NCBI GenBank assembly: GCA_003963365.1
Contig: RXJG01000004.1
Coordinates: 124,001-188,000 of the forward strand
Direction of reading: 5' to 3'
Source: Sphingobacteriales bacterium
GTDB lineage: Bacteria; Bacteroidota; Bacteroidia; Chitinophagales; Chitinophagaceae
DNA: 64,000 nucleotides
The notes beneath the pieces were generated by a model. The model was not told the origin of the DNA and did no database searches. It was given only the letters and a program-made list of their open reading frames with translations. Positions 1 to 64,000 of the stretch are shown one piece after another (position 1 is the stretch's first letter; each line of letters opens with the position of its first letter). The position numbers were made by a program, and so were the translations under genes.

Positions 1-401
1 AACAGCGTTAACCCAGTTTCCTGAACTTTTGCTTTTAATTGTTTGGCTTCTTCAATAGTAAAAGTGATGGGTTTTTCAATTACTACATTAAATCCTTTTT
101 CCAAAGCTTTTATAGCCGGATCAAAGTGAACGAAGTTGGGAGTAACGATGCTGACAAAATCAATTCGTTTATCAGCCGGCATGGCCGTTTCTTTTTCTAA
201 CATCACTTTATAATCCGTATAAATTCTGTCTTCCGGTAAAAACAATGATTTGCCTGAGTCAACCGCAATCTCGGGGTTCACACTTAATGCACCGGCTACT
301 AATTCAACTTGTCCATCCATATTCATGGCCAGGCGGTGTACGGCGCCAATAAATGCGTCTTTACCACCACCAATCATTGCCATTCTGAGTTTTCTGTTCA
401 T
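1..401 (-). CDS. Gfo/Idh/MocA family oxidoreductase, N-terminal part (cut by window edge)
   Basis: This is the first 133 codons of an NAD(P)-dependent sugar oxidoreductase that runs off the left edge. The ATG at 401 opens MNRKLRMAMIGGG, a Rossmann strand and glycine loop (GGGKDAFIG). Later come the SIVTPN turn and an EKP motif (VVIEKPITF, about residues 113-121), which supplies the catalytic lysine of the family. There is no export signal, so it should be cytoplasmic, unlike the Tat-type paralog encoded next at 608-2071. Substrate cannot be read from sequence; position beside GMC dehydrogenases suggests an oxidised or keto sugar. The family call is sure, the function is not. Confidence 0.85.
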   Translation of the reverse strand, partial: MNRKLRMAMIGGGKDAFIGAVHRLAMNMDGQVELVAGALSVNPEIAVDSGKSLFLPEDRIYTDYKVMLEKETAMPADKRIDFVSIVTPNFVHFDPAIKALEKGFNVVIEKPITFTIEEAKQLKAKVQETGLTL

Positions 402-433
402 AAATAATAATTCAAAGAAGTAAATAGATAATT

Positions 434-490
434 ATGTTGTCAGCAATAGTGCTGCTATTAAACTAAGGTTGCGTCGCACAGTTCAGGGTT
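434..490 (-). repeat. Dispersed intergenic repeat, copy A
   Basis: Read on the minus strand, this segment aligns with 48364-48420 on the plus strand over about 55 bases with a 2-base gap. It includes a 14-base exact match, TGTGCGACGCAACC (467-480 here), followed by TTAATAG and a similar tail ending in ACAT. Both copies are intergenic. Two copies in 64 kb suggest a REP-like family spread in the genome. No flanking target duplication is obvious. Confidence 0.55.
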
Positions 491-527
491 CGGAAATACT
501 AATCAGCTTTTTGTGAATGATGAATTG

Positions 528-599
528 TCAATGGTCAATAAAGAAAACGATAACCCAAAATTTTTGCGTAAATATTTACTATTCACTATTGACCATTCA
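528..599. repeat. AT-rich imperfect inverted repeat
   Basis: TCAATGGTCAATA at 528-540 is matched by its complement at 587-599 with one mismatch, and similar words continue outside the core. It lies just after the stop of the 608-2071 gene and can fold in the transcript. Similar elements occur at 2789-2857 and about 10130-10200. Confidence 0.55.
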
Positions 600-607
600 C
601 TATTACC

Positions 608-2071
608 CTACCATCCTGCCCTGTATTCTCTCTTCACAAATTGATTAGCTTCATCAAAGTTGGTGATCTTCATATTCTTTGCATCCCACAACAATTTCTT
701 ACGACCAAGCCATTTATCATCCCAACCTTTAAGCTTTGGATTTTGCATGATATAACTTCTGAGAGCCAAATTACCAATCAATATACTTTCAGTAAACGGA
801 CCAGCATATTCAAATGGTGAACTGGTTTTGCCTTTTCCATATCCATCAATACAGGCATTCACCCATTGCACATAGTGACCTTCCGGTACACGTTTAATAC
901 TTTGCTGAGGCATTGTTTTTTCTTTCATTAATGTGGTTGGTAATAATCTTGGATTAGCACCATAGCAATCCATCAGCATTTTACCTTTTGTACCAACAAA
1001 GAGAACACCACCATCCCAGTTACCAAATGCTTCTTCCGGCAACAATTCATCAGGACGTTGAGGTAACAATCCTCCATCAAACCAGGAAACTTTCAGGCTT
1101 CCTTTATTATCAGTACGGGGATAGTTTAAGTGTATCATAGAAGAAGCAGGACAAGCATCTTCATTTTGTTTATCATTCCACATTTCTTTCCATATAGTAG
1201 CCACACTGCATTCAACTGAATCAGGATATAATATTGGAAGGATGCGATAGATTGGATCCATGATATGACAGGCCATGTCACCCAATGCACCGGTACCAAA
1301 TGCCCACCATCCTCTCCAGTTGAAAGGAAGATAAGCAGGATTAAAATCAATTTCTTTTGCAGGGCCCAACCATAAGTTCCAATCCAGTTCTTTTGGAATA
1401 TCATATTTACCGGTTGGTGTGGGAATACCTTGCGGCCATACGGGTCTGTTGGTCCATGCATAAGCATTTACAATATCACCAATCATTCCGGCATCATACA
1501 TTTCTTTTGCCTGGCGTACACCATCACCACTACCGCCCTGGTTACCCATTTGCGTCACTACTTTATATTTCTTAGCAGCTTCAGTAAGCATTCTTGCTTC
1601 GTATATATCGTGGGTGAGTGGCTTTTGAGTGTACACATGTTTGCCTAATTGCATAGCAGCAATGGTAGCAACAAAGTGAGTGTTATCAGGCGTAGAGATG
1701 GAACAGGCATCGATATTGTTCTTTTCTTTGTCCAGCATTTCCCTGAAGTCTTTATAATAATTTGCTTTGGGAAAACTTGTTCTTGATTTTACCGCCTGCC
1801 TGTCATCCACATCGCACATAGCAACGATGTTTGCTTTGGGGCTTTTAGCAAATTCGGCAAGGTCACTCTGCCCCTTGCCACCGGCACCTATACCGGCAAT
1901 ATTCAGTTTATCGCTGGGAGCAATAAACCCTTTCCCCAATACATGACGGGGAACAATATAAAATCCTGCAGCGAGTGAACTTGTCTTAATAAAATTTCTG
2001 CGGGAAAAACCGGCACCTAATTCTTTTACTTCAGTAATTGTGTTAGTTGATTTCTTTTCTGAATTTGACAT
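608..2071 (-). CDS. Tat-exported Gfo/Idh/MocA family oxidoreductase
   Basis: A 487-residue NAD(P)-dependent oxidoreductase of the long, Tat-signal branch common in Bacteroidota and Planctomycetes. The twin-arginine motif SRRNFIK is at residues 23-29, followed by a hydrophobic stretch ending near VLG. The Rossmann fingerprint AGIGAGGKG is at about 59-67. The usual EKP is QKP (149-151), which keeps the lysine that acts in hydride transfer. The C-terminal half carries GALGDMACHIMD, typical of this branch. Exported members with bound cofactor are known to act on sugars or glycosides. It is 36 bp upstream-adjacent to the subunit-3 gene at 2108-2773 on the same strand, so probably one operon with it and the GMC gene. 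Substrate unknown. Confidence 0.85.
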   Translation of the reverse strand: MSNSEKKSTNTITEVKELGAGFSRRNFIKTSSLAAGFYIVPRHVLGKGFIAPSDKLNIAGIGAGGKGQSDLAEFAKSPKANIVAMCDVDDRQAVKSRTSFPKANYYKDFREMLDKEKNNIDACSISTPDNTHFVATIAAMQLGKHVYTQKPLTHDIYEARMLTEAAKKYKVVTQMGNQGGSGDGVRQAKEMYDAGMIGDIVNAYAWTNRPVWPQGIPTPTGKYDIPKELDWNLWLGPAKEIDFNPAYLPFNWRGWWAFGTGALGDMACHIMDPIYRILPILYPDSVECSVATIWKEMWNDKQNEDACPASSMIHLNYPRTDNKGSLKVSWFDGGLLPQRPDELLPEEAFGNWDGGVLFVGTKGKMLMDCYGANPRLLPTTLMKEKTMPQQSIKRVPEGHYVQWVNACIDGYGKGKTSSPFEYAGPFTESILIGNLALRSYIMQNPKLKGWDDKWLGRKKLLWDAKNMKITNFDEANQFVKREYRAGW

Positions 2072-2107
2072 AGCAATCGGGTTTGTATATCTGTTTAATT
2101 GTTTCTG

Positions 2108-2773
2108 TTAGCTCTTATCAAAGCTGATGCATTCTTTTAATTCTTTTTCTGAATAAGCATATCCATATTGTTTTAATACATCATCCGGTACGCCATTCCA
2201 TTGATTGGGAGTGTTGCCTTTATATCCAATATCATCCCAACCCATTTTGGTGGAATAAAAACCAGTAGCTGTTAAGTTACGCATCAGGTTGAAGAAAGCA
2301 ACACCTTGTTGATTTTCTGGTTTTGCTTTTTTAGGATAAGCAATCTGGTCCACCATTTCTATTTGTTGCTGTTGTGTACAACCGGTAAATGATTTACCAT
2401 ACAGGTTCAAACATTTCAAATCAAGCCAGCGTAATCCGCCACGCATGGGTGTTTGATGCTCAGGCATATCTTTTACAATGAACTCAATAAAATCCGGAAC
2501 CTTTGCATCGCTGGCACTGCCGCTTACTTCGTCTTTTGGAATGATGATATCCGCTAATACTGTAATGGTGGCCATTTCTTCAGGAGTAAAAAACTTCTTC
2601 GCATTTTTCAAACTCTCTTCATATTCTTTTTCCTCCGCCATGCGGTTAATACCATCGGTTGGCTGTGTGCTGGTACTTTCTGTTTTTTTATCTTCTGTTT
2701 TGCAGGCTTCAACAATCAGTCCTGCAGAAAGTGTACCGAGTGCAATGGTTTTAAGTGATTGTCTTCTGTCCAT
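2108..2773 (-). CDS. Gluconate 2-dehydrogenase subunit 3 family protein (Tat lipoprotein)
   Basis: A 221-residue small subunit of the Gluconate_2-dh3 family. It begins with MDRRQSLK, a twin-arginine signal, and a lipobox-like VEAC at Cys24, so it is likely folded in the cytoplasm, exported by Tat and anchored. A charged linker follows, then the helical domain from about residue 55, with ADIIIPKDEVSGSASDAKV matching the family pattern. In FAD glucose and gluconate dehydrogenases this subunit carries the flavoprotein across the membrane. Its expected partner is the GMC protein encoded 90 bp upstream at 2863-4602. It is more diverged from the two plus-strand paralogs than those are from each other. 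Confidence 0.85.
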   Translation of the reverse strand: MDRRQSLKTIALGTLSAGLIVEACKTEDKKTESTSTQPTDGINRMAEEKEYEESLKNAKKFFTPEEMATITVLADIIIPKDEVSGSASDAKVPDFIEFIVKDMPEHQTPMRGGLRWLDLKCLNLYGKSFTGCTQQQQIEMVDQIAYPKKAKPENQQGVAFFNLMRNLTATGFYSTKMGWDDIGYKGNTPNQWNGVPDDVLKQYGYAYSEKELKECISFDKS

Positions 2774-2788
2774 AATTAATTATTTTGA

Positions 2789-2857
2789 ATGATGAATTTT
2801 AAATGCTAAATGAAAGTTTAAATAATAATTCAAAATTTATCATTTAACATTCATCAT
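2789..2857. repeat. AT-rich inverted repeat between GMC and subunit-3 genes
   Basis: Arms of 23 bases at 2789-2811 and 2835-2857 are complementary with two mismatches, around a 23-base loop. The element sits in the 90-bp gap between the minus-strand GMC gene and its small-subunit gene. Similar words (ATGAATGTTAAATG and variants) recur in the gap near 10130-10200. It could act as a partial terminator or stabilise the upstream mRNA end. Confidence 0.65.
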
Positions 2858-2862
2858 AATGC

Positions 2863-4602
2863 TTAAAGATTTTGTTTCTTCATTTCATCTACAATATGTT
2901 CACTGGCTCTCATAGACAAGGCAAGGATCGTCCAGGTAATATTTTTATCTGCCTGGCTTACAAATTGTCCGCCATCCACACAGAATAAATTTTTGCAATC
3001 ATGTGCCTGGCTCCATTTGTTGAGGGCGGATGTTTTAGCATCATTACCCATTCTAACGGTACCGGCTTCATGTATGATATTGCCAGGGTTTGCCAGTCCG
3101 TAATTATTTTCCGGGCCATCATCTCCGCCCCAGGTGATCACCGCACCCATTTCATGCATAATTTCTTTAAAGGTTTCTTTCATGTGTTTGGCCTGCTTTA
3201 TTTCATAATCGCTCCACCTGGTATTAAAGCGTAAAACAGGAATACCATATTTATCCACCACACTAGGATCTATTTCGCAATAACTATCTGCACGGGCAAT
3301 ACCTTCACCTCTGCCGGCCATACCCACACTGGCGCCATAAAAGAAACGGTAATCTTCTTTTAAAGATTTACCATAGCCACCTGCTTCTTTTGTTTTGCCA
3401 TGAACAGCATATTTACCATTCATACCTTCAATACCCCAGCCAAAACCATAAGCCGGCTGATCAAATCCTCCCCAATATTCTATATGATAACCTCTTGGGA
3501 AATCTAATTTCTTATTATCAAGCCACCATGGTGTATACACATGCATACCACCTACGCCATCTTCATTATATCTTTTACGATCGAAGAGTTGAGGCAGTAC
3601 ACCACCTAATGCCGCACCAGTAGAGTCGTGCAAATATTTGCCCACCACATTACTGCTATTGGCTAATCCATTTGGATGACGGGTTGATTTGGAGTTGAGT
3701 AATAACCTGGCACTTTCACAGGCACTGGCAGCAAGAATAACCACACGGCCGTTTACCTGGTACTCCTGCATATCGGCTTTGTTTACATAAGAAACTCCTT
3801 TAGCCAAACCTTCGCTGTTGGTAAGCACTTCACGGGCCATTGCACCAGTAATTATATCTACATTGCCTGTTTTAACAGCAGGCTTAACTAAACATGATGA
3901 GGATGAGAAGTCGCCATATACTTTACAACTACGGCCACATTGTGCACAGAAGAAGCAGGCGCCGCGGTCGTTATTTATTTTTTTAGTGAGGATGGATAAG
4001 CGGGAAGGAATAACCGGAACACCAATTCCTGTTGCTGCTTTTTTGATCATCAGTTCATGCAAACGTGGTTTGGGCGGAGGAAGAAAAATTCCATCCGGAT
4101 CATTTTCCAATCCTTCATTGGAGCCAAACACACCAAGCAACTGATCTATCTTATCATAATATGGTTTTACATCTTCATAACCTATTGGCCAGTCATCACC
4201 CAAACCATCAATGCTTCTTCTTTTAAAATCTTTGGGACCAAAACGTAAAGAGATTCTTCCCCAGTGATTGGTTCTTCCGCCCACCATACGGGCACGCCAC
4301 CATTCCCATTTGGTATCACCTACATGCGTATAAGGCTCACCATCTATTTCCCATCCCCAATAGCAACCATCAAAATCACCAAAAGGACGAAACTTGGTAC
4401 TGGCTCCTCTGCGGGGCGATTCCCATGGAGCTTTTAATTGATTGGAGTCAATGGCAGGATCATAATTAGGGCCTGCTTCTAACAAACAAACTTTTAATCC
4501 TGCATTGGCAAGTACATAGGCTGCCATGCCACCACCGGCACCCGAACCTACAATAACTGCATCATAATTCTTTGGCTGAACTTTTAATTGTATATCTCCC
4601 AT
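2863..4602 (-). CDS. GMC family oxidoreductase (FAD-dependent sugar/glycoside dehydrogenase)
   Basis: A 579-residue flavoprotein. I prefer the ATG at 4602 (MGDIQLKVQ) over the one at 4665, because the extra 21 residues do not resemble the family. The FAD fingerprint VGSGAGGGMAA is near the N-terminus and VGGRTNHWG further on. The catalytic pair is likely His511 (IHEAGTVRMG) and Asn554 (DKNITW). Cysteines 216, 219, 222 and 226 form C-x2-C-x2-C-x3-C, a superset of the C-x5-C-x3-C of the four plus-strand GMC proteins; in FAD glucose dehydrogenase a comparable segment binds a 3Fe-4S cluster. It has no signal peptide, so export would rely on the subunit-3 partner encoded next. It is the most diverged of the five GMC proteins here. 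Confidence 0.9.
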   Translation of the reverse strand: MGDIQLKVQPKNYDAVIVGSGAGGGMAAYVLANAGLKVCLLEAGPNYDPAIDSNQLKAPWESPRRGASTKFRPFGDFDGCYWGWEIDGEPYTHVGDTKWEWWRARMVGGRTNHWGRISLRFGPKDFKRRSIDGLGDDWPIGYEDVKPYYDKIDQLLGVFGSNEGLENDPDGIFLPPPKPRLHELMIKKAATGIGVPVIPSRLSILTKKINNDRGACFFCAQCGRSCKVYGDFSSSSCLVKPAVKTGNVDIITGAMAREVLTNSEGLAKGVSYVNKADMQEYQVNGRVVILAASACESARLLLNSKSTRHPNGLANSSNVVGKYLHDSTGAALGGVLPQLFDRKRYNEDGVGGMHVYTPWWLDNKKLDFPRGYHIEYWGGFDQPAYGFGWGIEGMNGKYAVHGKTKEAGGYGKSLKEDYRFFYGASVGMAGRGEGIARADSYCEIDPSVVDKYGIPVLRFNTRWSDYEIKQAKHMKETFKEIMHEMGAVITWGGDDGPENNYGLANPGNIIHEAGTVRMGNDAKTSALNKWSQAHDCKNLFCVDGGQFVSQADKNITWTILALSMRASEHIVDEMKKQNL

Positions 4603-4881
4603 ATGGCTGTTTAAATAAAGTGAAGCGGTGATAAATTTATAACTATAACAATTATCAACGAACAAAAAATTTATGCAATAACTGTTTTTTTAGCGAACAT
4701 GCGATAGTTTTATAAACACATTAAGAATAAATATTCGGGGAAGTTAAAAAAGCAACGGTTTCGGTTAAAAAAATACCATACAGTAATGGTCCTGTAAAAC
4801 TTTAAACACTTAAATTTACCGTCACACATTCCTTATCTGCACAAGACCAATATTAACGACCAACTAAAATAAAAAACGATT
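4603..4881. other. Divergent intergenic region of the sugar-oxidation locus
   Basis: About 280 bp separate the minus-strand GMC operon from the plus-strand transporter run. It must hold both promoters, but I see no convincing TAnnTTTG box. It is AT-rich with several A and T tracts and no obvious long operator palindrome. Confidence 0.5.
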
Positions 4882-6156
4882 ATGCTTGTTTCTATTCAAC
4901 GGAATAAATTATTTATTGCCAGCTGTCTTGCACTATTAGTTACTTCACTTTCATTTGGTATACGAGCAGGTATTTTAAATACACTGGGAGTTCAATTTAA
5001 TTTAAATGCTGAGCAATTAGGTACCATTGCTGCCACAGCTTTTTGGGGTTTTCCATTAGCCGTAATTATTGGCGGTATGGTAGTGGATATAATTGGGATG
5101 AAACGTCTGCTGGTATTTGCTTTTATTTTTCATTTAGCCGGAATTGTACTCACCATTTTTGCAACGGGCTTCTGGTCTTTATTTCTTTCCACCTTGTTAA
5201 TAGGTATTGCTAATGGTACAGTAGAAGCAGCCTGTAATCCATTAGTAACCTCATTATACTCAGATAATAAAACAACAAAACTCAACCATTTTCATCTCTG
5301 GTTTCCCGGTGGTATTGTAATAGGCACACTCATTGTTTTTCTGTTTAATAAAATTGGATTGAACTGGCAGGTGCAGGTAGCTGTGATGCTTATTCCTACA
5401 GCTATTTATGGTTATTTATTTTCAAAGTTGGATTTCCCTGTTACAGAAAGAGTGGCCGCCGGTGTATCCACATCGGAAATGTATAAATCATTACTGTCAC
5501 CACTTTTTGTTTTTATGATCATCTGCATGTTCGGTACAGCTATTACCGAATTGTTTACCGGTCAGTGGATAGATGTGCTATTAAGAAATGTAACGGATAA
5601 TGCCATTTTGATTTTGACAATTGAAACCGGTGTAATGGTATTGGGGAGAGGGCTGGCAGAACCAGTAGTACACAAATTATCACCCCAGGGTGTATTGCTG
5701 CTTTCTGCGATATTCTCTGCTTTGGGTTTGTATTTATTGGGTCATACCACCGGTTCAATGTTATTTGTTGGTGCAGCAGTATTTGGTTTGGGTGTTTGTT
5801 ATTTCTGGCCTACTATGCTGGGTTTTGTTGCCGAAAACCTGCCACGGACAGGTGCAGTAGGTATAAACCTGATGGGTGGCGCCGGTATGTTTGCCGTATC
5901 CGTTTATATGATGTTTATGGGGGGTTATTATGATAAATTGCTGGGTCAAAAATTACCGGCAGGTGCCTCGCTTAAAGAATATAATGCAGCAGCTCCCGGA
6001 ACAGAAATGGCCAATGCGCTGGCACAGGCCAAAGTTACTGCCGGTCCTGAAATCATTAATGTTACGCTATTAATACCTGTTGTATTAACCGTGGCATTTG
6101 CAGGATTATATATTTATATGCGTAACCGCAAGAAAGAAATATTACTGGCTGCATAA
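4882..6156 (+). CDS. MFS transporter (sugar permease-like)
   Basis: A 424-residue inner-membrane protein with about 12 hydrophobic segments. It opens MLVSIQRNKLFIASCLALL and has FGIRAGILNTLG in the first helix, then the MFS loop-2 signature region GGMVVDIIGMKRLLVF near residue 70. LNHFHLWFPGGIVIG and NLPRTGAVGINLMGG resemble the fucose-permease-like group. It is the first gene of a plus-strand run that leads into GMC dehydrogenases and isomerases, so import of a sugar oxidised in the periplasm is likely. The substrate cannot be told. The next gene starts 34 bp on. Confidence 0.85.
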   Translation: MLVSIQRNKLFIASCLALLVTSLSFGIRAGILNTLGVQFNLNAEQLGTIAATAFWGFPLAVIIGGMVVDIIGMKRLLVFAFIFHLAGIVLTIFATGFWSLFLSTLLIGIANGTVEAACNPLVTSLYSDNKTTKLNHFHLWFPGGIVIGTLIVFLFNKIGLNWQVQVAVMLIPTAIYGYLFSKLDFPVTERVAAGVSTSEMYKSLLSPLFVFMIICMFGTAITELFTGQWIDVLLRNVTDNAILILTIETGVMVLGRGLAEPVVHKLSPQGVLLLSAIFSALGLYLLGHTTGSMLFVGAAVFGLGVCYFWPTMLGFVAENLPRTGAVGINLMGGAGMFAVSVYMMFMGGYYDKLLGQKLPAGASLKEYNAAAPGTEMANALAQAKVTAGPEIINVTLLIPVVLTVAFAGLYIYMRNRKKEILLAA

Positions 6157-6190
6157 ATAAACTGTTCAATAAAATTTTTAAAAAAACACG

Positions 6191-7393
6191 ATGAAGCTTG
6201 CTACTCGTCTCCAGTTATCAGTAATGATGTTTTTGGAGTTTTTTATTTGGGGTGCGTGGTTTGTTACCATGAATAGTTATTTGTCAAGTATTGGAGCTTC
6301 ACCCTCTCAAATAGGACTTGCTTACGGTACGCAAGCTCTCGGTGCTATTATTGCACCGTTTATTATTGGGTTAATTGCGGACCGTTACTTTGATGCTCAA
6401 AAAATTTTGGGTGTATTACACTTGATAGGTGCGGCATTATTGTATTTCGCCTCATCACAACCAGATTTTGCAGCATTTTATCCTATCCTCCTTGGTTATA
6501 TGATTATTTATATGCCTACATTGGCATTGGTAAATGCTGTATCATTTAAACAAATGGCAAATCCTGAAAAAGAATTTTCATTTATTAGGGTTTTTGGAAC
6601 TATTGGATGGATTATAGCCGGGTTGTTAATAGGTTGGTTAGCATGGAAAGAAAAAGGATTGGCTAATACATTTGTATTGGCTTCTGTAATTTCAGCAGTA
6701 CTGGGAATATTTAGTTTTACATTGCCAGCCACCCCTCCTCCAAAAAAAGGAACACCAGCTTCATTTGGAGAAATTATTGGAGTGGATGCTATTAAACTTT
6801 TAAAAGATAAAAATTTTGCAGTTTTTTTTATTGCATCTTTATTAATCTGTATACCACTTGCCTTTTATTATCAAAATGCTGAAACATTTATAAAAGCCTC
6901 ACTAAATATAAATAATGCTGCAGGGCAAATGAGTTTAGGTCAGGTGTCTGAAACTTTATTCATGTTTTTAATGCCTTGGTTTTTTGGCAAATATGGAGTA
7001 AAAAAAATGTTATTGTTTGGAATGCTTGCATGGGTATTGAGGTATTTGCTTTTCGGATTTGGTAATGGCGATACTTCAGTGTGGATGTTGTATTTAGGAA
7101 TTGTTTTACATGGAATATGTTATGATTTCTTTTTTGTTACTGGTCAGATTTATACTGATGAAAGAGCAGGTGAGAAAATTCGTTCATCTGCACAGGGAAT
7201 GATCACCCTTGCAACCTACGGAGTGGGAATGCTCATAGGTTTTTGGGTAGCAGGCCAGATAAGTGAGATGTATAAGATTGAAAATGGGTTTGTATGGAGA
7301 AACATTTGGCTTATACCAGCTGGGATAGCAGCCGTGGTATTCTTGTTTTTCCTGGTTTTCTTTAAAGATCCAAAGAAATCAAAACAGGCTTAA
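6191..7393 (+). CDS. MFS transporter, nucleoside:H+ symporter-like
   Basis: A 400-residue 12-helix permease close to the NupG/XapB (nucleoside:H+ symporter) family. The N-terminus RLQLSVMMFLEFFIWGAWFV, the SQIGLAYGTQALGAIIAPF segment and the FFVTGQIYTDERAGEKIRSSAQG loop are typical. Despite the family name, Bacteroidota relatives often sit in carbohydrate loci, so a sugar substrate is as likely as a nucleoside. It lies between another MFS gene and a Tat-type isomerase in the same run. Its bases are visibly richer in A/T than those of the GMC genes. Confidence 0.85.
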   Translation: MKLATRLQLSVMMFLEFFIWGAWFVTMNSYLSSIGASPSQIGLAYGTQALGAIIAPFIIGLIADRYFDAQKILGVLHLIGAALLYFASSQPDFAAFYPILLGYMIIYMPTLALVNAVSFKQMANPEKEFSFIRVFGTIGWIIAGLLIGWLAWKEKGLANTFVLASVISAVLGIFSFTLPATPPPKKGTPASFGEIIGVDAIKLLKDKNFAVFFIASLLICIPLAFYYQNAETFIKASLNINNAAGQMSLGQVSETLFMFLMPWFFGKYGVKKMLLFGMLAWVLRYLLFGFGNGDTSVWMLYLGIVLHGICYDFFFVTGQIYTDERAGEKIRSSAQGMITLATYGVGMLIGFWVAGQISEMYKIENGFVWRNIWLIPAGIAAVVFLFFLVFFKDPKKSKQA

Positions 7394-7440
7394 CATCAAC
7401 GTATCGTTAACATTAGTAACTTGTAAAGTTCGCTATAGAA

Positions 7441-8337
7441 ATGAGTACATCACGCCGTAATTTAATAAAACAGGTTGCACTGGGTTCGCTGGCTTTGGGA
7501 GGTTTATCTTCTTTTACAGACAAAGAACTGGATGAAGAACTGTTTGAAAAAAAGCTCAAATTGAAGGGTAATATTAATCACTCCGTTTGTTACTGGACCT
7601 ATAATTTTCTTTCCCTCGAAGAATTGTGCATAGCAGTAAAAGAAATTGGCTTTGGCGCTATTGATTTAGTAAAACCTCAGGAGTGGCCCACACTTCAAAA
7701 ACATGGTTTGTATTCTTCCATGTGTTATATCGCCGGCGATGTTAGCCTAACTAAGGGGTTCAATCATAAAGAATATCATGAAGGATTAATTAAAGAATAC
7801 CTCGATGTTATTCCTTTAATGAATAAAGCAGGGTATAAAAATCTCATTTGCTTTAGTGGAAACCGCAATGGTATGGATGATGAAACCGGTTTAAAAAACT
7901 GTGTGGAAGGTTTGCAAAAGATTCTTCCCTTAGCAGAAAAGAACGGCGTTACTATACAAATGGAGTTGTTAAACAGTAAAATTAATCACAAGGATTATAT
8001 GTGCGATAAAACCGTATGGGGTGTTGAACTGTGCAAACGCCTCGGTTCAGAAAATTTTAAACTGTTGTACGATATTTATCATATGCAGGTGGATGAAGGA
8101 GATGTGATACATACTATAAAAGATAATCACCAGTATCTGGGGCATTATCACACTGCCGGTGTTCCGGGAAGACATGAAATAGATGAATCACAGGAATTGT
8201 ATTATCCGGCCATCATGAAAGCAATAATTGAAACAGGATTTAAAGATTATGTGGCACAGGAGTTTATTCCTACAGGAAAGGATAATAAAGAAAAAATCGC
8301 AGCCCTGAAGGATGCAGTTAAGAGATGTGATGTGTGA
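7441..8337 (+). CDS. TIM-barrel sugar isomerase, hydroxypyruvate isomerase-like, with Tat-type signal
   Basis: A 298-residue xylose-isomerase-like TIM-barrel protein. MSTSRRNLIKQVALGSLALGG is a twin-arginine signal, so it should act in the periplasm. The metal-site residues are in place: Glu in IQMELLNSK, Asp and His in LLYDIYHMQ, His in LGHYHTAG and Glu in VAQEFIP. This pattern matches the Hyi branch. In loci with GMC dehydrogenases, such exported barrels are thought to isomerise or beta-eliminate 3-keto-glycosides; that role is inferred. It lies 83 bp before the first plus-strand GMC gene. A short hairpin (ATTTGAT, 4-base loop, ATCAAAT, 8342-8359) follows its stop. Confidence 0.85.
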   Translation: MSTSRRNLIKQVALGSLALGGLSSFTDKELDEELFEKKLKLKGNINHSVCYWTYNFLSLEELCIAVKEIGFGAIDLVKPQEWPTLQKHGLYSSMCYIAGDVSLTKGFNHKEYHEGLIKEYLDVIPLMNKAGYKNLICFSGNRNGMDDETGLKNCVEGLQKILPLAEKNGVTIQMELLNSKINHKDYMCDKTVWGVELCKRLGSENFKLLYDIYHMQVDEGDVIHTIKDNHQYLGHYHTAGVPGRHEIDESQELYYPAIMKAIIETGFKDYVAQEFIPTGKDNKEKIAALKDAVKRCDV

Positions 8338-8420
8338 TGTTATTTGATTAATATCAAATGAACCAATTTTTAATTCGTCTACATTGAAACAATTATATTT
8401 TTTTAAACACTTAATGCTAT

Positions 8421-10118
8421 ATGCCCGATAACAACACATTCGATGCTATTGTAGTTGGTTCCGGTATTAGCGGCGGATGGGCTGCTAAGGAATTAACGGA
8501 GAAAGGTCTGAAAGTTTTACTGCTGGAACGTGGTAAAAACATTGAACACATCAAAGATTATAAAAACACCACCAAAGAAATTTGGGATTTTCCTCACCGC
8601 AACGGACGCACTCAACAAGAGATCAATGATTATCCTCATTTAAAAAGAGATTATCCATTGAGAGAATCCATGGCGGATGATAACTGGAGTCCCTGGGCCA
8701 GTGATAAAGACAATCCGTATACAGAGATCAAACGCTATGACTGGTTTCGTGGATATATTTTAGGTGGCCGTTCATTATTGTGGGGACGTCAGTCGTATCG
8801 TTTCAACAAATGGGATTTTGAAGCCAACGCTAAAGAAGGAATTGGTGTTGACTGGCCTGTTCGTTATGACGATATTGCCCCATGGTACAGTTATGCAGAA
8901 AAATTTGCAGGCATCCAGGGAACTAAAGAAGGATTAGAGGTATTACCTGATGGCGAGTTTCTTCCCGGTATGGAAATGAATGTAGTGGAGAAAGATGTGG
9001 CTGCAAAAATTAAAGATCATTACAAGGGCAAGCGTCACATGTTTATTGGCCGCAGTGCCAACATCACCGAACCAAAGCCTGAACAAAATCGTGTAAACTG
9101 TCAATACCGCAATCGCTGCTGGTATGGTTGTCCTTTTGGTGCTTACTTCAGCAGTAACTCGGCTACCTTACCGGTTGCAATGAAAACAGGCAACCTCACA
9201 ATTGAGGCAGATAAAATAGCTACACAAGTATTGTATGATAAAGACAAGAAGAGAGCAACAGGAGTGGAAGCATTAGATACGAACACTAATAAAACATATA
9301 CTTACAACGCAAAGATTGTTTTCCTCTGTGCTTCTACCTTTAACAGCACATGGATATTGATGAACAGTGCAACTAATATATGGCCTGATGGTTTAGGCAG
9401 CAGCAGTGGTGAACTGGGGCATAATGTAATGGATCATCATTTAAAAGTAGGTGCGGGTGGCGTTGTTGAAGGGTATGAAGACAAATATACGTTTGGAAGA
9501 AGACCTACCGGCATTTACATTCCCCGTTTCAGAAATATTTATGACGATAAAAGAGATTACCTGCGTGGCTTCGGTTACCAGGGAGGAGCAAGCCGTGGCC
9601 GTGGTGTTGAGATAGCGGAACATACTTTAGGCGCTGAATTGAAAGAAGCCTTAAGCGAACCCGGTAAATGGTATATGAGTATTGGAGGATTTGGTGAAAT
9701 TCTTCCGGATCACAGCAATAAGATTAGTTTAGATAAAAATAAGAAAGATAAATGGGGATTACCTGTTCTGGCATTTGATGTTGAGTTAAAAGAAAATGAG
9801 TTGAAGATGCGTAAAGATATGGCCAATGATGCCGCTGAAATGTTAGAGGCAGCCGGAGTAAAAGATGTTAAGGCCCGCGACACAGGGTATGCTCATGGTA
9901 TGGGTATACATGAAATGGGTACTGCCCGTATGGGACGGGATCCAAAAACATCTGTTCTCAATGGGTTTAACCAGGTATGGGATGCACCCAATGTATTTGT
10001 AACGGATGGAGCTTTTATGGCCAGCTCCAGTTGTGTAAACCCATCACTAACATATATGGCCTTTACGGCAAGAGCGGCAGATCATGCCGTGAGTGAATTG
10101 AAAAAAGGAAATCTGTAA
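8421..10118 (+). CDS. GMC family oxidoreductase, paralog 2
   Basis: A 565-residue FAD-dependent dehydrogenase. The dinucleotide fold VVGSGISGGWAAKEL is at residues 11-25, and LGGRSLLWGRQSYR marks the second GMC region. Cys227, Cys233 and Cys237 form C-x5-C-x3-C followed by PFG, a candidate iron-sulfur site. The likely catalytic pair is His497 (GIHEMGTARMG) and Asn540 (CVNPSL). It has no signal peptide. A subunit-3 gene follows at 10212 after a 93-bp gap with an inverted repeat, so these two form a plausible export pair. It ends in ELKKGNL, a tail form shared by all five GMC proteins of the window. Natural substrate unknown. Confidence 0.92.
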   Translation: MPDNNTFDAIVVGSGISGGWAAKELTEKGLKVLLLERGKNIEHIKDYKNTTKEIWDFPHRNGRTQQEINDYPHLKRDYPLRESMADDNWSPWASDKDNPYTEIKRYDWFRGYILGGRSLLWGRQSYRFNKWDFEANAKEGIGVDWPVRYDDIAPWYSYAEKFAGIQGTKEGLEVLPDGEFLPGMEMNVVEKDVAAKIKDHYKGKRHMFIGRSANITEPKPEQNRVNCQYRNRCWYGCPFGAYFSSNSATLPVAMKTGNLTIEADKIATQVLYDKDKKRATGVEALDTNTNKTYTYNAKIVFLCASTFNSTWILMNSATNIWPDGLGSSSGELGHNVMDHHLKVGAGGVVEGYEDKYTFGRRPTGIYIPRFRNIYDDKRDYLRGFGYQGGASRGRGVEIAEHTLGAELKEALSEPGKWYMSIGGFGEILPDHSNKISLDKNKKDKWGLPVLAFDVELKENELKMRKDMANDAAEMLEAAGVKDVKARDTGYAHGMGIHEMGTARMGRDPKTSVLNGFNQVWDAPNVFVTDGAFMASSSCVNPSLTYMAFTARAADHAVSELKKGNL

Positions 10119-10128
10119 TAAGTTATCA

Positions 10129-10203
10129 TGAATGTTAAATGTTGAATTTTGAATGAAAGAAATCAAAATTTTCATTTAGCATTTATAATTCAACATTCAA
10201 AAT
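10129..10203. repeat. AT-rich imperfect inverted repeat between GMC and subunit-3 genes
   Basis: A TGAATGTTAAATGTTGAAT... arm starting at about 10129 pairs imperfectly (roughly 23 of 31 positions) with the segment ending near 10200. It fills most of the gap between the GMC gene and its small-subunit gene. The same position relative to GMC and subunit 3 is occupied by a related repeat at 2789-2857. Confidence 0.5.
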
Positions 10204-10211
10204 AATTATAA

Positions 10212-10847
10212 ATGGAACGTCGTGAACTTTTAAAGATGATTGCTTTAGCTACCGGTGGTGCACTAATTGGTGGCGAATTATTTTTCAGCGGATGTAAATC
10301 AGCAGGAGGAGCGGTAACCTTTACTCCTGAAACGATTGCTTTTTTAGATGAAGTAGCAGAAACGATCATACCAGCAACGTCAACACCAGGCGCAAAAGCA
10401 GCACAGGTGGGTGAGTTTATGAAAGTGTATGTTACCGATTGCTATGATGCAGATGATCAGAAAGTTTTCCTGGAAGGGGTGAATAAACTTAATGATGCCT
10501 GCAACAAAATGCATGGCCATGATTTTATGAAAGCACCGGCCGAACATCGCAAAGCATTATTGACTGCGCTTGACAAAGAAGCAAAGGCTGTGCAGGATCA
10601 ACGCAGTAAAGCCTATTCAGAATATGAAAAAGCAGAACGGGCTAAAGGGAGTAATTTACCCATCATGGATTTTAAAAACCCCGTAGCACCACATTACTTC
10701 ACATTGATGAAGCAATTAACGCTGTTAGGTTTCTTTACTTCTAAAACAGGAGCTACAGAAACATTACGGCATATACAGGTGCCCGGTAAATATGACGGAG
10801 CATTGCCTTATAAAAAGGGTGATAAGGCCTGGGCTGATTCTATCTAG
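10212..10847 (+). CDS. Gluconate 2-dehydrogenase subunit 3 family protein (Tat lipoprotein)
   Basis: A 211-residue small subunit. MERRELLKMIALATGG is a twin-arginine signal and LFFSGC a lipobox with Cys28. The helical domain includes FLDEVAETIIPATSTPGAKAAQVG, the family hallmark, and ends in LRHIQVPGKYDGALPYKKGDKAW. Compared with the paralog at 16177-16740 it has an extra charged stretch of about 25 residues (around AVQDQRSKAYSEYEKAERAK). It sits between the first and second plus-strand GMC genes, so it could serve either or both as export partner. It has no heme or metal motif. Confidence 0.88.
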   Translation: MERRELLKMIALATGGALIGGELFFSGCKSAGGAVTFTPETIAFLDEVAETIIPATSTPGAKAAQVGEFMKVYVTDCYDADDQKVFLEGVNKLNDACNKMHGHDFMKAPAEHRKALLTALDKEAKAVQDQRSKAYSEYEKAERAKGSNLPIMDFKNPVAPHYFTLMKQLTLLGFFTSKTGATETLRHIQVPGKYDGALPYKKGDKAWADSI

Positions 10848-11006
10848 ATTATTCATCTATTCAATATTTTTTCTGGCTTGAAAGTCTTTTCAACAAATGA
10901 TAACTATCGCAAAAAATCTTCATTGAAAGACAATCAATCCCTTTTTATTTTTCTATCATCAGTTAAAAATCATTTTTAAAACAACAGGATAAAAACCAAC
11001 ATTGTT

Positions 11007-12683
11007 ATGGCAGAGAATATTTATGATGCGATTGTAATTGGCTCAGGTATCAGTGGCGGATGGGCCGCTAAAGAATTGTGTGAGAAAGGGCTCAAAACAA
11101 TTATGCTGGAACGTGGTAAAAACATTGAACACATTAAAGATTATACCGAAGCAAACAAAGAGGCATGGGATCATCCGCATCGTGGTGAAAGAACTCAGCA
11201 AATGGTTAAAGATTACCCGGTACTGAAAAGAGATTATCCGTTAAATGAACGCAATCTCGACTGGTGGGCCAGCGATAAAGATTCTCCTTATACGGAAGTA
11301 AAACGGTTTGACTGGTTCAGGGGATATCATGTAGGGGGGCGTTCACTAATGTGGGGTCGTCAAAGCTATCGCTGGAGTGATTTGTATTTTGAAGAAAATG
11401 CAAAAGATGGTATTGCTGTTGACTGGCCGGTGCGTTACAAAGACATTGAGCCATGGTACACTTACGTTGAAAAATTTGCAGGTGTCAGTGGTTCGGCCGA
11501 AGGATTACCTGAATTACCGGATAGCCATTTTTTACCTGCCATGGAAATGAATTGTGTAGAAAAAGAAGTGGCAGCAAGAGTAAAAGAACATTATAAGAAT
11601 ACCCGCAAAATAATCATTGGGCGTTGTGCTCATGCCACGGTTCCATTAAACGACCGTCAATGCCAGTTCCGTGATAAATGCTGGTTTGGTTGTCCTTATG
11701 GTGGTTACTTCAGCACACAATCAGCCACTTTACCCGCTGCTATGAAAACAGGTAATCTTACATTAAGGCCATGGTCAATCGTTACTAAAATTTTATATGA
11801 TAAGGATTCAAAGAAAGCAACCGGTGTGGAAGTGCTGGATGCAGAAACCATGAAGACTTATGAATACAAAGCAAAGATCATTTTCTTAAATGCTTCCACA
11901 CTTAATAGTGCATGGATATTGATGAACTCTGCTACAGATATATGGCCCGATGGTTTAGGCAGCAGTAGTGGTGAATTAGGACATAACTTAATGGATCATC
12001 ATTTAGGAGTAGGTGCACAGGGAATAGTAGAAGGGTTTGAAGATAAATATGTATTCGGCAGAAGAGCCAATGGTGTTTATATTCCCCGTTACCGTAATTT
12101 CTTTGGTGATAAAAGAGATTACCTGCGTGGCTTTGGTTACCAGGGTGGTGGTTCAAGAGAAGGCTGGAGCCGTGAAATACCTGAGTTGGCTATTGGTGGT
12201 GGTTTTAAAGATGCCTTAACAGAGCCGGGTCAATGGGTATTTGGCATGGGTGGTTTTGGTGAAATACTTCCTTATCATGAAAACAAAGTAACATTGGATA
12301 AAACCAAAAAAGATAAATGGGGGTTGAATGTATTAGCCTTCGATTGTGAATTGAAGGACAATGAAAAGAAGATGCGCAAGGATATGCTGAATGATGCTAA
12401 AGAAATGCTGGAAGCTGCCGGTTTGAAAAATGTACAGGCAGGGGAAGGCGATGGTACACCGGGAAGAGGTATTCACGAAATGGGAACAGCAAGAATGGGT
12501 CACGATCCAAAAACATCTGTACTCAACAAATGGAACCAGGTATGGGATGCACCAAACGTATTTGTAACCGATGGATCATTTATGACATCCGCAGCCTGTC
12601 AAAATCCATCGTTAACATACATGGCATTCACAGCAAGAGCAGCCGATTATGCAGTGAGTGAATTAAAGAAACAAAATCTGTAA
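11007..12683 (+). CDS. GMC family oxidoreductase, paralog 3
   Basis: A 558-residue FAD dehydrogenase beginning MAENIYDAIVIGSGISGGWA. Cys219, Cys225 and Cys229 form the C-x5-C-x3-C motif before PYGGYFS. His490 (GIHEMGTARMG) and Asn533 (CQNPSL) are the likely catalytic residues. It has no export signal. It is very like paralog 4, with long near-identical DNA stretches around the HEMGTARMGHDPKTSVLNK region, which points to tandem duplication. The 159-bp gap before it is AT-rich with no clear promoter box; the next GMC gene starts only 12 bp after its stop. Confidence 0.92.
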   Translation: MAENIYDAIVIGSGISGGWAAKELCEKGLKTIMLERGKNIEHIKDYTEANKEAWDHPHRGERTQQMVKDYPVLKRDYPLNERNLDWWASDKDSPYTEVKRFDWFRGYHVGGRSLMWGRQSYRWSDLYFEENAKDGIAVDWPVRYKDIEPWYTYVEKFAGVSGSAEGLPELPDSHFLPAMEMNCVEKEVAARVKEHYKNTRKIIIGRCAHATVPLNDRQCQFRDKCWFGCPYGGYFSTQSATLPAAMKTGNLTLRPWSIVTKILYDKDSKKATGVEVLDAETMKTYEYKAKIIFLNASTLNSAWILMNSATDIWPDGLGSSSGELGHNLMDHHLGVGAQGIVEGFEDKYVFGRRANGVYIPRYRNFFGDKRDYLRGFGYQGGGSREGWSREIPELAIGGGFKDALTEPGQWVFGMGGFGEILPYHENKVTLDKTKKDKWGLNVLAFDCELKDNEKKMRKDMLNDAKEMLEAAGLKNVQAGEGDGTPGRGIHEMGTARMGHDPKTSVLNKWNQVWDAPNVFVTDGSFMTSAACQNPSLTYMAFTARAADYAVSELKKQNL

Positions 12684-12695
12684 ACATATTTCATC

Positions 12696-14417
12696 ATGCC
12701 AGGCGATTCATCAAACGTACATATCAACAACAAAGCTGAAGAACAAAACAGCTACGATGCTATTGTAGTGGGCTCTGGAATCAGTGGTGGATGGGCAGCA
12801 AAAGAATTATGTGAAAAAGGATTAAAAGTATTGCTGCTTGAAAGAGGGCGACCGCTTGAGCATATTAAAGATTATGATACCGCTGATAAAGATCCCTGGG
12901 AAATAGAACATCGTGGCCGTACTACCGTAACGCAGCAAAAAGATTACCCGGTCATACATCGTGGCTGGGCCGCTTATGAACGGGTGATGAAATACTGGAC
13001 AAATGAAAAAGATTGTCCTTATGTTGAAATAAAACCCTTTACCTGGTGGCGCAGTTACCAGGTAGGCGGAAGATCTATTATGTGGGGACGCCAAAGCTAC
13101 CGCTGGAGTGATTTGGATTTTGAAGCCAATGCCAAAGAAGGAATTGCCATTGACTGGCCTGTTCGTTACAGCGATATAGCTCCCTGGTATGATTATGTAG
13201 AAAAATTTGCCGGCATTGCCGGATCAAAACAAGGATTGGAACAATTACCAGACGGACAATTTTTGAAGCCATACGAAATGAATTGTGTGGAAAAAGATGT
13301 GGCCGAAAGAATTAAGAAACATTATAATAACAGCCGTCATCTTTTTATTGGAAGAGTAGCTAATCTTACGGAACCAATACCCGGAAGAACACAATGTCAA
13401 TACAGGGATCGTTGCTGGGAAGGTTGTCCTTTCGGCGGATACTTCAGCACACAATCATCTACATTACCGGCTGCAAAATTAACCGGCAATCTTACTGTAA
13501 GGCCATGGTCTATTGTAACTAAAATTTTATACGATAAAAATTCAAAGAAGGCAACTGGTGTCGAAATATTGGATGCAGAAAATAATAAAACATACGAATA
13601 CAAATCAAAGATTGTTTTCTTAAATGCATCTGCATTAAATTCTGCCTGGGTATTATTTAACTCAGCTACAGAGATATGGCCTGAAGGTTTAGGCAGCAGT
13701 AGTGGTGAATTGGGACATAATATCATGGATCATCACTACAACTTAGGAGCCAGTGGTGATATGGAAGGTTTTGAAGACCAATACTATTACGGAAGAAGAC
13801 CAACCGGTTTTTATATTCCACGTTTCGCCAATTTATTTGGTGATAAACGAAATTACCTGCGTGGTTTTGGTTACCAGGGTGCTGCCAGCAGACAAGGATG
13901 GGGCAGGGAGGTTGCTGAATTGAATATAGGCGGTGCATTTAAAGAGGTATTAACCGAGCCCGGTGGATGGAGAATAGGAGCTACCGGTTTTGGTGAAGTA
14001 CTTCCTTACCACGAGAATAAAATTTCATTAGATAAGAATGTAAAAGATAAATGGGGACTACCGGTGCTGGCAATGGATGCCATCATTCGTGATAATGAAA
14101 TGAAGATGCGGGAAGACATCAAGAGTGAATTAAAAGCCATGTTTGAAGCTGGTGGTGCTAAGAATGTAACCACCTGGGATAATGGTCATGCATTAGGTCA
14201 CGGAATTCATGAAATGGGAACAGCAAGAATGGGCCATGATCCTAAAACATCTGTACTCAACAAATGGAACCAGGTTTGGGATGCCATGAATGTATTTGTA
14301 ACGGATGGTGCGTTTATGACGTCTTCTTCCTGTGTAAACCCATCATTAACTTATATGGCATTTACGGCCAGAGCAGCCAATCATGCGGTAGAGGAATTAA
14401 AAAAAGGCAACATTTAA
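12696..14417 (+). CDS. GMC family oxidoreductase, paralog 4
   Basis: A 573-residue FAD dehydrogenase. Before the FAD fold (IVVGSGISGGWAA) it has a hydrophilic extension of about 16 residues, MPGDSSNVHINNKAEE, shared in form with paralog 5. Cys234, Cys240 and Cys244 make the C-x5-C-x3-C motif. His505 (GIHEMGTARMG) and Asn548 (CVNPSL) are the likely active-site pair. It is tightly packed between paralogs 3 and 5 (12 and 7 bp gaps), so co-transcription is near certain. It carries no signal peptide of its own. Confidence 0.92.
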   Translation: MPGDSSNVHINNKAEEQNSYDAIVVGSGISGGWAAKELCEKGLKVLLLERGRPLEHIKDYDTADKDPWEIEHRGRTTVTQQKDYPVIHRGWAAYERVMKYWTNEKDCPYVEIKPFTWWRSYQVGGRSIMWGRQSYRWSDLDFEANAKEGIAIDWPVRYSDIAPWYDYVEKFAGIAGSKQGLEQLPDGQFLKPYEMNCVEKDVAERIKKHYNNSRHLFIGRVANLTEPIPGRTQCQYRDRCWEGCPFGGYFSTQSSTLPAAKLTGNLTVRPWSIVTKILYDKNSKKATGVEILDAENNKTYEYKSKIVFLNASALNSAWVLFNSATEIWPEGLGSSSGELGHNIMDHHYNLGASGDMEGFEDQYYYGRRPTGFYIPRFANLFGDKRNYLRGFGYQGAASRQGWGREVAELNIGGAFKEVLTEPGGWRIGATGFGEVLPYHENKISLDKNVKDKWGLPVLAMDAIIRDNEMKMREDIKSELKAMFEAGGAKNVTTWDNGHALGHGIHEMGTARMGHDPKTSVLNKWNQVWDAMNVFVTDGAFMTSSSCVNPSLTYMAFTARAANHAVEELKKGNI

Positions 14418-14424
14418 ATAATTA

Positions 14425-16158
14425 ATGCCCGGCGACTCTTTAAATATTAATATTAACAGCAAAGGTGTTCAGCAAAACAGCTTTGATGCCATTGTTATTG
14501 GCTCGGGTATTAGTGGTGGCTGGGCGGCAAAAGAATTGTGCGATCATGGATTAAAAACGCTGGTGCTGGAAAGAGGAAAAGATGTGAAGCATTTAAAAGA
14601 CTATCCCACCGCTATTAAAGATCCATGGGATTTTGCACACCGGGGAAGGATGCCTTTAGCAGATGAGAAAGAAAATCCTGTTGCCAACCGGTGTTATGCA
14701 TATGGTGAAGCTACGCAACATTTTTTTGTAAAGGATAATGAACATCCTTATATACAGGAGAAACCATTTGACTGGATAAGAGGTTACCAGGTAGGAGGTA
14801 AATCATTATTATGGGCAAGAGCCACACAACGGTGGAGTCGTTTTGACTTTGAAGGCCCTGCCCGGGATGGTTTTGCCATAGACTGGCCCATCCGTTATGA
14901 AGATATTGCTCCGTGGTACAGTCATACAGAAATATTTGCCGGTATCAGTGGTAATAAAGATGGATTAGAGACACTGCCCGACGGAGAATTTCTCCCGGCA
15001 TGGGAATTAAATTGTGTGGAGAAAGATATTCAGCAAAAGATTAATGCACAATATAAAGACAGAAGAGCAATAACAGGAAGATGTGCTCATCTTACAAGGC
15101 CCAATCCTATTCACTTACAACAGGGAAGAGGGCAATGCCAGGCCAGAACATTATGTGAAAGAGGTTGCCCTTTTGGTGGTTATTTCAGTTCCAATTCATC
15201 AACCCTGCCCTGGGCTGAAAAAACCGGTAACCTAACGTTACGACCTGACTCAGTAGTTCATTCTATTATTTATAATGAACAAAAAGGGAAAGCTACGGGA
15301 GTAAGAGTAATTGATGCACATACCAAACAGGTAACAGAATATTTTGCTAAAATCATTTTTGTAAATGCAGCCTGTTTAAACTCTAATCTTATTTTATTGA
15401 ACTCAACTTCTAACCGTTTCCCCAATGGATTGGGAAACGATAGTGGACTGCTGGGAAAATATATTTGCTTTCATAATTACCGTGGTTCTATAACAGCATC
15501 AGTGGAAGGTTTTGAGGACAAATATTACTACGGACGTAAACCTACCGGCGTTATGCTTCCTAATTTCAGGAATGTGTACAGGCAGGAGACGGATTTTTTA
15601 AGAGGATACACTGTTCACTTTAGTGCAGGAAGAGGAAGAGCTTCTGTGAAAAATGGAGCGGCAGAGATTGGAGCTGGATATAAAGATGCCATTTGTGAAC
15701 CGGGAGGTTGGGGAGTATATATGATGATGCAGGGAGAAACGATTCCTAAAGAAGCAAATCATGTACGGTTGAGTAAGGATAAAAAAGATGATTGGGGAAT
15801 ACCTCAACTGATTACTTCGGTTGATTATGACGAAAATGATGAGAAGGTATTAAAAGATTTTTTTGAGCAGGGGAAAGAAATGTTAGAAAAAGCCGCATGT
15901 AAAAATATAGTGCTGAATGACAGTAAACAGGCGCCGGGTTTGGATATACATGAAATGGGAGGAGTTAGAATGGGGAAAGATGCTAAAACATCTTTACTTA
16001 ATAAGTGGAACCAGTTTCATACCTGTTCAAACGTATTTGTAACGGATGGGGCTTGCATGGTTTCAACAGCAACGCAAAACCCTTCACTCACCTTTATGGC
16101 CTTAACCGCCAGAGCGGCAAATCATGCAGTGGAGGAATTAAAAAAAGGTAATATTTAA
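14425..16158 (+). CDS. GMC family oxidoreductase, paralog 5 (diverged)
   Basis: A 577-residue FAD dehydrogenase with the MPGDS-type N-terminal extension and the VIGSGISGGWAA fold. Cys238, Cys244 and Cys248 keep the C-x5-C-x3-C spacing. His509 and Asn552 are kept, but the flanks differ: DIHEMGGVRMGKD instead of GIHEMGTARMGxD, and TQNPSLTFMAL instead of CVNPSLTYMAF. LGGRSxxWGRQSYR is changed to VGGKSLLWARATQR. The substrate pocket is therefore probably different from paralogs 2-4. A subunit-3 gene follows 18 bp on. Confidence 0.9.
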   Translation: MPGDSLNININSKGVQQNSFDAIVIGSGISGGWAAKELCDHGLKTLVLERGKDVKHLKDYPTAIKDPWDFAHRGRMPLADEKENPVANRCYAYGEATQHFFVKDNEHPYIQEKPFDWIRGYQVGGKSLLWARATQRWSRFDFEGPARDGFAIDWPIRYEDIAPWYSHTEIFAGISGNKDGLETLPDGEFLPAWELNCVEKDIQQKINAQYKDRRAITGRCAHLTRPNPIHLQQGRGQCQARTLCERGCPFGGYFSSNSSTLPWAEKTGNLTLRPDSVVHSIIYNEQKGKATGVRVIDAHTKQVTEYFAKIIFVNAACLNSNLILLNSTSNRFPNGLGNDSGLLGKYICFHNYRGSITASVEGFEDKYYYGRKPTGVMLPNFRNVYRQETDFLRGYTVHFSAGRGRASVKNGAAEIGAGYKDAICEPGGWGVYMMMQGETIPKEANHVRLSKDKKDDWGIPQLITSVDYDENDEKVLKDFFEQGKEMLEKAACKNIVLNDSKQAPGLDIHEMGGVRMGKDAKTSLLNKWNQFHTCSNVFVTDGACMVSTATQNPSLTFMALTARAANHAVEELKKGNI

Positions 16159-16176
16159 AAATATAAAAACTTCAAT

Positions 16177-16740
16177 ATGGACAGAAGAGAGCTTTTAAAA
16201 ATGATTGCGTTGGCCACCGGCAGTACCATCATTGGTGGTGAATTGCTGCTGAGTGGTTGTAAGTCCGGCTCATCAGGTGTTACATCGCTGGCTTCAGTAG
16301 ATATAGCATTGCTGGATGAAATTGCCGAAACCATTCTTCCTAAAACCAACACACCGGGTGCCAAAGACGCAGAAGTAGGTAAGTTTATGAAGCTGATGGT
16401 GACCGATTGTTACGAAGAAAAAGATCAAAAAACTTTTGTGGAAGGATTAGGCAAACTGGATGAGGCATGCAATAAAATGCACAGCACCAGTTTCATCAAA
16501 GCAACACCTCAGCAAAGAAATGATTTGCTGGTGAGTATTGACAAAGAAGCCAAACAATACAATCAAAAAAAGAAAGAAGGTGATCCAAATCATTATTTCA
16601 CCATGATGAAGCAACTAACTTTACTGGGCTTCTTTACCTCTAAACCCGGAGCTACACAAGCATTACGGTATATAGCGGTGCCCGGAAGATATGACGGCTG
16701 TGTGCCATATACAAAAGGTGAAAAAGCCTGGGCAACTTAA
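16177..16740 (+). CDS. Gluconate 2-dehydrogenase subunit 3 family protein (Tat lipoprotein)
   Basis: A 187-residue small subunit with MDRRELLKMIALATGS (twin arginine) and LLLSGC lipobox at Cys28. The domain includes LLDEIAETILPKTNTPGAKDAEVG and ends LRYIAVPGRYDGCVPYTKGEKAW. It lacks the charged insert of the 10212-10847 paralog and is otherwise close to it. It directly follows the three tightly packed GMC genes and is their most likely shared Tat carrier. No redox cofactor motif is seen. Confidence 0.88.
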   Translation: MDRRELLKMIALATGSTIIGGELLLSGCKSGSSGVTSLASVDIALLDEIAETILPKTNTPGAKDAEVGKFMKLMVTDCYEEKDQKTFVEGLGKLDEACNKMHSTSFIKATPQQRNDLLVSIDKEAKQYNQKKKEGDPNHYFTMMKQLTLLGFFTSKPGATQALRYIAVPGRYDGCVPYTKGEKAWAT

Positions 16741-16780
16741 TGAAACAAAAGCCTTTTAAACAACTTAATATAAAATTGCT

Positions 16781-17686
16781 ATGGATATTAAACGAAGAGA
16801 CTTTTTAAAATTATCCGGGGCTGCCGCCGCTGGTGCTGCATTATCCGGTTTGCCATTTGAATCATTTGCTGCAGGAACTACCGGTAAATATATCGGCATG
16901 CAACTGTACACGGTGAGAAATGATATTGCCAAAGATGTAGATGGTACGGTTAAATATGTAGCGAAAGCCGGCTATAATCAAATTGAATTGTATGGCTTTG
17001 ATGGCACCACTTTCTTTGGTAAGAAATCACCAAAAGAAATGAAAGATCTTTTATCCGCCAATAATCTTTCAACTCCAAGCGGTCACTATTATTTGCCAAA
17101 AGTGATGTATGAGAATAATACGGATCAGTGGAAGCAATGCCTCGAAGCCGGTCATATACTCGGTCACAAATACATGGTTATTCCCTGGGTGGATGAACAG
17201 CATCGAAATGGTGATTATTTTAAGCAATTAGCTGAGACAATCAACACCGTTGCCGAGCTTACTAAAAAAGCAGGAATGAGACTGGCTTACCATAATCATG
17301 ATTTTGAATTTAAAACCGGTGATGATGGTAAAACTTTCTACGAACATTTATTAAATCACACAGATAAAAACCTGGTAGATTTTGAAATGGATTTGTACTG
17401 GGTAGTTTATGCAGGACAAAAACCACAGGATTGGTTTAAAAAATATCCCGGTCGTTTTAAAATGTGGCATGTAAAAGATTTGTGGGTGAACAAAGAAGGT
17501 AAAAAAGAAAGTACGCAGGTAGGGGATGGCACTATTGACTATAAAGCAATTTTTGCCCAGCGTAAATTAGCCGGATTAAAATATGCCTACATGGAACAGG
17601 AAGCGTATACCATGCCAGAGGAAGAATGTATTAAGCGTAGCATTGCTTACATGAAGAAGAACAGTTTTTATAACTATAACAAGTAA
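16781..17686 (+). CDS. Sugar phosphate isomerase/epimerase family TIM-barrel protein with Tat signal
   Basis: A 301-residue xylose-isomerase-like barrel. MDIKRRDFLKLSGAAAAGAALSG is a classic twin-arginine signal (KRRDFLK), so it is periplasmic. Likely metal ligands are in MRLAYHNHDFEF, VDFEMDLYWV, MWHVKDLW and MEQEAY near the C-terminus. It is distinct from the Hyi-like barrel at 7441-8337, so the locus encodes two different exported barrels. It closes the plus-strand run and is followed by a terminator. Role in rearranging or cleaving the keto-sugar made by the GMC enzymes is inferred. Confidence 0.87.
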   Translation: MDIKRRDFLKLSGAAAAGAALSGLPFESFAAGTTGKYIGMQLYTVRNDIAKDVDGTVKYVAKAGYNQIELYGFDGTTFFGKKSPKEMKDLLSANNLSTPSGHYYLPKVMYENNTDQWKQCLEAGHILGHKYMVIPWVDEQHRNGDYFKQLAETINTVAELTKKAGMRLAYHNHDFEFKTGDDGKTFYEHLLNHTDKNLVDFEMDLYWVVYAGQKPQDWFKKYPGRFKMWHVKDLWVNKEGKKESTQVGDGTIDYKAIFAQRKLAGLKYAYMEQEAYTMPEEECIKRSIAYMKKNSFYNYNK

Positions 17687-17706
17687 TTTTTTCTAAATCC
17701 AACCAG

Positions 17707-17740
17707 AAGCCGTCTCCCAAAAAGAGGCGGTTTCTTATTT
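17707..17740. terminator. Terminator between convergent genes
   Basis: Stem CCGTCTC (17710-17716) and GAGGCGG (17724-17730), one G-T pair, loop of 7, with A/T pairs extending the base and TTTCTTATTT following. It closes the plus-strand sugar-oxidation run and may also serve the minus-strand acetyltransferase ending at 17739. Confidence 0.75.
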
Positions 17741-18218
17741 AATAGATATAGCTCATCATCACCTCATCAATAAACCGGTTCTCATTTTTGAGCCAGGTAT
17801 ATTTTCTTAATATTCCTTCTTTTTCAAACCCCGTTTTTTCATACAAACGAATAGCCCTTTCATTAATACTGGCAGTGCTTAACTCAATCCGTACTAAATT
17901 CATTTGTTTGCCCAATGCAATTATTTCCTGCATCATTTTTAACCCGTAACCTTTTCCTGCATAATCAGGATGAATGGCCAAACCGCCGAGATAAGCCATA
18001 TGTGCATTGCGGTGCTGCTGATGAATAAATTTAAACATACCCACATCTGTTCCATCTTCATTATACAGGTAGATGATGTTCTTTTCCAGCAAATCATTGA
18101 AGATGGGTTGAAAAGAAGCCTTGTCCATCATTTCATACAATAACCATGGATTGGTTACTGGATGCATGTAAAGCTGGTATATATAATTAAAATCTTGTGC
18201 AGTAATCTTTCTGATCAT
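17739..18218 (-). CDS. GNAT family N-acetyltransferase
   Basis: A 159-residue acetyl-CoA-dependent acyltransferase. The acetyl-CoA loop is seen as HPDYAGKGYGLKMMQEII (motif A, Q/R-x-x-G-x-G/A in the form AGKGYG), and INERAIRLYEKTGFEKEG is the conserved C-terminal motif B. The acceptor is unknown. It starts 8 bp after the stop of the sialate O-acetylesterase gene on the same strand and is probably the last gene of that operon. Confidence 0.85.
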   Translation of the reverse strand: MIRKITAQDFNYIYQLYMHPVTNPWLLYEMMDKASFQPIFNDLLEKNIIYLYNEDGTDVGMFKFIHQQHRNAHMAYLGGLAIHPDYAGKGYGLKMMQEIIALGKQMNLVRIELSTASINERAIRLYEKTGFEKEGILRKYTWLKNENRFIDEVMMSYIY

Positions 18219-18226
18219 ACATTTTA

Positions 18227-19627
18227 CTATTGAACTTTCCAGTCATCCGTACGGAAGGGAATTAAGGGCAACCCTTCTTTACTGAATACATTTCCAATAA
18301 CTGTATTTCCAAATCCATATCGTACCTGTACGGGGTCAGTGATCTTTTTATTTGAAAGAATAATTTTATTGTTGTCAATTTTTGCTTCTGCCGGTAACCA
18401 TTCTTTATTATTACCGCAGATATAAAAACCAGTAATGATTTTGTCTTTTGCTATTAAACCATTATCAGCATCAATAAAAGACAGAATGATTTTATTTTTC
18501 TTTATTTCCATACTTTTAAAGGATGGACTTTTATAAGCAATCCCGGTTTTATGATAAGTTTCTGCCAATGCCCAGTTAGCCAAACGGGTGCCCACTTCTT
18601 TTTTATGTGATGGATGAATATTGCTGACAGAATCAATTAGATCAGTAACGATTACGACACCTGTATTTGGATTTTGTAATAATTTGGTTTGTTGTTCCTG
18701 AACAATTGATCCTTCAAACGGACGGCCATAAGTAAAGGGAGCGATTTGTACTAAGTAGAAAGGGAATTGTTTTCGGAATAATGATCGCCAGGAATCAATC
18801 ATTGCAGCAAGTAGTTTACTATAAGTTTCTCCATTGGGTACATTCGCCTCACCCTGGTACCATAATGCACCGGCAATAGAATAAGAAGTGATGGGTGCAA
18901 TGATGCCGTTATATAATTTGCCTGGCTTTACCGGCCCCCACGGAACTTCCGTTAAAATATTAGCCGCTTTATTTAACTCCGCATTGCTTTGAATTGTTTC
19001 AGCCGGTGTCCATGCTTCAGCTGAAGTGCCACCCCAACTGGCATTGATTAACCCAATAGGAATATTTAATTCACTATTCAATTTCTTCCCAAAGAAATAG
19101 CCAACCGCACTAAATGATTTTAGTGAATTGGAATCACATACTTTCCATTGTGCATATACATCTTCCTGCGGATAATCACTGGAACTTCTTGGAATATGAA
19201 AGAAACGGATATTTTTATTATAACAATTTGCCAGTTCATTTGGAATATCTTTTTCACCATTGTAATAACTCCATTCCATATTGGACTGACCGGAACAAAT
19301 CCATACTTCGCCAATCAATACATCAGACAATACAATATTCCCGCTCCAGCCTTTTACAGTAATCGTATAGGGTCCGCCAGCGGCAGGAGTGCTGATTTTT
19401 ATTTTCCATTTGCCGGTATTTAATCCCTTCAGTTTATAATCCTGGTTATTCCAACTGGTGTTAATAGTAATGGGTTCATCCGGATTGGCCCAGCCCCATA
19501 AATAAACTGAATCATTCTGCTGCAATACCATGCCCGAAGAAAGAATGGCCGGTAAACGTAGTTGAGCATTGGCGTGGAAATAAGTAAGAAAAACAGAACA
19601 GGCAAGAGTGAGCAAACGTTTCATCAT
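18227..19627 (-). CDS. Sialate O-acetylesterase-like SGNH hydrolase
   Basis: A 466-residue secreted esterase of the SASA family, which removes O-acetyl groups from sialic acids or other glycans. A signal peptide ends near ANA/Q at residue 21. The nucleophile block CSGQSNMEW holds Ser115; ASWGGTSAEAW and WYQGEANV are the next conserved blocks, and IHPSHKKEVG supplies the His of the triad. The C-terminal part is a beta-sandwich. Upstream by 42 bp is a Gfo/Idh/MocA gene and downstream a GNAT gene on the same strand. No sialidase or sialic-acid catabolic gene is in the window, so the true target may be an acetylated plant or bacterial glycan. Confidence 0.88.
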   Translation of the reverse strand: MMKRLLTLACSVFLTYFHANAQLRLPAILSSGMVLQQNDSVYLWGWANPDEPITINTSWNNQDYKLKGLNTGKWKIKISTPAAGGPYTITVKGWSGNIVLSDVLIGEVWICSGQSNMEWSYYNGEKDIPNELANCYNKNIRFFHIPRSSSDYPQEDVYAQWKVCDSNSLKSFSAVGYFFGKKLNSELNIPIGLINASWGGTSAEAWTPAETIQSNAELNKAANILTEVPWGPVKPGKLYNGIIAPITSYSIAGALWYQGEANVPNGETYSKLLAAMIDSWRSLFRKQFPFYLVQIAPFTYGRPFEGSIVQEQQTKLLQNPNTGVVIVTDLIDSVSNIHPSHKKEVGTRLANWALAETYHKTGIAYKSPSFKSMEIKKNKIILSFIDADNGLIAKDKIITGFYICGNNKEWLPAEAKIDNNKIILSNKKITDPVQVRYGFGNTVIGNVFSKEGLPLIPFRTDDWKVQ

Positions 19628-19669
19628 ATCAAATAAAAAATTGTTAGCAGTATTTATTATTAATTTTCA

Positions 19670-20665
19670 TTAATCAACAGCATATTTTATTCCGGCAATT
19701 TTACGGATATCATCCATTGTTTCCATCAGCAATAATGTATCAGCATGCGTCATAACCGGACTTTCCGTTAATCCTTTTTTCAAACACTCATTCACATGCC
19801 TTGCTTCATACTGATAACCAAAGCCAGCTTCTTTTTCAAATTCAATTAATTTTCTTTCGCCTTTTACTTCGTGATATAATTGAATGGCGGCAGAGGGTTC
19901 ATAAAATCTTGTGGTAAGTGTTAATCCGGCTTTTGTTGCGGCAATCTCCATTTTAGTAGGAAGATTGGTAGTGAAAGAAGAGAACAATTGCGCCATCGCT
20001 CCATTATTATATTTGAATAACACCGATAATTGTTCATCCACACCGGTAACAGCGGGAACCATCGTTGCTTCAATCTTATCCGGTTTGCCTAACACAGACA
20101 GCGTCATAAAAACATTATAAATACCAATATCCAACAGCGTACCACCACCCAACGCAGGGTCCAACAATCGCTGTGGAGCATTTTCTCCGGTACGAAAACC
20201 AAAATTTACCAGTACTGCTTTTATATCACCCAGCGTTCCGTTCTTTAATAATTCAAGCAGTTTATTATAGTGCGGAAGAAATTTTGTCCATAATGCTTCC
20301 ATTAAAAACACTTTCTTTTCTCTTGCCAGCTCAATCATTTCTTTAGCCTGCCTGCTGTTAATAGCAAATGCTTTTTCACATAACACTGCTTTATTATGAT
20401 TCAGGCAAAGCAATGTGTGCTCATAGTGATGCGAATGCGGAGAAGCAATATAAATCACCTCCACATCAGGATTATTTACCAGTTCTTCATAACTGCCGTG
20501 AACATGTTTACAGGGAAATTCATTGGTAAAAACTTCAGCAGTTTCTTTTTTACGGCTGGCAACGGCTACCAGTTCAGCATCTGTTACTAATTGAAGGTCG
20601 GCGGCAAATTTCCGGGCAATACGTCCACATCCTAATATGCCCCATCTTATTTTTGATTTCGTCAT
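19670..20665 (-). CDS. Gfo/Idh/MocA family oxidoreductase (cytoplasmic)
   Basis: A 331-residue NAD(P)-dependent oxidoreductase. IRWGILGCGRIARKFAADL is the Rossmann start, IYIASPHSHHYEH the second conserved block and VLCEKAFAIN the EKP-type motif with Ala-Phe in place of Pro. The pattern resembles the dihydrodiol dehydrogenase/1,5-anhydrofructose reductase-like branch. There is no signal. It heads the minus-strand operon with the acetylesterase and faces the aldehyde dehydrogenase gene across 47 bp. Substrate unknown. Confidence 0.87.
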   Translation of the reverse strand: MTKSKIRWGILGCGRIARKFAADLQLVTDAELVAVASRKKETAEVFTNEFPCKHVHGSYEELVNNPDVEVIYIASPHSHHYEHTLLCLNHNKAVLCEKAFAINSRQAKEMIELAREKKVFLMEALWTKFLPHYNKLLELLKNGTLGDIKAVLVNFGFRTGENAPQRLLDPALGGGTLLDIGIYNVFMTLSVLGKPDKIEATMVPAVTGVDEQLSVLFKYNNGAMAQLFSSFTTNLPTKMEIAATKAGLTLTTRFYEPSAAIQLYHEVKGERKLIEFEKEAGFGYQYEARHVNECLKKGLTESPVMTHADTLLLMETMDDIRKIAGIKYAVD

Positions 20666-20712
20666 CTGATTAATTAAAGATTGAGCGTAAATTACAGATT
20701 AATACTTGTTCT

Positions 20713-22080
20713 ATGATTGCTTCTCTCAACGCCATGCGGAATTTTTTTAATAACGGAGTCACAAGACCCTATGCTTTCCGCATTAAACAATTAAAAGCTT
20801 TAAAAGAATCCATTCTTCGTCACGAAGAAGATTTGTATAGTGCTTTGTACAGCGATTTAAAAAAGAGTAAAGAAGAAAGCTGGGTAACAGAACTGGGAAT
20901 GGTGATAAGTGAACTGAATGCTATTAAAGCTGATTTAAAAGAATGGATGCAACCGGAAAGAGCCGGAACAAATTTGCTGAATCTTCCATCATCCAGTTAT
21001 GTGTTGAGAGAACCATTAGGCGTTGTGCTGATCATTGGTCCCTGGAATTATCCTTTTCAATTATTGATAAATCCGTTGCTGGGTGCTATTGCTGCCGGTA
21101 ATTGTGTGGTATTGAAACCAAGTGAGTTTTCCCCGGCCACCACTGCAGTAATGAAAAAGATTATTGAAGAAACCTTTCCGCCGGAATATATTTTGTATGC
21201 AGAAGGTGACGGAGCAACAGTAGTTCCGGAGATGATGAACAATTTTACGTTTGACCATGTGTTTTATACTGGCAGTACGGCTGTTGGAAAAATAATTTAT
21301 AAGATGGCGGCAGAAAGATTGGTGCCGGTTACATTAGAGTTGGGAGGGAAGAGTCCGGCAGTAATCGAAAAAGATGCGAATATAAAAGTAGCAGCAAGAA
21401 GAATTGCTGTTACCAAGTTCAGTAATGCAGGACAAATGTGTGTGGCGCCTGATTACGTACTGGTACATGAATCAGTAAAAGAAAAGTTTATTGATGCTTT
21501 GAAATCAGCCCTGCTCAAATTTTTTGAAGAGAAACCTGAAGAAGCTTACAGTTATGGAAAGATTATTAATGAAAGACAGTTTAACAGGCTCACTGGTTAT
21601 CTAAATAATGGAACCATTGTTCATGGCGGAAGAACAGATAAAGACAAATTGTTTATTGAGCCCACTATACTTAGCAATGTATCATTAGATGAACCGGTGA
21701 TGAAGGACGAGATATTTGGCCCGGTACTTCCTGTAATCAGTTTTACTGCAGAGGAGGAGGCAAAAAAAATTATTGACCAGCATCCTAATCCATTAGCCTT
21801 TTATGTGTACACATCCAGTAATAAAAAAGAAAAATACTGGCTGGATAATGTTGCATTTGGCGGAGGTTGTGTCAATAACAGCAGCTGGCACTTAACCAAT
21901 CATCATTTACCATTTGGGGGAAGAGGATTTAGTGGTGCCGGTAATTATCATGGTAAATATTCATTTGAAACATTTAGTCACCGCAAAGCCATAATGAAAA
22001 CTCCCACCTGGTTTGATCCGGATATTAAATATCCTCCTTTCAAAGGGAAATTAAAGTTGTTTAAGTGGGTGATACGGTAA
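20713..22080 (+). CDS. Aldehyde dehydrogenase family protein (ALDH3-like)
   Basis: A 455-residue NAD(P)-dependent aldehyde dehydrogenase, the short length typical of class 3. GPWNYPFQLLINPLLGAIAAGN and VLKPSE form the cofactor region, YTGSTAVGKII the glycine turn, and LELGGKSP has the catalytic Glu. The nucleophile is Cys in SNAGQMCVAPDYVL. FGPVLPVISF and PFGGRGFSGAGNYHG follow the family. Likely substrates are medium or long aliphatic or aromatic aldehydes. It is transcribed divergently from the Gfo/Idh/MocA operon; the 47-bp gap holds no clear promoter box. Confidence 0.9.
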   Translation: MIASLNAMRNFFNNGVTRPYAFRIKQLKALKESILRHEEDLYSALYSDLKKSKEESWVTELGMVISELNAIKADLKEWMQPERAGTNLLNLPSSSYVLREPLGVVLIIGPWNYPFQLLINPLLGAIAAGNCVVLKPSEFSPATTAVMKKIIEETFPPEYILYAEGDGATVVPEMMNNFTFDHVFYTGSTAVGKIIYKMAAERLVPVTLELGGKSPAVIEKDANIKVAARRIAVTKFSNAGQMCVAPDYVLVHESVKEKFIDALKSALLKFFEEKPEEAYSYGKIINERQFNRLTGYLNNGTIVHGGRTDKDKLFIEPTILSNVSLDEPVMKDEIFGPVLPVISFTAEEEAKKIIDQHPNPLAFYVYTSSNKKEKYWLDNVAFGGGCVNNSSWHLTNHHLPFGGRGFSGAGNYHGKYSFETFSHRKAIMKTPTWFDPDIKYPPFKGKLKLFKWVIR

Positions 22081-22151
22081 TCATTAACTACTGAATTGCA
22101 AAAGCAGGTGGAGGATTGTATTAATTTCAATAAACGTTGAACAAACTGTTT

Positions 22152-24662
22152 ATGGAAAAATTTTCTGCTGTTGCCATTGAACAATTATTGATGCAATTGC
22201 AAAGCTCCGAACAGGGATTAACGGAAACATTGGCACAATCGAGGCTACAGCTGCAAAAATCAAAAGAGAAAACAGAAAGCCGCTTTCACCGGGAGTTTAA
22301 ACTACTTATCCGCCAATTTAGTAATCCATTAGTTTTTTTATTGATAGTGGCGGTTATCTTATCTGCCATACTCGGCGAAACATCCGATACGATCATCATC
22401 CTTTCCATTTTATTAGCCACCGGTTTATTAAGTTTTTTCCAGGAAAGAAATGCAGGCAGGGCCGTGGAGCGATTGCAGGAATTAATTAAAAAGAAAGCAG
22501 AAGTATTGAGAGATGGAAACAGTAAGGAAATATTAGCAGAAGATATTGTGGCGGGAGATATTTTATTATTGAGTGCCGGTAATATTATTCCGGCTGATTG
22601 CCGTATCATCAGCAGCAATGAATTGCATGTAAATGAAAGCTCCGTTACTGGTGAATCTTACCCGGTAGAAAAACAAACAGGAGTGGTGGATGATGATGCT
22701 ACCCTTTCTTCCAAATACAATTGTTTATGGAAAGGAACAAGTGTTATAAGCGGTACAGCTAAAGTGCTGGTGGTAAATACAGGCAGTGATACGTTGTTCG
22801 GGCAAATGCAAAAAAGTTTATCTAAACAACCAGAAACTGCCTTTGAACAAGGCATAAGAAAGTTTGGTTATTTTTTATTGCAGATTACGTTAGTGCTATC
22901 TGTAATTCTGCTGGCAGTAAATATTTATTTTAAGAGGCCACTGTTTGATTCTATTTTATTTTCACTGGCAATAGCAGTAGGGATGGCGCCGGAATTATTA
23001 CCAGCCATTATGACTTTCGCCATGTCGGCCGGTGCCAAACGAATGCTGAAGAAAAAAGTGATTGTAAAAAAACTTTCGTCCATTTTCAATTTTGGCGAAG
23101 TAAATGTATTGTGTACTGATAAAACCGGAACCATTACGGAAGGAACAGTTACCGTAAAAGATGTGGTGGACATCAGCAAAGAAAGTAATGATGAATTAAA
23201 ACGATTTGCTTTTCTCAATGCCAGTTTGCAAAATGGTTTTGCCAATCCTATGGATGATGCACTAAAAGCATTGAATATTGATATCAGTGGTTATGAAAAA
23301 ATAAATGAGATACCTTATGATTTTATCAGGAGAAGATTGACTGTATCGGTAAAAAAAGACAACCAGTACATCATCATCAGTAAAGGAGCGGTAAGTAATA
23401 TTTTAACGATATGCAGCAGTTATAAAAATGAACAGGATGTGATTGAGCCTCTTGATTCAATAAAAGATAAGGTTCAGCAACAGTATGCAGCACTTAGCGA
23501 AGGCGGTTTAAGAGTAATAGGTATTTGTTACCGCACAGGCGATAGTGAAAAAATTACAAAGGAATCTGAAATCGATATGATTTTTGGCGGCTTTATTTTA
23601 CTGGAAGACCCACTGAAAGAAAGTGCTATTGCCTCTTTGAAAAAATTAAGAGAGCAACAGGTAGAAACAAAAATTATAACCGGCGATAACCGCTACATTG
23701 CCCGGTATACAGCAGAGAAGATTGGTTTTAATAACCCGGTAATATTATGTGGTGATGAATTAAATAAAATGTCGCCGGAAGCTTTAAAGATAAAAGCAAA
23801 AGAAACCAATGTGTTTGCTGAAATAGAACCGCATCAAAAAGAAAGAATCGTCATTACATTACAATCCTGCGGAATGACGGTGGCTTATATGGGCGATGGT
23901 ATTAATGATGTGGCAGCGATACATGCGGCTGATACAGGTATATCCGTTAATGATGCCGTGGATGTAGCAAAAGAAGCAGCGGATTTTGTGTTGCTGGAAA
24001 AAGATTTATCAGTTTTATCAGATGGTATTTATGAAGGAAGAAAATCTTTTGCTAATTCCATGAAATATATTCTTATCAACACGGGAGCAACTTTTGGAAC
24101 TATGTGTAGCATGGCAGGAGCTTCTTTGTTACTTCCTTTTTTGCCAATGCTGCCCAAACAGATTTTGCTCACAAATTTTTTAACTGATTTTCCCTTCTTA
24201 TATGTGGCTTCCGATAATGTGGATGAAGACCAGATGGCTAAGCCGGGTAAATGGAGTTTAAAAACGATACGGGCTTTTATGATTGTGTTTGGCATACACA
24301 CCACGGTATTTGACTTTATCACATTCTTTGTTTTGTATAATTATTTCCATTTGAAAAATTCATCCTTTCAAACCGGTTGGTTCCTCGAATCGACGATTAC
24401 TCAATTATTGATCGTATTCATCATCCGCACACGTAAATCATTTATGAAGAGTAAACCTTCCAAATGGCTTTTAATAACCAGCATAATCTGCCTGGTAGTG
24501 ACCATTCTTTTACCTGTTTCGCCTTTTGCTAACTTGCTTGGATTACGTCTTGCTAATTTTCAGCAAGTAGTGGCGATTGTGTTAATTTTGATTGGATATG
24601 TTATTACTGCCAACCTGTTAAAGATTGTATTCTTCCGGACCGTAGAAAAGCAAATCAGTTAA
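22152..24662 (+). CDS. mgtA: Magnesium-translocating P-type ATPase (P3B-like)
   Basis: An 836-residue ion-pumping ATPase. I chose the ATG at 22152 (MEKFSAVAIEQ) over the TTG at 22137. The phosphorylated Asp323 is in LCTDKTGTIT, with TGES in the actuator domain (VTGESYPVE) and GDGINDVAAIHAADTGISV as hinge. The MAPELLPAIMTFAMSAGAKRM segment and FNFGEVNVLCTDKTG match MgtA/MgtB (P3B) rather than Ca2+ pumps. It is somewhat shorter than enterobacterial MgtA. No Mg2+-sensing leader is visible in the 71-bp gap before it. Its stop is 2 bp from the next start, so it is co-transcribed with the glutathione peroxidase. Confidence 0.87.
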   Translation: MEKFSAVAIEQLLMQLQSSEQGLTETLAQSRLQLQKSKEKTESRFHREFKLLIRQFSNPLVFLLIVAVILSAILGETSDTIIILSILLATGLLSFFQERNAGRAVERLQELIKKKAEVLRDGNSKEILAEDIVAGDILLLSAGNIIPADCRIISSNELHVNESSVTGESYPVEKQTGVVDDDATLSSKYNCLWKGTSVISGTAKVLVVNTGSDTLFGQMQKSLSKQPETAFEQGIRKFGYFLLQITLVLSVILLAVNIYFKRPLFDSILFSLAIAVGMAPELLPAIMTFAMSAGAKRMLKKKVIVKKLSSIFNFGEVNVLCTDKTGTITEGTVTVKDVVDISKESNDELKRFAFLNASLQNGFANPMDDALKALNIDISGYEKINEIPYDFIRRRLTVSVKKDNQYIIISKGAVSNILTICSSYKNEQDVIEPLDSIKDKVQQQYAALSEGGLRVIGICYRTGDSEKITKESEIDMIFGGFILLEDPLKESAIASLKKLREQQVETKIITGDNRYIARYTAEKIGFNNPVILCGDELNKMSPEALKIKAKETNVFAEIEPHQKERIVITLQSCGMTVAYMGDGINDVAAIHAADTGISVNDAVDVAKEAADFVLLEKDLSVLSDGIYEGRKSFANSMKYILINTGATFGTMCSMAGASLLLPFLPMLPKQILLTNFLTDFPFLYVASDNVDEDQMAKPGKWSLKTIRAFMIVFGIHTTVFDFITFFVLYNYFHLKNSSFQTGWFLESTITQLLIVFIIRTRKSFMKSKPSKWLLITSIICLVVTILLPVSPFANLLGLRLANFQQVVAIVLILIGYVITANLLKIVFFRTVEKQIS

Positions 24663-24664
24663 AA

Positions 24665-25339
24665 TTGAGAAAACTTAAAAAGATATTTTTTGTTATTGTT
24701 ATTATCATTGCAGGATTGTTTGCCTATGTAATGATTGTAAGCAGAAATTCTACACATATGACAGTACGCCAAAAATTTTTGAAAGCAGTTTACCCTGCTT
24801 TTATGTGGTTAAGTGGAAAAAAAGCCAGGTCTTTTTCAAACTACCAGGCGCAACCAAAAGTTTCTTTTTATTCATTAAAGCCGGTATTGAACAGTGGAAC
24901 CATATATGACCTGTCGCAATTAAAAGGGAAGAAAGTGTTGTTAGTGAATACAGCCAGTGACTGCGGCTATACCAATCAATATGATGACCTGCAGCATTTA
25001 TACGAGCAGGAAAAAGATAAACTGGTGATTCTTGGTTTTCCGGCCAATGATTTTAAAGAACAGGAAAAAGGAACGGATGAGGAGATCGCCCAATTCTGCA
25101 AACTTAATTTTGGTGTAACATTTCCGTTAATGAAAAAATCAGTAGTGGTAAAAGGAGCAGAACAAAACGAAGTATTTAAATGGTTAAGTGATTCTGAATT
25201 AAATGGCTGGAGCAACAAACAGCCCTCCTGGAATTTTTCAAAATATTTGGTGAACGAAGAAGGGATACTTACTAATTATTTTGACCCTTCAGTATCTCCG
25301 TTGAGCAATGAAGTTTTATCAGCTATCCATCAAAAATGA
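24665..25339 (+). CDS. Glutathione peroxidase-like thiol peroxidase, membrane-anchored
   Basis: A 224-residue peroxidase that starts at TTG (24665), 2 bp after the mgtA stop; this start gives an N-terminal membrane helix (KKIFFVIVIIIAGLFAYVMIV), which a later ATG would lose. The thioredoxin-fold domain begins near residue 65. The peroxidatic residue is Cys100 in NTASDCGY, cysteine rather than selenocysteine. The usual FPCNQF is FPANDF, so both the resolving Cys and the Gln of the classical tetrad are replaced; the WNF tryptophan is kept (PSWNFSKYLV). It likely reduces peroxides with thioredoxin or another thiol. It overlaps the next gene by 4 bp. Confidence 0.85.
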   Translation: MRKLKKIFFVIVIIIAGLFAYVMIVSRNSTHMTVRQKFLKAVYPAFMWLSGKKARSFSNYQAQPKVSFYSLKPVLNSGTIYDLSQLKGKKVLLVNTASDCGYTNQYDDLQHLYEQEKDKLVILGFPANDFKEQEKGTDEEIAQFCKLNFGVTFPLMKKSVVVKGAEQNEVFKWLSDSELNGWSNKQPSWNFSKYLVNEEGILTNYFDPSVSPLSNEVLSAIHQK

Positions 25340-26331
25340 AAAAAATACAAAGACCTGCTTATAACACCCACCTTCCCTTTATAAAAGAAAACTGGCAGGG
25401 TAATCCTGTAAATAAACTAAATCAATACATCAACTTAGATGGCCCCAGTGAAAAAAGTTTTGCTGAATTATTAAAGTGGCAACGGGAGAGAAATCCTTTA
25501 AAACCATTAAAGAAAAAACAACAGAGCAATGTTGAAACGGTACATAATAAATCCATTACCAATAACAGGGATAGTGGAATTGTGTGGCTGGGACATGCCA
25601 GTTTTTTATTTACCCTGTCCGGAAAACATTTTATTACTGACCCGGTGTTATACAATGTAAGTGTGGTAAAACGCTTTACACCATTGCCCTGTTCAACAGA
25701 AGATTTAAAACATATTGATTTTATCCTTCTGTCACATAATCACCGTGACCATTGCGATAAGAAAAGCATGCAGCAACTCTGTACCTTAAATCCCCGGGCA
25801 ATTATCTTAACAGGGTTAGAAATTGGTAAACTGCTTCAAAGCTGGAAGATTACCAATCCAATTATTGAAGCAGGCTGGTATCAAACCTATCCAATTGATG
25901 CGGATGTGACAGTAACCTATCTTCCTGCCAAACACTGGAACCGCCGCGGCCTGCATGATATGAATGAAATGTTATGGGGAAGTTTTATGCTGCAGTCTGA
26001 AGAATCAACTATATACTTTGGTGCTGATAGTGGATTGGGAATACACTTTAAAGAGACAGCACAATTATTTCCCAATATAGATTATGCATTGATTGGAATT
26101 GGAGCCTACAAACCGGAATGGTTTATGAATACGGCCCATACCAGTCCTGCTGATGCATTGATGGTGTATGAACAACTGAAAGCAAAACAACTTATTCCTA
26201 TGCACCACGGGACCTTTGATTTAAGTGATGAACCTATATTTTATCCTAAACAAGAAATAATTCAACTGGCAGAGGAGAGAAATATAAATGACATATTACA
26301 TTTGACTATCGGCCAAAAACATTTTATCTGA
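25336..26331 (+). CDS. MBL-fold metallo-hydrolase (UlaG / NAPE-PLD-like)
   Basis: A 331-residue metallo-beta-lactamase-fold hydrolase. The zinc motif HxHxDH is LLSHNHRDHCD; further ligands are in PAKHWNRRG, FGADSGLG and MHHGTFDLS. The N-terminus (RPAYNTHLPFIKENWQGNPVN) is shared with NAPE-phospholipase D and UlaG-like relatives, so a phospholipid or lactone substrate is possible. It overlaps the glutathione peroxidase gene by ATGA, so translation of the two is probably coupled in the mgtA-gpx operon. No signal peptide. Confidence 0.85.
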   Translation: MKKIQRPAYNTHLPFIKENWQGNPVNKLNQYINLDGPSEKSFAELLKWQRERNPLKPLKKKQQSNVETVHNKSITNNRDSGIVWLGHASFLFTLSGKHFITDPVLYNVSVVKRFTPLPCSTEDLKHIDFILLSHNHRDHCDKKSMQQLCTLNPRAIILTGLEIGKLLQSWKITNPIIEAGWYQTYPIDADVTVTYLPAKHWNRRGLHDMNEMLWGSFMLQSEESTIYFGADSGLGIHFKETAQLFPNIDYALIGIGAYKPEWFMNTAHTSPADALMVYEQLKAKQLIPMHHGTFDLSDEPIFYPKQEIIQLAEERNINDILHLTIGQKHFI

Positions 26332-26362
26332 AATTATAAACAGCACAAATTTTATTTTTTAA

Positions 26363-26746
26363 ATGCAGCAGCTTAGTATGAAAGTGTTACCCGGCGAATA
26401 TTCGCTTTGCCGGTTGTCGTCAAATGAATCTATACCATCGTGGGTGTTTGCATCGGCTTTTTATACTGTATCTAAATCGGCAGATGAATTATCTATCATT
26501 GCTGAATCAAAATTTGTTCCCGGTGATATTAAAGCAGAAACCGGCTGGCGAATTTTAAAGATTGAACAAACGTTGGATTTAGCTTTAACAGGCATCACTG
26601 CAAAGTTTTCAACCGCATTGGCCGAAGTGGGCGTTAATCTCTGTGTAATTGCAACCTATGATACGGATTATGTTATGCTGAAACAGGAAAAATTGGCCAT
26701 TGCAATACCTGCTTTGCAAAAGACGGGCATTATGGTGAATGCATAA
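26363..26746 (+). CDS. ACT domain-containing protein
   Basis: A 127-residue protein with two ACT-like halves, as in the COG3603 group. LSMKVLPGEYSLCRLSSNESIP opens the first, and LDLALTGITAKFSTALAEVGVNLC with IATYDTDYVMLKQEKL forms the second. ACT modules bind amino acids or other small ligands; no attached enzyme domain is present. It starts 31 bp after the hydrolase gene and 9 bp before a small membrane-protein gene. Confidence 0.8.
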   Translation: MQQLSMKVLPGEYSLCRLSSNESIPSWVFASAFYTVSKSADELSIIAESKFVPGDIKAETGWRILKIEQTLDLALTGITAKFSTALAEVGVNLCVIATYDTDYVMLKQEKLAIAIPALQKTGIMVNA

Positions 26747-26755
26747 CTTAGCGTT

Positions 26756-26992
26756 ATGAACTACAATGATATAATTGGCGGCATTGGCGTAGGTATTACA
26801 CTACTGGCTTATTTTTTAAATATTTTTTCTTTTATACCCAAAGAAGGGAAACTTTTTTTCCTCATGAATATTGCCGGCGCAGCAATGGCCTGTTACGCTT
26901 CTTTACTGATTAATTACTGGCCTTTTGTAATTTTAGAAGGTGCCTGGACATTAATTTCTATTGCAGGATTCTTTAAAACAACAAACCATTAA
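26756..26992 (+). CDS. CBU_0592-type small membrane protein
   Basis: A 78-residue protein with three hydrophobic segments (IGGIGVGITLLAYFLNIF, MNIAGAAMACYASLLI and FVILEGAWTLISIAGFF). The pattern and length fit the CBU_0592 family of unknown function. It is between the ACT-domain gene and another membrane-protein gene, all on the same strand with short gaps. Confidence 0.65.
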   Translation: MNYNDIIGGIGVGITLLAYFLNIFSFIPKEGKLFFLMNIAGAAMACYASLLINYWPFVILEGAWTLISIAGFFKTTNH

Positions 26993-26996
26993 AAGA

Positions 26997-27521
26997 ATGC
27001 AAACAAAAGATTTCACTTTTATCCATAAATACTTTATGGCCGAAAAACAGGAAAGCCTGTTGTTTTTTATTGTGGGTATGGTAGCCATTATTCTTGCTAT
27101 AATCTTCTTCTTTTTTATAAAAACCAATTCTTCTTTTTATAAAGGCGCTGCCATTCCTTTGATTTTTGTTGGATTGATTCAATGCGTGGTGGGTTATACA
27201 GTTTGGGCCCGCAGCGATAAACAACGTATTGATGTGGCATATAAAATAGGTATGGAGCCGGCAGGTTTTGTAAAAAACGAAGAACTGCCACGTATGCAAA
27301 TAGTAAATAAGAATTTTGTCGTCTACCGTTATACGGAACTGGTACTCGCCACCGTTGGCATTGTACTTATTTTTCTTTTCCGTAATAACCCCGGTAATAG
27401 TTTTTGGTTTGGATTGGGAATAACATTAGCTGTTCAATCACTCATTATGCTGGGGGCCGATTATTTTGCAGAAAAAAGGGCTCTGAATTATACAAAGCAG
27501 GTAGAAGGATTCATAAAATAA
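26997..27521 (+). CDS. Hypothetical inner-membrane protein
   Basis: A 174-residue protein of unknown function. I chose the ATG at 26997 (MQTKDFTFIHKYF) 4 bp after the previous stop; a TTG at 26961 would overlap that gene by 32 bp. Four hydrophobic segments are visible (about LLFFIVGMVAIILAIIFFFF, AAIPLIFVGLIQCVVGYTVW, LATVGIVLIFLF and FWFGLGITLAVQSLIMLGA), with a soluble loop between the second and third pairs. I do not recognise the family. Its stop codon abuts the stop of the convergent dusB gene with no gap. Confidence 0.7.
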   Translation: MQTKDFTFIHKYFMAEKQESLLFFIVGMVAIILAIIFFFFIKTNSSFYKGAAIPLIFVGLIQCVVGYTVWARSDKQRIDVAYKIGMEPAGFVKNEELPRMQIVNKNFVVYRYTELVLATVGIVLIFLFRNNPGNSFWFGLGITLAVQSLIMLGADYFAEKRALNYTKQVEGFIK

Positions 27522-28562
27522 TTAATCTACCGGGCATTTTTCGTGATAATTAATTAACTCAATAGAAGTCTTGGTAAACTCATAACCGGCATACACCGCA
27601 GAAATTTCATTGAGTACTTCATCAATTTCTTCTACTGTTTTGAGGGTAACTAATTTATTGCGGTATTCTTTTATGTTGGGCAATCCTTTTAAATAATTGG
27701 AGTAGTGACGGCGCATTTCATTTATACCCACAACAGGGTTTTTCCATTCCACACTTTTGTATAAATGCTTGCGGCAAACTTCCACTCTTTGTTCAATAGT
27801 GGGAGCAGGTAAATGTTCACCTGTTTGTACAAAATGTTTTATCTCGTTAAACACCCAGGGATAACCAATAGCTGCACGGCCAATCATAACACCATCCACA
27901 CCATAACGGTTTTTATATTCCAGTGCTTTTTCCGGTGAGTCAATATCGCCATTACCAAAGATGGGGATTTGAATGCGTGGATTATTTTTTACTTTACCAA
28001 TCAATGTCCAGTCAGCTTCACCTTTATACATCTGTGTTCTTGTACGTCCGTGAATGGCGAGAGCTTTAATGCCAACATCCTGTAAACGTTCAGCTACCTC
28101 TTCAATATTTTTCGTGTTATCATCCCAGCCCAACCTTGTTTTTACAGTAACCGGCAAAGAGGTTGATTTTACTACCGCACTCGTTAAGCGAACCATTAAA
28201 TCTAAATCTTTCAGCACACCGGCACCAGCACCTTTTAAGGCAACTTTTTTTACCGGGCAACCAAAATTGATATCGAGTAAATCAGGTTGAGTAACATCAA
28301 CAATCCTGGCAGCCAGCGACAAACTTTCTTCATCGCCACCAAAAATTTGAATACCAATGGGTCTTTCATAATCAAATATGTCCAGCTTTTTGCGGCTTTT
28401 AATGGCATCCCGTATCAATCCTTCACTCGAAATAAACTCGGTGTACATCAAATCGGCCCCATTATCCTTGCACACGGCACGGAATGGCGGGTCACTCACA
28501 TCCTCCATAGGAGCAAGTAAGAGTGGGAAATCAGGAAGTTGTATGTTGCCAATAGTTACCAT
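27522..28562 (-). CDS. dusB: tRNA-dihydrouridine synthase (DusB type)
   Basis: A 346-residue FMN-dependent reductase that makes dihydrouridine in tRNA. FPLLLAPMEDVSDPPFR is the FMN-barrel start, LDINFGCPVKKVALKGAGAG has the catalytic Cys, VTVKTRLGW and LAIHGRTRTQMYKG are phosphate and tRNA contacts, and IPIFGNGDIDSPEKAL with GVDGVMIGRAAIGYPW completes the FMN site. Length and motifs are normal. The promoter region is shared with the divergent CPBP protease gene and holds a 14-bp tandem repeat just upstream of the start. Confidence 0.92.
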   Translation of the reverse strand: MVTIGNIQLPDFPLLLAPMEDVSDPPFRAVCKDNGADLMYTEFISSEGLIRDAIKSRKKLDIFDYERPIGIQIFGGDEESLSLAARIVDVTQPDLLDINFGCPVKKVALKGAGAGVLKDLDLMVRLTSAVVKSTSLPVTVKTRLGWDDNTKNIEEVAERLQDVGIKALAIHGRTRTQMYKGEADWTLIGKVKNNPRIQIPIFGNGDIDSPEKALEYKNRYGVDGVMIGRAAIGYPWVFNEIKHFVQTGEHLPAPTIEQRVEVCRKHLYKSVEWKNPVVGINEMRRHYSNYLKGLPNIKEYRNKLVTLKTVEEIDEVLNEISAVYAGYEFTKTSIELINYHEKCPVD

Positions 28563-28569
28563 ACCCTGT

Positions 28570-28601
28570 AATTAATAATTATTAATTAATAATTATTAAT
28601 T
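28570..28601. repeat. 14-bp AT tandem repeat
   Basis: AATTAATAATTATT is repeated at 28570-28583 and 28584-28597, then AATT. The array is also self-complementary. It lies 8 bp upstream of dusB in the divergent promoter region. Confidence 0.85.
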
Positions 28602-28606
28602 GCACC

Positions 28607-28614
28607 TATTTTTG
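28607..28614 (+). promoter_or_regulatory. Candidate -7 box for the CPBP protease gene
   Basis: TATTTTTG fits the Bacteroidota TAnnTTTG box and is 33 bp before the ATG at 28648. No TTTG is seen at the -33 position, where the tandem AT repeat lies. Confidence 0.45.
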
Positions 28615-28647
28615 AGCCTGCAAATTTAATCATCTATTCCGGATTTT

Positions 28648-29598
28648 ATGTATCAGCAAAGACCTAATATTTCGTACCCAACACAACTGGGTATTCTCAT
28701 TGGTTTAGTGGGAGCAGGATTGTTGTTTGGCGGTATTTTAAGTGTGGCCATCATGTTTTCGCAATTAGGTATGGCAAAAGCACAGGATGTAAATCAATTG
28801 CTCAAACCGGAAAATGTAAATATGATTCGCTGGCTGCAGATTATTTCCACCTTCTTTATGTTTTTTATACCGGCGGTGATATTTGCCAGGATTGTCTCCA
28901 AAAAACCATTTCAGTATTTAGGATATAATCATTGGATAAAACTGGAACAGGCAGCATTGGTGATTGTGATAATGATTGCCTGTTTACCGGTAGTTGGTGC
29001 GTTGGGAGAACTCACAGAGAAAATTCCCTTATCACCGGCATTAGCCAAAAGGTTTAAGGATGCTGAAGACAGTTATGAAAAACAGGTAGAGCTGATAATG
29101 GCGATGAAGAACAGTGCAGATTATATATGGAGTATGCTGATAGTGGCAATACTGCCGGCAGTGTTTGAAGAAACGTTATTCAGAGGTGGGTTGCAAAATG
29201 TTCTTACCCGCTGGACAAAATTGCCGGTGCTGGCAATTATACTAACCAGCATTGTATTTAGTGCGGTGCATTTTTCATTCTATGGTTTTTTTGCAAGAGC
29301 AGCATTGGGTATTGTATTAGGAATGATTTATTACTATAGTGGAAACATCTGGCTTAACATCATTGCACATTTATTTAATAATGGAGCTGCTGTAACTTTT
29401 ATGTATGTAAAAACAATGAAGACCGGAAAAATCCCTGATAAAGAACTGGAATCAACCATGCCATTATGGTCCGGTGCTATTGCAGTGGTAATATTAGCGG
29501 GGCTGATAATTGCCTTCATAAGAGTGAGTAAACCTGTTAAAGCAAAAATTGAACAGGAAGCAGCCGCACCAGAAGAAGATAACTGGATGAATCTTTAA
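28648..29598 (+). CDS. CPBP family intramembrane glutamic endopeptidase
   Basis: A 316-residue membrane protease of the Abi/Rce1 (CPBP) family. The catalytic EExxxR motif is FEETLFRGGLQN; the second motif is SAVHFSFYGF and the third IIAHLFNNGAA. About eight hydrophobic segments surround them. Members process prenylated or membrane proteins or give bacteriocin self-protection; the target here is unknown. The cdsA gene begins 16 bp after its stop. Confidence 0.88.
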   Translation: MYQQRPNISYPTQLGILIGLVGAGLLFGGILSVAIMFSQLGMAKAQDVNQLLKPENVNMIRWLQIISTFFMFFIPAVIFARIVSKKPFQYLGYNHWIKLEQAALVIVIMIACLPVVGALGELTEKIPLSPALAKRFKDAEDSYEKQVELIMAMKNSADYIWSMLIVAILPAVFEETLFRGGLQNVLTRWTKLPVLAIILTSIVFSAVHFSFYGFFARAALGIVLGMIYYYSGNIWLNIIAHLFNNGAAVTFMYVKTMKTGKIPDKELESTMPLWSGAIAVVILAGLIIAFIRVSKPVKAKIEQEAAAPEEDNWMNL

Positions 29599-29614
29599 CC
29601 ACACTATTTCAGCA

Positions 29615-30316
29615 ATGGCATTTAACCTCGCAACATTTAAAACAAGAGCATTAACCGCCGTAGTTTTTGTAATAGTAATGCTGGGCGGATTATTATGGAA
29701 CCAATGGAGTTTCCTGGCATTGTTTACGATTATACATTTTGGTTGCTGGTGGGAGTATATAAAATTGATGCGTAAAATATATGGCGAAAAATATTTACCA
29801 TACTGTTTGTTTGGTTTAATTTATATAACCATGCCAGTATTGATGATGATTGCTTTAGCGTTTGAAATAAAAATTTATACTGTCAATAATACTAATGAGG
29901 TTATTTACAACCAACTGATCCCAGTTGTAATTATTTTTTCAATCTGGATAAACGATACAATGGCATACATAGTAGGCTCTTTAATCGGGAAAACTCCCTT
30001 CTCTAAAATATCTCCTAAAAAAACATGGGAAGGAACAATAGGTGGCGCAGTTCTTTGCATTATTGTTATTGGGTTATCAGGGACTTATATTCGTTATGGA
30101 AAGATTATTGACAGCTATCACTGGTATATCATCGCTGCTATCGCTGCTATCTTCGGTACAATGGGCGATTTATTAGAAAGCAAACTCAAACGATTAGCCG
30201 GAGTAAAAGACAGCGGCAGTATAATGCCCGGCCACGGTGGTTTTTTAGACCGGTTTGATTCTTTATTGCTGGCTACTCCTTTTGTTTGGTTATATGTTTA
30301 CTTATTTGTTCGTTAA
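29615..30316 (+). CDS. cdsA: Phosphatidate cytidylyltransferase
   Basis: A 233-residue membrane enzyme that makes CDP-diacylglycerol from phosphatidate and CTP. The C-terminal signature is SKLKRLAGVKDSG followed by MPGHGGFLDRFDS, with the metal-binding acidic residues, and SPKKTWEGTIGG lies before it. It is shorter than the roughly 270-residue E. coli enzyme, with fewer N-terminal helices, a common state in Bacteroidota. psd, which acts later in the same lipid pathway, follows at 30440. Confidence 0.92.
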   Translation: MAFNLATFKTRALTAVVFVIVMLGGLLWNQWSFLALFTIIHFGCWWEYIKLMRKIYGEKYLPYCLFGLIYITMPVLMMIALAFEIKIYTVNNTNEVIYNQLIPVVIIFSIWINDTMAYIVGSLIGKTPFSKISPKKTWEGTIGGAVLCIIVIGLSGTYIRYGKIIDSYHWYIIAAIAAIFGTMGDLLESKLKRLAGVKDSGSIMPGHGGFLDRFDSLLLATPFVWLYVYLFVR

Positions 30317-30335
30317 TTAGTAAAAAGAAATCAGG

Positions 30336-30356
30336 AATAAGAAATAAGAAATAAGA
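30336..30356. repeat. 7-bp tandem repeat (AATAAGA x3)
   Basis: Three perfect copies of AATAAGA lie in the cdsA-psd gap, upstream of the psd promoter. Confidence 0.7.
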
Positions 30357-30390
30357 AAGGAATACAACTTTCAACCTTCAATCCTTAAAC

Positions 30391-30421
30391 TTTTAAACCT
30401 TTCCTCCTTTCCCTATCTTTG
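30391..30421 (+). promoter_or_regulatory. psd promoter
   Basis: TTTT (30391-30394, one base off TTTG) and TATCTTTG (30414-30421) are 19 bp apart, the Bacteroidota housekeeping form. The start codon is 19 bp downstream. It shows that psd has its own promoter despite following cdsA. Confidence 0.65.
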
Positions 30422-30439
30422 CCGCTCTAATTACAACCA

Positions 30440-31099
30440 ATGACAATTCATAAGGAAGGATATACAAGTATTGCCATTACCGGGATTATTTTTGTGGTAA
30501 TTAATCTCATCAGTTTTTATTTTATCAGTGGTGATATGCCGGTATTAAGCTGGATTATCTTTTTTGCCACACTGGGATTATTATTGTTTATCATTTCTTT
30601 TTTCAGGGTACCCACCCGGCAATTAACCTTTAACGAAAATCAAATCATATCTCCGGCGGATGGAAAAGTAGTGGTAATTGAAGAAATAGTAGACGATGAA
30701 TATTTTAAAGACCGCCGCATACAGGTAAGTGTGTTTATGAGTCCGGCCAATGTGCACCAAAACAGGAGCGGAGTGGCTGGTGAAGTGGTATATAATCAAT
30801 ACCACAAAGGAAAATACCTGGTGGCATGGGATCCTAAATCATCTACTGAAAATGAAAGGCATAGTGTGGTGATACGTAATCCTAAAGGTGAAGTGTTATT
30901 TAAACAAATAGCCGGTGCACTGGCTAAAAGAATAGTGAATTACCTGCAGGTAGGACAAAAAGTGGCACAAAACGAAGAGATGGGATTCATTAAGTTTGGG
31001 TCAAGAGTGGATATTTTACTGCCCACCGATGCAAAAGTAAACGTGAAGCTGAACGAAAATGTTAAAGGTGGCGTTTCTGTCATTGCAACATTTGCTTAA
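30440..31099 (+). CDS. psd: Phosphatidylserine decarboxylase
   Basis: A 219-residue enzyme that makes phosphatidylethanolamine. It is the short form (PSD-A type) with two N-terminal membrane helices, an ISPADGKVV segment near residue 70, the VFMSPANVHQNRSGV catalytic His region, and the self-cleavage site GS in FIKFGSRVDILLP, where the Ser becomes the pyruvoyl group. It follows cdsA, its pathway partner, but with its own promoter. Confidence 0.92.
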   Translation: MTIHKEGYTSIAITGIIFVVINLISFYFISGDMPVLSWIIFFATLGLLLFIISFFRVPTRQLTFNENQIISPADGKVVVIEEIVDDEYFKDRRIQVSVFMSPANVHQNRSGVAGEVVYNQYHKGKYLVAWDPKSSTENERHSVVIRNPKGEVLFKQIAGALAKRIVNYLQVGQKVAQNEEMGFIKFGSRVDILLPTDAKVNVKLNENVKGGVSVIATFA

Positions 31100-31144
31100 T
31101 TCCTGTTGTCTTTGTACTTTGGTAACTTTAAAACATCAGACAAA

Positions 31145-31306
31145 ATGAAAAAATTATTCATGCTTGCTACAGCTGCTTTCCTGGTTAGCGGAGTGGCTTT
31201 TGCCCATGGGGGCGATGGTAAAAAATGTAGTAAAAAGGATTGCAAAAAAGAAGCGAAGGCAGACGGTAAATCCTGCTGCAAAAAAGGCAATGGTAAAAAA
31301 TGCTGA
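31145..31306 (+). CDS. Small secreted Cys/Lys-rich peptide
   Basis: A 53-residue protein. The ATG at 31145 gives a clean signal peptide (MKKLFMLATAAFLVSGVAFA) cut before HGGDG; a TTG at 31106 would put junk before it. The predicted mature part has 33 residues with 12 Lys and 5 Cys, including one CC pair, and a GKKC repeat near both ends. A metal-binding or cationic structural role is possible, but I do not recognise a family. A near-consensus TACTTTGG box lies about 20-25 bp upstream, and a strong terminator follows, so it is a single-gene unit. Confidence 0.7.
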   Translation: MKKLFMLATAAFLVSGVAFAHGGDGKKCSKKDCKKEAKADGKSCCKKGNGKKC

Positions 31307-31332
31307 TAAAATATTATTGGCCTATGGAACTT

Positions 31333-31359
31333 CTCCCGACTTAGTCGGGAGTTTTTTTT
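31333..31359 (+). terminator. Rho-independent terminator after the small Cys/Lys peptide gene
   Basis: Perfect 8-bp stem CTCCCGAC (31333-31340) and GTCGGGAG (31344-31351), loop TTA, then eight T. The T-run overlaps the stop codon of the convergent HAD gene. Confidence 0.92.
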
Positions 31360-32053
31360 ACAGGATGTTTTCCAGTTCTTTTAAATGATGGATAGTATAA
31401 GTTGCCTGTTCATTTTTCCCCCCATTAATATGATTGACAAATACACTGTCCATCCCGGTATTTACAGCGCCTAAAATATCTGCTTCTTCATTATCACCAA
31501 CCATGAGGCTTTCGTTGAGTTTTGCGCCAGCCTTATTCATCGCATATTCAAATATCTCCTTTTGTGGTTTCACATAATTGCATCCTTCAGAAGTAATCAC
31601 TTCTTTGAAATAAGCAGTAAGGCCGGAGTTAAGCAATTTATTATGCTGCACTTCTTCAAAACCATTGGAAATAATGTGCAGTGTATAATTTTTATCGAGC
31701 AGGTATTGTAATATCTCTTTTGTATAGGGAAATAACTCTCTTTGTGTGGGCAAAACTTCCAAATAACGAACACTGATAGCCCTTGCCAGTTTTTCATCAC
31801 CAATTTTATAATCCAGTAACGTGTGCCACATTCTTTTCCAGCGTAACTCATCCTGTTTAATAAAACCTTTGCTGTAGCGGTCCCATAATTTATGATTGTG
31901 TTCACGGTAAACAGCATGAAACTCCTCAAAAGGTCCCACACCTTTGGCAGGTAATTCAAACTCTTCATACATTGCTTTTAATGTAAGCGATGAGTTGGTT
32001 TCAAAATCCCAGATGGTATGATCCAGGTCGAAAAAGATATGTTTATATTTCAT
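31358..32053 (-). CDS. HAD family hydrolase, YjjG-type nucleotidase
   Basis: A 231-residue phosphatase. I prefer the ATG at 32053 (MKYKHIFFDLDHT) over 32107, because the upstream 18 residues are not part of the fold. The catalytic motif is D9-L-D11-H-T; motif II is LHIISNGF, the Lys of motif III is in CNYVKPQKEIFEYA, and motif IV is MVGDNEEADILGA. The YjjG (non-canonical pyrimidine 5'-nucleotidase) branch fits the length and cap. It faces an SDR gene divergently. Confidence 0.87.
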   Translation of the reverse strand: MKYKHIFFDLDHTIWDFETNSSLTLKAMYEEFELPAKGVGPFEEFHAVYREHNHKLWDRYSKGFIKQDELRWKRMWHTLLDYKIGDEKLARAISVRYLEVLPTQRELFPYTKEILQYLLDKNYTLHIISNGFEEVQHNKLLNSGLTAYFKEVITSEGCNYVKPQKEIFEYAMNKAGAKLNESLMVGDNEEADILGAVNTGMDSVFVNHINGGKNEQATYTIHHLKELENIL

Positions 32054-32130
32054 TTGAGATTGCGGATTGCCGGGTTTAGTTTTGTACCGGTTAATAAAAG
32101 GCTGCAATCTACAATCTTAAATTTAAAATC

Positions 32131-32847
32131 ATGAATGTTGTTATAACCGGTGCATCCAAAGGAATTGGCAGGGCAATAGCTGAAATATTTGCGGCTAACG
32201 GGCATAACCTTTACCTGTGCAGCCGCAATGAAGTGGTGTTATATAAAGTGATGGAAGAACTCGTTACCAAATACCCGCACATACATGTTAAAGCCAAAAC
32301 AAGAGATTTAAGTACAAGAGAAGGAGTAGATAGTTTTGGTGACTGGATATTAAATAACTCTATTAATATAGATGTGCTGGTGAATAATGCAGGTTTGTTT
32401 GAGCCCGGCAGTGTGTATAATGAACCCGAAGGTGCTATTGACAGAATGATGGCTGTAAACTTTTACAGCGCCTATCATCTTACCCGTAAACTCATTCATC
32501 AAATGATGGAGCAAAGTGATTACCATGGATCGAGAGGACATATATTTAATATTTGTTCCACCGCATCGCTGAGTGCATATAAAAACGGAGGGGCTTACAG
32601 CATCAGCAAATATGCCTTACATGGGTTTTCAAAAAACCTGCGGGAAGAGATGAAACCATACAAGATAAAAGTAACATCCGTTTTTCCCGGCGCTGTGTAT
32701 ACCGATTCATGGAGCGGATCTGATGTTGATCCCAAACGTATCATGGAGTCAGAAGATATTGCTAAGTTGGTTTATACAGCTTCACAACTTTCACCAACAG
32801 CCTGTGTAGAAGAGATTTTAATAAGGCCACAGCTGGGTGATCTTTAG
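32131..32847 (+). CDS. SDR family oxidoreductase
   Basis: A 238-residue classical short-chain dehydrogenase/reductase. TGASKGIGRAIA binds NAD(P), NNAG follows at about residues 85-88, and the catalytic set is Ser143 or Ser146, Tyr156 and Lys160 (YSISK). The basic residues after beta-2 (SRNE) hint at NADP(H). Substrate unknown. A hairpin follows directly after the stop. Confidence 0.9.
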   Translation: MNVVITGASKGIGRAIAEIFAANGHNLYLCSRNEVVLYKVMEELVTKYPHIHVKAKTRDLSTREGVDSFGDWILNNSINIDVLVNNAGLFEPGSVYNEPEGAIDRMMAVNFYSAYHLTRKLIHQMMEQSDYHGSRGHIFNICSTASLSAYKNGGAYSISKYALHGFSKNLREEMKPYKIKVTSVFPGAVYTDSWSGSDVDPKRIMESEDIAKLVYTASQLSPTACVEEILIRPQLGDL

Positions 32848-32874
32848 TTTAACAGCTATTTAACCGCTGTTAAA
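32848..32874 (+). terminator. Hairpin after the SDR gene
   Basis: Perfect 9-bp stem TTTAACAGC (32848-32856) and GCTGTTAAA (32866-32874) starting right after the stop codon. There is no T-run, so termination is probable rather than sure. Confidence 0.6.
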
Positions 32875-32898
32875 GAAATAACACCGGATACTAATTTT

Positions 32899-32906
32899 TA
32901 AATTTG
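32899..32906 (+). promoter_or_regulatory. Candidate -7 box for batD
   Basis: TAAATTTG fits TAnnTTTG and lies 18 bp before the ATG at 32924. No good TTTG is seen upstream. Confidence 0.45.
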
Positions 32907-32923
32907 TTTCCCGGTTTGAAGTT

Positions 32924-34900
32924 ATGAATATTGTATCGTGTCAAATGAAAATGGTATTGAAGAAAAATTTACATTTCCCTCTTCTTACTTTATTACTCAT
33001 CGTTACCTCCTGCCTGGTGACCTCAGCTGTTTTTGCCCAAATAAAATTTACTGCGCATGTAAGTTATAATACCGTAGCAAGAGACCAGGCGCTGCAACTG
33101 GAGTTTGTATTGGAAGGTGCTGAGAGTGCAGACGATTTTACTGCACCATCTTTTACGGGCTTCAATATTTTACAGGGACCCGCTTACGGTAGTTATTTTT
33201 CTGTCAATAATGGGGATGTTACAAAGGGATTAAACATTACTTATATACTGATGCCGCAAAAGCCGGGTAAACTGGTGATTGATGCTGCCCGGGTAAAAGT
33301 AAAAGGAAAAATATACCGTTCAAATTCTGTTACTATTAATGTACTGAATGAACTATCGGGCAAAAGTAATAATACAATTGTTACTGTTCCTCCGTTACCG
33401 GGCATGCGCAACAACAGGCCTGCTAATCCCGATAATAAAGAACTTATTTTAAGAAAAGGGGAAGACCCGATTGCGAAGATTCAAAAAAATTTATTTGTAC
33501 AGGTAGAGGTAAATAAACAAACTTGTTACGAAGGAGAGCCGATTGTGGCAACGTATAAATTATATACAAGGTTACGATCAGTTTCAAGGGTAACAAAACG
33601 TCCTTCCTTTAATGGATTTTCAGTAGTAGAGATGACGCAGCCGGAGAATATGGATTTTCACCCCGATCAATTAAATGGGAAACCAATTTATTCTACGATA
33701 TTAAGGAAAGTACAGTTATTTCCTTTACAATCTGGTCAGCTTACATTAGAGCCGGTTGAAATTGCCAGCCAGGTTCGTTTCTTAAAAGCAGGTGATAAAC
33801 CAAAAAACAATAACAGCATTGATGACCTGTTCAACGATTTTTTTGATGATGAAATGCTGAACGGAGAAACCGAAGAACATAATCTTACGCTGCAAAGTAA
33901 ACCACTAACTATTACTGTAAAACCATTACCGGAAGCAGGTAAGCCGGTAAACTTTAATGGAGCAGTTGGAAAATTCACTATTCAAACTGCTTTAAATAAT
34001 AATAATGTTACCGCCAATGAAAATGGTACATTAAAAGTATTAGTAGAGGGGAAAGGCAATCTTTCCATGATCAATACACCTGTTATTAACTGGCCCCGGG
34101 GAATTGAAGGTTTTGAAGCCACTGCCAGGGAAAATATTGATAACTCCACTATACCCATCAGCGGAACAAAAACATTTGACTATCCTTTTACTGTTACTGA
34201 AAAGGGTAAGTATGAAATTCCGGCGGTAAGTCTTTCTTATTTTAACCCCGAAACAGAAAAATATGAAACAGTCAACTCGGCTATAGTAAGTTTTGCAGTA
34301 AACAAGATTGCTGAAAAGAAAGCACCGGTGGTTAGTAAAGATTATCCGCAGGAAGAAGAATCATTTATTGATAAAGCAAAGAATTTTTATGATGATACAT
34401 TAAAGGGCGAATGGTGGTGGCCGGCTATTGTCTTTTTATTATTGATTTGGGGTGGCTATCAATGGCGGCAAAAAATAAAACTGTCCCGTGCAAAAAATGA
34501 ATTAAAACGCTTGATGGAGGAAGAAAACAAGGAAGATTTTGCTGAAGCTGTTCCACTGACGGAAGGAGTAATAACAACATTTAATACCGATCCTTTAGAT
34601 AAAGCAAGACAACAGCTAAAAAATAATAATTCGATTGGATTTTATAACGAGTTACATAATGCTGTATGGTCTTTCCTGCAGCAGAAATACCAGCTTCGTC
34701 CAACTGAAATGAATAAAAAAGCAGTATCAGATAAATTGAAAGCAGATTTGTTTGGAGAAAATATTGTTACCGGTTTTATTCAAATACTCAATACCTGCGA
34801 ATTGGCTTTGTACACACCCGTTCATTCACAGGAAGAAATGTACCAATTACTGCAACAAGCAGAAACTTTTATAAAAACGATAGAGCATAAAATTATTTAA
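32924..34900 (+). CDS. batD: BatD family protein
   Basis: A 658-residue membrane protein of the Bacteroides aerotolerance group. The start could be any of Met1, Met8 or Met10; a signal peptide ends near VFAQ. The BatD beta-rich periplasmic domain follows (FTAHVSYNTVARDQALQLEF, and the repeated ETYEGEPI-like segment VNKQTCYEGEPIVATYKLY). A membrane helix is near WWWPAIVFLLLIWGGYQW, followed by a charged cytoplasmic tail with helical repeats. batA, batB, batC and batE, usually next to it, are not in this window, so it appears alone. Confidence 0.85.
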   Translation: MNIVSCQMKMVLKKNLHFPLLTLLLIVTSCLVTSAVFAQIKFTAHVSYNTVARDQALQLEFVLEGAESADDFTAPSFTGFNILQGPAYGSYFSVNNGDVTKGLNITYILMPQKPGKLVIDAARVKVKGKIYRSNSVTINVLNELSGKSNNTIVTVPPLPGMRNNRPANPDNKELILRKGEDPIAKIQKNLFVQVEVNKQTCYEGEPIVATYKLYTRLRSVSRVTKRPSFNGFSVVEMTQPENMDFHPDQLNGKPIYSTILRKVQLFPLQSGQLTLEPVEIASQVRFLKAGDKPKNNNSIDDLFNDFFDDEMLNGETEEHNLTLQSKPLTITVKPLPEAGKPVNFNGAVGKFTIQTALNNNNVTANENGTLKVLVEGKGNLSMINTPVINWPRGIEGFEATARENIDNSTIPISGTKTFDYPFTVTEKGKYEIPAVSLSYFNPETEKYETVNSAIVSFAVNKIAEKKAPVVSKDYPQEEESFIDKAKNFYDDTLKGEWWWPAIVFLLLIWGGYQWRQKIKLSRAKNELKRLMEEENKEDFAEAVPLTEGVITTFNTDPLDKARQQLKNNNSIGFYNELHNAVWSFLQQKYQLRPTEMNKKAVSDKLKADLFGENIVTGFIQILNTCELALYTPVHSQEEMYQLLQQAETFIKTIEHKII

Positions 34901-34938
34901 ACAGCAGGGTTCAGGCAAACTTTGCAGCCTGGCCTGTT
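34900..34938. terminator. Nested hairpin between convergent batD and response regulator genes
   Basis: Outer arms AACAG (34900-34904) and CTGTT (34934-34938) enclose CAGGC (34912-34916) and GCCTG (34927-34931). It fills the 36-bp gap and reaches into the response regulator stop codon. There is no T-run. Confidence 0.5.
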
Positions 34939-35644
34939 AATCTGTAAATTTATATCCCATACCTCTTACCGAATGAAAATAACGGGGATTGCGGCTGTCT
35001 TCTTCAAAATATTTACGGAAGCTTAAGATGAAATTATCAATTGTTCGGGTGGTAGGATAAACATTGTAGCCCCATACTGCCTGTAATATCTTTTCCCTTG
35101 TTACTACTTCGTTTTTATTTTCAATCAGCAATTTTAACAGCATGGCCTCTTTCTTGCTCAATTCAATTTTATCGCCTTTATAATTAGTAGCCTCCAGGGC
35201 CTTAAAGTCTATATTGTTATTCCCAAAACTGTAATTAATACCAATTGTTTCTTTATCCTGGAGCTGTTTATTTTTTTCAATGAGCTTTTGTACACGAAGC
35301 AAAAGTTCTTCCAGGTTAAAAGGTTTGGTTAAATAATCATCCGCTCCTTTTTTTAACCCCAATACTTTATCGGCAGAACTGTTTTTTGCACTTAATATTA
35401 AAACGGGTAAAGCGGAATGCTGTAATCTTAAAGTTTCCAATACAGTAATGCCATCAATTTCCGGCAGCATAATGTCGAGGATCACCAGGTCAAAATATTC
35501 ATTTTGCAACGATTTTAATGCAGAGGGGCCGTCAAAAGCAGAGCTAACTTCATAACCTTCCATTTCCAGGTTCAACTTCAGGGCTTCCTGTAAATTCTCT
35601 TCATCTTCCACTAATAAAATGGTTGCTGCTTTATCTTTTGCCAT
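34937..35644 (-). CDS. OmpR/PhoB-type response regulator
   Basis: A 235-residue transcription factor. The receiver domain (1-120) has the acidic pair ED at 13-14, phosphoacceptor Asp57 in LVILDIMLPEIDG, and Lys in TKPFNLEEL. The winged-helix domain (about 140-235) ends with IDNFILSFRKYFEED and VRGMGYKF. Its gene follows the histidine kinase gene by 2 bp on the same strand, so they are a cognate pair. Confidence 0.93.
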   Translation of the reverse strand: MAKDKAATILLVEDEENLQEALKLNLEMEGYEVSSAFDGPSALKSLQNEYFDLVILDIMLPEIDGITVLETLRLQHSALPVLILSAKNSSADKVLGLKKGADDYLTKPFNLEELLLRVQKLIEKNKQLQDKETIGINYSFGNNNIDFKALEATNYKGDKIELSKKEAMLLKLLIENKNEVVTREKILQAVWGYNVYPTTRTIDNFILSFRKYFEEDSRNPRYFHSVRGMGYKFTD

Positions 35645-35646
35645 AT

Positions 35647-36624
35647 CTATTTATAAAAATTAATCCCAAAGATAGTTCCGGCAGGAGTATTATCCGTAAT
35701 GTTAATCTCTGCTCCGTGATCTTCAACAATTTTTTTGGTGATGTATAACCCCAAACCGGTACCTTTTGTTTTACGAGTATTTTCATTACCAATGCGGTAA
35801 AACTTATCAAATACCCGCTTCTTTTCCTCGTCGCTGATACCAACACCTTCGTCGGATATTTCTATATTAATACGTTCCCCTTCGTCAGTAAGATCAACAT
35901 GTACCGTGGTATCTTCAGGGGAGTATTTTAAGGCGTTTTCAATAAGGTTATTGATGGCTATTTGCATTAATAAAGTATCGCCATAAATAAATTGCCCCGG
36001 TTCAATGGAAACTTCAATCTTTCTGTTGGGAAAGCGTTGTTTAAAGTCCTGTACACAGCCATCGGTCAATACAGAAAGATTGATTTCTTCTTTTTCACTG
36101 TTTAAATTTCCGCTGTCAATTTGTGCTGCCAGCAGAATATTATTGGTTAAAGTATTTAAACGATTGGTCTCCTGTAAGGCCTGCTGTGTAAGCCGCTGTT
36201 GTTTATCTTCATCCAGTTTTCTTTTTAATAAGGTTTCCAGGCTGAGTTTGGTAACCGCAATGGGAGTTTTTAGTTCATGCGTTACTGCCATCATAAAGTT
36301 TTGCTGCTGCTGGGAAAATTTAACTTGTTTGCGAACGGAACGGTAAACAAAAATAGCACCCAGTAAGGTTATCAGTAAAAAAGTTAGGCCTTCACCAATG
36401 TACTGGGCATGTTTACGGTTGTGTTCATTATTTAACTGTATAACCTTTGATTCATATTGCGGATCATCTTTCACCAGTTCCTGTATTTTATAATCTCTCA
36501 TGGCCTGGTTTTGTTTTTCCAGGGCTATATACCACCATGCAAGTGCAGCAATAATATATAACAGCAGGAACCAATAAACAACTGTAATAACGGAGAACTT
36601 ATATATTTTTTTCCCAAAAGGCAT
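35647..36624 (-). CDS. Sensor histidine kinase
   Basis: A 325-residue membrane kinase. Two helices (about 13-34 and 77-95) enclose a short periplasmic loop of roughly 40 residues rich in charge, so it may sense through the membrane or a partner. The H-box MAVTHELKTPIAVTKL has His116; the N-box (NNLIENALKYSPE), G1 (ISDEGVGI), F and G2 (TGLGLYITKKIVEDHG) boxes are complete. Its start shares one base with the gldH end, so gldH, kinase and regulator are probably one operon. Confidence 0.93.
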   Translation of the reverse strand: MPFGKKIYKFSVITVVYWFLLLYIIAALAWWYIALEKQNQAMRDYKIQELVKDDPQYESKVIQLNNEHNRKHAQYIGEGLTFLLITLLGAIFVYRSVRKQVKFSQQQQNFMMAVTHELKTPIAVTKLSLETLLKRKLDEDKQQRLTQQALQETNRLNTLTNNILLAAQIDSGNLNSEKEEINLSVLTDGCVQDFKQRFPNRKIEVSIEPGQFIYGDTLLMQIAINNLIENALKYSPEDTTVHVDLTDEGERINIEISDEGVGISDEEKKRVFDKFYRIGNENTRKTKGTGLGLYITKKIVEDHGAEINITDNTPAGTIFGINFYK

Positions 36625-37106
36625 TAATGAACTTTTTCAATTCGGATACCGGCATTCATAACGTGTTTTAAAGGGTTATCCCGCATATTTTGTTCTAATT
36701 GTATACTGTATATGCCGGACTTTTTGAATTTAATATTTTCAAACAGTTTAATGCGGTGCTCCCATATATCATCCATCCCGGTAGCCGATAACCATTTCCC
36801 GGCTGCATTTTGAAGTGGCAGCTCAATCCTCGCTTTTTGATAGACTGTATCGCCAGGTTGTTTGGTATAAACAAATAACCAGAGGTTGCGGTATTCGTAT
36901 GCTTCGGTATGGCGAAGTGTTATAAATATATTATATGCAGTGATGGTATCACTAATATCAAAATTAATTGCCGGTTTATTCTCCCATTTCCATTCGTGAT
37001 TGGGTATCTGTACATTTTTTTCAAATACTTCAATCTTTATGCAGGAAGCAAACAGTAACAGGTTACAGGCTATAAGTAAATGATAAATGGAAAAGCTACT
37101 TTTCAA
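36624..37106 (-). CDS. gldH: Gliding motility lipoprotein GldH
   Basis: A 160-residue lipoprotein. The signal LLIACNLLLFASC ends in a lipobox with Cys22, and IKIEVFEKNVQIPNHEW follows, the typical GldH start. The beta-sandwich core holds YNIFITLRHTEAYEYRNLWLFV and WEHRIKLFENIKFKKSGIY. GldH is required for gliding and linked to the T9SS in Flavobacterium. A T9SS-sorted PKD protein is encoded at 56830-58719. Here it is joined to a two-component system. Confidence 0.88.
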   Translation of the reverse strand: MKSSFSIYHLLIACNLLLFASCIKIEVFEKNVQIPNHEWKWENKPAINFDISDTITAYNIFITLRHTEAYEYRNLWLFVYTKQPGDTVYQKARIELPLQNAAGKWLSATGMDDIWEHRIKLFENIKFKKSGIYSIQLEQNMRDNPLKHVMNAGIRIEKVH

Positions 37107-37166
37107 ACCGGATATTTTTACAAAAATAATTGAGAGTATGAAACTTTTAATTAAAACTTTGAAGGG

Positions 37167-38042
37167 TTATAGTACATTCAGCACCTGCTCTTTTGCTTTT
37201 TCCAGTTCATCCTTCATCATTACCACATTTTTTTGAATGGCAGCATCATATGCTTTGGCGCCGGTGGTATTAATTTCCCTGCCGATTTCCTGTAATACAA
37301 AAGATAGTTTTTTTCCTTTGCTTTCTTCCACTTCAGTTAACAGGCTTTTAAAATACTCGCAGTGGTTTTTCAGGCGAACCTGTTCTTCGCTGATGTCTAT
37401 TTTTTCGATGTAGTAAATCAATTCCTGCTCCAGCCGGTTATTGTCATAATTGTTTTTTCCAACATGTTCTTCCAGCAAACGGGTTATCCCTTCTCTTATT
37501 CTTTGTTGCCGGAGTGGTTCCAGCCTGGCCACTTCTTCCTGCAGTTTTACGATATTATCAATGCGGAGCACAAGATCATCTTCCAGTGCTTTTCCTTCTT
37601 CCAGCCGGTGAAGGTTGAGATCATCAATGGCTGCTAATAATACTTTTTTAAACTGTTCCCATTCTGTATCTGTTAATGTTTCGCCAGTGGGAGTAATTAC
37701 TTCAGGAAGTTTTAATAAAGTACTTAATATACCTGAAGCATCAAGGTTTAATTCTCTTGATAGTTTCTCCACAGGTGCATAATAAGCTTTGGCTAATTCT
37801 ACATTGATAGATACAGGTTTGGAATTACCTGATTCTTTCAGGCTGATGATGCAATCAATACTGCCTCTTCCCAGTTTTCCCATTAAAATGGTGCGGATAT
37901 CAAATTCAAATGGTTTTAAAAATCCGGGTAGTTTTAAAGAAAGTTCAAATTGCTTGCCATTGAGGGATTTAATATCTATTAAAAAAGTTTTATCGCCTGC
38001 AGTTTGTTCTGCCCGTCCAAATCCTGTCATTGATTTCAGCAT
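37167..38042 (-). CDS. yicC: YicC family endoribonuclease-like protein
   Basis: A 291-residue protein of the YicC/YloC family, whose members act as endoribonucleases. The N-terminus MLKSMTGFGRAE is the family signature, with IKSLNGKQFELSLKLP, and the C-terminus ends with KKLSFVLQEIGREINTTGAKA and MKDELEKAKEQVLNVL. Length is normal. gldH begins 60 bp downstream on the same strand; upstream is the long gene-free stretch 38043-38638. Confidence 0.92.
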   Translation of the reverse strand: MLKSMTGFGRAEQTAGDKTFLIDIKSLNGKQFELSLKLPGFLKPFEFDIRTILMGKLGRGSIDCIISLKESGNSKPVSINVELAKAYYAPVEKLSRELNLDASGILSTLLKLPEVITPTGETLTDTEWEQFKKVLLAAIDDLNLHRLEEGKALEDDLVLRIDNIVKLQEEVARLEPLRQQRIREGITRLLEEHVGKNNYDNNRLEQELIYYIEKIDISEEQVRLKNHCEYFKSLLTEVEESKGKKLSFVLQEIGREINTTGAKAYDAAIQKNVVMMKDELEKAKEQVLNVL

Positions 38043-38160
38043 AAGTTATCGATTTGTATGTAAGATAGTTGTTTTACTAATACTATCATTAGGACCGTTA
38101 TCATTGACATTTTACCATAAAGAATAACATCCTTCAATACTTTATTAAACCGGTATAAAA

Positions 38161-38187
38161 GAAAAATCCTCCTGGAAACAGGAGGAT
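38161..38187 (-). terminator. Rho-independent terminator without an obvious gene
   Basis: A perfect 9-bp stem ATCCTCCTG/CAGGAGGAT (38166-38187) with a 4-base loop. On the minus strand it is followed by TTTTTC, the form of a true terminator. Upstream on that strand there is no coding sequence. Confidence 0.75.
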
Positions 38188-38313
38188 CTCATTATTATGG
38201 ATGGGTTAGTAAGTACCAGGAAATTAAATTCCCTATGCAATATTAGAAATTATTTTATCATAAGAAAAAAATATTTTAAAATATTTTATTCACATTTTTT
38301 TTTCACTTGTGGA

Positions 38314-38329
38314 AAATGCGTACGCATTT
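38314..38329. promoter_or_regulatory. 16-bp perfect palindrome, possible operator
   Basis: AAATGCGTACGCATTT is a perfect 16-bp palindrome standing alone in AT-rich DNA, about 270 bp upstream of yicC and 310 bp upstream of lpxD. It resembles a dimeric regulator site; the regulator is unknown. Confidence 0.45.
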
Positions 38330-38593
38330 AACAATTAAAGAATTAGTTTTTATTCATCATTTAGAAAAATAAATAAATAAAACAGGTATTATGAAATGCA
38401 TCAGGATATATTATTTCATTGGTAAATTATTGGTATCAATAAAAAATAATGCAGCATGTAACTATTGAAGAATGTGTAAAAGGATTTATGGATGTGTACA
38501 TCTGTAAAATCAGCATCCTTAAAAATTTCCCGTTCTTAATGCAAAATGAAAATGGAGTGTTTCCTGTCTGCGCCACTGCAGTAAACCAATGAT

Positions 38594-38621
38594 TTTGGAA
38601 TAACAACACCCGTTAACTTTG
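38594..38621 (+). promoter_or_regulatory. lpxD promoter
   Basis: TTTG (38594-38597) and TAACTTTG (38614-38621) are separated by 16 bp, slightly short of the usual 19. The ATG is 18 bp after the -7 box. Confidence 0.55.
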
Positions 38622-38638
38622 CCGGAAATTATTGAATC

Positions 38639-39586
38639 ATGAAGTTTACATCACCCGTTCCGGTCAAATGGATCGCCGAATTTATAGCAGCAGAATTGAT
38701 TGGGAATACGGAAGGATCAGCAACAGGTTTGAATGAAATTCATAAAGTGGAACCGGGTGATATTGTATTTGTCGATCACCCTAAGTATTATGATAAATGC
38801 ATTCATTCCGCTGCATCCTTTATCATCATCAATAAAAAAACAGATTGCCCGCAGGGTAAAGCATTACTGGTGGTTGATGCACCATTTAATGCCTATTTAA
38901 AACTGGTTCGTTATTTCCGCCCGTTTACCCCTTCTTCAAAACCGGTAAGTGATACGGCCGTTATCGGAAAGGATACGGTTGTTTTCCCCAATGTATTCAT
39001 AGGCAATAATGTAACAATCGGTAATCATTGCATCATTCATCCCAATGTTACTATTTATGATGATACTGTAATTGGAAATAATGTGGTGATTCATGCGGGT
39101 ACCACTATTGGTTCGGATGCTTTTTATTTCAATACTAAAAAAGACAGGGAAGTATGGTACAAAAAAATGGAAAGTTGCGGAAGAGTGGTGATTGAAGATG
39201 AGGTGGAAATTGGTGCAGGTTGCACCATAGACAGAGGGGTAAGCGGCGATACCATTATTGGCCGGGGAACAAAGTTTGATAATATGGTGCATATAGGGCA
39301 TGATACAGTTATTGGAAAAAACTGTTTGTTTGCTGCACAGGTGGGTGTGGCAGGCGCCACTACTATTGAAGATGGTGTGATTTTATGGGGACAGGTTGGT
39401 GTAAGCAAAACATTAACCATTGGCGCCAATGCAGTTGTTTTTGCACAGAGCGGAATAGCCTCCTCCATAGAAGGAAATAAGACTTACTTTGGAAGTCCGG
39501 CTGAAGACGCTTCCACAAAAAAAAGAGAAATAGTTTTATTAAAACGACTACCCGAGATCTGGGAAAAGGTAAAGAACCTGAAATAA
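38639..39586 (+). CDS. lpxD: UDP-3-O-acylglucosamine N-acyltransferase (LpxD)
   Basis: A 315-residue lipid A enzyme that adds the N-linked 3-hydroxyacyl chain. The N-terminal uridine-binding domain includes LNEIHKVEPGDIVFVDHPKY and YDKCIHSAASFIII. The C-terminal left-handed beta-helix is built of hexapeptide repeats (VIGNNVVIHAGTTIGSDAF and so on). The catalytic His is in FDNMVHIGHD. The C-terminal helix (KKREIVLLKRLPEIWEKVKNL) is typical. Bacteroidota often have a second LpxD-like paralog near the lipid A genes, so this may be one of two. Confidence 0.87.
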   Translation: MKFTSPVPVKWIAEFIAAELIGNTEGSATGLNEIHKVEPGDIVFVDHPKYYDKCIHSAASFIIINKKTDCPQGKALLVVDAPFNAYLKLVRYFRPFTPSSKPVSDTAVIGKDTVVFPNVFIGNNVTIGNHCIIHPNVTIYDDTVIGNNVVIHAGTTIGSDAFYFNTKKDREVWYKKMESCGRVVIEDEVEIGAGCTIDRGVSGDTIIGRGTKFDNMVHIGHDTVIGKNCLFAAQVGVAGATTIEDGVILWGQVGVSKTLTIGANAVVFAQSGIASSIEGNKTYFGSPAEDASTKKREIVLLKRLPEIWEKVKNLK

Positions 39587-39608
39587 AAAAGGGAGGTTGA
39601 CACCTCCC
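39581..39608. terminator. Terminator between lpxD and the LytTR regulator gene
   Basis: Stem GGGAGGT (39591-39597) and ACCTCCC (39602-39608) with loop TGAC. On the minus strand it is followed by TTTTTTATTT, so it best terminates transcripts coming from the LytTR gene; it may also stop lpxD. The rest of the 39587-39818 gap holds a small GGTCA/TGACC hairpin and no gene. Confidence 0.75.
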
Positions 39609-39818
39609 CGCAATTCATAAGTTAGCAATGAATAACTCAATCTGAAAATTTTTTGGTCATTTCTGACCATACCCGTTTTTAAATTTCCAAAGGCATATTT
39701 CCTTTGATAGGACCAAATTACAAACACATTACCGCAGGCTTTAGCATTAATTGATAACTGTGCAGGTTACATTAATAACTGTGTTGGGTTGGCCAAAATT
39801 TACCATGGAATTGCATAT

Positions 39819-40565
39819 TTATTGCTCGAATTTGGCCAGGAATTCGTCCCTTTTGCGGGTGGCTACTTCTATGGTTGTATTATCGTTCATTTCAATGTAT
39901 CCGCCACGGCCTTTAAAGTATTTTTTTACATAAGCCAGGTTTACTATGTGAGAGTGGTGTATGCGGCAGAAATTATCTTCCGGTAAAAGATCTTCGTATT
40001 CTTTCAGTGATTTACTCACGATGAATTTTTGTTTATCCTGCAGGTAAATAATAGTATAACTGCCACTGGCTTCACAACGAACGATATCTTCAATATTGGT
40101 AAATATTAGTCCGTCGTTAGTAGGCAATCCAATTTTTTGCAGCGAATTTTTTGTTGGTTTCATTGTCTGGATAAACACATCCAGCGCCTGACTCATGTTT
40201 TTTTCTTTTACTCTATCCACAGCTTTTTTAACGGCCGCTTTTAATTCCTCTATGTCTACAGGTTTAAGTAAATAATCCAAAGCATAATAGCGGAATGCTT
40301 TTAAAGCATAATTATCAAATGCGGTTACAAAAATCACCTGGAAATTAACCGGCATTAATTTATCCAGCAAATCAAAAGCATTACCAAACGGCATTTCTAT
40401 ATCCAGGAAAACTATGTCAGGGTGAGATGTACGGATGAGATTTATCGCTGCTTCTGCACTTTCGGCTTCGCCGCCAATAATCACTTCCGGGCAAAATTCC
40501 TCCAGCAGTTTTTTTAATATCCTGATATTGCGGGGTTCATCGTCAACAATTATGGCTTTGATCAT
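39819..40565 (-). CDS. LytTR-type response regulator
   Basis: A 248-residue regulator. The receiver has Asp-Asp at 8-9 and phosphoacceptor Asp55 in IVFLDIEMPFGNAFDLL. The C-terminal LytTR DNA-binding domain (about 140-248) shows VRCEASGSYTIIYLQDKQKF, RIHHSHIVNLAYVKKYFKG and the IEVATRKRDEFLAKF end. It starts 9 bp after the LytS-type kinase stop, so they are a cognate pair. Such pairs often control cell-surface or polysaccharide genes. Confidence 0.92.
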   Translation of the reverse strand: MIKAIIVDDEPRNIRILKKLLEEFCPEVIIGGEAESAEAAINLIRTSHPDIVFLDIEMPFGNAFDLLDKLMPVNFQVIFVTAFDNYALKAFRYYALDYLLKPVDIEELKAAVKKAVDRVKEKNMSQALDVFIQTMKPTKNSLQKIGLPTNDGLIFTNIEDIVRCEASGSYTIIYLQDKQKFIVSKSLKEYEDLLPEDNFCRIHHSHIVNLAYVKKYFKGRGGYIEMNDNTTIEVATRKRDEFLAKFEQ

Positions 40566-40574
40566 TGGTTAAAA

Positions 40575-43496
40575 TTAGCTGTTTTGTACAAGGCTGATGG
40601 GGAAATGCATTAATATTTTTGTGCCGGCAGCTTCTCCATTCTCTTTTTTTAAATCTATTACCTGAATGGAGATTTTGTCATGCATATTTTTATTAATTGC
40701 TTCTACTCTTTCCCTTGTAAGCAGCATCCCTTTGGACTGGTATTCTATATGCTGGCGGCTTTTTAACTCCTTTGCTTTTTCCCGGCCAATACCATTGTCT
40801 TCAATGGAACAATGTATAAAATTTCCTTCGGCAGTGAAATGGATATTAATTTGCCCCAGCCCGTCCTTTTTATAACGGATGCCGTGACGGATACTGTTTT
40901 CCACATACGGCTGCAGCAGCATCACTGGTATTTTATATTCCTCCTGTTTAATAGCCGGATCAACAGTAATATGATAATCAAATTTATTCTCGAAACGTAT
41001 TTTCTCAAGCGTTAAATAGCTGTTTAAATATTCCACTTCATCTGCGATGGAGATGGTGGACTTGGAAGAATTATCCAGTGTTTGCCTTACCAGCTTTGCA
41101 AAACCACTGATAAAACGATTAGCGGTATGGATATCCTTATCATACACAAATTGCTGAATAGAATTAAGACAGTTAAAAATAAAATGAGGATTCATCTGGG
41201 CTCTCAATGCCATTTGTTCCAGTTCCGTAATTCGTTTAGTAGTTATCTGCTCTTTTTCTCTTTTTCTTCTTTTGTATTGGTTATATAGTAACACAAGTAA
41301 TAAGGTTGTAACAGCCGAAGCCAAAACGGTTAATATCAAAAACCATTTTGTTTGATAAAATGCCGGATTAATAATAATAGCAATTTTCTTTAAACCACTT
41401 TTAACTCCAAACTTATTTATGGCAACCAGTTGTAATTCGTAATTACCGGGCGGGAGTGAAAGAAATTCCAGGGTGTTTTCTTTGGTGGTTTTCATTATGG
41501 TATCTAAACCAGCCAGTTTATACTGATAAGTAATATCGCCGGTTGATTTAAAAGAGATACCAACAAAATCAATTTTAAAGTTGTTCTGATCATGTTTGAA
41601 AACATATTTATCCTGTACGGGTAACTCTTCTGCAGCCTGGTACACATTTGTTATTTCAAGATTGCATTGGGAAGTGTTAAACACTTTGGTTATGTCAAAA
41701 TAAGTGATCCCTTCCTGGCAGGCTACAAATACGGTGTCATTATCTTTATAAATCGCATTAACCTGGTTGGATAATAAACCATCGGATACTGTAAAGGGAG
41801 TAACCCGGTATGGTTTTACATTCAAATCTATTCTTGAAACTCCTTTATCAGTACCTACCCATAAAACATTATTATTAATAATAAGGTTACGGCAAATATT
41901 ACTGGTTAATCCTTCTTTGGCGGTTAAGGTATCTCTTACCTGTCCTTTTTTCATTCCAACAATACCACCATCATAAGTAGCCACCCAAAGAGTGGTGTCC
42001 TTGCTAACAACCATTGATGATATGCGTCTCGTAAATAAAGTATCGTATTCACCCATATACACGGGGTTCTTTCCAACGGGCAGATGATATAAACCGTTTA
42101 ATGTGCCAACAAATAAAGTGCCTTTGTAAAGACAAACAGCTGTGGACCGCTCATCCCAGATTTTTTTAAATTGTTTAATATCCTTCAGGCTTATCATACG
42201 GGTATCAACACTGGTGGCAATAAAAACACTATCATCGTTTACATAATAAATACTTTTAACGGAGCTTATACTTGTTATTTGCTCCAGTTGCAGATTAGTA
42301 TTTAATAAAGCCAGCTTCTCATCTGAACCAACTAATACTTTCCCGGAAGGTAATTTTGCCAGGCAGGTTATGCGGTTATATTTATCTGCTACGGTGGCAG
42401 GAAAAGAGATGGTGCCGGTATTGTTAAAATGATCGGTATATAATATTCTTCCAAAATTGGTACCCATTAATATTTTATTCTCAATCATGGAAAGTGAAAA
42501 AATTTCCTGGTTACTACCCTCTTTCCAGGGTTTATAATTTTTGTATTCGGTAGATAAAAGCTGGTAAACTCCATCACCTAATGTGGTAAACCACCAGCCT
42601 CCTTCATGGTCAATTAATACTTTACTTACCGAAAGTTTCTTTAAGAAATAATATTCCTGTTTTTTGCTGGTTGGATTGTAAATAGACACCCCGCTTGTTG
42701 AACTGATAGCAATCGTTCCATTACCGGGAGAAGAAAAACGCAATCCATTGGCGGGATACTCAAAGCAATGTATCTTGTTACTGCTTAACGATTGTGCACA
42801 GGAAGTATTTTTACCGCTTCTCCAAACTATATAATCTCCCGAGATATGAATGTTTTTAAATCCACGGTATTCCGTTGGATAATCAATGGAAAAAAGAAAT
42901 GTAAAGCGATTGTTCCGGTAGGTATATATCTGGTCTTCCCATTGAAGGATCAATTCTTTTTCACTGTTCAATCCAATAAATAATGAACCATTTAGTGGGT
43001 GGTTATTAATCTGTTCGTAAAAATGAATTTGCTTTTGCGGGGTAATAAGGAACAATCCTTTCTCCTCCAGTATCCAGGTGTTTTTATATTTATCAGTGCA
43101 TACGCTTAAAACATTGGAACGGATATGTATTTTTTGAAGAACAGAGTCATTCTGCTGATTGTATATTTTTCCTTTATAATAATAACAAATAGTTTTTTTA
43201 AAAGGAACCAGCCACACCCTTCCTTCATCATCACCATATATTTCTAATATTTCATTATCGGGTAACCCATCGGCTGTAGTAAAGTTTTTAAAATGTGTAC
43301 CGTCAAAACGGCTTACGCCTGTTTCAGTACCAAACCATAAAAACTTTTGCGGGTCCTGGTAAATGGCATATACATTGGCACCGGCTAATCCATCCTGTAC
43401 ATCGTAATGGGCATAGCTGTAATCCTGGGCTTTTGCCATTAAAGCAAAGCAGGCAGCCATAAATAAATAAAAAAAACGATGCAGATAATTCGTCAT
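40575..43496 (-). CDS. Two-component sensor: beta-propeller, Y_Y_Y domain and LytS-type histidine kinase
   Basis: A 973-residue hybrid sensor. After a signal peptide (to about AKAQ) come repeated two-component regulator propeller units such as FLWFGTETGVSRFDGTHF, VLWVGTDKGVSRID and TLWVATYDGGIVG, up to about residue 620. A Y_Y_Y-like domain (YQYKLAGLDTIM... LPPGNYELQLVAIN) follows, then one membrane helix near 715-735. The His_kinase domain has His771 in RAQMNPHFIFNCLNSIQQF, then the ATPase motifs VMLLQPYVENSIRHG and DNGIGREKA. There is no second receiver. The sensed ligand is probably extracellular. It has its own promoter at 43504-43534. Confidence 0.92.
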   Translation of the reverse strand: MTNYLHRFFYLFMAACFALMAKAQDYSYAHYDVQDGLAGANVYAIYQDPQKFLWFGTETGVSRFDGTHFKNFTTADGLPDNEILEIYGDDEGRVWLVPFKKTICYYYKGKIYNQQNDSVLQKIHIRSNVLSVCTDKYKNTWILEEKGLFLITPQKQIHFYEQINNHPLNGSLFIGLNSEKELILQWEDQIYTYRNNRFTFLFSIDYPTEYRGFKNIHISGDYIVWRSGKNTSCAQSLSSNKIHCFEYPANGLRFSSPGNGTIAISSTSGVSIYNPTSKKQEYYFLKKLSVSKVLIDHEGGWWFTTLGDGVYQLLSTEYKNYKPWKEGSNQEIFSLSMIENKILMGTNFGRILYTDHFNNTGTISFPATVADKYNRITCLAKLPSGKVLVGSDEKLALLNTNLQLEQITSISSVKSIYYVNDDSVFIATSVDTRMISLKDIKQFKKIWDERSTAVCLYKGTLFVGTLNGLYHLPVGKNPVYMGEYDTLFTRRISSMVVSKDTTLWVATYDGGIVGMKKGQVRDTLTAKEGLTSNICRNLIINNNVLWVGTDKGVSRIDLNVKPYRVTPFTVSDGLLSNQVNAIYKDNDTVFVACQEGITYFDITKVFNTSQCNLEITNVYQAAEELPVQDKYVFKHDQNNFKIDFVGISFKSTGDITYQYKLAGLDTIMKTTKENTLEFLSLPPGNYELQLVAINKFGVKSGLKKIAIIINPAFYQTKWFLILTVLASAVTTLLLVLLYNQYKRRKREKEQITTKRITELEQMALRAQMNPHFIFNCLNSIQQFVYDKDIHTANRFISGFAKLVRQTLDNSSKSTISIADEVEYLNSYLTLEKIRFENKFDYHITVDPAIKQEEYKIPVMLLQPYVENSIRHGIRYKKDGLGQINIHFTAEGNFIHCSIEDNGIGREKAKELKSRQHIEYQSKGMLLTRERVEAINKNMHDKISIQVIDLKKENGEAAGTKILMHFPISLVQNS

Positions 43497-43503
43497 GCTT
43501 TGT

Positions 43504-43534
43504 TAAAGATAAAACATGACAGTGCTTTGGCAAA
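43504..43534 (-). promoter_or_regulatory. Promoter of the LytS-type sensor gene
   Basis: On the minus strand TTTG (43531-43534) and TATCTTTA (43504-43511, one base off) are exactly 19 bp apart; the ATG at 43496 is 7 bp after the -7 box. It lies directly after the stop of the upstream gene. Confidence 0.65.
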
Positions 43535-43536
43535 AG

Positions 43537-44604
43537 CTATTCAGGATAATAGTCGTAAGGGAGCATATCGGCTAATTTTTTCCAGGTCCAGTAGCCTGTA
43601 TTTACCACTGCCGTTTGCGGAAAGAAGAACCCGTTTTCCTGTATAATGAAATAATCTTTGACCATAATGGCAGAGGTTTGATTAGGCGTTCCTTTTGGAT
43701 ATTTATTGGCAACTAAAAATTTATCATCGGCCCTTGCTTTTTTATAAATCACTTTTACTTCATCAGGAAAGCTGATTTCCACATTAGCACTATCGAGAAT
43801 ACTATAGAATGAAGTGTCATATGGATTGGTAACAGGGAGATATTTATTAGAGCCCGGCAAAGTATCTTTCATTTCCAGTACAAACCCTTCTTCCGTTAAA
43901 CTGCTGTCGTAATAAGAACGCATAAAATGCAATCGGGAACCATAATAAGTTTTCGCCCTGTTTTTTTTCCATACAGCTTTTAATGAATCACTTCCTTCCA
44001 TTTCCTCATAAAAGGGATAACCTAAAAAACCACTTATATCAGTATTGTATTCGTAAATAAAGGAATCCAGTTTATAACGGATGCGATAACCCAGTTCATT
44101 GTTGTTGATAATGAGGTCTTCTTTGCCCAGCACTTTCAATTTGTTTTTCCTTTTAATGAAAAGGAACTTTAATGCTTCGGGATTTTGCAGCGTACATTTT
44201 TCTGCATTGGGAGAAGAACCAATAAAGTTTTCCGTAAAGAACTTGCCATATTTCTCCCATCCGTCCGCTACTTCATTACTGTTCTGTATCACCACTTCAC
44301 CCATTTCTTTTTCTTTTGGTTTTAAGATGATGGTGAGGGGCTCTTTATTGTTGCCGGAAACTTGTATAGATTGTGTTTGATAACCGGCTACGGTAAAAAT
44401 GAGGTTGTAACCACCATCCGGTAAATAAATTTTAAACTCACCGGCTGTATTGGCTGCTGTACCAATGGTAGTATTTTGGGCAAATACTGAAGCACCCGGT
44501 AATGGTTGCTGTAAGGTATCCACTACTTTACCGGTAATGGTATAATACTGGCTGTATGTTTTGCTGAAAACAAAAAGCGCTGAGAGTAGCAATAATCTTT
44601 TCAT
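43537..44604 (-). CDS. Carboxypeptidase-regulatory-like domain protein, secreted
   Basis: A 355-residue exported protein. A signal peptide ends near KTYSQ, and a CarboxypepD_reg-like beta-sandwich (about 22-95) starts YYTITGKVVDTLQQPLPGAS. The remaining 260 residues form a domain I do not recognise by function, though this pairing is common in Bacteroidota hypothetical proteins. There is no TonB-receptor barrel. It precedes the LytS/LytTR pair on the same strand but the pair has its own promoter. Confidence 0.78.
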   Translation of the reverse strand: MKRLLLLSALFVFSKTYSQYYTITGKVVDTLQQPLPGASVFAQNTTIGTAANTAGEFKIYLPDGGYNLIFTVAGYQTQSIQVSGNNKEPLTIILKPKEKEMGEVVIQNSNEVADGWEKYGKFFTENFIGSSPNAEKCTLQNPEALKFLFIKRKNKLKVLGKEDLIINNNELGYRIRYKLDSFIYEYNTDISGFLGYPFYEEMEGSDSLKAVWKKNRAKTYYGSRLHFMRSYYDSSLTEEGFVLEMKDTLPGSNKYLPVTNPYDTSFYSILDSANVEISFPDEVKVIYKKARADDKFLVANKYPKGTPNQTSAIMVKDYFIIQENGFFFPQTAVVNTGYWTWKKLADMLPYDYYPE

Positions 44605-44623
44605 TGAATACCGAATTGTGATT

Positions 44624-44655
44624 CAAAGATGATAAACGATTATTATTTATGCAAA
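44624..44655 (-). promoter_or_regulatory. Promoter of the carboxypeptidase-regulatory-like gene
   Basis: On the minus strand TTTG (44652-44655) and CATCTTTG (44624-44631, one base off TAnnTTTG) are 20 bp apart, with the ATG 19 bp after the -7 box. Confidence 0.6.
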
Positions 44656-44679
44656 TTGTAAGCCGAAAGAAAGGAGGAA

Positions 44680-45663
44680 TTAACTTTTTATTCTTTCCTG
44701 GTAGATAGCGCAGGTTTCCCGAATGGTATCTTCCATTTTGCGGAATTGAAAGGCTGGCAAAGCTTTAAGTATTTTACTATTATCGAAATATACTTTGGCT
44801 CTTGCCGTTCGGTTAGTTTCTTTGGTTAACAATGGATTGCTGCCGGTAAACATTGATTTTAATTTATCCAGCCGCCAGATGAGTTCGCCCATCCATTTTT
44901 TAGCTTCCCGTTGCGGAGGTTTTTTACCAAAACCTTCAGCGGCCATGCTGAGCATTTCTTTATAAGAACGGTTCTCTGCACTCAGTATAAATTTTTCACC
45001 GCTGATTTCACTTTCCATCAATCGTATCATAGCTGTTGCCACATCTCTTACATCTACAAAACCGGTAACACCATGCGTGTACCAGGGAAATTCGTCGTAT
45101 GCTTTTTTAAATAAGGCTGATGAGCCATCATTCCAGTTAGCCGGGCCCAATATAATAGTGGGATTAACCACGATTGCTTTTAATCCTTCAGCAATACCAC
45201 GAAATACTTCCAGCTCGGCATAGTATTTACTTTTACCATAAGCCGAGTTATTGGTTTCTTCGCTCCATTGCGTTTGTTCAGTAATGGTTTCACCTTTTCT
45301 TATTCTGCCTAATGCTGACACCGAACTTACATGCACTAATTTTTTGACGCCATTGGTTAAACAGGCATTTACTACATTAGCTGTTCCCTCTACATTGGTA
45401 TGAAATAACTCTTGCTTTTTCTTTGGATTAAAACTTACCACAGCTGCACAATGATACACCTGCTCCACATCCTGCATTGCATCTTCTAAAGAAAGTACAT
45501 CGTTGATATCAGCTTTAACCCAGTTAACCTTTTTATTTTCCTCTTCAGTAAGATGTGCGGAGATATTGTTACGGTAAATTGCTTTCACCGACTTACCCTG
45601 TGCAATTAACTGACGGAGTAATTCGCTGCCTACTAAGCCTGTACCACCGGTAACTAAAATCAT
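44680..45663 (-). CDS. NAD-dependent epimerase/dehydratase family protein
   Basis: A 327-residue extended SDR. MILVTGGTGLVGSELLRQL binds NAD(P), VYHCAAVVSF and HVSSVSALGR are the second and third blocks, and SAYGKSKYYAELEVF is the catalytic YxxxK. The C-terminal part resembles dihydroflavonol reductase-like proteins. Substrate unknown. It lies 52 bp after the 3-hydroxyacyl-CoA dehydrogenase gene on the same strand. Confidence 0.88.
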   Translation of the reverse strand: MILVTGGTGLVGSELLRQLIAQGKSVKAIYRNNISAHLTEEENKKVNWVKADINDVLSLEDAMQDVEQVYHCAAVVSFNPKKKQELFHTNVEGTANVVNACLTNGVKKLVHVSSVSALGRIRKGETITEQTQWSEETNNSAYGKSKYYAELEVFRGIAEGLKAIVVNPTIILGPANWNDGSSALFKKAYDEFPWYTHGVTGFVDVRDVATAMIRLMESEISGEKFILSAENRSYKEMLSMAAEGFGKKPPQREAKKWMGELIWRLDKLKSMFTGSNPLLTKETNRTARAKVYFDNSKILKALPAFQFRKMEDTIRETCAIYQERIKS

Positions 45664-45715
45664 TCGTTGATTGGTTGAATATTAATGGACGATAAGGTGA
45701 GCGAAGATAATCTAA

Positions 45716-46561
45716 TCAACTGTATTGATAATATCCTTTGCCCGTCTTCCTTCCTAATTCACCTTTGGCTACTTTTTCCTGTTGAATGGGAGAGGGTTTA
45801 AAACGCTCTATATGATTAAAGGCATCGTACAACGACTGGCTTACCGCCAAATTGATGTCGTTGCCAATTAAATCCATCAATTTGAAAGGTCCCATTTTAA
45901 AACCGGATGTTTCCATCAGTTTATCAACGGTAGCAAAATCAGCTAAGCCTTCTTCCACCAGTTTAAATGCTTCGAGATAATAATGACGGGCTACCCGGTT
46001 CACGATAAAGCCCGGCGCATCTTTACACATTACGGGAGTTTTGCCCATTCGTTCGCAAAGCTCATATACCTGTTGCGCAAAAGCTTCATGCGTTAATTCT
46101 CCTTTTACTACTTCCACCAGTTTCATAATAGTGGCAGGATTAAAGAAATGCATACCCACTAACCGCTGCGGATGCGCTACATTTTTTTGAATATCGGTAA
46201 TGGAAAGCGAAGAAGTGTTGGAAGCAAAGATGGTGTTACTATGATTGAGTTCAGCCAGCTGATTGAATAATGAAACCTTCGCTTCTGTTTTTTCTATGAT
46301 GGCTTCAATAATAACATCGGCCACGCAATGGTTTATATCACCGGTGAATTGAAAGCGGTTAAGAATAGCTTCTTTATTGGCTGCTGATATTTTTTCTTTC
46401 TCCACTAATGATTGCAGGTTCTTTTCAATGGAGGCTTTTGCTTTTTCCAGCACTACTGTATTTACCTCAAACAAAATGGTGGTAAAGCCTGCCTGTGCAG
46501 CTGCTTGTGCAATACCGCTGCCCATTGTTCCGGCGCCACAGATGCAGATTGTTTGAACCAT
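45716..46561 (-). CDS. 3-hydroxyacyl-CoA (3-hydroxybutyryl-CoA) dehydrogenase
   Basis: A 281-residue NAD-dependent dehydrogenase of short-chain 3-hydroxyacyl-CoA. ICGAGTMGSGIAQAAAQAG is the NAD fold, FASNTSSLSIT and VGMHFFNPATIMKLVEVV hold the catalytic Ser/His region, and APGFIVNRVARHYYLEA with LMDLIGNDINLAV the C-terminal dimer domain. The single-domain length fits Hbd/PaaH. It starts 4 bp after the end of the HipA-like module, which is an odd partner and may have been inserted upstream of it. Confidence 0.92.
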   Translation of the reverse strand: MVQTICICGAGTMGSGIAQAAAQAGFTTILFEVNTVVLEKAKASIEKNLQSLVEKEKISAANKEAILNRFQFTGDINHCVADVIIEAIIEKTEAKVSLFNQLAELNHSNTIFASNTSSLSITDIQKNVAHPQRLVGMHFFNPATIMKLVEVVKGELTHEAFAQQVYELCERMGKTPVMCKDAPGFIVNRVARHYYLEAFKLVEEGLADFATVDKLMETSGFKMGPFKLMDLIGNDINLAVSQSLYDAFNHIERFKPSPIQQEKVAKGELGRKTGKGYYQYS

Positions 46562-46565
46562 GAAA

Positions 46566-47450
46566 TTATGCTATGGTTTTTTCAAACTCAGAGAACTTAG
46601 AATAATTTTTCTCTTCCAGATTGTCGGCTATATTCGATAGCTCTTCGGGGTGCTTAATAGAAAATAAATCGGTTTTGTGGAAAGCGACTTTTTCAAAAAT
46701 CTTGTGTTGCGGAGAATTTAAGCTTGGTTCTTCCGCAATAATAATATAAGAGCCCTTGCCTGTACTATTTAAATATTTTTTAGAAAACTCTTTCAAGGCA
46801 ATTGTCAATACCTCATATTCATATAAATGTTTCGAAATTGTCTCTTCGTGTGTGTTAAAATCAATTACTTGCCCAACCAATAGAGCTCCGTTTTTGGCAA
46901 TGAGCGTTACTTCACAAGGAGAATATATCCCTTCAATTTTTTCTGGCTTTAGTTGATAATGTATATCTGCTTTCTTTTTGAAAACTTCCTTTTTTAATTG
47001 TTTATTTACTGTGCTTATAATGCTATGTTTAGGAGTTGATTTTTTTTCTCCATCTTCACCCCATTCACCTATGAATTGCTTGAAAAGTTCTTTAAATGTT
47101 TTTTTATCAATACTTGAAGCTATGGATTTAGGTTCACTAAATTGAATTAACCCTTTACTGTATTTGTTTAGATACTTTATGTATTCGATATTAAATATAG
47201 ATTTTTGAATAAATAGAGAGTTGTTTTTATTGCTTTTAATTGTTTCGTCAATTTTATTTTGGATTAAGTCGAATGTTAATTCTGCATGTTTAACAGCTTC
47301 AAGGCTAGCTAATTTATTTACGACCTTTAATTTATTTTGAGATACATGAAAATGAACGAATTTATCATTAAACGCAAGTAGCCCTATTGCAACTTTTTCT
47401 GCTGCAAGGGAGTTCGTTTGAATGTATAATATCGAAATATAAGATTTCAT
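46566..47450 (-). CDS. Hypothetical protein coupled to a HipA-like kinase
   Basis: A 294-residue soluble protein of no recognised function. It opens MKSYISILYIQTNSLAAEKVAIGLLAFNDK, which by position and style recalls the DUF3037 proteins often encoded beside HipA_2-type kinases (an N-terminal strand, then a 'new data' loop), but the match is weak. The middle is Lys-rich and the C-terminal half has VTLIAKNGALLVGQVIDFN and SYIIIAEEPSL. Its ATG overlaps the kinase stop as TAATG, so the two are translationally coupled. The DNA is visibly AT-richer than its neighbours. Confidence 0.6.
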   Translation of the reverse strand: MKSYISILYIQTNSLAAEKVAIGLLAFNDKFVHFHVSQNKLKVVNKLASLEAVKHAELTFDLIQNKIDETIKSNKNNSLFIQKSIFNIEYIKYLNKYSKGLIQFSEPKSIASSIDKKTFKELFKQFIGEWGEDGEKKSTPKHSIISTVNKQLKKEVFKKKADIHYQLKPEKIEGIYSPCEVTLIAKNGALLVGQVIDFNTHEETISKHLYEYEVLTIALKEFSKKYLNSTGKGSYIIIAEEPSLNSPQHKIFEKVAFHKTDLFSIKHPEELSNIADNLEEKNYSKFSEFEKTIA

Positions 47451-48301
47451 TATATCTTAAATGTCTTTTTTAAAATGTTTACAGCTTCTAAATTTAATTT
47501 TTGAATTCTAATGGGTGATAGTAGAAAACCAATAATCCTTTCCTTTAAACCTGCCTGAACTTGCCATTCTGCTGGTATTTGTTTAAAAACATCTTCGATA
47601 ATATCTTTAATTTCAGGCTCGGAGTCTTTAATCCTGCTAACAAATTCCTTCACAATATACAAACGTTCAGCCTTAGTTAAATGTTTTACAAAACTTTTAA
47701 AAAATATACTTGTTATTAGCTTTTTGTATGGAGAAACCTCTGAATTTGGGTTGAAAATATTAAGTTCTTCTAATCCACCGAAAGTAAAAGCATGGTCAAA
47801 GGCATAGATTTTTTTACGGTCATTTTCAAGATGGGTTAATAAATTGTAGTTGCCTTCTTTTCTGTCTTTATTATCTACCCACAAATCAAAAAGAGCTATT
47901 CTTATTAAATCTTGTTTGTTAGAATACTTATTAAACTCTTTCTTTCGATTTATTATTTCAGTATCTCTTAATAGGTCAGCATCAATTATTTCTTTTGATG
48001 CGAAACATTGGCTTCCGGGTAATGCTTTGCGCCTGTTTCTTTTTAATGATTTCACATCGTAGGAATCTTTATTTAAGGTGGCAATGGCAATTTCGGGTGT
48101 CGGAATTTCGAAATGCTGTAGTAATCTTGAACAAACTATTTCATATACAAGACAGTGTATTTCTAATTTATTGAAACTCAACCCGGAAAGGTATTTTAAA
48201 TAGTAATTGCAACCATCAGAACACAAGAAAAACATCGGGCTATGCCCATCAGTAGGGAGTTCGTCTCTGAAATATGTAGTGTTAAGTCTTTTTATTTGCA
48301 A
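47450..48301 (-). CDS. HipA-like kinase domain protein
   Basis: A 283-residue protein resembling the HipA_2 family of standalone HipA-type kinases. GCNYYLKYLSGL is a beta-strand with the likely nucleotide-binding Lys. The catalytic loop is DLWVDNKDRKEGNYNLL (Asp143/Asp146, Asn151), and the metal Asp169 is in YAFDHAFTFG. It lacks the HipB antitoxin partner and the N-terminal HipA module. The partner is the downstream gene starting in its stop codon. Role in toxin-antitoxin, phage defence or signalling is open. The pair is AT-rich and sits between hbd and pheS. Confidence 0.7.
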   Translation of the reverse strand: MQIKRLNTTYFRDELPTDGHSPMFFLCSDGCNYYLKYLSGLSFNKLEIHCLVYEIVCSRLLQHFEIPTPEIAIATLNKDSYDVKSLKRNRRKALPGSQCFASKEIIDADLLRDTEIINRKKEFNKYSNKQDLIRIALFDLWVDNKDRKEGNYNLLTHLENDRKKIYAFDHAFTFGGLEELNIFNPNSEVSPYKKLITSIFFKSFVKHLTKAERLYIVKEFVSRIKDSEPEIKDIIEDVFKQIPAEWQVQAGLKERIIGFLLSPIRIQKLNLEAVNILKKTFKI

Positions 48302-48363
48302 TTTGAGAAGGCTGTTATACTCAAATATAAAAATCTAATAGCATAATTGAACAAACAAATTAA

Positions 48364-48420
48364 GACCCAGAAGTGTGCGACGCAACCAAAGCTTAATAGT
48401 AGTAATGCAGCTAAGTACAT
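48364..48420 (+). repeat. Dispersed intergenic repeat, copy B
   Basis: Shares TGTGCGACGCAACC (48374-48387) and about 55 aligned bases with 434-490 in the opposite orientation. It fills much of the 48302-48484 gap between the HipA-like gene and pheS. The rest of the gap (to 48484) also looks repeat-like, with a CGGCAGATTCC...GTCGGAATGA segment. Confidence 0.55.
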
Positions 48421-48484
48421 CATTCATCCAATTACAAAACATCGGCAGATTCCTCCTTACGTCGGAATGATGATTACTATTGAG

Positions 48485-49516
48485 CTACGTTGCACTGGTA
48501 AACTGCTTCAGAAATCTTACATCATTTTCACTGAACAAACGGATGTCGTTAATGCCATACTTTAATAAAGCTGGCCGCTCCACACCCATACCAAAGGCAA
48601 AGCCGGTGTATTTGTTACTGTCGATGCCACAATTCTCCAGCACTTTCGGATGCACCATACCGCAACCTAATATTTCCACCCAGCCGGTGTGTTTGCAAAT
48701 ATTACAACCCTCACCACCGCAAATGAAACAGCTTACATCCATCTCAGCACTTGGCTCGGTGAATGGAAAATAAGAAGGACGGAAACGAACTTTTACATCC
48801 TTGCCATACATCTCCTGCACAAAGAAGTACAATGTTTGTTTTAAATCTGCGAAAGAAACATTTTCATCAATGTATAAACCTTCCACCTGGTGAAAGTAAC
48901 AGTGACTTCTTGCACTGATAGTTTCGTTGCGATACACCCGACCGGGACAAACAATACGAATAGGCAACTTGCCTTTTTCCATTTCCCTTATTTGAATATT
49001 GCTGGTATGTGTACGTAATAACCAATCTGGATTCGTGTGGATGTAAAAAGTATCCTGCATATCCCGGGCAGGATGATTTTCATCTAAGTTGAGTGCACCG
49101 AAATTGTGCCAGTCATCTTCTATTTCCGGACCTTCAGCCACGGCAAAACCGAGGCGTTGGAAAATAGAAACAATATGATTTCGCATTAGACTGATAGGGT
49201 GGCGGCTGCCAACTGCGATAGGATCGCCGGGAAGCGTTAAGTCAATATCATTACCTGTTGTCTCTTGCCCGTTGCCTGTTGAACTTTTCCACTCTTCATA
49301 TTTGGCTTCCGCAAATTGTTTGAACTCGTTTAATACCTGGCCGAATTGTTTCTTCTGCTCATTCGCCACATTTTTCATCTCTCCCATCAGGGCTTTTACA
49401 ATGCCTTTGGTGCCGAGAAATTTAATGCGGTATTCTTCCAATTCTTTAGCTCCTTTTATAGCTAATGCCTCAATTTCTTGTTTGTAAGATTCTATTTGTT
49501 CCAAAACCTTTTCCAT
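48485..49516 (-). CDS. pheS: Phenylalanine--tRNA ligase alpha subunit
   Basis: A 343-residue class II tRNA synthetase subunit. The N-terminal coiled-coil (about 1-90) binds tRNA; DLTLPGDPIAVGSRHPISL precedes motif 1, and motif 2 is LRTHTSNIQIREME with VYRNETISARSHCYFHQVEGL. Motif 3 is FAFGMGVERPALLKYGI. ASAEM-type FTEPSAEMDVSCFICGG contains a small Cys cluster. Length and motifs are normal. Its -7 box is just 6 bp upstream of the ATG. Confidence 0.95.
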   Translation of the reverse strand: MEKVLEQIESYKQEIEALAIKGAKELEEYRIKFLGTKGIVKALMGEMKNVANEQKKQFGQVLNEFKQFAEAKYEEWKSSTGNGQETTGNDIDLTLPGDPIAVGSRHPISLMRNHIVSIFQRLGFAVAEGPEIEDDWHNFGALNLDENHPARDMQDTFYIHTNPDWLLRTHTSNIQIREMEKGKLPIRIVCPGRVYRNETISARSHCYFHQVEGLYIDENVSFADLKQTLYFFVQEMYGKDVKVRFRPSYFPFTEPSAEMDVSCFICGGEGCNICKHTGWVEILGCGMVHPKVLENCGIDSNKYTGFAFGMGVERPALLKYGINDIRLFSENDVRFLKQFTSAT

Positions 49517-49521
49517 GGCGG

Positions 49522-49529
49522 CAAAGATA
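49522..49529 (-). promoter_or_regulatory. pheS -7 box, nearly leaderless
   Basis: TATCTTTG on the minus strand ends 5 bases before the ATG at 49516, so the mRNA should start at or next to the start codon. The -33 position falls inside the palindrome at 49534-49561, with no clear TTTG. Confidence 0.6.
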
Positions 49530-49533
49530 ATAT

Positions 49534-49561
49534 ATTGCCCCGACCTTAAGGTCGGGGCAAT
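49534..49561 (-). terminator. Perfect 28-bp palindrome, terminator of the TonB receptor gene
   Basis: The arms pair over 12-13 bp with a TTAA centre (core TTGCCCCGACC and GGTCGGGGCAA). It lies 20 bp after the receptor stop and directly upstream of the pheS -7 box. On the minus strand TATATTAT follows, a weak T-rich tail. Confidence 0.8.
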
Positions 49562-49580
49562 TCAAAATCATTGAAGCTGA

Positions 49581-51752
49581 TTAAAAATGAATTTGCATGG
49601 AAAGATTGACCACTCTTCCATCAATTGGCGCCCATAACTGACGAAAGATGGGATTGGTTGGCGGGCCGCTAACAATCATTTCTTTTTTTGTTTGGCGATA
49701 GTCAAACAAGTTCTCACAATTCAATACAAAAGTGAAATGAGGAATATCATATCGAACCATGGCGGCTCCAAATAAATAACCCGGTGTGGTGCTTCCATCA
49801 TCAAGATATTGTTTGTCTGTGTAGGCGGCTTCAATACCGGCACGGAAATGTTTGGGAAATTCTTTTGCCAGCACCATGGCAAATTTATTACGGGCACTTA
49901 AGCTGAGATAAGGATGCTGATCGTCGTACATTTTTTTAGCATAAGTGTACACATAGCCCAAATACAATTCCCAAACATCATAATGTGTTTGAACATACGT
50001 TTCAAAACCTTTTGTAGATAAAGCTTTATTGGCATTACTGAAGGAAATATTATTGTTTACATCAGTTGAATAAATAATCGGTTTATTGATGTTGGTAAAA
50101 AAGAAAGATTGATTGATGGTTACATCAGTTTCTCCAATTTTCTTTTTGAAGTTGATATCCCAGTTAATACCTGCAGACTTTTCTGATTCAACCGATGCAG
50201 CAAGCGGTAAGATGTTTTTATAAACCCTTTCATCAATTTCATTACTGAATACGGCAGGAAGTTTATAACCTAAGCCTCCGCCGAGTCTTGTTGTTAAGAA
50301 TGGATTGATACGATACAGCAATGATAATCTTGGCAGGAAATAATTGCCGTATTGTTTTTGATAATCCCATCTTAAGCCTGCTTCTGCAGTAAACTTTGGA
50401 TGAATACGCCAATCATCCTGCAAAAACAATCCCATGGTGTTTCTGGTATAATTGCTGATCTGTGTACTATCGGGTAATTTCTTTTTAAAATTATCTGCAT
50501 AAAAATTGACGCCGGTAACAATATCATTATAACGGCTTTTATGTACGTATGATGCTTCACTAAATACCTGTGACTGGTTAGCATTCATGCCAAAAACATT
50601 GGTGGTAACCTGCCGGTTGAAGAAAGTAGTGTTCCCCTTAATCAGCAGTTTATCATGCTGACTCATTTTATTTTCCCATTCTGCTTCTATGGTATGGCGA
50701 TTGCTTTTGTTTTTATTAAAATAGTTAGCAGAATTTTTATTGCCAATAGCACTCATATAACCACCTTCCCGGTCTTCTATCACAGCATTGTACCCAATCG
50801 AAATAGTTTGTTTGGTAGTTGGATAAATAAATAATCTCGGATGGATGAATATGGATTTGATATTGGGAATATCACTATACCCATCACCATCCACATCTTT
50901 AGCTTTTTGATAAGTGCCACCGGTATAAAAAGTAAACCCCACATTTTTATTCCGGTTAGATAACCAGATATTACTATTGGTTTCGTTAAGCGTAGTTTGA
51001 TTTAATAAGAATGATTTTTCAAACTTACCAATGGTGGGTGTTTTAGAAACTAAATTGATTAAACCCGCAATAGCACCACCACCGTATAAAGTGGAAGAAG
51101 CTCCCTTAATAATCTCCACCTGTTTAATATCAGCCGGGGGGATTTGCATAATACTCAATCCGCCCGAATAGCCACCAAACAAAGGCAATCCATCTCTTAA
51201 TATCTGTGTGTATTTACCTTGTAATCCCTGAATACGCAGATCAGTAATAGCACTGCTGGCAGATGTTTGTTGTGTTTGAATACCCGCTACATCACCCAAT
51301 AAACTTATTAATGAGCCGGGTTTTATCCCCCCTTCCTCTGTTACTTCTTCGGCCCCTAATACTTCTACTTTTGTTGGCAGATTTTCAATTCTTGATTCAG
51401 TACGGGAAGAACTTACAATCACTTCATCTAAATCTTTTTGTTTTTTAACAAGATTAATGATCGTGAACGAAGAGGTATCCGTTACCGAATTAAAATCAAC
51501 GGTAAGAGCGAATTCATTATAACCAGTATGAGAGAAATTAAACGTAACCGATACTTCGCTGATATTTTTGAAAACGATTTTCCCTTCAGTATTAGTAATA
51601 CCATTACGTTTTCCGGTATTCATAATCACACTGGCACCGGGTAAATTTTCACCGGTAGCACTGTCTTTTACAATTGCTTTAAAAGTATGCTGGGCAAAAA
51701 GACAGGCATGACATGTTAATACAGCTATTGCTGTTATAAAAATTTTCTTCAT
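49581..51752 (-). CDS. TonB-dependent outer-membrane receptor
   Basis: A 723-residue receptor. After the signal peptide (to about LFAQ) is a CarboxypepD_reg-like domain (HTFKAIVKDSATGENLPGAS), then a TonB box-like DLDEVIVSSSRTESRIENLP, the plug domain (LISLLGDVAGIQTQQTS to GASSTLYGGGAIAGLINLVSK) and a 22-strand barrel ending MQIHF with terminal Phe. It is not a SusC protein (too short, and no SusD gene follows). The nearby YncE-like propeller and PepSY-like gene suggest a metal, heme or siderophore substrate. The small size fits metal-chelate receptors. Confidence 0.9.
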   Translation of the reverse strand: MKKIFITAIAVLTCHACLFAQHTFKAIVKDSATGENLPGASVIMNTGKRNGITNTEGKIVFKNISEVSVTFNFSHTGYNEFALTVDFNSVTDTSSFTIINLVKKQKDLDEVIVSSSRTESRIENLPTKVEVLGAEEVTEEGGIKPGSLISLLGDVAGIQTQQTSASSAITDLRIQGLQGKYTQILRDGLPLFGGYSGGLSIMQIPPADIKQVEIIKGASSTLYGGGAIAGLINLVSKTPTIGKFEKSFLLNQTTLNETNSNIWLSNRNKNVGFTFYTGGTYQKAKDVDGDGYSDIPNIKSIFIHPRLFIYPTTKQTISIGYNAVIEDREGGYMSAIGNKNSANYFNKNKSNRHTIEAEWENKMSQHDKLLIKGNTTFFNRQVTTNVFGMNANQSQVFSEASYVHKSRYNDIVTGVNFYADNFKKKLPDSTQISNYTRNTMGLFLQDDWRIHPKFTAEAGLRWDYQKQYGNYFLPRLSLLYRINPFLTTRLGGGLGYKLPAVFSNEIDERVYKNILPLAASVESEKSAGINWDINFKKKIGETDVTINQSFFFTNINKPIIYSTDVNNNISFSNANKALSTKGFETYVQTHYDVWELYLGYVYTYAKKMYDDQHPYLSLSARNKFAMVLAKEFPKHFRAGIEAAYTDKQYLDDGSTTPGYLFGAAMVRYDIPHFTFVLNCENLFDYRQTKKEMIVSGPPTNPIFRQLWAPIDGRVVNLSMQIHF

Positions 51753-51766
51753 TGAGTTAATTTTTA

Positions 51767-52777
51767 TTATTTCCCAATTACCAGGACCTGAAACGTTCCT
51801 GGTATCATCCTCGGTCTGCCTTTTTGATTAGGATCCTGTTTTTCTAACTCTGCAGTTGGCAAATAGATCTGGTGTGTTGATTTATCTAACGCAATAGTTC
51901 TTGCATATTGCCTGGTTGGAACGTTTTCCACTACAGTATACTTGTCAGCATTATCTTCATGAATAATTGACAAAGTGCCTTCTCCGTTGGAAGTATAGAT
52001 CATATTTGTTCCGGGATCAAATGCTACGCCATCACATCCGTCACCAATCGGTAATTTATCAATGATCTTTCCGTTAGTAGCATCCATTACCACCAGTAAT
52101 TTATCACAACCGGCAAATAAACGGTTTGTTTTTGCATCAAAAGCTAAACCGGTTGGCCCTTCTGCAGGTGCAAGACTCCAGTGGTGGGTTACTTTCAATG
52201 TTTTCATGTCCACCGCAACAATTTCGTTTTTATCTTCAATATTCACGTACAAACTACCTTTGCCATCACTTACAGCCGTTTCTGGTTTACCACCAACGTC
52301 CACACTGTCAACAACAGTATTTTGTACAGGGTCAATAATTGTTAAGTTTTTGCCGCGGCCATTACAGGTAATAATTTTTTTAGAAAAGGGCTCATACGTA
52401 ATCGCATCGGGGTTTTGCCCAACGGCAATTTGTGCCAGCACTTTATTAGTATTCATATCAAACACGGTAACAGTGTTTATCCTGCCATTGCTGGTAAAAC
52501 CTTTTTTATTGGCCACATCAAATGCAATACCATGCACACCGGTTGTGTTTTCAATTACTGCAACAGAGTCACCTGTTTTTTTATTGAGAATATTGACCTG
52601 TGTACCATGACTAACGTACAGCCAATCATTTACCGGTCCTACTTCCAAATAATCCCAGCCACCGGCACTGGCAATGTGAAAAGTATTAGTGATGTGTAAA
52701 CCTGTTTTTGTTTGAGCAGAAACTGCAGTAAATGCAGCCACTGCAATTAATATTGAGAAAAAAATATTTTTTTTCAT
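51767..52777 (-). CDS. YncE family beta-propeller protein
   Basis: A 336-residue secreted protein with a signal peptide ending near VSAQ. It is built of about seven blades with repeats such as DWLYVSHGTQVNILNKKTGDSV, FTSNGRINTVTVFDMNTNKVL and RLFAGCDKLLVVMDATNGKII. YncE-type propellers bind DNA or small ligands and often accompany TonB receptors. It lies 14 bp before the receptor gene on the same strand, so it is probably co-transcribed. Confidence 0.87.
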   Translation of the reverse strand: MKKNIFFSILIAVAAFTAVSAQTKTGLHITNTFHIASAGGWDYLEVGPVNDWLYVSHGTQVNILNKKTGDSVAVIENTTGVHGIAFDVANKKGFTSNGRINTVTVFDMNTNKVLAQIAVGQNPDAITYEPFSKKIITCNGRGKNLTIIDPVQNTVVDSVDVGGKPETAVSDGKGSLYVNIEDKNEIVAVDMKTLKVTHHWSLAPAEGPTGLAFDAKTNRLFAGCDKLLVVMDATNGKIIDKLPIGDGCDGVAFDPGTNMIYTSNGEGTLSIIHEDNADKYTVVENVPTRQYARTIALDKSTHQIYLPTAELEKQDPNQKGRPRMIPGTFQVLVIGK

Positions 52778-52848
52778 AAAATTATTTTATTTGATTGATG
52801 ATATTTATAAAGCTAAAGCGGCGGTTAAACCGCTTTAGCAAATTGATT

Positions 52849-53277
52849 TTAATCTTTTTGTTCTTTAATGAACTTTCCATTGACATCAAATATCAGATCT
52901 TTGTGATTTACCTCCGCTTCATAATTTACCGTCCCATCCGCCTTTGTAATCTTTGCTGCTTCTTTAATAACAGATCCTTTATAATGTTCTTTTATGTAAG
53001 AAGTGATTACTGCCGGTAAATCGGATATTTTAATATCAGTTTCTGATTCAATTAGCATGCCATTGACATCATAAGTAGCAGATGTGTTATTTCCGTTTAC
53101 TTTAAAATTTGCTTCATACTTGCCATTTTCTTTCTCCCATTTAGCCGTGCTGCCGGGATATTGTTTGGCAAAAGATAATTTTATTGATGCCGGAACTTTA
53201 GCATCATTTACTTTTTGTGCCTGCAATGACAATGATATAGCGGTAATTGCTATACAGAATACCAATGTCTTTTTCAT
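52849..53277 (-). CDS. PepSY-like (BLIP-like) periplasmic protein
   Basis: A 142-residue secreted protein with signal MKKTLVFCIAITAISLSLQA. Two repeats of a beta-lactamase-inhibitor-like PepSY-like fold are visible (VPASIKLSFAKQYPGSTAKW EKENGKYEANF, and LPAVITSYIKEHYKGSVIKEAAKI). Such proteins are abundant in Bacteroidota periplasms; function unknown. It is 72 bp upstream of the YncE gene on the same strand and may belong to the receptor operon. Confidence 0.78.
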   Translation of the reverse strand: MKKTLVFCIAITAISLSLQAQKVNDAKVPASIKLSFAKQYPGSTAKWEKENGKYEANFKVNGNNTSATYDVNGMLIESETDIKISDLPAVITSYIKEHYKGSVIKEAAKITKADGTVNYEAEVNHKDLIFDVNGKFIKEQKD

Positions 53278-53327
53278 TTTTCATTATTTGATTTGAAAAA
53301 GTGCTTACAAAAAATGTAGGCAAAAAA

Positions 53328-53783
53328 TCATATGGTATTGAGTGGTGTAGGGGGGTGGAAAACAGATAATGAAAATTCAGCAGAGTGTTTTTTTTCCAGG
53401 AAAGCAGAATATACTCTTTCTAATACTACCGGTGACTGAATAACAGAAACAACCGGTTTTGAAAAATTAAAAAAACCAGTTTGTATTTGCGTTACCTGGA
53501 ATGGGAAAGGATGTTGTTCAGGATGTTTTTGCACAGGTGGTATATCTTCTTCTTCCCCGCCAAATAAAGAACAGAAAGTTAAAATATCATCAGCTATAAA
53601 GTCGAATACATTTCCATCTGCATCTTCCTGTAAATGTTTATGATAAAGATCCGCCACAATACCCGTTTCCTGAAAATTACAAAAAGGCATTGTTGTATTG
53701 CTGATAAAAAAAGCAATGATCAGTAGTATGGAAACAAACTGCTTCAAAGTGGTATGCAAAATAAGTTTAATAGTTAGACGCAA
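53328..53783 (-). CDS. Hypothetical protein upstream of the TonB receptor cluster
   Basis: A 151-residue protein with one N-terminal hydrophobic segment (FVSILLIIAFFISNTTMPF), then an acidic stretch (GGEEEDIPP) and a His/Pro-rich part (KHPEQHPFP), ending FHPPTPLNTI. I do not recognise it. A His- and Asp-rich exported protein before a receptor would fit metal handling, but this is a guess. It starts the minus-strand cluster and faces the arginase-fold gene divergently. Confidence 0.55.
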   Translation of the reverse strand: MRLTIKLILHTTLKQFVSILLIIAFFISNTTMPFCNFQETGIVADLYHKHLQEDADGNVFDFIADDILTFCSLFGGEEEDIPPVQKHPEQHPFPFQVTQIQTGFFNFSKPVVSVIQSPVVLERVYSAFLEKKHSAEFSLSVFHPPTPLNTI

Positions 53784-53799
53784 TTGTTAATGATTAGTT

Positions 53800-53829
53800 T
53801 TTGCAATAAGCGTCATTATTGTAAGTTTG
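53800..53829 (+). promoter_or_regulatory. Promoter of the arginase-fold gene
   Basis: TTTG (53800-53803) and TAAGTTTG (53822-53829) are 18 bp apart, with the ATG 16 bp after the -7 box. Both boxes match the Bacteroidota consensus. Confidence 0.75.
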
Positions 53830-53845
53830 CCGCAAAACTAAACCC

Positions 53846-54982
53846 ATGTCCGACTACCTTAACCTGCAGGATTTCCTAATACCTGTTCGTAAAGATGTGA
53901 TCAGCAACGACAATGGCTATAATGATGGCCAGGTGGGCTCTCATATAAACTTATATGAAGAAGAGTTTCCCGATTTAGATGAAGCAGATATAGTGCTGGT
54001 AGGAATTGGTGAAGTAAGAGGACAGGGAATACATACCGGTTATTCTGATGGGCCGGATAAGATCCGTGAACAATTTTATCAACTTTATTACTGGCATTCA
54101 CAAGTGAAGATCGCTGATATCGGTAATGTAAAAACAGGCGCATTACTTACCGATAGTTATGCTGCTGCTAAAACCGTTATCGCTGAATTAATCAAAGAAA
54201 AGAAAACGGTAGTTATACTGGGAGGCTCTCATGATAATACATTAGCGCAATACTATGCTTATGGAAGTCTGAATAAAATTATTGAAGCTACCGGTATTGA
54301 TTCCATCATTAATTTGAATATGGAATCTCCTTTGCGTCATGAAAGCTTTTTGATGGAGGTTTTAACCGGTGAACCTAACTATATACGCCATTATAATCAT
54401 ATTGGTTTCCAGATTTATAACATTCATCCCAAGATGATGGAAACGATGGATAAACTAAGGTTTGATTGTTTTCGTGTGGGTAAAGTAAAAGAACAAATTG
54501 AGGAGATGGAACCGGTGATCCGTAACTCTGGTTTGGTTACAATTGATATTGCAGCCATCGCCAATGCTTATGCCCCGGCAACAGATATCAGTCCGAATGG
54601 ATTTACCGGTGAAGAAATTTGTACACTGACAAAATATGCTGGTATGAGTCATAATGTAAATACGCTGGGTATTTATGGCTATCTGCCGGAAAAGGACACC
54701 AATGATTTAACAGCCAAACAAATTGCTCATATGCTTTGGTATTTTATAGATGGTAAACAAATCTGTAAGAACGAAGTACAAATGGAAAACCGGGATGACT
54801 TTAATGAATATCACACCGCTTTGGCAGAGATAGAAACTGTTTTTTTACAAAGCAAACGTACCGGAAGATGGTGGATGCAGATGCCCGATAAAAAATTCAT
54901 CGCCTGCAGTTACACCGATTATGTAATGGCCAGCAATAATGAAATACCGGAAAGATGGTTAAGGGCACAGGAGCGGAGTTAG
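53846..54982 (+). CDS. Arginase/formiminoglutamase-fold protein with degenerate metal site
   Basis: A 378-residue protein of the ureohydrolase (arginase) superfamily by overall pattern: GIGEVRGQGIHTG near residue 55, VVILGGSHDNT at 122-132, and a late VTIDIAAIANAYAP. Of the six metal ligands only two remain. GGxH keeps His129 and the first Asp of the third motif is Asp234. The DxHxD motif is NLNME (156-160), and the second Asp of DxD is Ala236. It is therefore likely not a Mn-dependent hydrolase. The family is well kept otherwise, so it may bind a ligand or serve as a scaffold. Confidence 0.8.
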   Translation: MSDYLNLQDFLIPVRKDVISNDNGYNDGQVGSHINLYEEEFPDLDEADIVLVGIGEVRGQGIHTGYSDGPDKIREQFYQLYYWHSQVKIADIGNVKTGALLTDSYAAAKTVIAELIKEKKTVVILGGSHDNTLAQYYAYGSLNKIIEATGIDSIINLNMESPLRHESFLMEVLTGEPNYIRHYNHIGFQIYNIHPKMMETMDKLRFDCFRVGKVKEQIEEMEPVIRNSGLVTIDIAAIANAYAPATDISPNGFTGEEICTLTKYAGMSHNVNTLGIYGYLPEKDTNDLTAKQIAHMLWYFIDGKQICKNEVQMENRDDFNEYHTALAEIETVFLQSKRTGRWWMQMPDKKFIACSYTDYVMASNNEIPERWLRAQERS

Positions 54983-55377
54983 TTTTAACCTTTACTGCAT
55001 TATGCGTAATGCATAGTGCTGAATAACCCATTTGCTTTCAGCGTTTGGCATTTAGCATCAGGCGGCTTCTTTTACACAAGTTGCTTCGCCTTTTTAATCT
55101 GCTCCTCACTTCCCATTACAATGAGCCATTCATTATTATTTATTATAAAATCAGCAGGAGGATTTAAGCTATAGTGGCTGCTGTTTTTTACACCCAAAAC
55201 GGTACAGCCGGTTTTACGTCACAGGTCCAGTTCACCAATTGCGATTGATCTTTTTATTTCGAGTTCAGCTACTTTAAATGATGGATTGTTCTTTAATATA
55301 AGTAATGATACAAATTCTGGCACCTATAATAAAATTAAGGAATGCTGTCAATAATAAATCTGACCTATCTTTAAAGA
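54983..55377. other. Intergenic region with hairpin and pseudogene fragment
   Basis: A short hairpin TGCATTA (54996-55002), TGCG loop, TAATGCA (55007-55013) follows the arginase-fold gene. The rest is mostly the TrkA-C pseudogene at 55072-55323. No complete gene is present. Confidence 0.6.
55072..55323 (-). pseudogene. TrkA-C (RCK C-terminal) domain remnant of a K+ channel/transport protein
   Basis: Minus-strand translation in one frame gives VPEFVSLLILKNNPSFKVAE, then SIAIGELDL, a TGA stop at 55219-55221, then RKTGCTVLGVK, LNPPADFIINNNEWLIVMGS and a natural stop at 55072-55074. This is the classic TrkA_C pattern (GELDLRRKTGCTVLG... NPP... DWLIVMG). The upstream N-terminal channel or RCK part is gone (a TAG lies just before 55323). 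So it is a decayed fragment with one inactivating stop, not a sequencing issue alone. Confidence 0.8.
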
Positions 55378-56682
55378 ATGAAAAATGTTTTTGGGTTTAT
55401 TGGTTTATTAGTGTTTAGTTCCTGCTCATTAAATCAAAAAATTGCAAAAGTTGCTAAACGGGAAATAGTAAATGATTCAGTGCTTATACCGGCTCATGTT
55501 GGAATTGCCGTGTATGATACCGAAGCGGGTAAATATTTATATCAATACCAGGGCAACAAATATTTTGTTCCCGCCAGTAACACTAAACTGTTTTCCCTGT
55601 ACGCCGGGATAAAATACCTGGGAGATTCTATACCCGGGTTGAAATATTATGAAACGGCAGATACATTATATATTCAACCAACCGGCGATCCGTCTTTGCT
55701 GCATCCTGATTTTACCTCACAAAGAGTAGCAGATTTTTTGAAAAGTAAAAACAAACCCATTGTTATAAATGAAATGAACTGGAAAGAGGAACCCTGGGGT
55801 TATGGCTGGGCATGGGATGATTATAATGATGATTATATGGCGGAAAGAAGTCCGTTGCCTGTTTATGGAAATACCATCCGCTGGTTACAGGCAGTTGATA
55901 AACAAACTAAACAAGTTACTATCCGCTCCACCCCTTTTTTAAAATGGCAACAAAACAAACCAACAGAGGCAGCAGGTAACAAGTTTTTAGTAAAAAGAAA
56001 AAGAGATGAAAATTATTTTCAAATAACAACCGGAACTGAAAATGCAGCACAGGAAGTTCCCTTTGTAACTAATGGCATAGAAACGGCGAAACTTTTTTTA
56101 TCTGATTCTTTAAAACTGAATTTATCCTCTTCATTATCTGCTTTCAATCATCCATTATTCACTATTCATTCCATTCCGGCTGATTCGCTGTATAAATTAA
56201 TGATGTACCGCAGCGATAATTTTTTTGCCGAACAAACATTGCTAATGGCGGCCAATGAAAAATTAGGAATAATGAATGATGAAGCAATGATCGCTTATTT
56301 AAAAAAGAATGATCTGAAAGACATTCCGCAGCAACCAAAATGGGTAGATGGCAGCGGACTCAGCCGTTATAATTTATTTACGCCACAATCCTTCGTTTGG
56401 CTGTTGAATAAAATGAAAAATGAATTTGGTTTAGCCAGGATGGAGGCATTATTACCAACAGGCGGCCTGGGTACACTAAGTAATTTGTATGCAGAAGAAA
56501 AGGGATTCATCTTTGCTAAAACAGGAACATTATCTAACAATACTTCGCTTAGCGGTTATTTAATTACCAAAAAAAATAAACTGCTCATCTTTTCATTGCA
56601 GGCAGGAAACTTCCAGGGAAGTGCTGCTCCCGTGAGACTTGCCTATGAACGATTTATTAAATATCTCCGCAGTAATTACTAA
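55378..56682 (+). CDS. dacB: D-alanyl-D-alanine carboxypeptidase/endopeptidase (PBP4 type), lipoprotein
   Basis: A 434-residue penicillin-binding protein of the S13 family that trims peptidoglycan cross-links. A lipoprotein signal ends at VFSSC (Cys16). The SxxK motif is Ser67-Asn-Thr-Lys70 (PASNTKLFSL), the SxN motif is YRSDNFFAEQ, and KTG is in IFAKTGTLSNNTSLSGY. The domain inserted between SxxK and SxN is present. No neighbour suggests an operon; the preceding DNA holds a pseudogene and the following gap a short AGCATT/AATGCT hairpin. Confidence 0.88.
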   Translation: MKNVFGFIGLLVFSSCSLNQKIAKVAKREIVNDSVLIPAHVGIAVYDTEAGKYLYQYQGNKYFVPASNTKLFSLYAGIKYLGDSIPGLKYYETADTLYIQPTGDPSLLHPDFTSQRVADFLKSKNKPIVINEMNWKEEPWGYGWAWDDYNDDYMAERSPLPVYGNTIRWLQAVDKQTKQVTIRSTPFLKWQQNKPTEAAGNKFLVKRKRDENYFQITTGTENAAQEVPFVTNGIETAKLFLSDSLKLNLSSSLSAFNHPLFTIHSIPADSLYKLMMYRSDNFFAEQTLLMAANEKLGIMNDEAMIAYLKKNDLKDIPQQPKWVDGSGLSRYNLFTPQSFVWLLNKMKNEFGLARMEALLPTGGLGTLSNLYAEEKGFIFAKTGTLSNNTSLSGYLITKKNKLLIFSLQAGNFQGSAAPVRLAYERFIKYLRSNY

Positions 56683-56829
56683 GCATTTCTGAATGCTGAA
56701 ACAACTAAGCTGATACTATTTTTAACAGGCAGGCAGCATTATTTTCCTTTGCAGGAACTAATTGTTATGTGACCTGCTAATTAAAGTTTGCCAACTGGTT
56801 AAAATAACCAAACTCTTAAAAAAGGCGTT

Positions 56830-58719
56830 ATGAAAAATTTTTACTTATTGCTTGCCGCAGTAATAATACTGCAGCAACCGCTTGCGTCCCAAACAAATAC
56901 CAAGCCCTGTGAAGGTATAGCCAAATTCACCTATGTAATTACAGGTAACTCGGTTAAATTCACTTCAACATCAAATTCAAATATTCTTGTTCATTACTGG
57001 AAGTTAGGCGATGGTGCTACTTCAAAAGATGTTAATCCATCGCACAGCTATGCAAATGGCAGTTACCGGGTGGTGCATTATATAAAAGATAGCATTCATC
57101 AATGTTATGACTCCGCTGTGGCTGAGTTCAAAATCCAGGAAACAATTAATTGTCCAAAACCAGCATTCCAATGGAAACGGGATTCTTTAAACAATAAATC
57201 AATAACATTTCATAATACAACAGGACCATTACCCACTATCTATAAATTTACCTGGCAGTTTGGTGACGGAAAAACTTCAACTGATCCCAACCCATCACAT
57301 ATATATGCAGATACGGGTGTGTACAATGCCTGTTTGATCATTGAGCAATTAAATGGACTGTGTAAAAATTATTACTGCCAGCCAATTATTATTCGTCAGT
57401 ATTGTGATATTAAACCCGATTTTATATGGGAGCCGGTTGCATCAAATCCATTAGCGATTTATTTCAAAAATATTTCTTCACCCACCACTTCACCCAATGT
57501 TAGTTTTAGCTGGAGTTTTGGTGATGGCAGTTTTTCAAATGATATAAATCCCCGGCATGAGTATACCAAACCCGGCAGTTACCAGGTTTGTTTAAAAATG
57601 CAGGTGGTGAATAGCGATTGTATAAAATACCTCTGCAAACAGGTATATGTCCGCACAACCTGCGATAACCTCTATGCTAAGTTTGAATGGAAACAAGATT
57701 ATGCCCATCCGTTAAGAGGAGTACAGTTTGTCAATTTATCTTCTCCGCTTTCTAATAAAACGCAATCAGGTGTAAGATGGAATTTTGGGGATGGTACCAG
57801 CAGTAATGAATGGAACCCCTTCCATCAATACAAAGAGCCGGGCAAATACAAGGTTTGTTTAACAATAAAATATTTTGATAATTGTTACAAAGAAACCTGT
57901 GATACCGTTGTTGTACCAAAACAGGAAATAAACTGTGAAGAAATTTCAAAGTTCCGGTTTGAACGGGTTACAAATGATTCATCAGGTTTTTATTTTGTAG
58001 CAAAATACCGCCACCCTAACTGGAAATATGTATGGACTTTTGGTGATGGTGAAGGCATGCAGGGTGATGAAGCTAAACACCGGTATGAAAAACCCGGTAA
58101 GTACACTATTTGTTTAACCGTTTATAAATCTGATGAATGTGCCTCTACCACTTGTGAAGAAGTAATTGCCGGTGGTATTTTGTGTAATGAGTTCCATTTT
58201 AAATTTGAATATACAAGGGGAGTGGATGTTCCTAACCGGGTTAAGTTTAATGCCCTGGGTAATGTAACCCTGGGGAATGTAAAATGGCTTATTTATAATA
58301 CCAATTCGCTATCACCAACCCCTGTTGTATTATTTGGAACGGATCCTGTTTATACGTTTAATCAAACCGGCTTATATAAAGTATGTGCTGTTGCGTATTC
58401 CAATACCGGGTGCAGTAAACAATTTTGCGATACCATACGTATTGATAAAATAGTTACACCACCGGTATGCGAAATAAAAGTGTATCCCAATCCGGCGACG
58501 AATTATATTGAATTTGATGTGCAGGCTGAATCTGCCGGAGTGATGACAGTAAATATTTTTGATATTACCGGAGTGAAGCGTAAACAATTTTTAACAACCG
58601 GACAGTACGGTAATAATCATATACGTATATCCATAGAATCTTTATCAGCAGGTTTTTATACAATAGAAGTTATTCATAGTAACGGCCGTGTATGTAAAGG
58701 GAATTTTCAGAAGTTATAA
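56830..58719 (+). CDS. Secreted protein with six PKD-type domains and a T9SS C-terminal sorting domain
   Basis: A 629-residue exported protein. After the signal peptide (to about LASQ) come six PKD-like repeats; most have the FGDGxxSxxxNPxHxY core (FTWQFGDGKTSTDPNPSHIY, FSWSFGDGSFSNDINPRHEY, VRWNFGDGTSSNEWNPFHQY), and each ends with a Cys pair such as KYKVCLTIKYFDNCYKETC. The sixth is degenerate. The last 80 residues (CEIKVYPNPATNYIEFDV to CKGNFQKL) are a type A T9SS sorting domain. It is likely attached to the cell surface and acts in adhesion or glycan binding. Confidence 0.87.
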   Translation: MKNFYLLLAAVIILQQPLASQTNTKPCEGIAKFTYVITGNSVKFTSTSNSNILVHYWKLGDGATSKDVNPSHSYANGSYRVVHYIKDSIHQCYDSAVAEFKIQETINCPKPAFQWKRDSLNNKSITFHNTTGPLPTIYKFTWQFGDGKTSTDPNPSHIYADTGVYNACLIIEQLNGLCKNYYCQPIIIRQYCDIKPDFIWEPVASNPLAIYFKNISSPTTSPNVSFSWSFGDGSFSNDINPRHEYTKPGSYQVCLKMQVVNSDCIKYLCKQVYVRTTCDNLYAKFEWKQDYAHPLRGVQFVNLSSPLSNKTQSGVRWNFGDGTSSNEWNPFHQYKEPGKYKVCLTIKYFDNCYKETCDTVVVPKQEINCEEISKFRFERVTNDSSGFYFVAKYRHPNWKYVWTFGDGEGMQGDEAKHRYEKPGKYTICLTVYKSDECASTTCEEVIAGGILCNEFHFKFEYTRGVDVPNRVKFNALGNVTLGNVKWLIYNTNSLSPTPVVLFGTDPVYTFNQTGLYKVCAVAYSNTGCSKQFCDTIRIDKIVTPPVCEIKVYPNPATNYIEFDVQAESAGVMTVNIFDITGVKRKQFLTTGQYGNNHIRISIESLSAGFYTIEVIHSNGRVCKGNFQKL

Positions 58720-58825
58720 ATGCCTTTACAGCGGGTTGTATAAAAATACATGGCCTGTTTTTTTAAATGGTAACAGTTGGCGCTTTAATGATAGCCGCAT
58801 GAGCAACGTACCGCTCAGCGGCTTT

Positions 58826-60685
58826 TTATTTACCAAACAATTTATCCAGGTAATCTTCTTTAAACTCCATGTAGGTGGGATTGCCATTAGGAGTCACATT
58901 CGGCTGACTGCTATTGAATAAATCAGCAACCAGGTTTTCCATTTCTTTATTGGTTAATACTTTCCCCGGTTTAACGGACTGCTGCCATGCTAATGAACGA
59001 ATCAATTTTTCTCTTTTGGAAAACTTTACATCGCTGGTGAAATGTTTATATTGTTCCAGTAAATTTTCAATGGCTGCTTTTTCATTTCCCTGTTCCACAT
59101 CAGCAGGTGTTCCCTGTATAACAAAAGCATTGTTGCCAAATGGTTCAATTAAATAACCCAGTTGATTCAAATCTCCAATCAAATCGCTTAACATTACAGC
59201 ATCTTGTGATGAAAGTTGTAAAGTAGCGGGAAATAAACTTTTTTGTGAGGCTATCGTTTTACCCTTTGCGGTTATCATAAAACGTTCGTACAATACTCTT
59301 TCATGAGCTGCCTGCTGATTAATTAATAAAAAGCTGCGGTTGGTTTGAACAATAATATATGTATTGAGTAACTGAACGGGTTTATATTCATCAGCAATTG
59401 TAAACAATGATTGTTTAGGTGAAACCACAGTCTCAATAACATATTCTTCCGGCTTCCCGCTTCCTGCCAATTGCACACTGTCAACTGCGGACTTATTTTC
59501 AGCTATCTGGTATAAATCTCTCCAATGCTTCAGGTCACTTTTACTTTCAATTTTATGTGCCTGGTTTTTTTGCGTAAAAGTTTGATATAATGAAGAAGAA
59601 GCGGCTGCTGATTTTCTTTCTTCAGTGAACGGTTTACTTACCGCATCTAAGTTTTGAATAGTTGGGTCCAGGTCAAAATCTAAGGTAGGGGTGATGCTGA
59701 ATTGTGCTAAAGCATGTTTTACTGCCGCCTGTACAAAGGCATACACAATCTTTTCATCTTCAAATTTTATCTCCTGCTTGGTAGGATGAACATTGATGTC
59801 AATCTGTGATGGATCTAAATCAATAAACAACACATACATCGGGAAAGCATCTTTACCAATCATTTCATCATAAGCACTCATCAACGCATGGTTGAGATAA
59901 GCACTTTTAATAAAACGGTTATTGACAAAGAAGTATTGATCGCCACGGGTTTTTTTGGCAGTATCTGGTTTGCCCACAAAACCATAAATGTTCATGTAAT
60001 CCGTATGTTCCTGTACACTCACCAGCTTTGCATTGTAATTGTTACCCATTATTTGAACAATGCGTTGCTTTAAAGTGCCTTTATCTAAATGAAAAACTTC
60101 CTGGCCGTTACTGGTTAGTGTAAATAAAATTTCAGGAAAAGCTAATGCAATCCGGGTAAATTCATCCACAATATGCCGCATCTCCGCCGCATTGCTTTTT
60201 AAAAAATTTCTACGGGCAGGTACATTGAAGAAAACATTTTTCATGGCGATGCTGGTACCATTGTTTGCAGCAATTGGTTCCTGCTTCTTCACTACACTAT
60301 TTTCTATTTCAAGGTAAACACCGGTGGTATCTTCTGCTCTTTTTGTTTTAAGTTCCACCTGGGCTACAGCAGCAATAGAAGCCAATGCTTCCCCACGAAA
60401 ACCCATTGTCTTTATCCTAAACAAATCATCAATGGCTTTTATTTTAGAAGTAGCATGCCGTTCAAAACACATACGGGCATCCGTTTCACTCATGCCTTTG
60501 CCGTTATCAATCACCTGTATCAGTGATTTACCGGCATCGTTAATGATGAGTTTTATTTCAGTTGCACCAGCATCAATAGCATTTTCCATCAGCTCCTTTA
60601 CCGCACTGGCAGGACGCTGAATCACCTCACCCGCCGCTATCTGGTTGGCTATATTATCGGGCAACAACTGAATAATATCCGGCAC
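58826..60685 (-). CDS. mutL: DNA mismatch repair protein MutL
   Basis: A 619-residue GHKL ATPase. I use the GTG at 60685, giving MPDIIQLLPDNIANQIAAGE, the classical start; a TTG at 60706 would lie inside the -7 promoter box. ATPase motifs are ELMENAIDAGATEI, DNGKGM, FRGEALASI and NGTSIAMKNVFFN. The C-terminal dimer domain is present, but the endonuclease motifs are lost: DQHAxxExxxxE is NQQAAHERVLYE, and CPHGRP is TPNGNP. So it may need another nuclease or work like the nicking-deficient E. coli form. Its 3' end is convergent with the PKD gene. Confidence 0.93.
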   Translation of the reverse strand: MPDIIQLLPDNIANQIAAGEVIQRPASAVKELMENAIDAGATEIKLIINDAGKSLIQVIDNGKGMSETDARMCFERHATSKIKAIDDLFRIKTMGFRGEALASIAAVAQVELKTKRAEDTTGVYLEIENSVVKKQEPIAANNGTSIAMKNVFFNVPARRNFLKSNAAEMRHIVDEFTRIALAFPEILFTLTSNGQEVFHLDKGTLKQRIVQIMGNNYNAKLVSVQEHTDYMNIYGFVGKPDTAKKTRGDQYFFVNNRFIKSAYLNHALMSAYDEMIGKDAFPMYVLFIDLDPSQIDINVHPTKQEIKFEDEKIVYAFVQAAVKHALAQFSITPTLDFDLDPTIQNLDAVSKPFTEERKSAAASSSLYQTFTQKNQAHKIESKSDLKHWRDLYQIAENKSAVDSVQLAGSGKPEEYVIETVVSPKQSLFTIADEYKPVQLLNTYIIVQTNRSFLLINQQAAHERVLYERFMITAKGKTIASQKSLFPATLQLSSQDAVMLSDLIGDLNQLGYLIEPFGNNAFVIQGTPADVEQGNEKAAIENLLEQYKHFTSDVKFSKREKLIRSLAWQQSVKPGKVLTNKEMENLVADLFNSSQPNVTPNGNPTYMEFKEDYLDKLFGK

Positions 60686-60703
60686 TGAAAAAATTTTAGT
60701 CGG

Positions 60704-60711
60704 CAAAGTTA
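60704..60711 (-). promoter_or_regulatory. mutL -7 box that decides the start codon
   Basis: TAACTTTG on the minus strand matches TAnnTTTG. The TTG sometimes taken as start lies within it, so transcription begins downstream of that codon and the GTG at 60685 must be used. A TTTG is 26 bp upstream, looser than usual. Confidence 0.7.
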
Positions 60712-61106
60712 ACCAAACCGGCTTGCTTTACCGAAAACAAATCGACTTGTTAAAACCTTTTTGAGCAGGATAAAAATCTTTTTCAGATACAACCTTCTTT
60801 CTTCACTCTTCATCTATTTAGTAATTTTACCCGTTACCTGCAAATGAATGCTAACAGGCCCCGTTTTTAAGTCCGGTTTTCGGCAATGATTAGTTGCGCC
60901 AGAAGAACCCATTTTGTGAGTCTATCTCCCACTGAAAACTATCCGTTCCATTAGTAGGACCAATCGTACCCACACATATTATTTCATGCCGAAAGGCGTG
61001 ACATTTTTTATGTTATGCTTTTGCTCTTGTTTTACATTGATATGCTAAAACAAAATAAAAATGCGGAATAAATTTTATTCCGCATTTTTCTAATAAATAT
61101 AAATTG
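60707..61106. other. Gene-free stretch with coding-like remnants
   Basis: About 400 bp with no full gene. On the minus strand 60890-61012 is open and reads ...CVGTIGPTNGTDSFQWEID before a stop, and an overlapping frame (60814-60912) reads MGSSGATNHCRKPDLK and on to a stop. Both look protein-like but lack support. They may be gene debris or part of a dispersed repeat. A terminator lies at 61057-61089. Confidence 0.45.
61057..61089 (-). terminator. Long terminator hairpin after the 71-residue membrane protein gene
   Basis: Perfect inverted repeat with AAAATGCGGAATAA as left arm and its complement as right arm, about 15 bp, closing in an AT loop. On the minus strand it is followed by T-rich sequence. 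It ends the small-protein/lipoprotein transcript coming from 62372. Confidence 0.85.
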
Positions 61107-61322
61107 TTAGACTTGACTGTTTTTATTGTTTTTAGATTTTACATAACTGTAGCTAATAAACCCTGAAATGATTGCTAGAATCAGATATGGAATAACTTTC
61201 AGTTCGGGAACAAATAAACGGCCAATAAAGAAACCTATAAACCCACCCATAATTAAGTAGATAATTAACAAGAATCTCGATTGTCTTATTTTATTAAAGA
61301 AATGTTGTATTTTCTGTAACAT
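61107..61322 (-). CDS. Hypothetical small membrane protein with two helices
   Basis: A 71-residue protein with two hydrophobic segments (LLIIYLIMGGFIGFFIGRLF and IPYLILAIISGFISYSYV) and basic ends (NKIRQSRF, KSKNNKN). I do not recognise a family. It lies 39 bp downstream of a lipoprotein gene with a glycine-zipper tail, and both end at one terminator. Size and topology would suit an immunity-type protein, but this is inference. Confidence 0.65.
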   Translation of the reverse strand: MLQKIQHFFNKIRQSRFLLIIYLIMGGFIGFFIGRLFVPELKVIPYLILAIISGFISYSYVKSKNNKNSQV

Positions 61323-61361
61323 ATTTGTAAAGATATTCAGTTCTTTTTAAAATTATTTTGA

Positions 61362-62372
61362 TTAGAACCAATCTTCTAACCATTTTACGACACCACCTAC
61401 ATAGGGAATGCACTTTGATGCCTCCCAAAGAACGGATCCCGAAGAACTAACAGCACCACCAAGAACCGCACCAGGAAATGCTCCTATTCCTCCCACTGCT
61501 GCTCCACCTATTCCTCCAGATACAGCACCCGAAATATCGGCTCCTGCAATATGTTTAGGATTCATACCACAAGGATATGTTTTTAAATATGTACCGCTTG
61601 CATGCCTTGCTCCATTGACGCCGCCACTGGTTACATGGAGAAGCGATAACCATTTTGAGATATTAAAATTCCAGTATTGATAAGAGTGGCTTGCTACACT
61701 AACTGAAGCTCCAACTGCCAACGCTTCATTAAAAGAGATCAAAGCAACTGCCTGCTGTCTCAGAGTTGCTAATTGATTTATCGTCTGAGTGTAGTTTGCA
61801 TCTGTATAATTGTTTCTTATAGTTTTTAGTTGATTTAAAATGTTTTTAGCCGCAGTGCTATAAGTAGCAGGAACAATAAAACTAGTATCTAAAACATTAA
61901 AAGTATCAGGAAGAGGATTGTTAACGCTTGTGATTCCCAAATTATTCATAAATAGTGTTGTTTTCTGTTTTAAGAAGGTTTGGAGTGTTCCGTTTGTTAA
62001 AACAGTTGTGTCTGCTACGATGTTCTGATAAAGGAACTCTTGATAATCATTGTGCTTAGTCCCTATGTATTCTACGACGTAATCTAAGGTTTGATTTGCT
62101 AAATTAAATTGAGCAAATTCAGAACCACAAATTCTCTGTCCACCCGTTTGACCTCCGCAATAATCGGAATAGCCAGTACATGCAGGGTCGTCACATGGAT
62201 AGGGACAAGGACCAGGTAATTTTCCGGTCGAATTTTTTTTCGCAGTAACTTCTTCCTGAGTAGGTTCAACTTCGGTTTTTGTCTTTTTACATGAATAGAA
62301 AACGATTACAGAAGAAATAATGATAAGAGATGCTAAGGCGACCGCAAATAGGCGGGATGAAATTTTTCTCAT
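61362..62372 (-). CDS. Lipoprotein with Cys-rich linker and glycine-zipper C-terminus
   Basis: A 336-residue lipoprotein of unknown function. The signal ends in a lipobox FYSC (Cys28), then KKTKTEVEPTQEEVTAKKN. A Cys/Pro-rich segment follows (LPGPCPYPCDDPACTG, YSDYCGG), a helical middle with many Thr and Asn, and a C-terminal glycine-zipper (GAVSGGIGGAAVGGIGAF and GAVLGGAV) ending in KCIPYVGGVVKWLEDWF. Such zipper tails occur in membrane-active bacteriocins and in some surface lipoproteins. It is co-transcribed with the 71-residue membrane protein. Confidence 0.65.
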   Translation of the reverse strand: MRKISSRLFAVALASLIIISSVIVFYSCKKTKTEVEPTQEEVTAKKNSTGKLPGPCPYPCDDPACTGYSDYCGGQTGGQRICGSEFAQFNLANQTLDYVVEYIGTKHNDYQEFLYQNIVADTTVLTNGTLQTFLKQKTTLFMNNLGITSVNNPLPDTFNVLDTSFIVPATYSTAAKNILNQLKTIRNNYTDANYTQTINQLATLRQQAVALISFNEALAVGASVSVASHSYQYWNFNISKWLSLLHVTSGGVNGARHASGTYLKTYPCGMNPKHIAGADISGAVSGGIGGAAVGGIGAFPGAVLGGAVSSSGSVLWEASKCIPYVGGVVKWLEDWF

Positions 62373-62529
62373 TTGATTAAAGTTTAAGAGTGTTAAAAAT
62401 ATTTAGTGCATAATACGGCCGCTTTTTAAAATAAAAAACTTTTTATTTTGCTAAATCTCCCTATCGTTATCAATTTTTAAACACATTAAAAATTTATTTC
62501 TGTAACTTTAAATAGAAACTCTTATTAAG
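62373..62529. promoter_or_regulatory. Divergent promoter region, lipoprotein and GH3 genes
   Basis: TAACTTTA at 62503-62510 (one base off TAnnTTTG) is 19 bp before the GH3 ATG. An A/T hairpin AAAATAAAAA (62428-62437) and TTTTTATTTT (62440-62449) lies mid-region. No minus-strand box is clear. Confidence 0.45.
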
Positions 62530-64000
62530 ATGATAGTACGAATAACAGTAACTTTTCTTTTTTGTATTTCTATTGTTATCACCAATGCTCAACGAACCGT
62601 TAAAGTAAGTAAAGCTCAGCATTGGGTGGATAGTGTGTTCAATAGCTTAACAGATGACCAGCGTATTGGACAATTAATTGTAGTGCGTCTTTCTTCTATA
62701 GATTTAAAGACAAAAAAAGTTACCTGGCTGGATAGTGCAGTAACAGATGCAGTAAAAAAATATAATATAGGAAGTATCTGTTTGTTTCAAGGCGGCCCGG
62801 CAAAACAAGCTGAATTCATCAACTATTACCAAAGCATTGCACAAACACCCATCATGTTTGCCATTGATGGCGAGTGGGGTTTAGGTATGCGTATGCTGGA
62901 TAGTGTGCAAAAATTTCCTTACCAGCTAACGATGGGTGCTTTGCAGGATGAACAAATTATTTATAATGTAGGTAAGGCAATTGGTGAACAATGTAAACGC
63001 ATGGGCATTCATGTTGACTATGCACCGGTGGTGGATGTAAATAATAATCCCAATAACCCGGTTATCAATTTTCGTTCTTTTGGCGAAGACAAATACAAAG
63101 TAGCAAAGTTTGGTATTGCCATTATGAAAGGAATGCAGGATGCAGGCATTATGGCCTGTGCCAAACATTTTCCCGGTCATGGTGATGTGAGCATTGATTC
63201 ACACAAAGATTTGCCGGTAATCAATAAAACAAAAAAACAATTACAGCAACTGGAGTTATATCCATTCAAACAAATTTTTAAAGCCGGCGTGAGCAGTGTG
63301 ATGATTGCACACTTAAGTGTACCGGCTATTGATAAAACACCCAATAAACCCACTTCCATTTCTTATAAAAATATTACGCAGCTGATGCGGAAAGAAATGA
63401 AGTACCAGGGATTAACTTTTACCGATGCTTTGGAAATGCAGGGAGTAAAAAAGTATTATCCCGATGGAGAAGCATCCGCACAAGCGATCATTGCCGGTAA
63501 TGATATGCTCTGTTTGCCGGGAGATATTCCGGCGGCTATCAGTAAAATAAAAGAAGCCATTCAGAACAAAAAACTGAAATGGAGTGAGGTGTATGCTCAC
63601 ACCAAAAGAGTGTTGATGGCAAAGTACAAATATGTATTGCCAAATATTGCTGCTGTATCATATGAAAGTTTATCTGCTGATCTCAATGCTTCAGTTCCTG
63701 CAGAAAGAAAGATAGTAGCACAAAATGCCATTACCTTATTAAAGAATGATAACAAGGCTATTTTTCCTTTAGTAAAACGTACACAAAAGAAGATTGCTTA
63801 CGTAGCAATTGGTATTGACAGTGCTAATGCCTTTACTAAAAGGATGATAAAAGATTATAATGCTGCTATTATTTATATCAACGCAAACACAGACTCTTTA
63901 AGAGCTATATCTATTATTGATTCATTAAAACATTTTGATGTTACGGTTACAGCCGTTCATAATTATGCTAACTATCCCGGAAATAATTTTAACATCGGTA
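62530..64000 (+). CDS. GH3 beta-N-acetylhexosaminidase, partial (cut by window edge)
   Basis: The first 490 codons of a secreted family 3 glycoside hydrolase, open to the right edge. The ATG at 62530 starts a signal peptide (MIVRITVTFLFCISIVITNAQ). The signature KHFPGHGDVSIDSHKDLP gives the His/Asp dyad typical of NagZ-like N-acetylglucosaminidases, and LTFTDALEMQGV carries the nucleophile Asp. After about residue 380 the GH3 C-terminal domain begins (KIVAQNAITLLKNDNKAIFP). Bacteroidota homologs are often fused to a beta-lactamase-like domain; that part would be beyond the window. Confidence 0.9.
   Translation, partial: MIVRITVTFLFCISIVITNAQRTVKVSKAQHWVDSVFNSLTDDQRIGQLIVVRLSSIDLKTKKVTWLDSAVTDAVKKYNIGSICLFQGGPAKQAEFINYYQSIAQTPIMFAIDGEWGLGMRMLDSVQKFPYQLTMGALQDEQIIYNVGKAIGEQCKRMGIHVDYAPVVDVNNNPNNPVINFRSFGEDKYKVAKFGIAIMKGMQDAGIMACAKHFPGHGDVSIDSHKDLPVINKTKKQLQQLELYPFKQIFKAGVSSVMIAHLSVPAIDKTPNKPTSISYKNITQLMRKEMKYQGLTFTDALEMQGVKKYYPDGEASAQAIIAGNDMLCLPGDIPAAISKIKEAIQNKKLKWSEVYAHTKRVLMAKYKYVLPNIAAVSYESLSADLNASVPAERKIVAQNAITLLKNDNKAIFPLVKRTQKKIAYVAIGIDSANAFTKRMIKDYNAAIIYINANTDSLRAISIIDSLKHFDVTVTAVHNYANYPGNNFNIG

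Follow-up and report, generated by a model that had tools for sequence, protein, structure and literature searches.

An AT-rich HipA-type kinase and DUF3037 partner, probably a divergent toxin–antitoxin defence module, at a chromosomal site held by ParDE in sister species

Between the housekeeping genes pheS and hbd, the window (the whole 64-kb stretch of Sphingobacteriales DNA that was analysed) carries two genes, a HipA-type kinase followed by its partner, which stand alone with no visible defence island (Table 1). A sequence-only reading of this DNA had placed an AT-rich two-gene module with TAATG coupling here, and it was right on each count: both ORFs lie where it put them, base 47450 is common to the two (ATATAATGAAA, i.e. 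TAATG, a 1-nt overlap), and the kinase (31.2% GC) and the partner (30.2%) have the two lowest GC contents among the 45 non-overlapping ORFs of at least 200 aa within the window, the next being at 35.4%. The gap from pheS to the kinase is 183 nt. Since a TAnnTTTG element, the shape taken by the -7 promoter box in Bacteroidota, is found 5' of the kinase, the module is probably transcribed from a promoter of its own, TAnnTTTG occurring in the window at a background of 0.44 per kb per strand. The start of hbd lies so close behind the partner stop that co-transcription of hbd with the module is likely; hbd may also depend on the module, as had been proposed, and a toxin–antitoxin (TA) pair (ParDE) already preceded this gene in the sister species. 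No retron was found in the module.

Table 1. Features of the kinase/partner module and its flanks (window coordinates)
Feature	Coordinates	Strand	Details
hbd, 3-hydroxyacyl-CoA dehydrogenase	45716..46561	-	PF02737, PF00725; 4 nt 3' of the module
Replaced segment	46564..48370	.	No DNA match to sister species G001 (ParDE there); blastn homology stops at 46563 and restarts at 48371
Partner gene	46566..47450	-	294 aa, ATG start; divergent DUF3037 (proposed antitoxin/regulator)
Partner C-terminal domain	46599..47027	-	Residues 142-284; predicted PD-(D/E)XK-nuclease-like (AF2 model and VIA)
Partner N-terminal domain	47073..47450	-	Residues 1-126; putative DUF3037 (PF11236 match 18-127)
Kinase gene	47450..48301	-	283 aa, TTG start; HipA_2-type atypical Ser/Thr kinase (proposed toxin/effector)
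Metal-binding motif FDHAF	47780..47797	-	D169 invariant (57 homologues)
Catalytic loop	47837..47893	-	LFDLWVDNKDRKEGNYNLL, residues 137-155; L137, F138, D139, W141, N144, D146, R147 and N153 invariant, N151 98% (57 homologues)
Candidate -7 promoter element	48322..48329	-	TATATTTG (TAnnTTTG); begins 28 nt ahead of the TTG start
Dispersed intergenic repeat	48365..48487	.	16 matches in own genome; beside pheS in G001 too
pheS, upstream flank	48485..49516	-	TIGR00468

The upstream protein matches the Pfam family HipA_2 (PF20613) with an E-value of 6.3e-18 and 65.4 bits, above the curated cut-off of 27, and the PADLOC model PDC-M66A with an E-value of 1.2e-8. The PDC-M66A model matches all 57 of the aligned kinases, and in a profile-profile comparison the kinase family matches the canonical PDC-M66A kinases with an E-value of 1.6e-19 (probability 99%). 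Both DNKDRKEGN and FDHAF are present, and K36 and E54 are invariant in the 57 homologues, as are most of the residues listed for the catalytic loop and metal-binding motif in Table 1. The structural model (pLDDT 92.1, pTM 0.92) is a confident kinase fold with the catalytic Lys, Glu, Asp, Asn and Asp, and it resembles the atypical kinases PI4KIIalpha, CotH, CtkA, Fam20, HipT and HipA, with VIA Z-scores of 15.6 to PI4KIIalpha and CotH, 12.4 to HipT (8ezr) and 12.3 to HipA (3tpb). As its motifs had led the sequence-only reading to propose, the upstream gene encodes an atypical kinase of the HipA type, and its catalytic residues are intact. The absence of HipB and of the HipA N-domain, claimed in the same place, is also confirmed: the kinase lacks the HipA N-terminal subdomain, and the operon contains no gene for an HTH antitoxin HipB or for HipS, being flanked only by pheS upstream and hbd downstream.

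The downstream protein had been described as unrecognised, which no longer holds. Against PF11236 (DUF3037) it scores below the cut-off (E-value 0.027; 15.1 bits vs 22.6), the match covering the putative N-terminal domain, and the PDC-M66B model does not match it; only three of the 59 members of its family reach an E-value of 0.01 in PF11236 or PDC-M66B. The profile of the partner family, in comparison with that of the canonical PDC-M66B proteins (those at L134, L136 and L140, from loci found with the DUF3037 model in other Bacteroidota), gives an E-value of 1e-10 over 257 columns, with a probability of 97%, and there are bridging members, namely L141, L142 and L137, all above the PF11236 cut-off, of which L141 and L137 also match PDC-M66B. 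Because of this profile-profile match and these bridging members, we read the failure of the single models as remote homology and not as absence: judged by its sequence relationships, the partner is a divergent DUF3037 protein and a remote homologue of the PDC-M66B partners. For the N-terminal domain, a profile comparison with a short DUF3037 family described below gives an E-value of 4e-4 and a probability of 35%.

The AF2 model of the partner (pLDDT 89.6, pTM 0.61) suggests that a second domain follows. Foldseek with the whole model returned nothing significant (best E-value 0.07). With residues 142-284 the best VIA matches were PspGI (Z 8.4) and Can2 (Z 7.9), followed by BsoBI, EndoMS, Card1 and many nucleases of the same fold; Z-scores near 8 and so coherent a list of matches provide moderate evidence for a nuclease-like fold. 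The conserved residues of this domain are N187, E241 and P242. The D/E-x-K signature is not conserved, position 194 being Q in 63%, K in 12% and E in 12%, and a conserved K two residues on is absent. This does not fit an active PD-(D/E)XK nuclease, and the domain looks like an inactive relative of these enzymes that perhaps binds nucleic acid. No Pfam match to DUF1829 was found at an E-value of 0.01 in the 59 partner-family members, nor in the canonical M66B partners at L134, L136 and L140.

When each species was represented by a single genome, a scan for homologues yielded 68 loci, almost exclusively in Bacteroidota, and viral contigs added three more; there was no kinase match in phage records, and one distant plasmid kinase (Niallia) had no recognisable partner. 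Identity to the nearest of the homologues found is 32-37%. The kinase branch of the module forms one clade of 62 members (support 0.977), apart from the canonical PDC-M66 kinases and from those of the short HipA_2/DUF3037 pairs. In all 70 readable loci (L081, which ends at a contig edge, is left out of this count) the partner lies directly 3' of the kinase, and in most of them the genes either overlap by 1-4 nt or are no more than about 12 nt apart. Distances among the kinases and among the partners are correlated (r 0.94, equalled in 0 of 2000 permutations), a correlation that would also come from shared descent alone. At four loci (L035, L046, L098 and L099) the kinase is interrupted or truncated and the partner intact; some of these lesions may stem from misassembly of metagenome bins. 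The reverse, an intact kinase without the partner N-domain, was not found among the readable loci. Four apparent orphan kinases (L066, L091, L093 and L096) proved to be artefacts of start-codon choice, the partner being present in each. At L064 (9953-11079) an intact kinase is accompanied by a partner consisting of the N-terminal domain only, with an unrelated gene following at once.

In many members of the family pheS, hbd and the next gene, which encodes a sugar-epimerase-like SDR, are neighbours, and the interval between pheS and hbd is 6 to about 250 nt or holds an inverted gene for a membrane-protein-like product; often it is short and empty. Both sister species (G001 and G002) carry a ParDE-like pair in this interval, with ParE (PF05016) recognised at E-values of 3e-15 and 9e-14, respectively; no ParE was found in the genome studied here. 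Homology to G001 ends 2 nt upstream of the hbd start and restarts where the dispersed repeat ends. DNA identity across hbd and the SDR gene that follows it is 88.4% to G001 and 83.5% to G002, with 81.9% between G001 and G002, and this order indicates that G002 is the outgroup, that ParDE is the older occupant and that the lineage studied here exchanged ParDE for the kinase module. The module was acquired horizontally; the pair occurs patchily, in three of 59 relatives, and homologues lie elsewhere in the genome, in G025, for example, beside mnmE. In G001 the ParDE pair (L021, about 800-870 and 1440-1510) is flanked by a direct duplication, some 50-60 nt long, that comprises the leader and start of hbd (CTTTCAATCCCTCAAATCCAATAAATCATG...) and may be left over from the insertion of ParDE.

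The sequence-only reading had also associated the module with a dispersed repeat. The adjacency stands; the link itself was rejected, as the repeat flanks pheS in G001 as well, and because of that position it must predate the module and is no part of it. The repeat is about 100 nt long with a core of TCATTCCGACGTAAGGAGGAATC...GGTTGCGTCGCAC, and another copy lies at 430-489.

The kind of system to which the pair belongs is already known, and the pair is a new, divergent member of it. DS-6, or HipAD, found with DefensePredictor, consists of a HipA-type kinase (DS-6A) and a DUF3037-DUF1829 protein (DS-6B); it is anti-phage, its defence depends on the residue of the kinase that is predicted to be catalytic, and predictions have both proteins interacting with each other and contacting DNA (PMC13092281). 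The module shares with it the two genes, a kinase and a DUF3037 partner, and the lack of HipB, but as far as can be judged from the description of DS-6 it differs in a partner that falls below the Pfam DUF3037 cut-off and has no DUF1829 match. In Retron-Sda1 a HipA/DUF3037 pair includes a kinase required for defence, and deletion of its DUF3037 gene is toxic independently of the retron (PMC12548924). This pair and PADLOC PDC-M66 have the gene order and tight coupling seen here, with sizes of about 270-283 and 281-294 aa and homology over most of the length of both proteins, whereas our kinase falls in a separate clade and our partner is missed by the M66B model. The short HipA_2 and DUF3037 pair of Bacteroidota likewise has a kinase followed by a DUF3037 protein, with overlapping genes, but its partner is the N-domain only and matches PF11236 strongly (E-value about 1e-47). 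With HipBA and HipBST (PMC8262856) the module shares the atypical kinase fold; it differs in having no HipB, HipS, HIRAN or Stl-like gene, an unrelated partner, and a kinase gene that comes first and lacks the HipA N-subdomain. That survey, which covers 10 organisations of Hip kinases, is not among the papers mentioning DUF3037.

In view of the published results on DS-6/HipAD and Retron-Sda1, the pair is most likely a two-gene TA defence system of the type that joins a HipA kinase to a DUF3037 protein (HipAD, i.e. DS-6; PADLOC PDC-M66), from a divergent Bacteroidota branch, a reading to which we give a probability of roughly 0.7. A TA or defence module was among the earlier proposals, and the Pfam and PADLOC matches, the fold, the strict DUF3037-type pairing, the patchiness and the experiments published on the same kind all speak for it. 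Toxicity, neutralisation and phage defence would then be as in these relatives: the kinase would be the toxic effector, bound and neutralised by the co-translated DUF3037 partner; phage infection would disturb the pair and free the kinase, which would phosphorylate a target, so that growth stops and infection is aborted. One may tentatively go further and view the partner as a two-domain switch, in which the DUF3037 N-domain inhibits the kinase and the inactive nuclease-fold C-domain detects phage or damaged nucleic acid, thereby freeing the kinase, the short family being an inhibitor without a sensor.

Alternatively, the module may be a genuine kinase TA pair that persists through addiction or because it has a stabilising effect, and that plays no real part in phage defence. 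The takeover of ParDE's site is what selfish exchange would predict, and the module stands by itself; the earlier suggestion of looking for the pair in defence islands yielded no demonstrable enrichment around the homologues, PADLOC families being equally often next door and at least five genes away in a comparison confined to the surroundings of the homologues. Nevertheless, two independently studied relatives of the same kind do defend against phage, and we consider a pure addiction element unlikely. Still less probable is that the two proteins make up a single defence complex and that the partner serves in it not as a classical antitoxin but as sensor or activator, perhaps by recognising nucleic acid with its nuclease-like C-domain. 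The predicted PD-(D/E)XK-like fold of that domain without a catalytic motif would suit such a role, as would the fact that in the short DUF3037 family and at L064 the N-domain alone accompanies the kinase, making the C-domain an extra module, yet the toxicity of DUF3037 loss in Retron-Sda1 fits inhibition and not activation. A signalling kinase and its regulator in a housekeeping role, tied to pheS or to fatty-acid metabolism, could be suspected from the position between pheS and hbd and the closeness of the hbd start, but this is very improbable and a housekeeping operon is rejected by the distribution, since the module is absent from both sister species, where the site holds ParDE, and from most relatives, where it often holds nothing, while homologues occur in unrelated places such as beside mnmE.

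As a TA defence module, the pair extends a newly validated anti-phage TA kind to a large and divergent branch of the Bacteroidota. Detection models see this branch by half, finding the kinase and missing the partner, which is too divergent for the DUF3037 and PADLOC models. The exchange at the pheS-hbd site, new here, is a clean example, for which the sister species serve as controls, of one TA system taking the place of another in the same chromosomal position. How such pairs might sense infection is a question for which the inactive nuclease domain predicted in the partner supplies a testable idea.

Several further observations were made. At L098 and L099 (Bacteroidetes bins UR.bin82 and Paludibacter sp. 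RC263) the kinases share the position of a frameshift, and both partners are intact. At L018/L040 (Chitinophagaceae UBA3961) a homologous pair lies directly 3' of mnmE, again between core genes. For the short HipA_2/DUF3037 pair (L103-L132), 36 of the 247 genomes of Bacteroidota gave strong DUF3037 matches (E-value below 1e-35); its partner is a single domain of about 131 aa, and a kinase adjoins it in all 30 loci fetched. On a plasmid of Tritonibacter mobilis (L147, 3144-5985) a divergent HipA-type kinase and a DUF3037-like gene are followed directly by a reverse transcriptase, possibly a retron association like that of Retron-Sda1. Elsewhere in the window, at 8400-16200, there are four diverged tandem copies of one gene, spaced about 1.73-2.57 kb apart and 64-77% identical; a peptide from this repeat (D8), read by eye, resembles GMC oxidoreductases.
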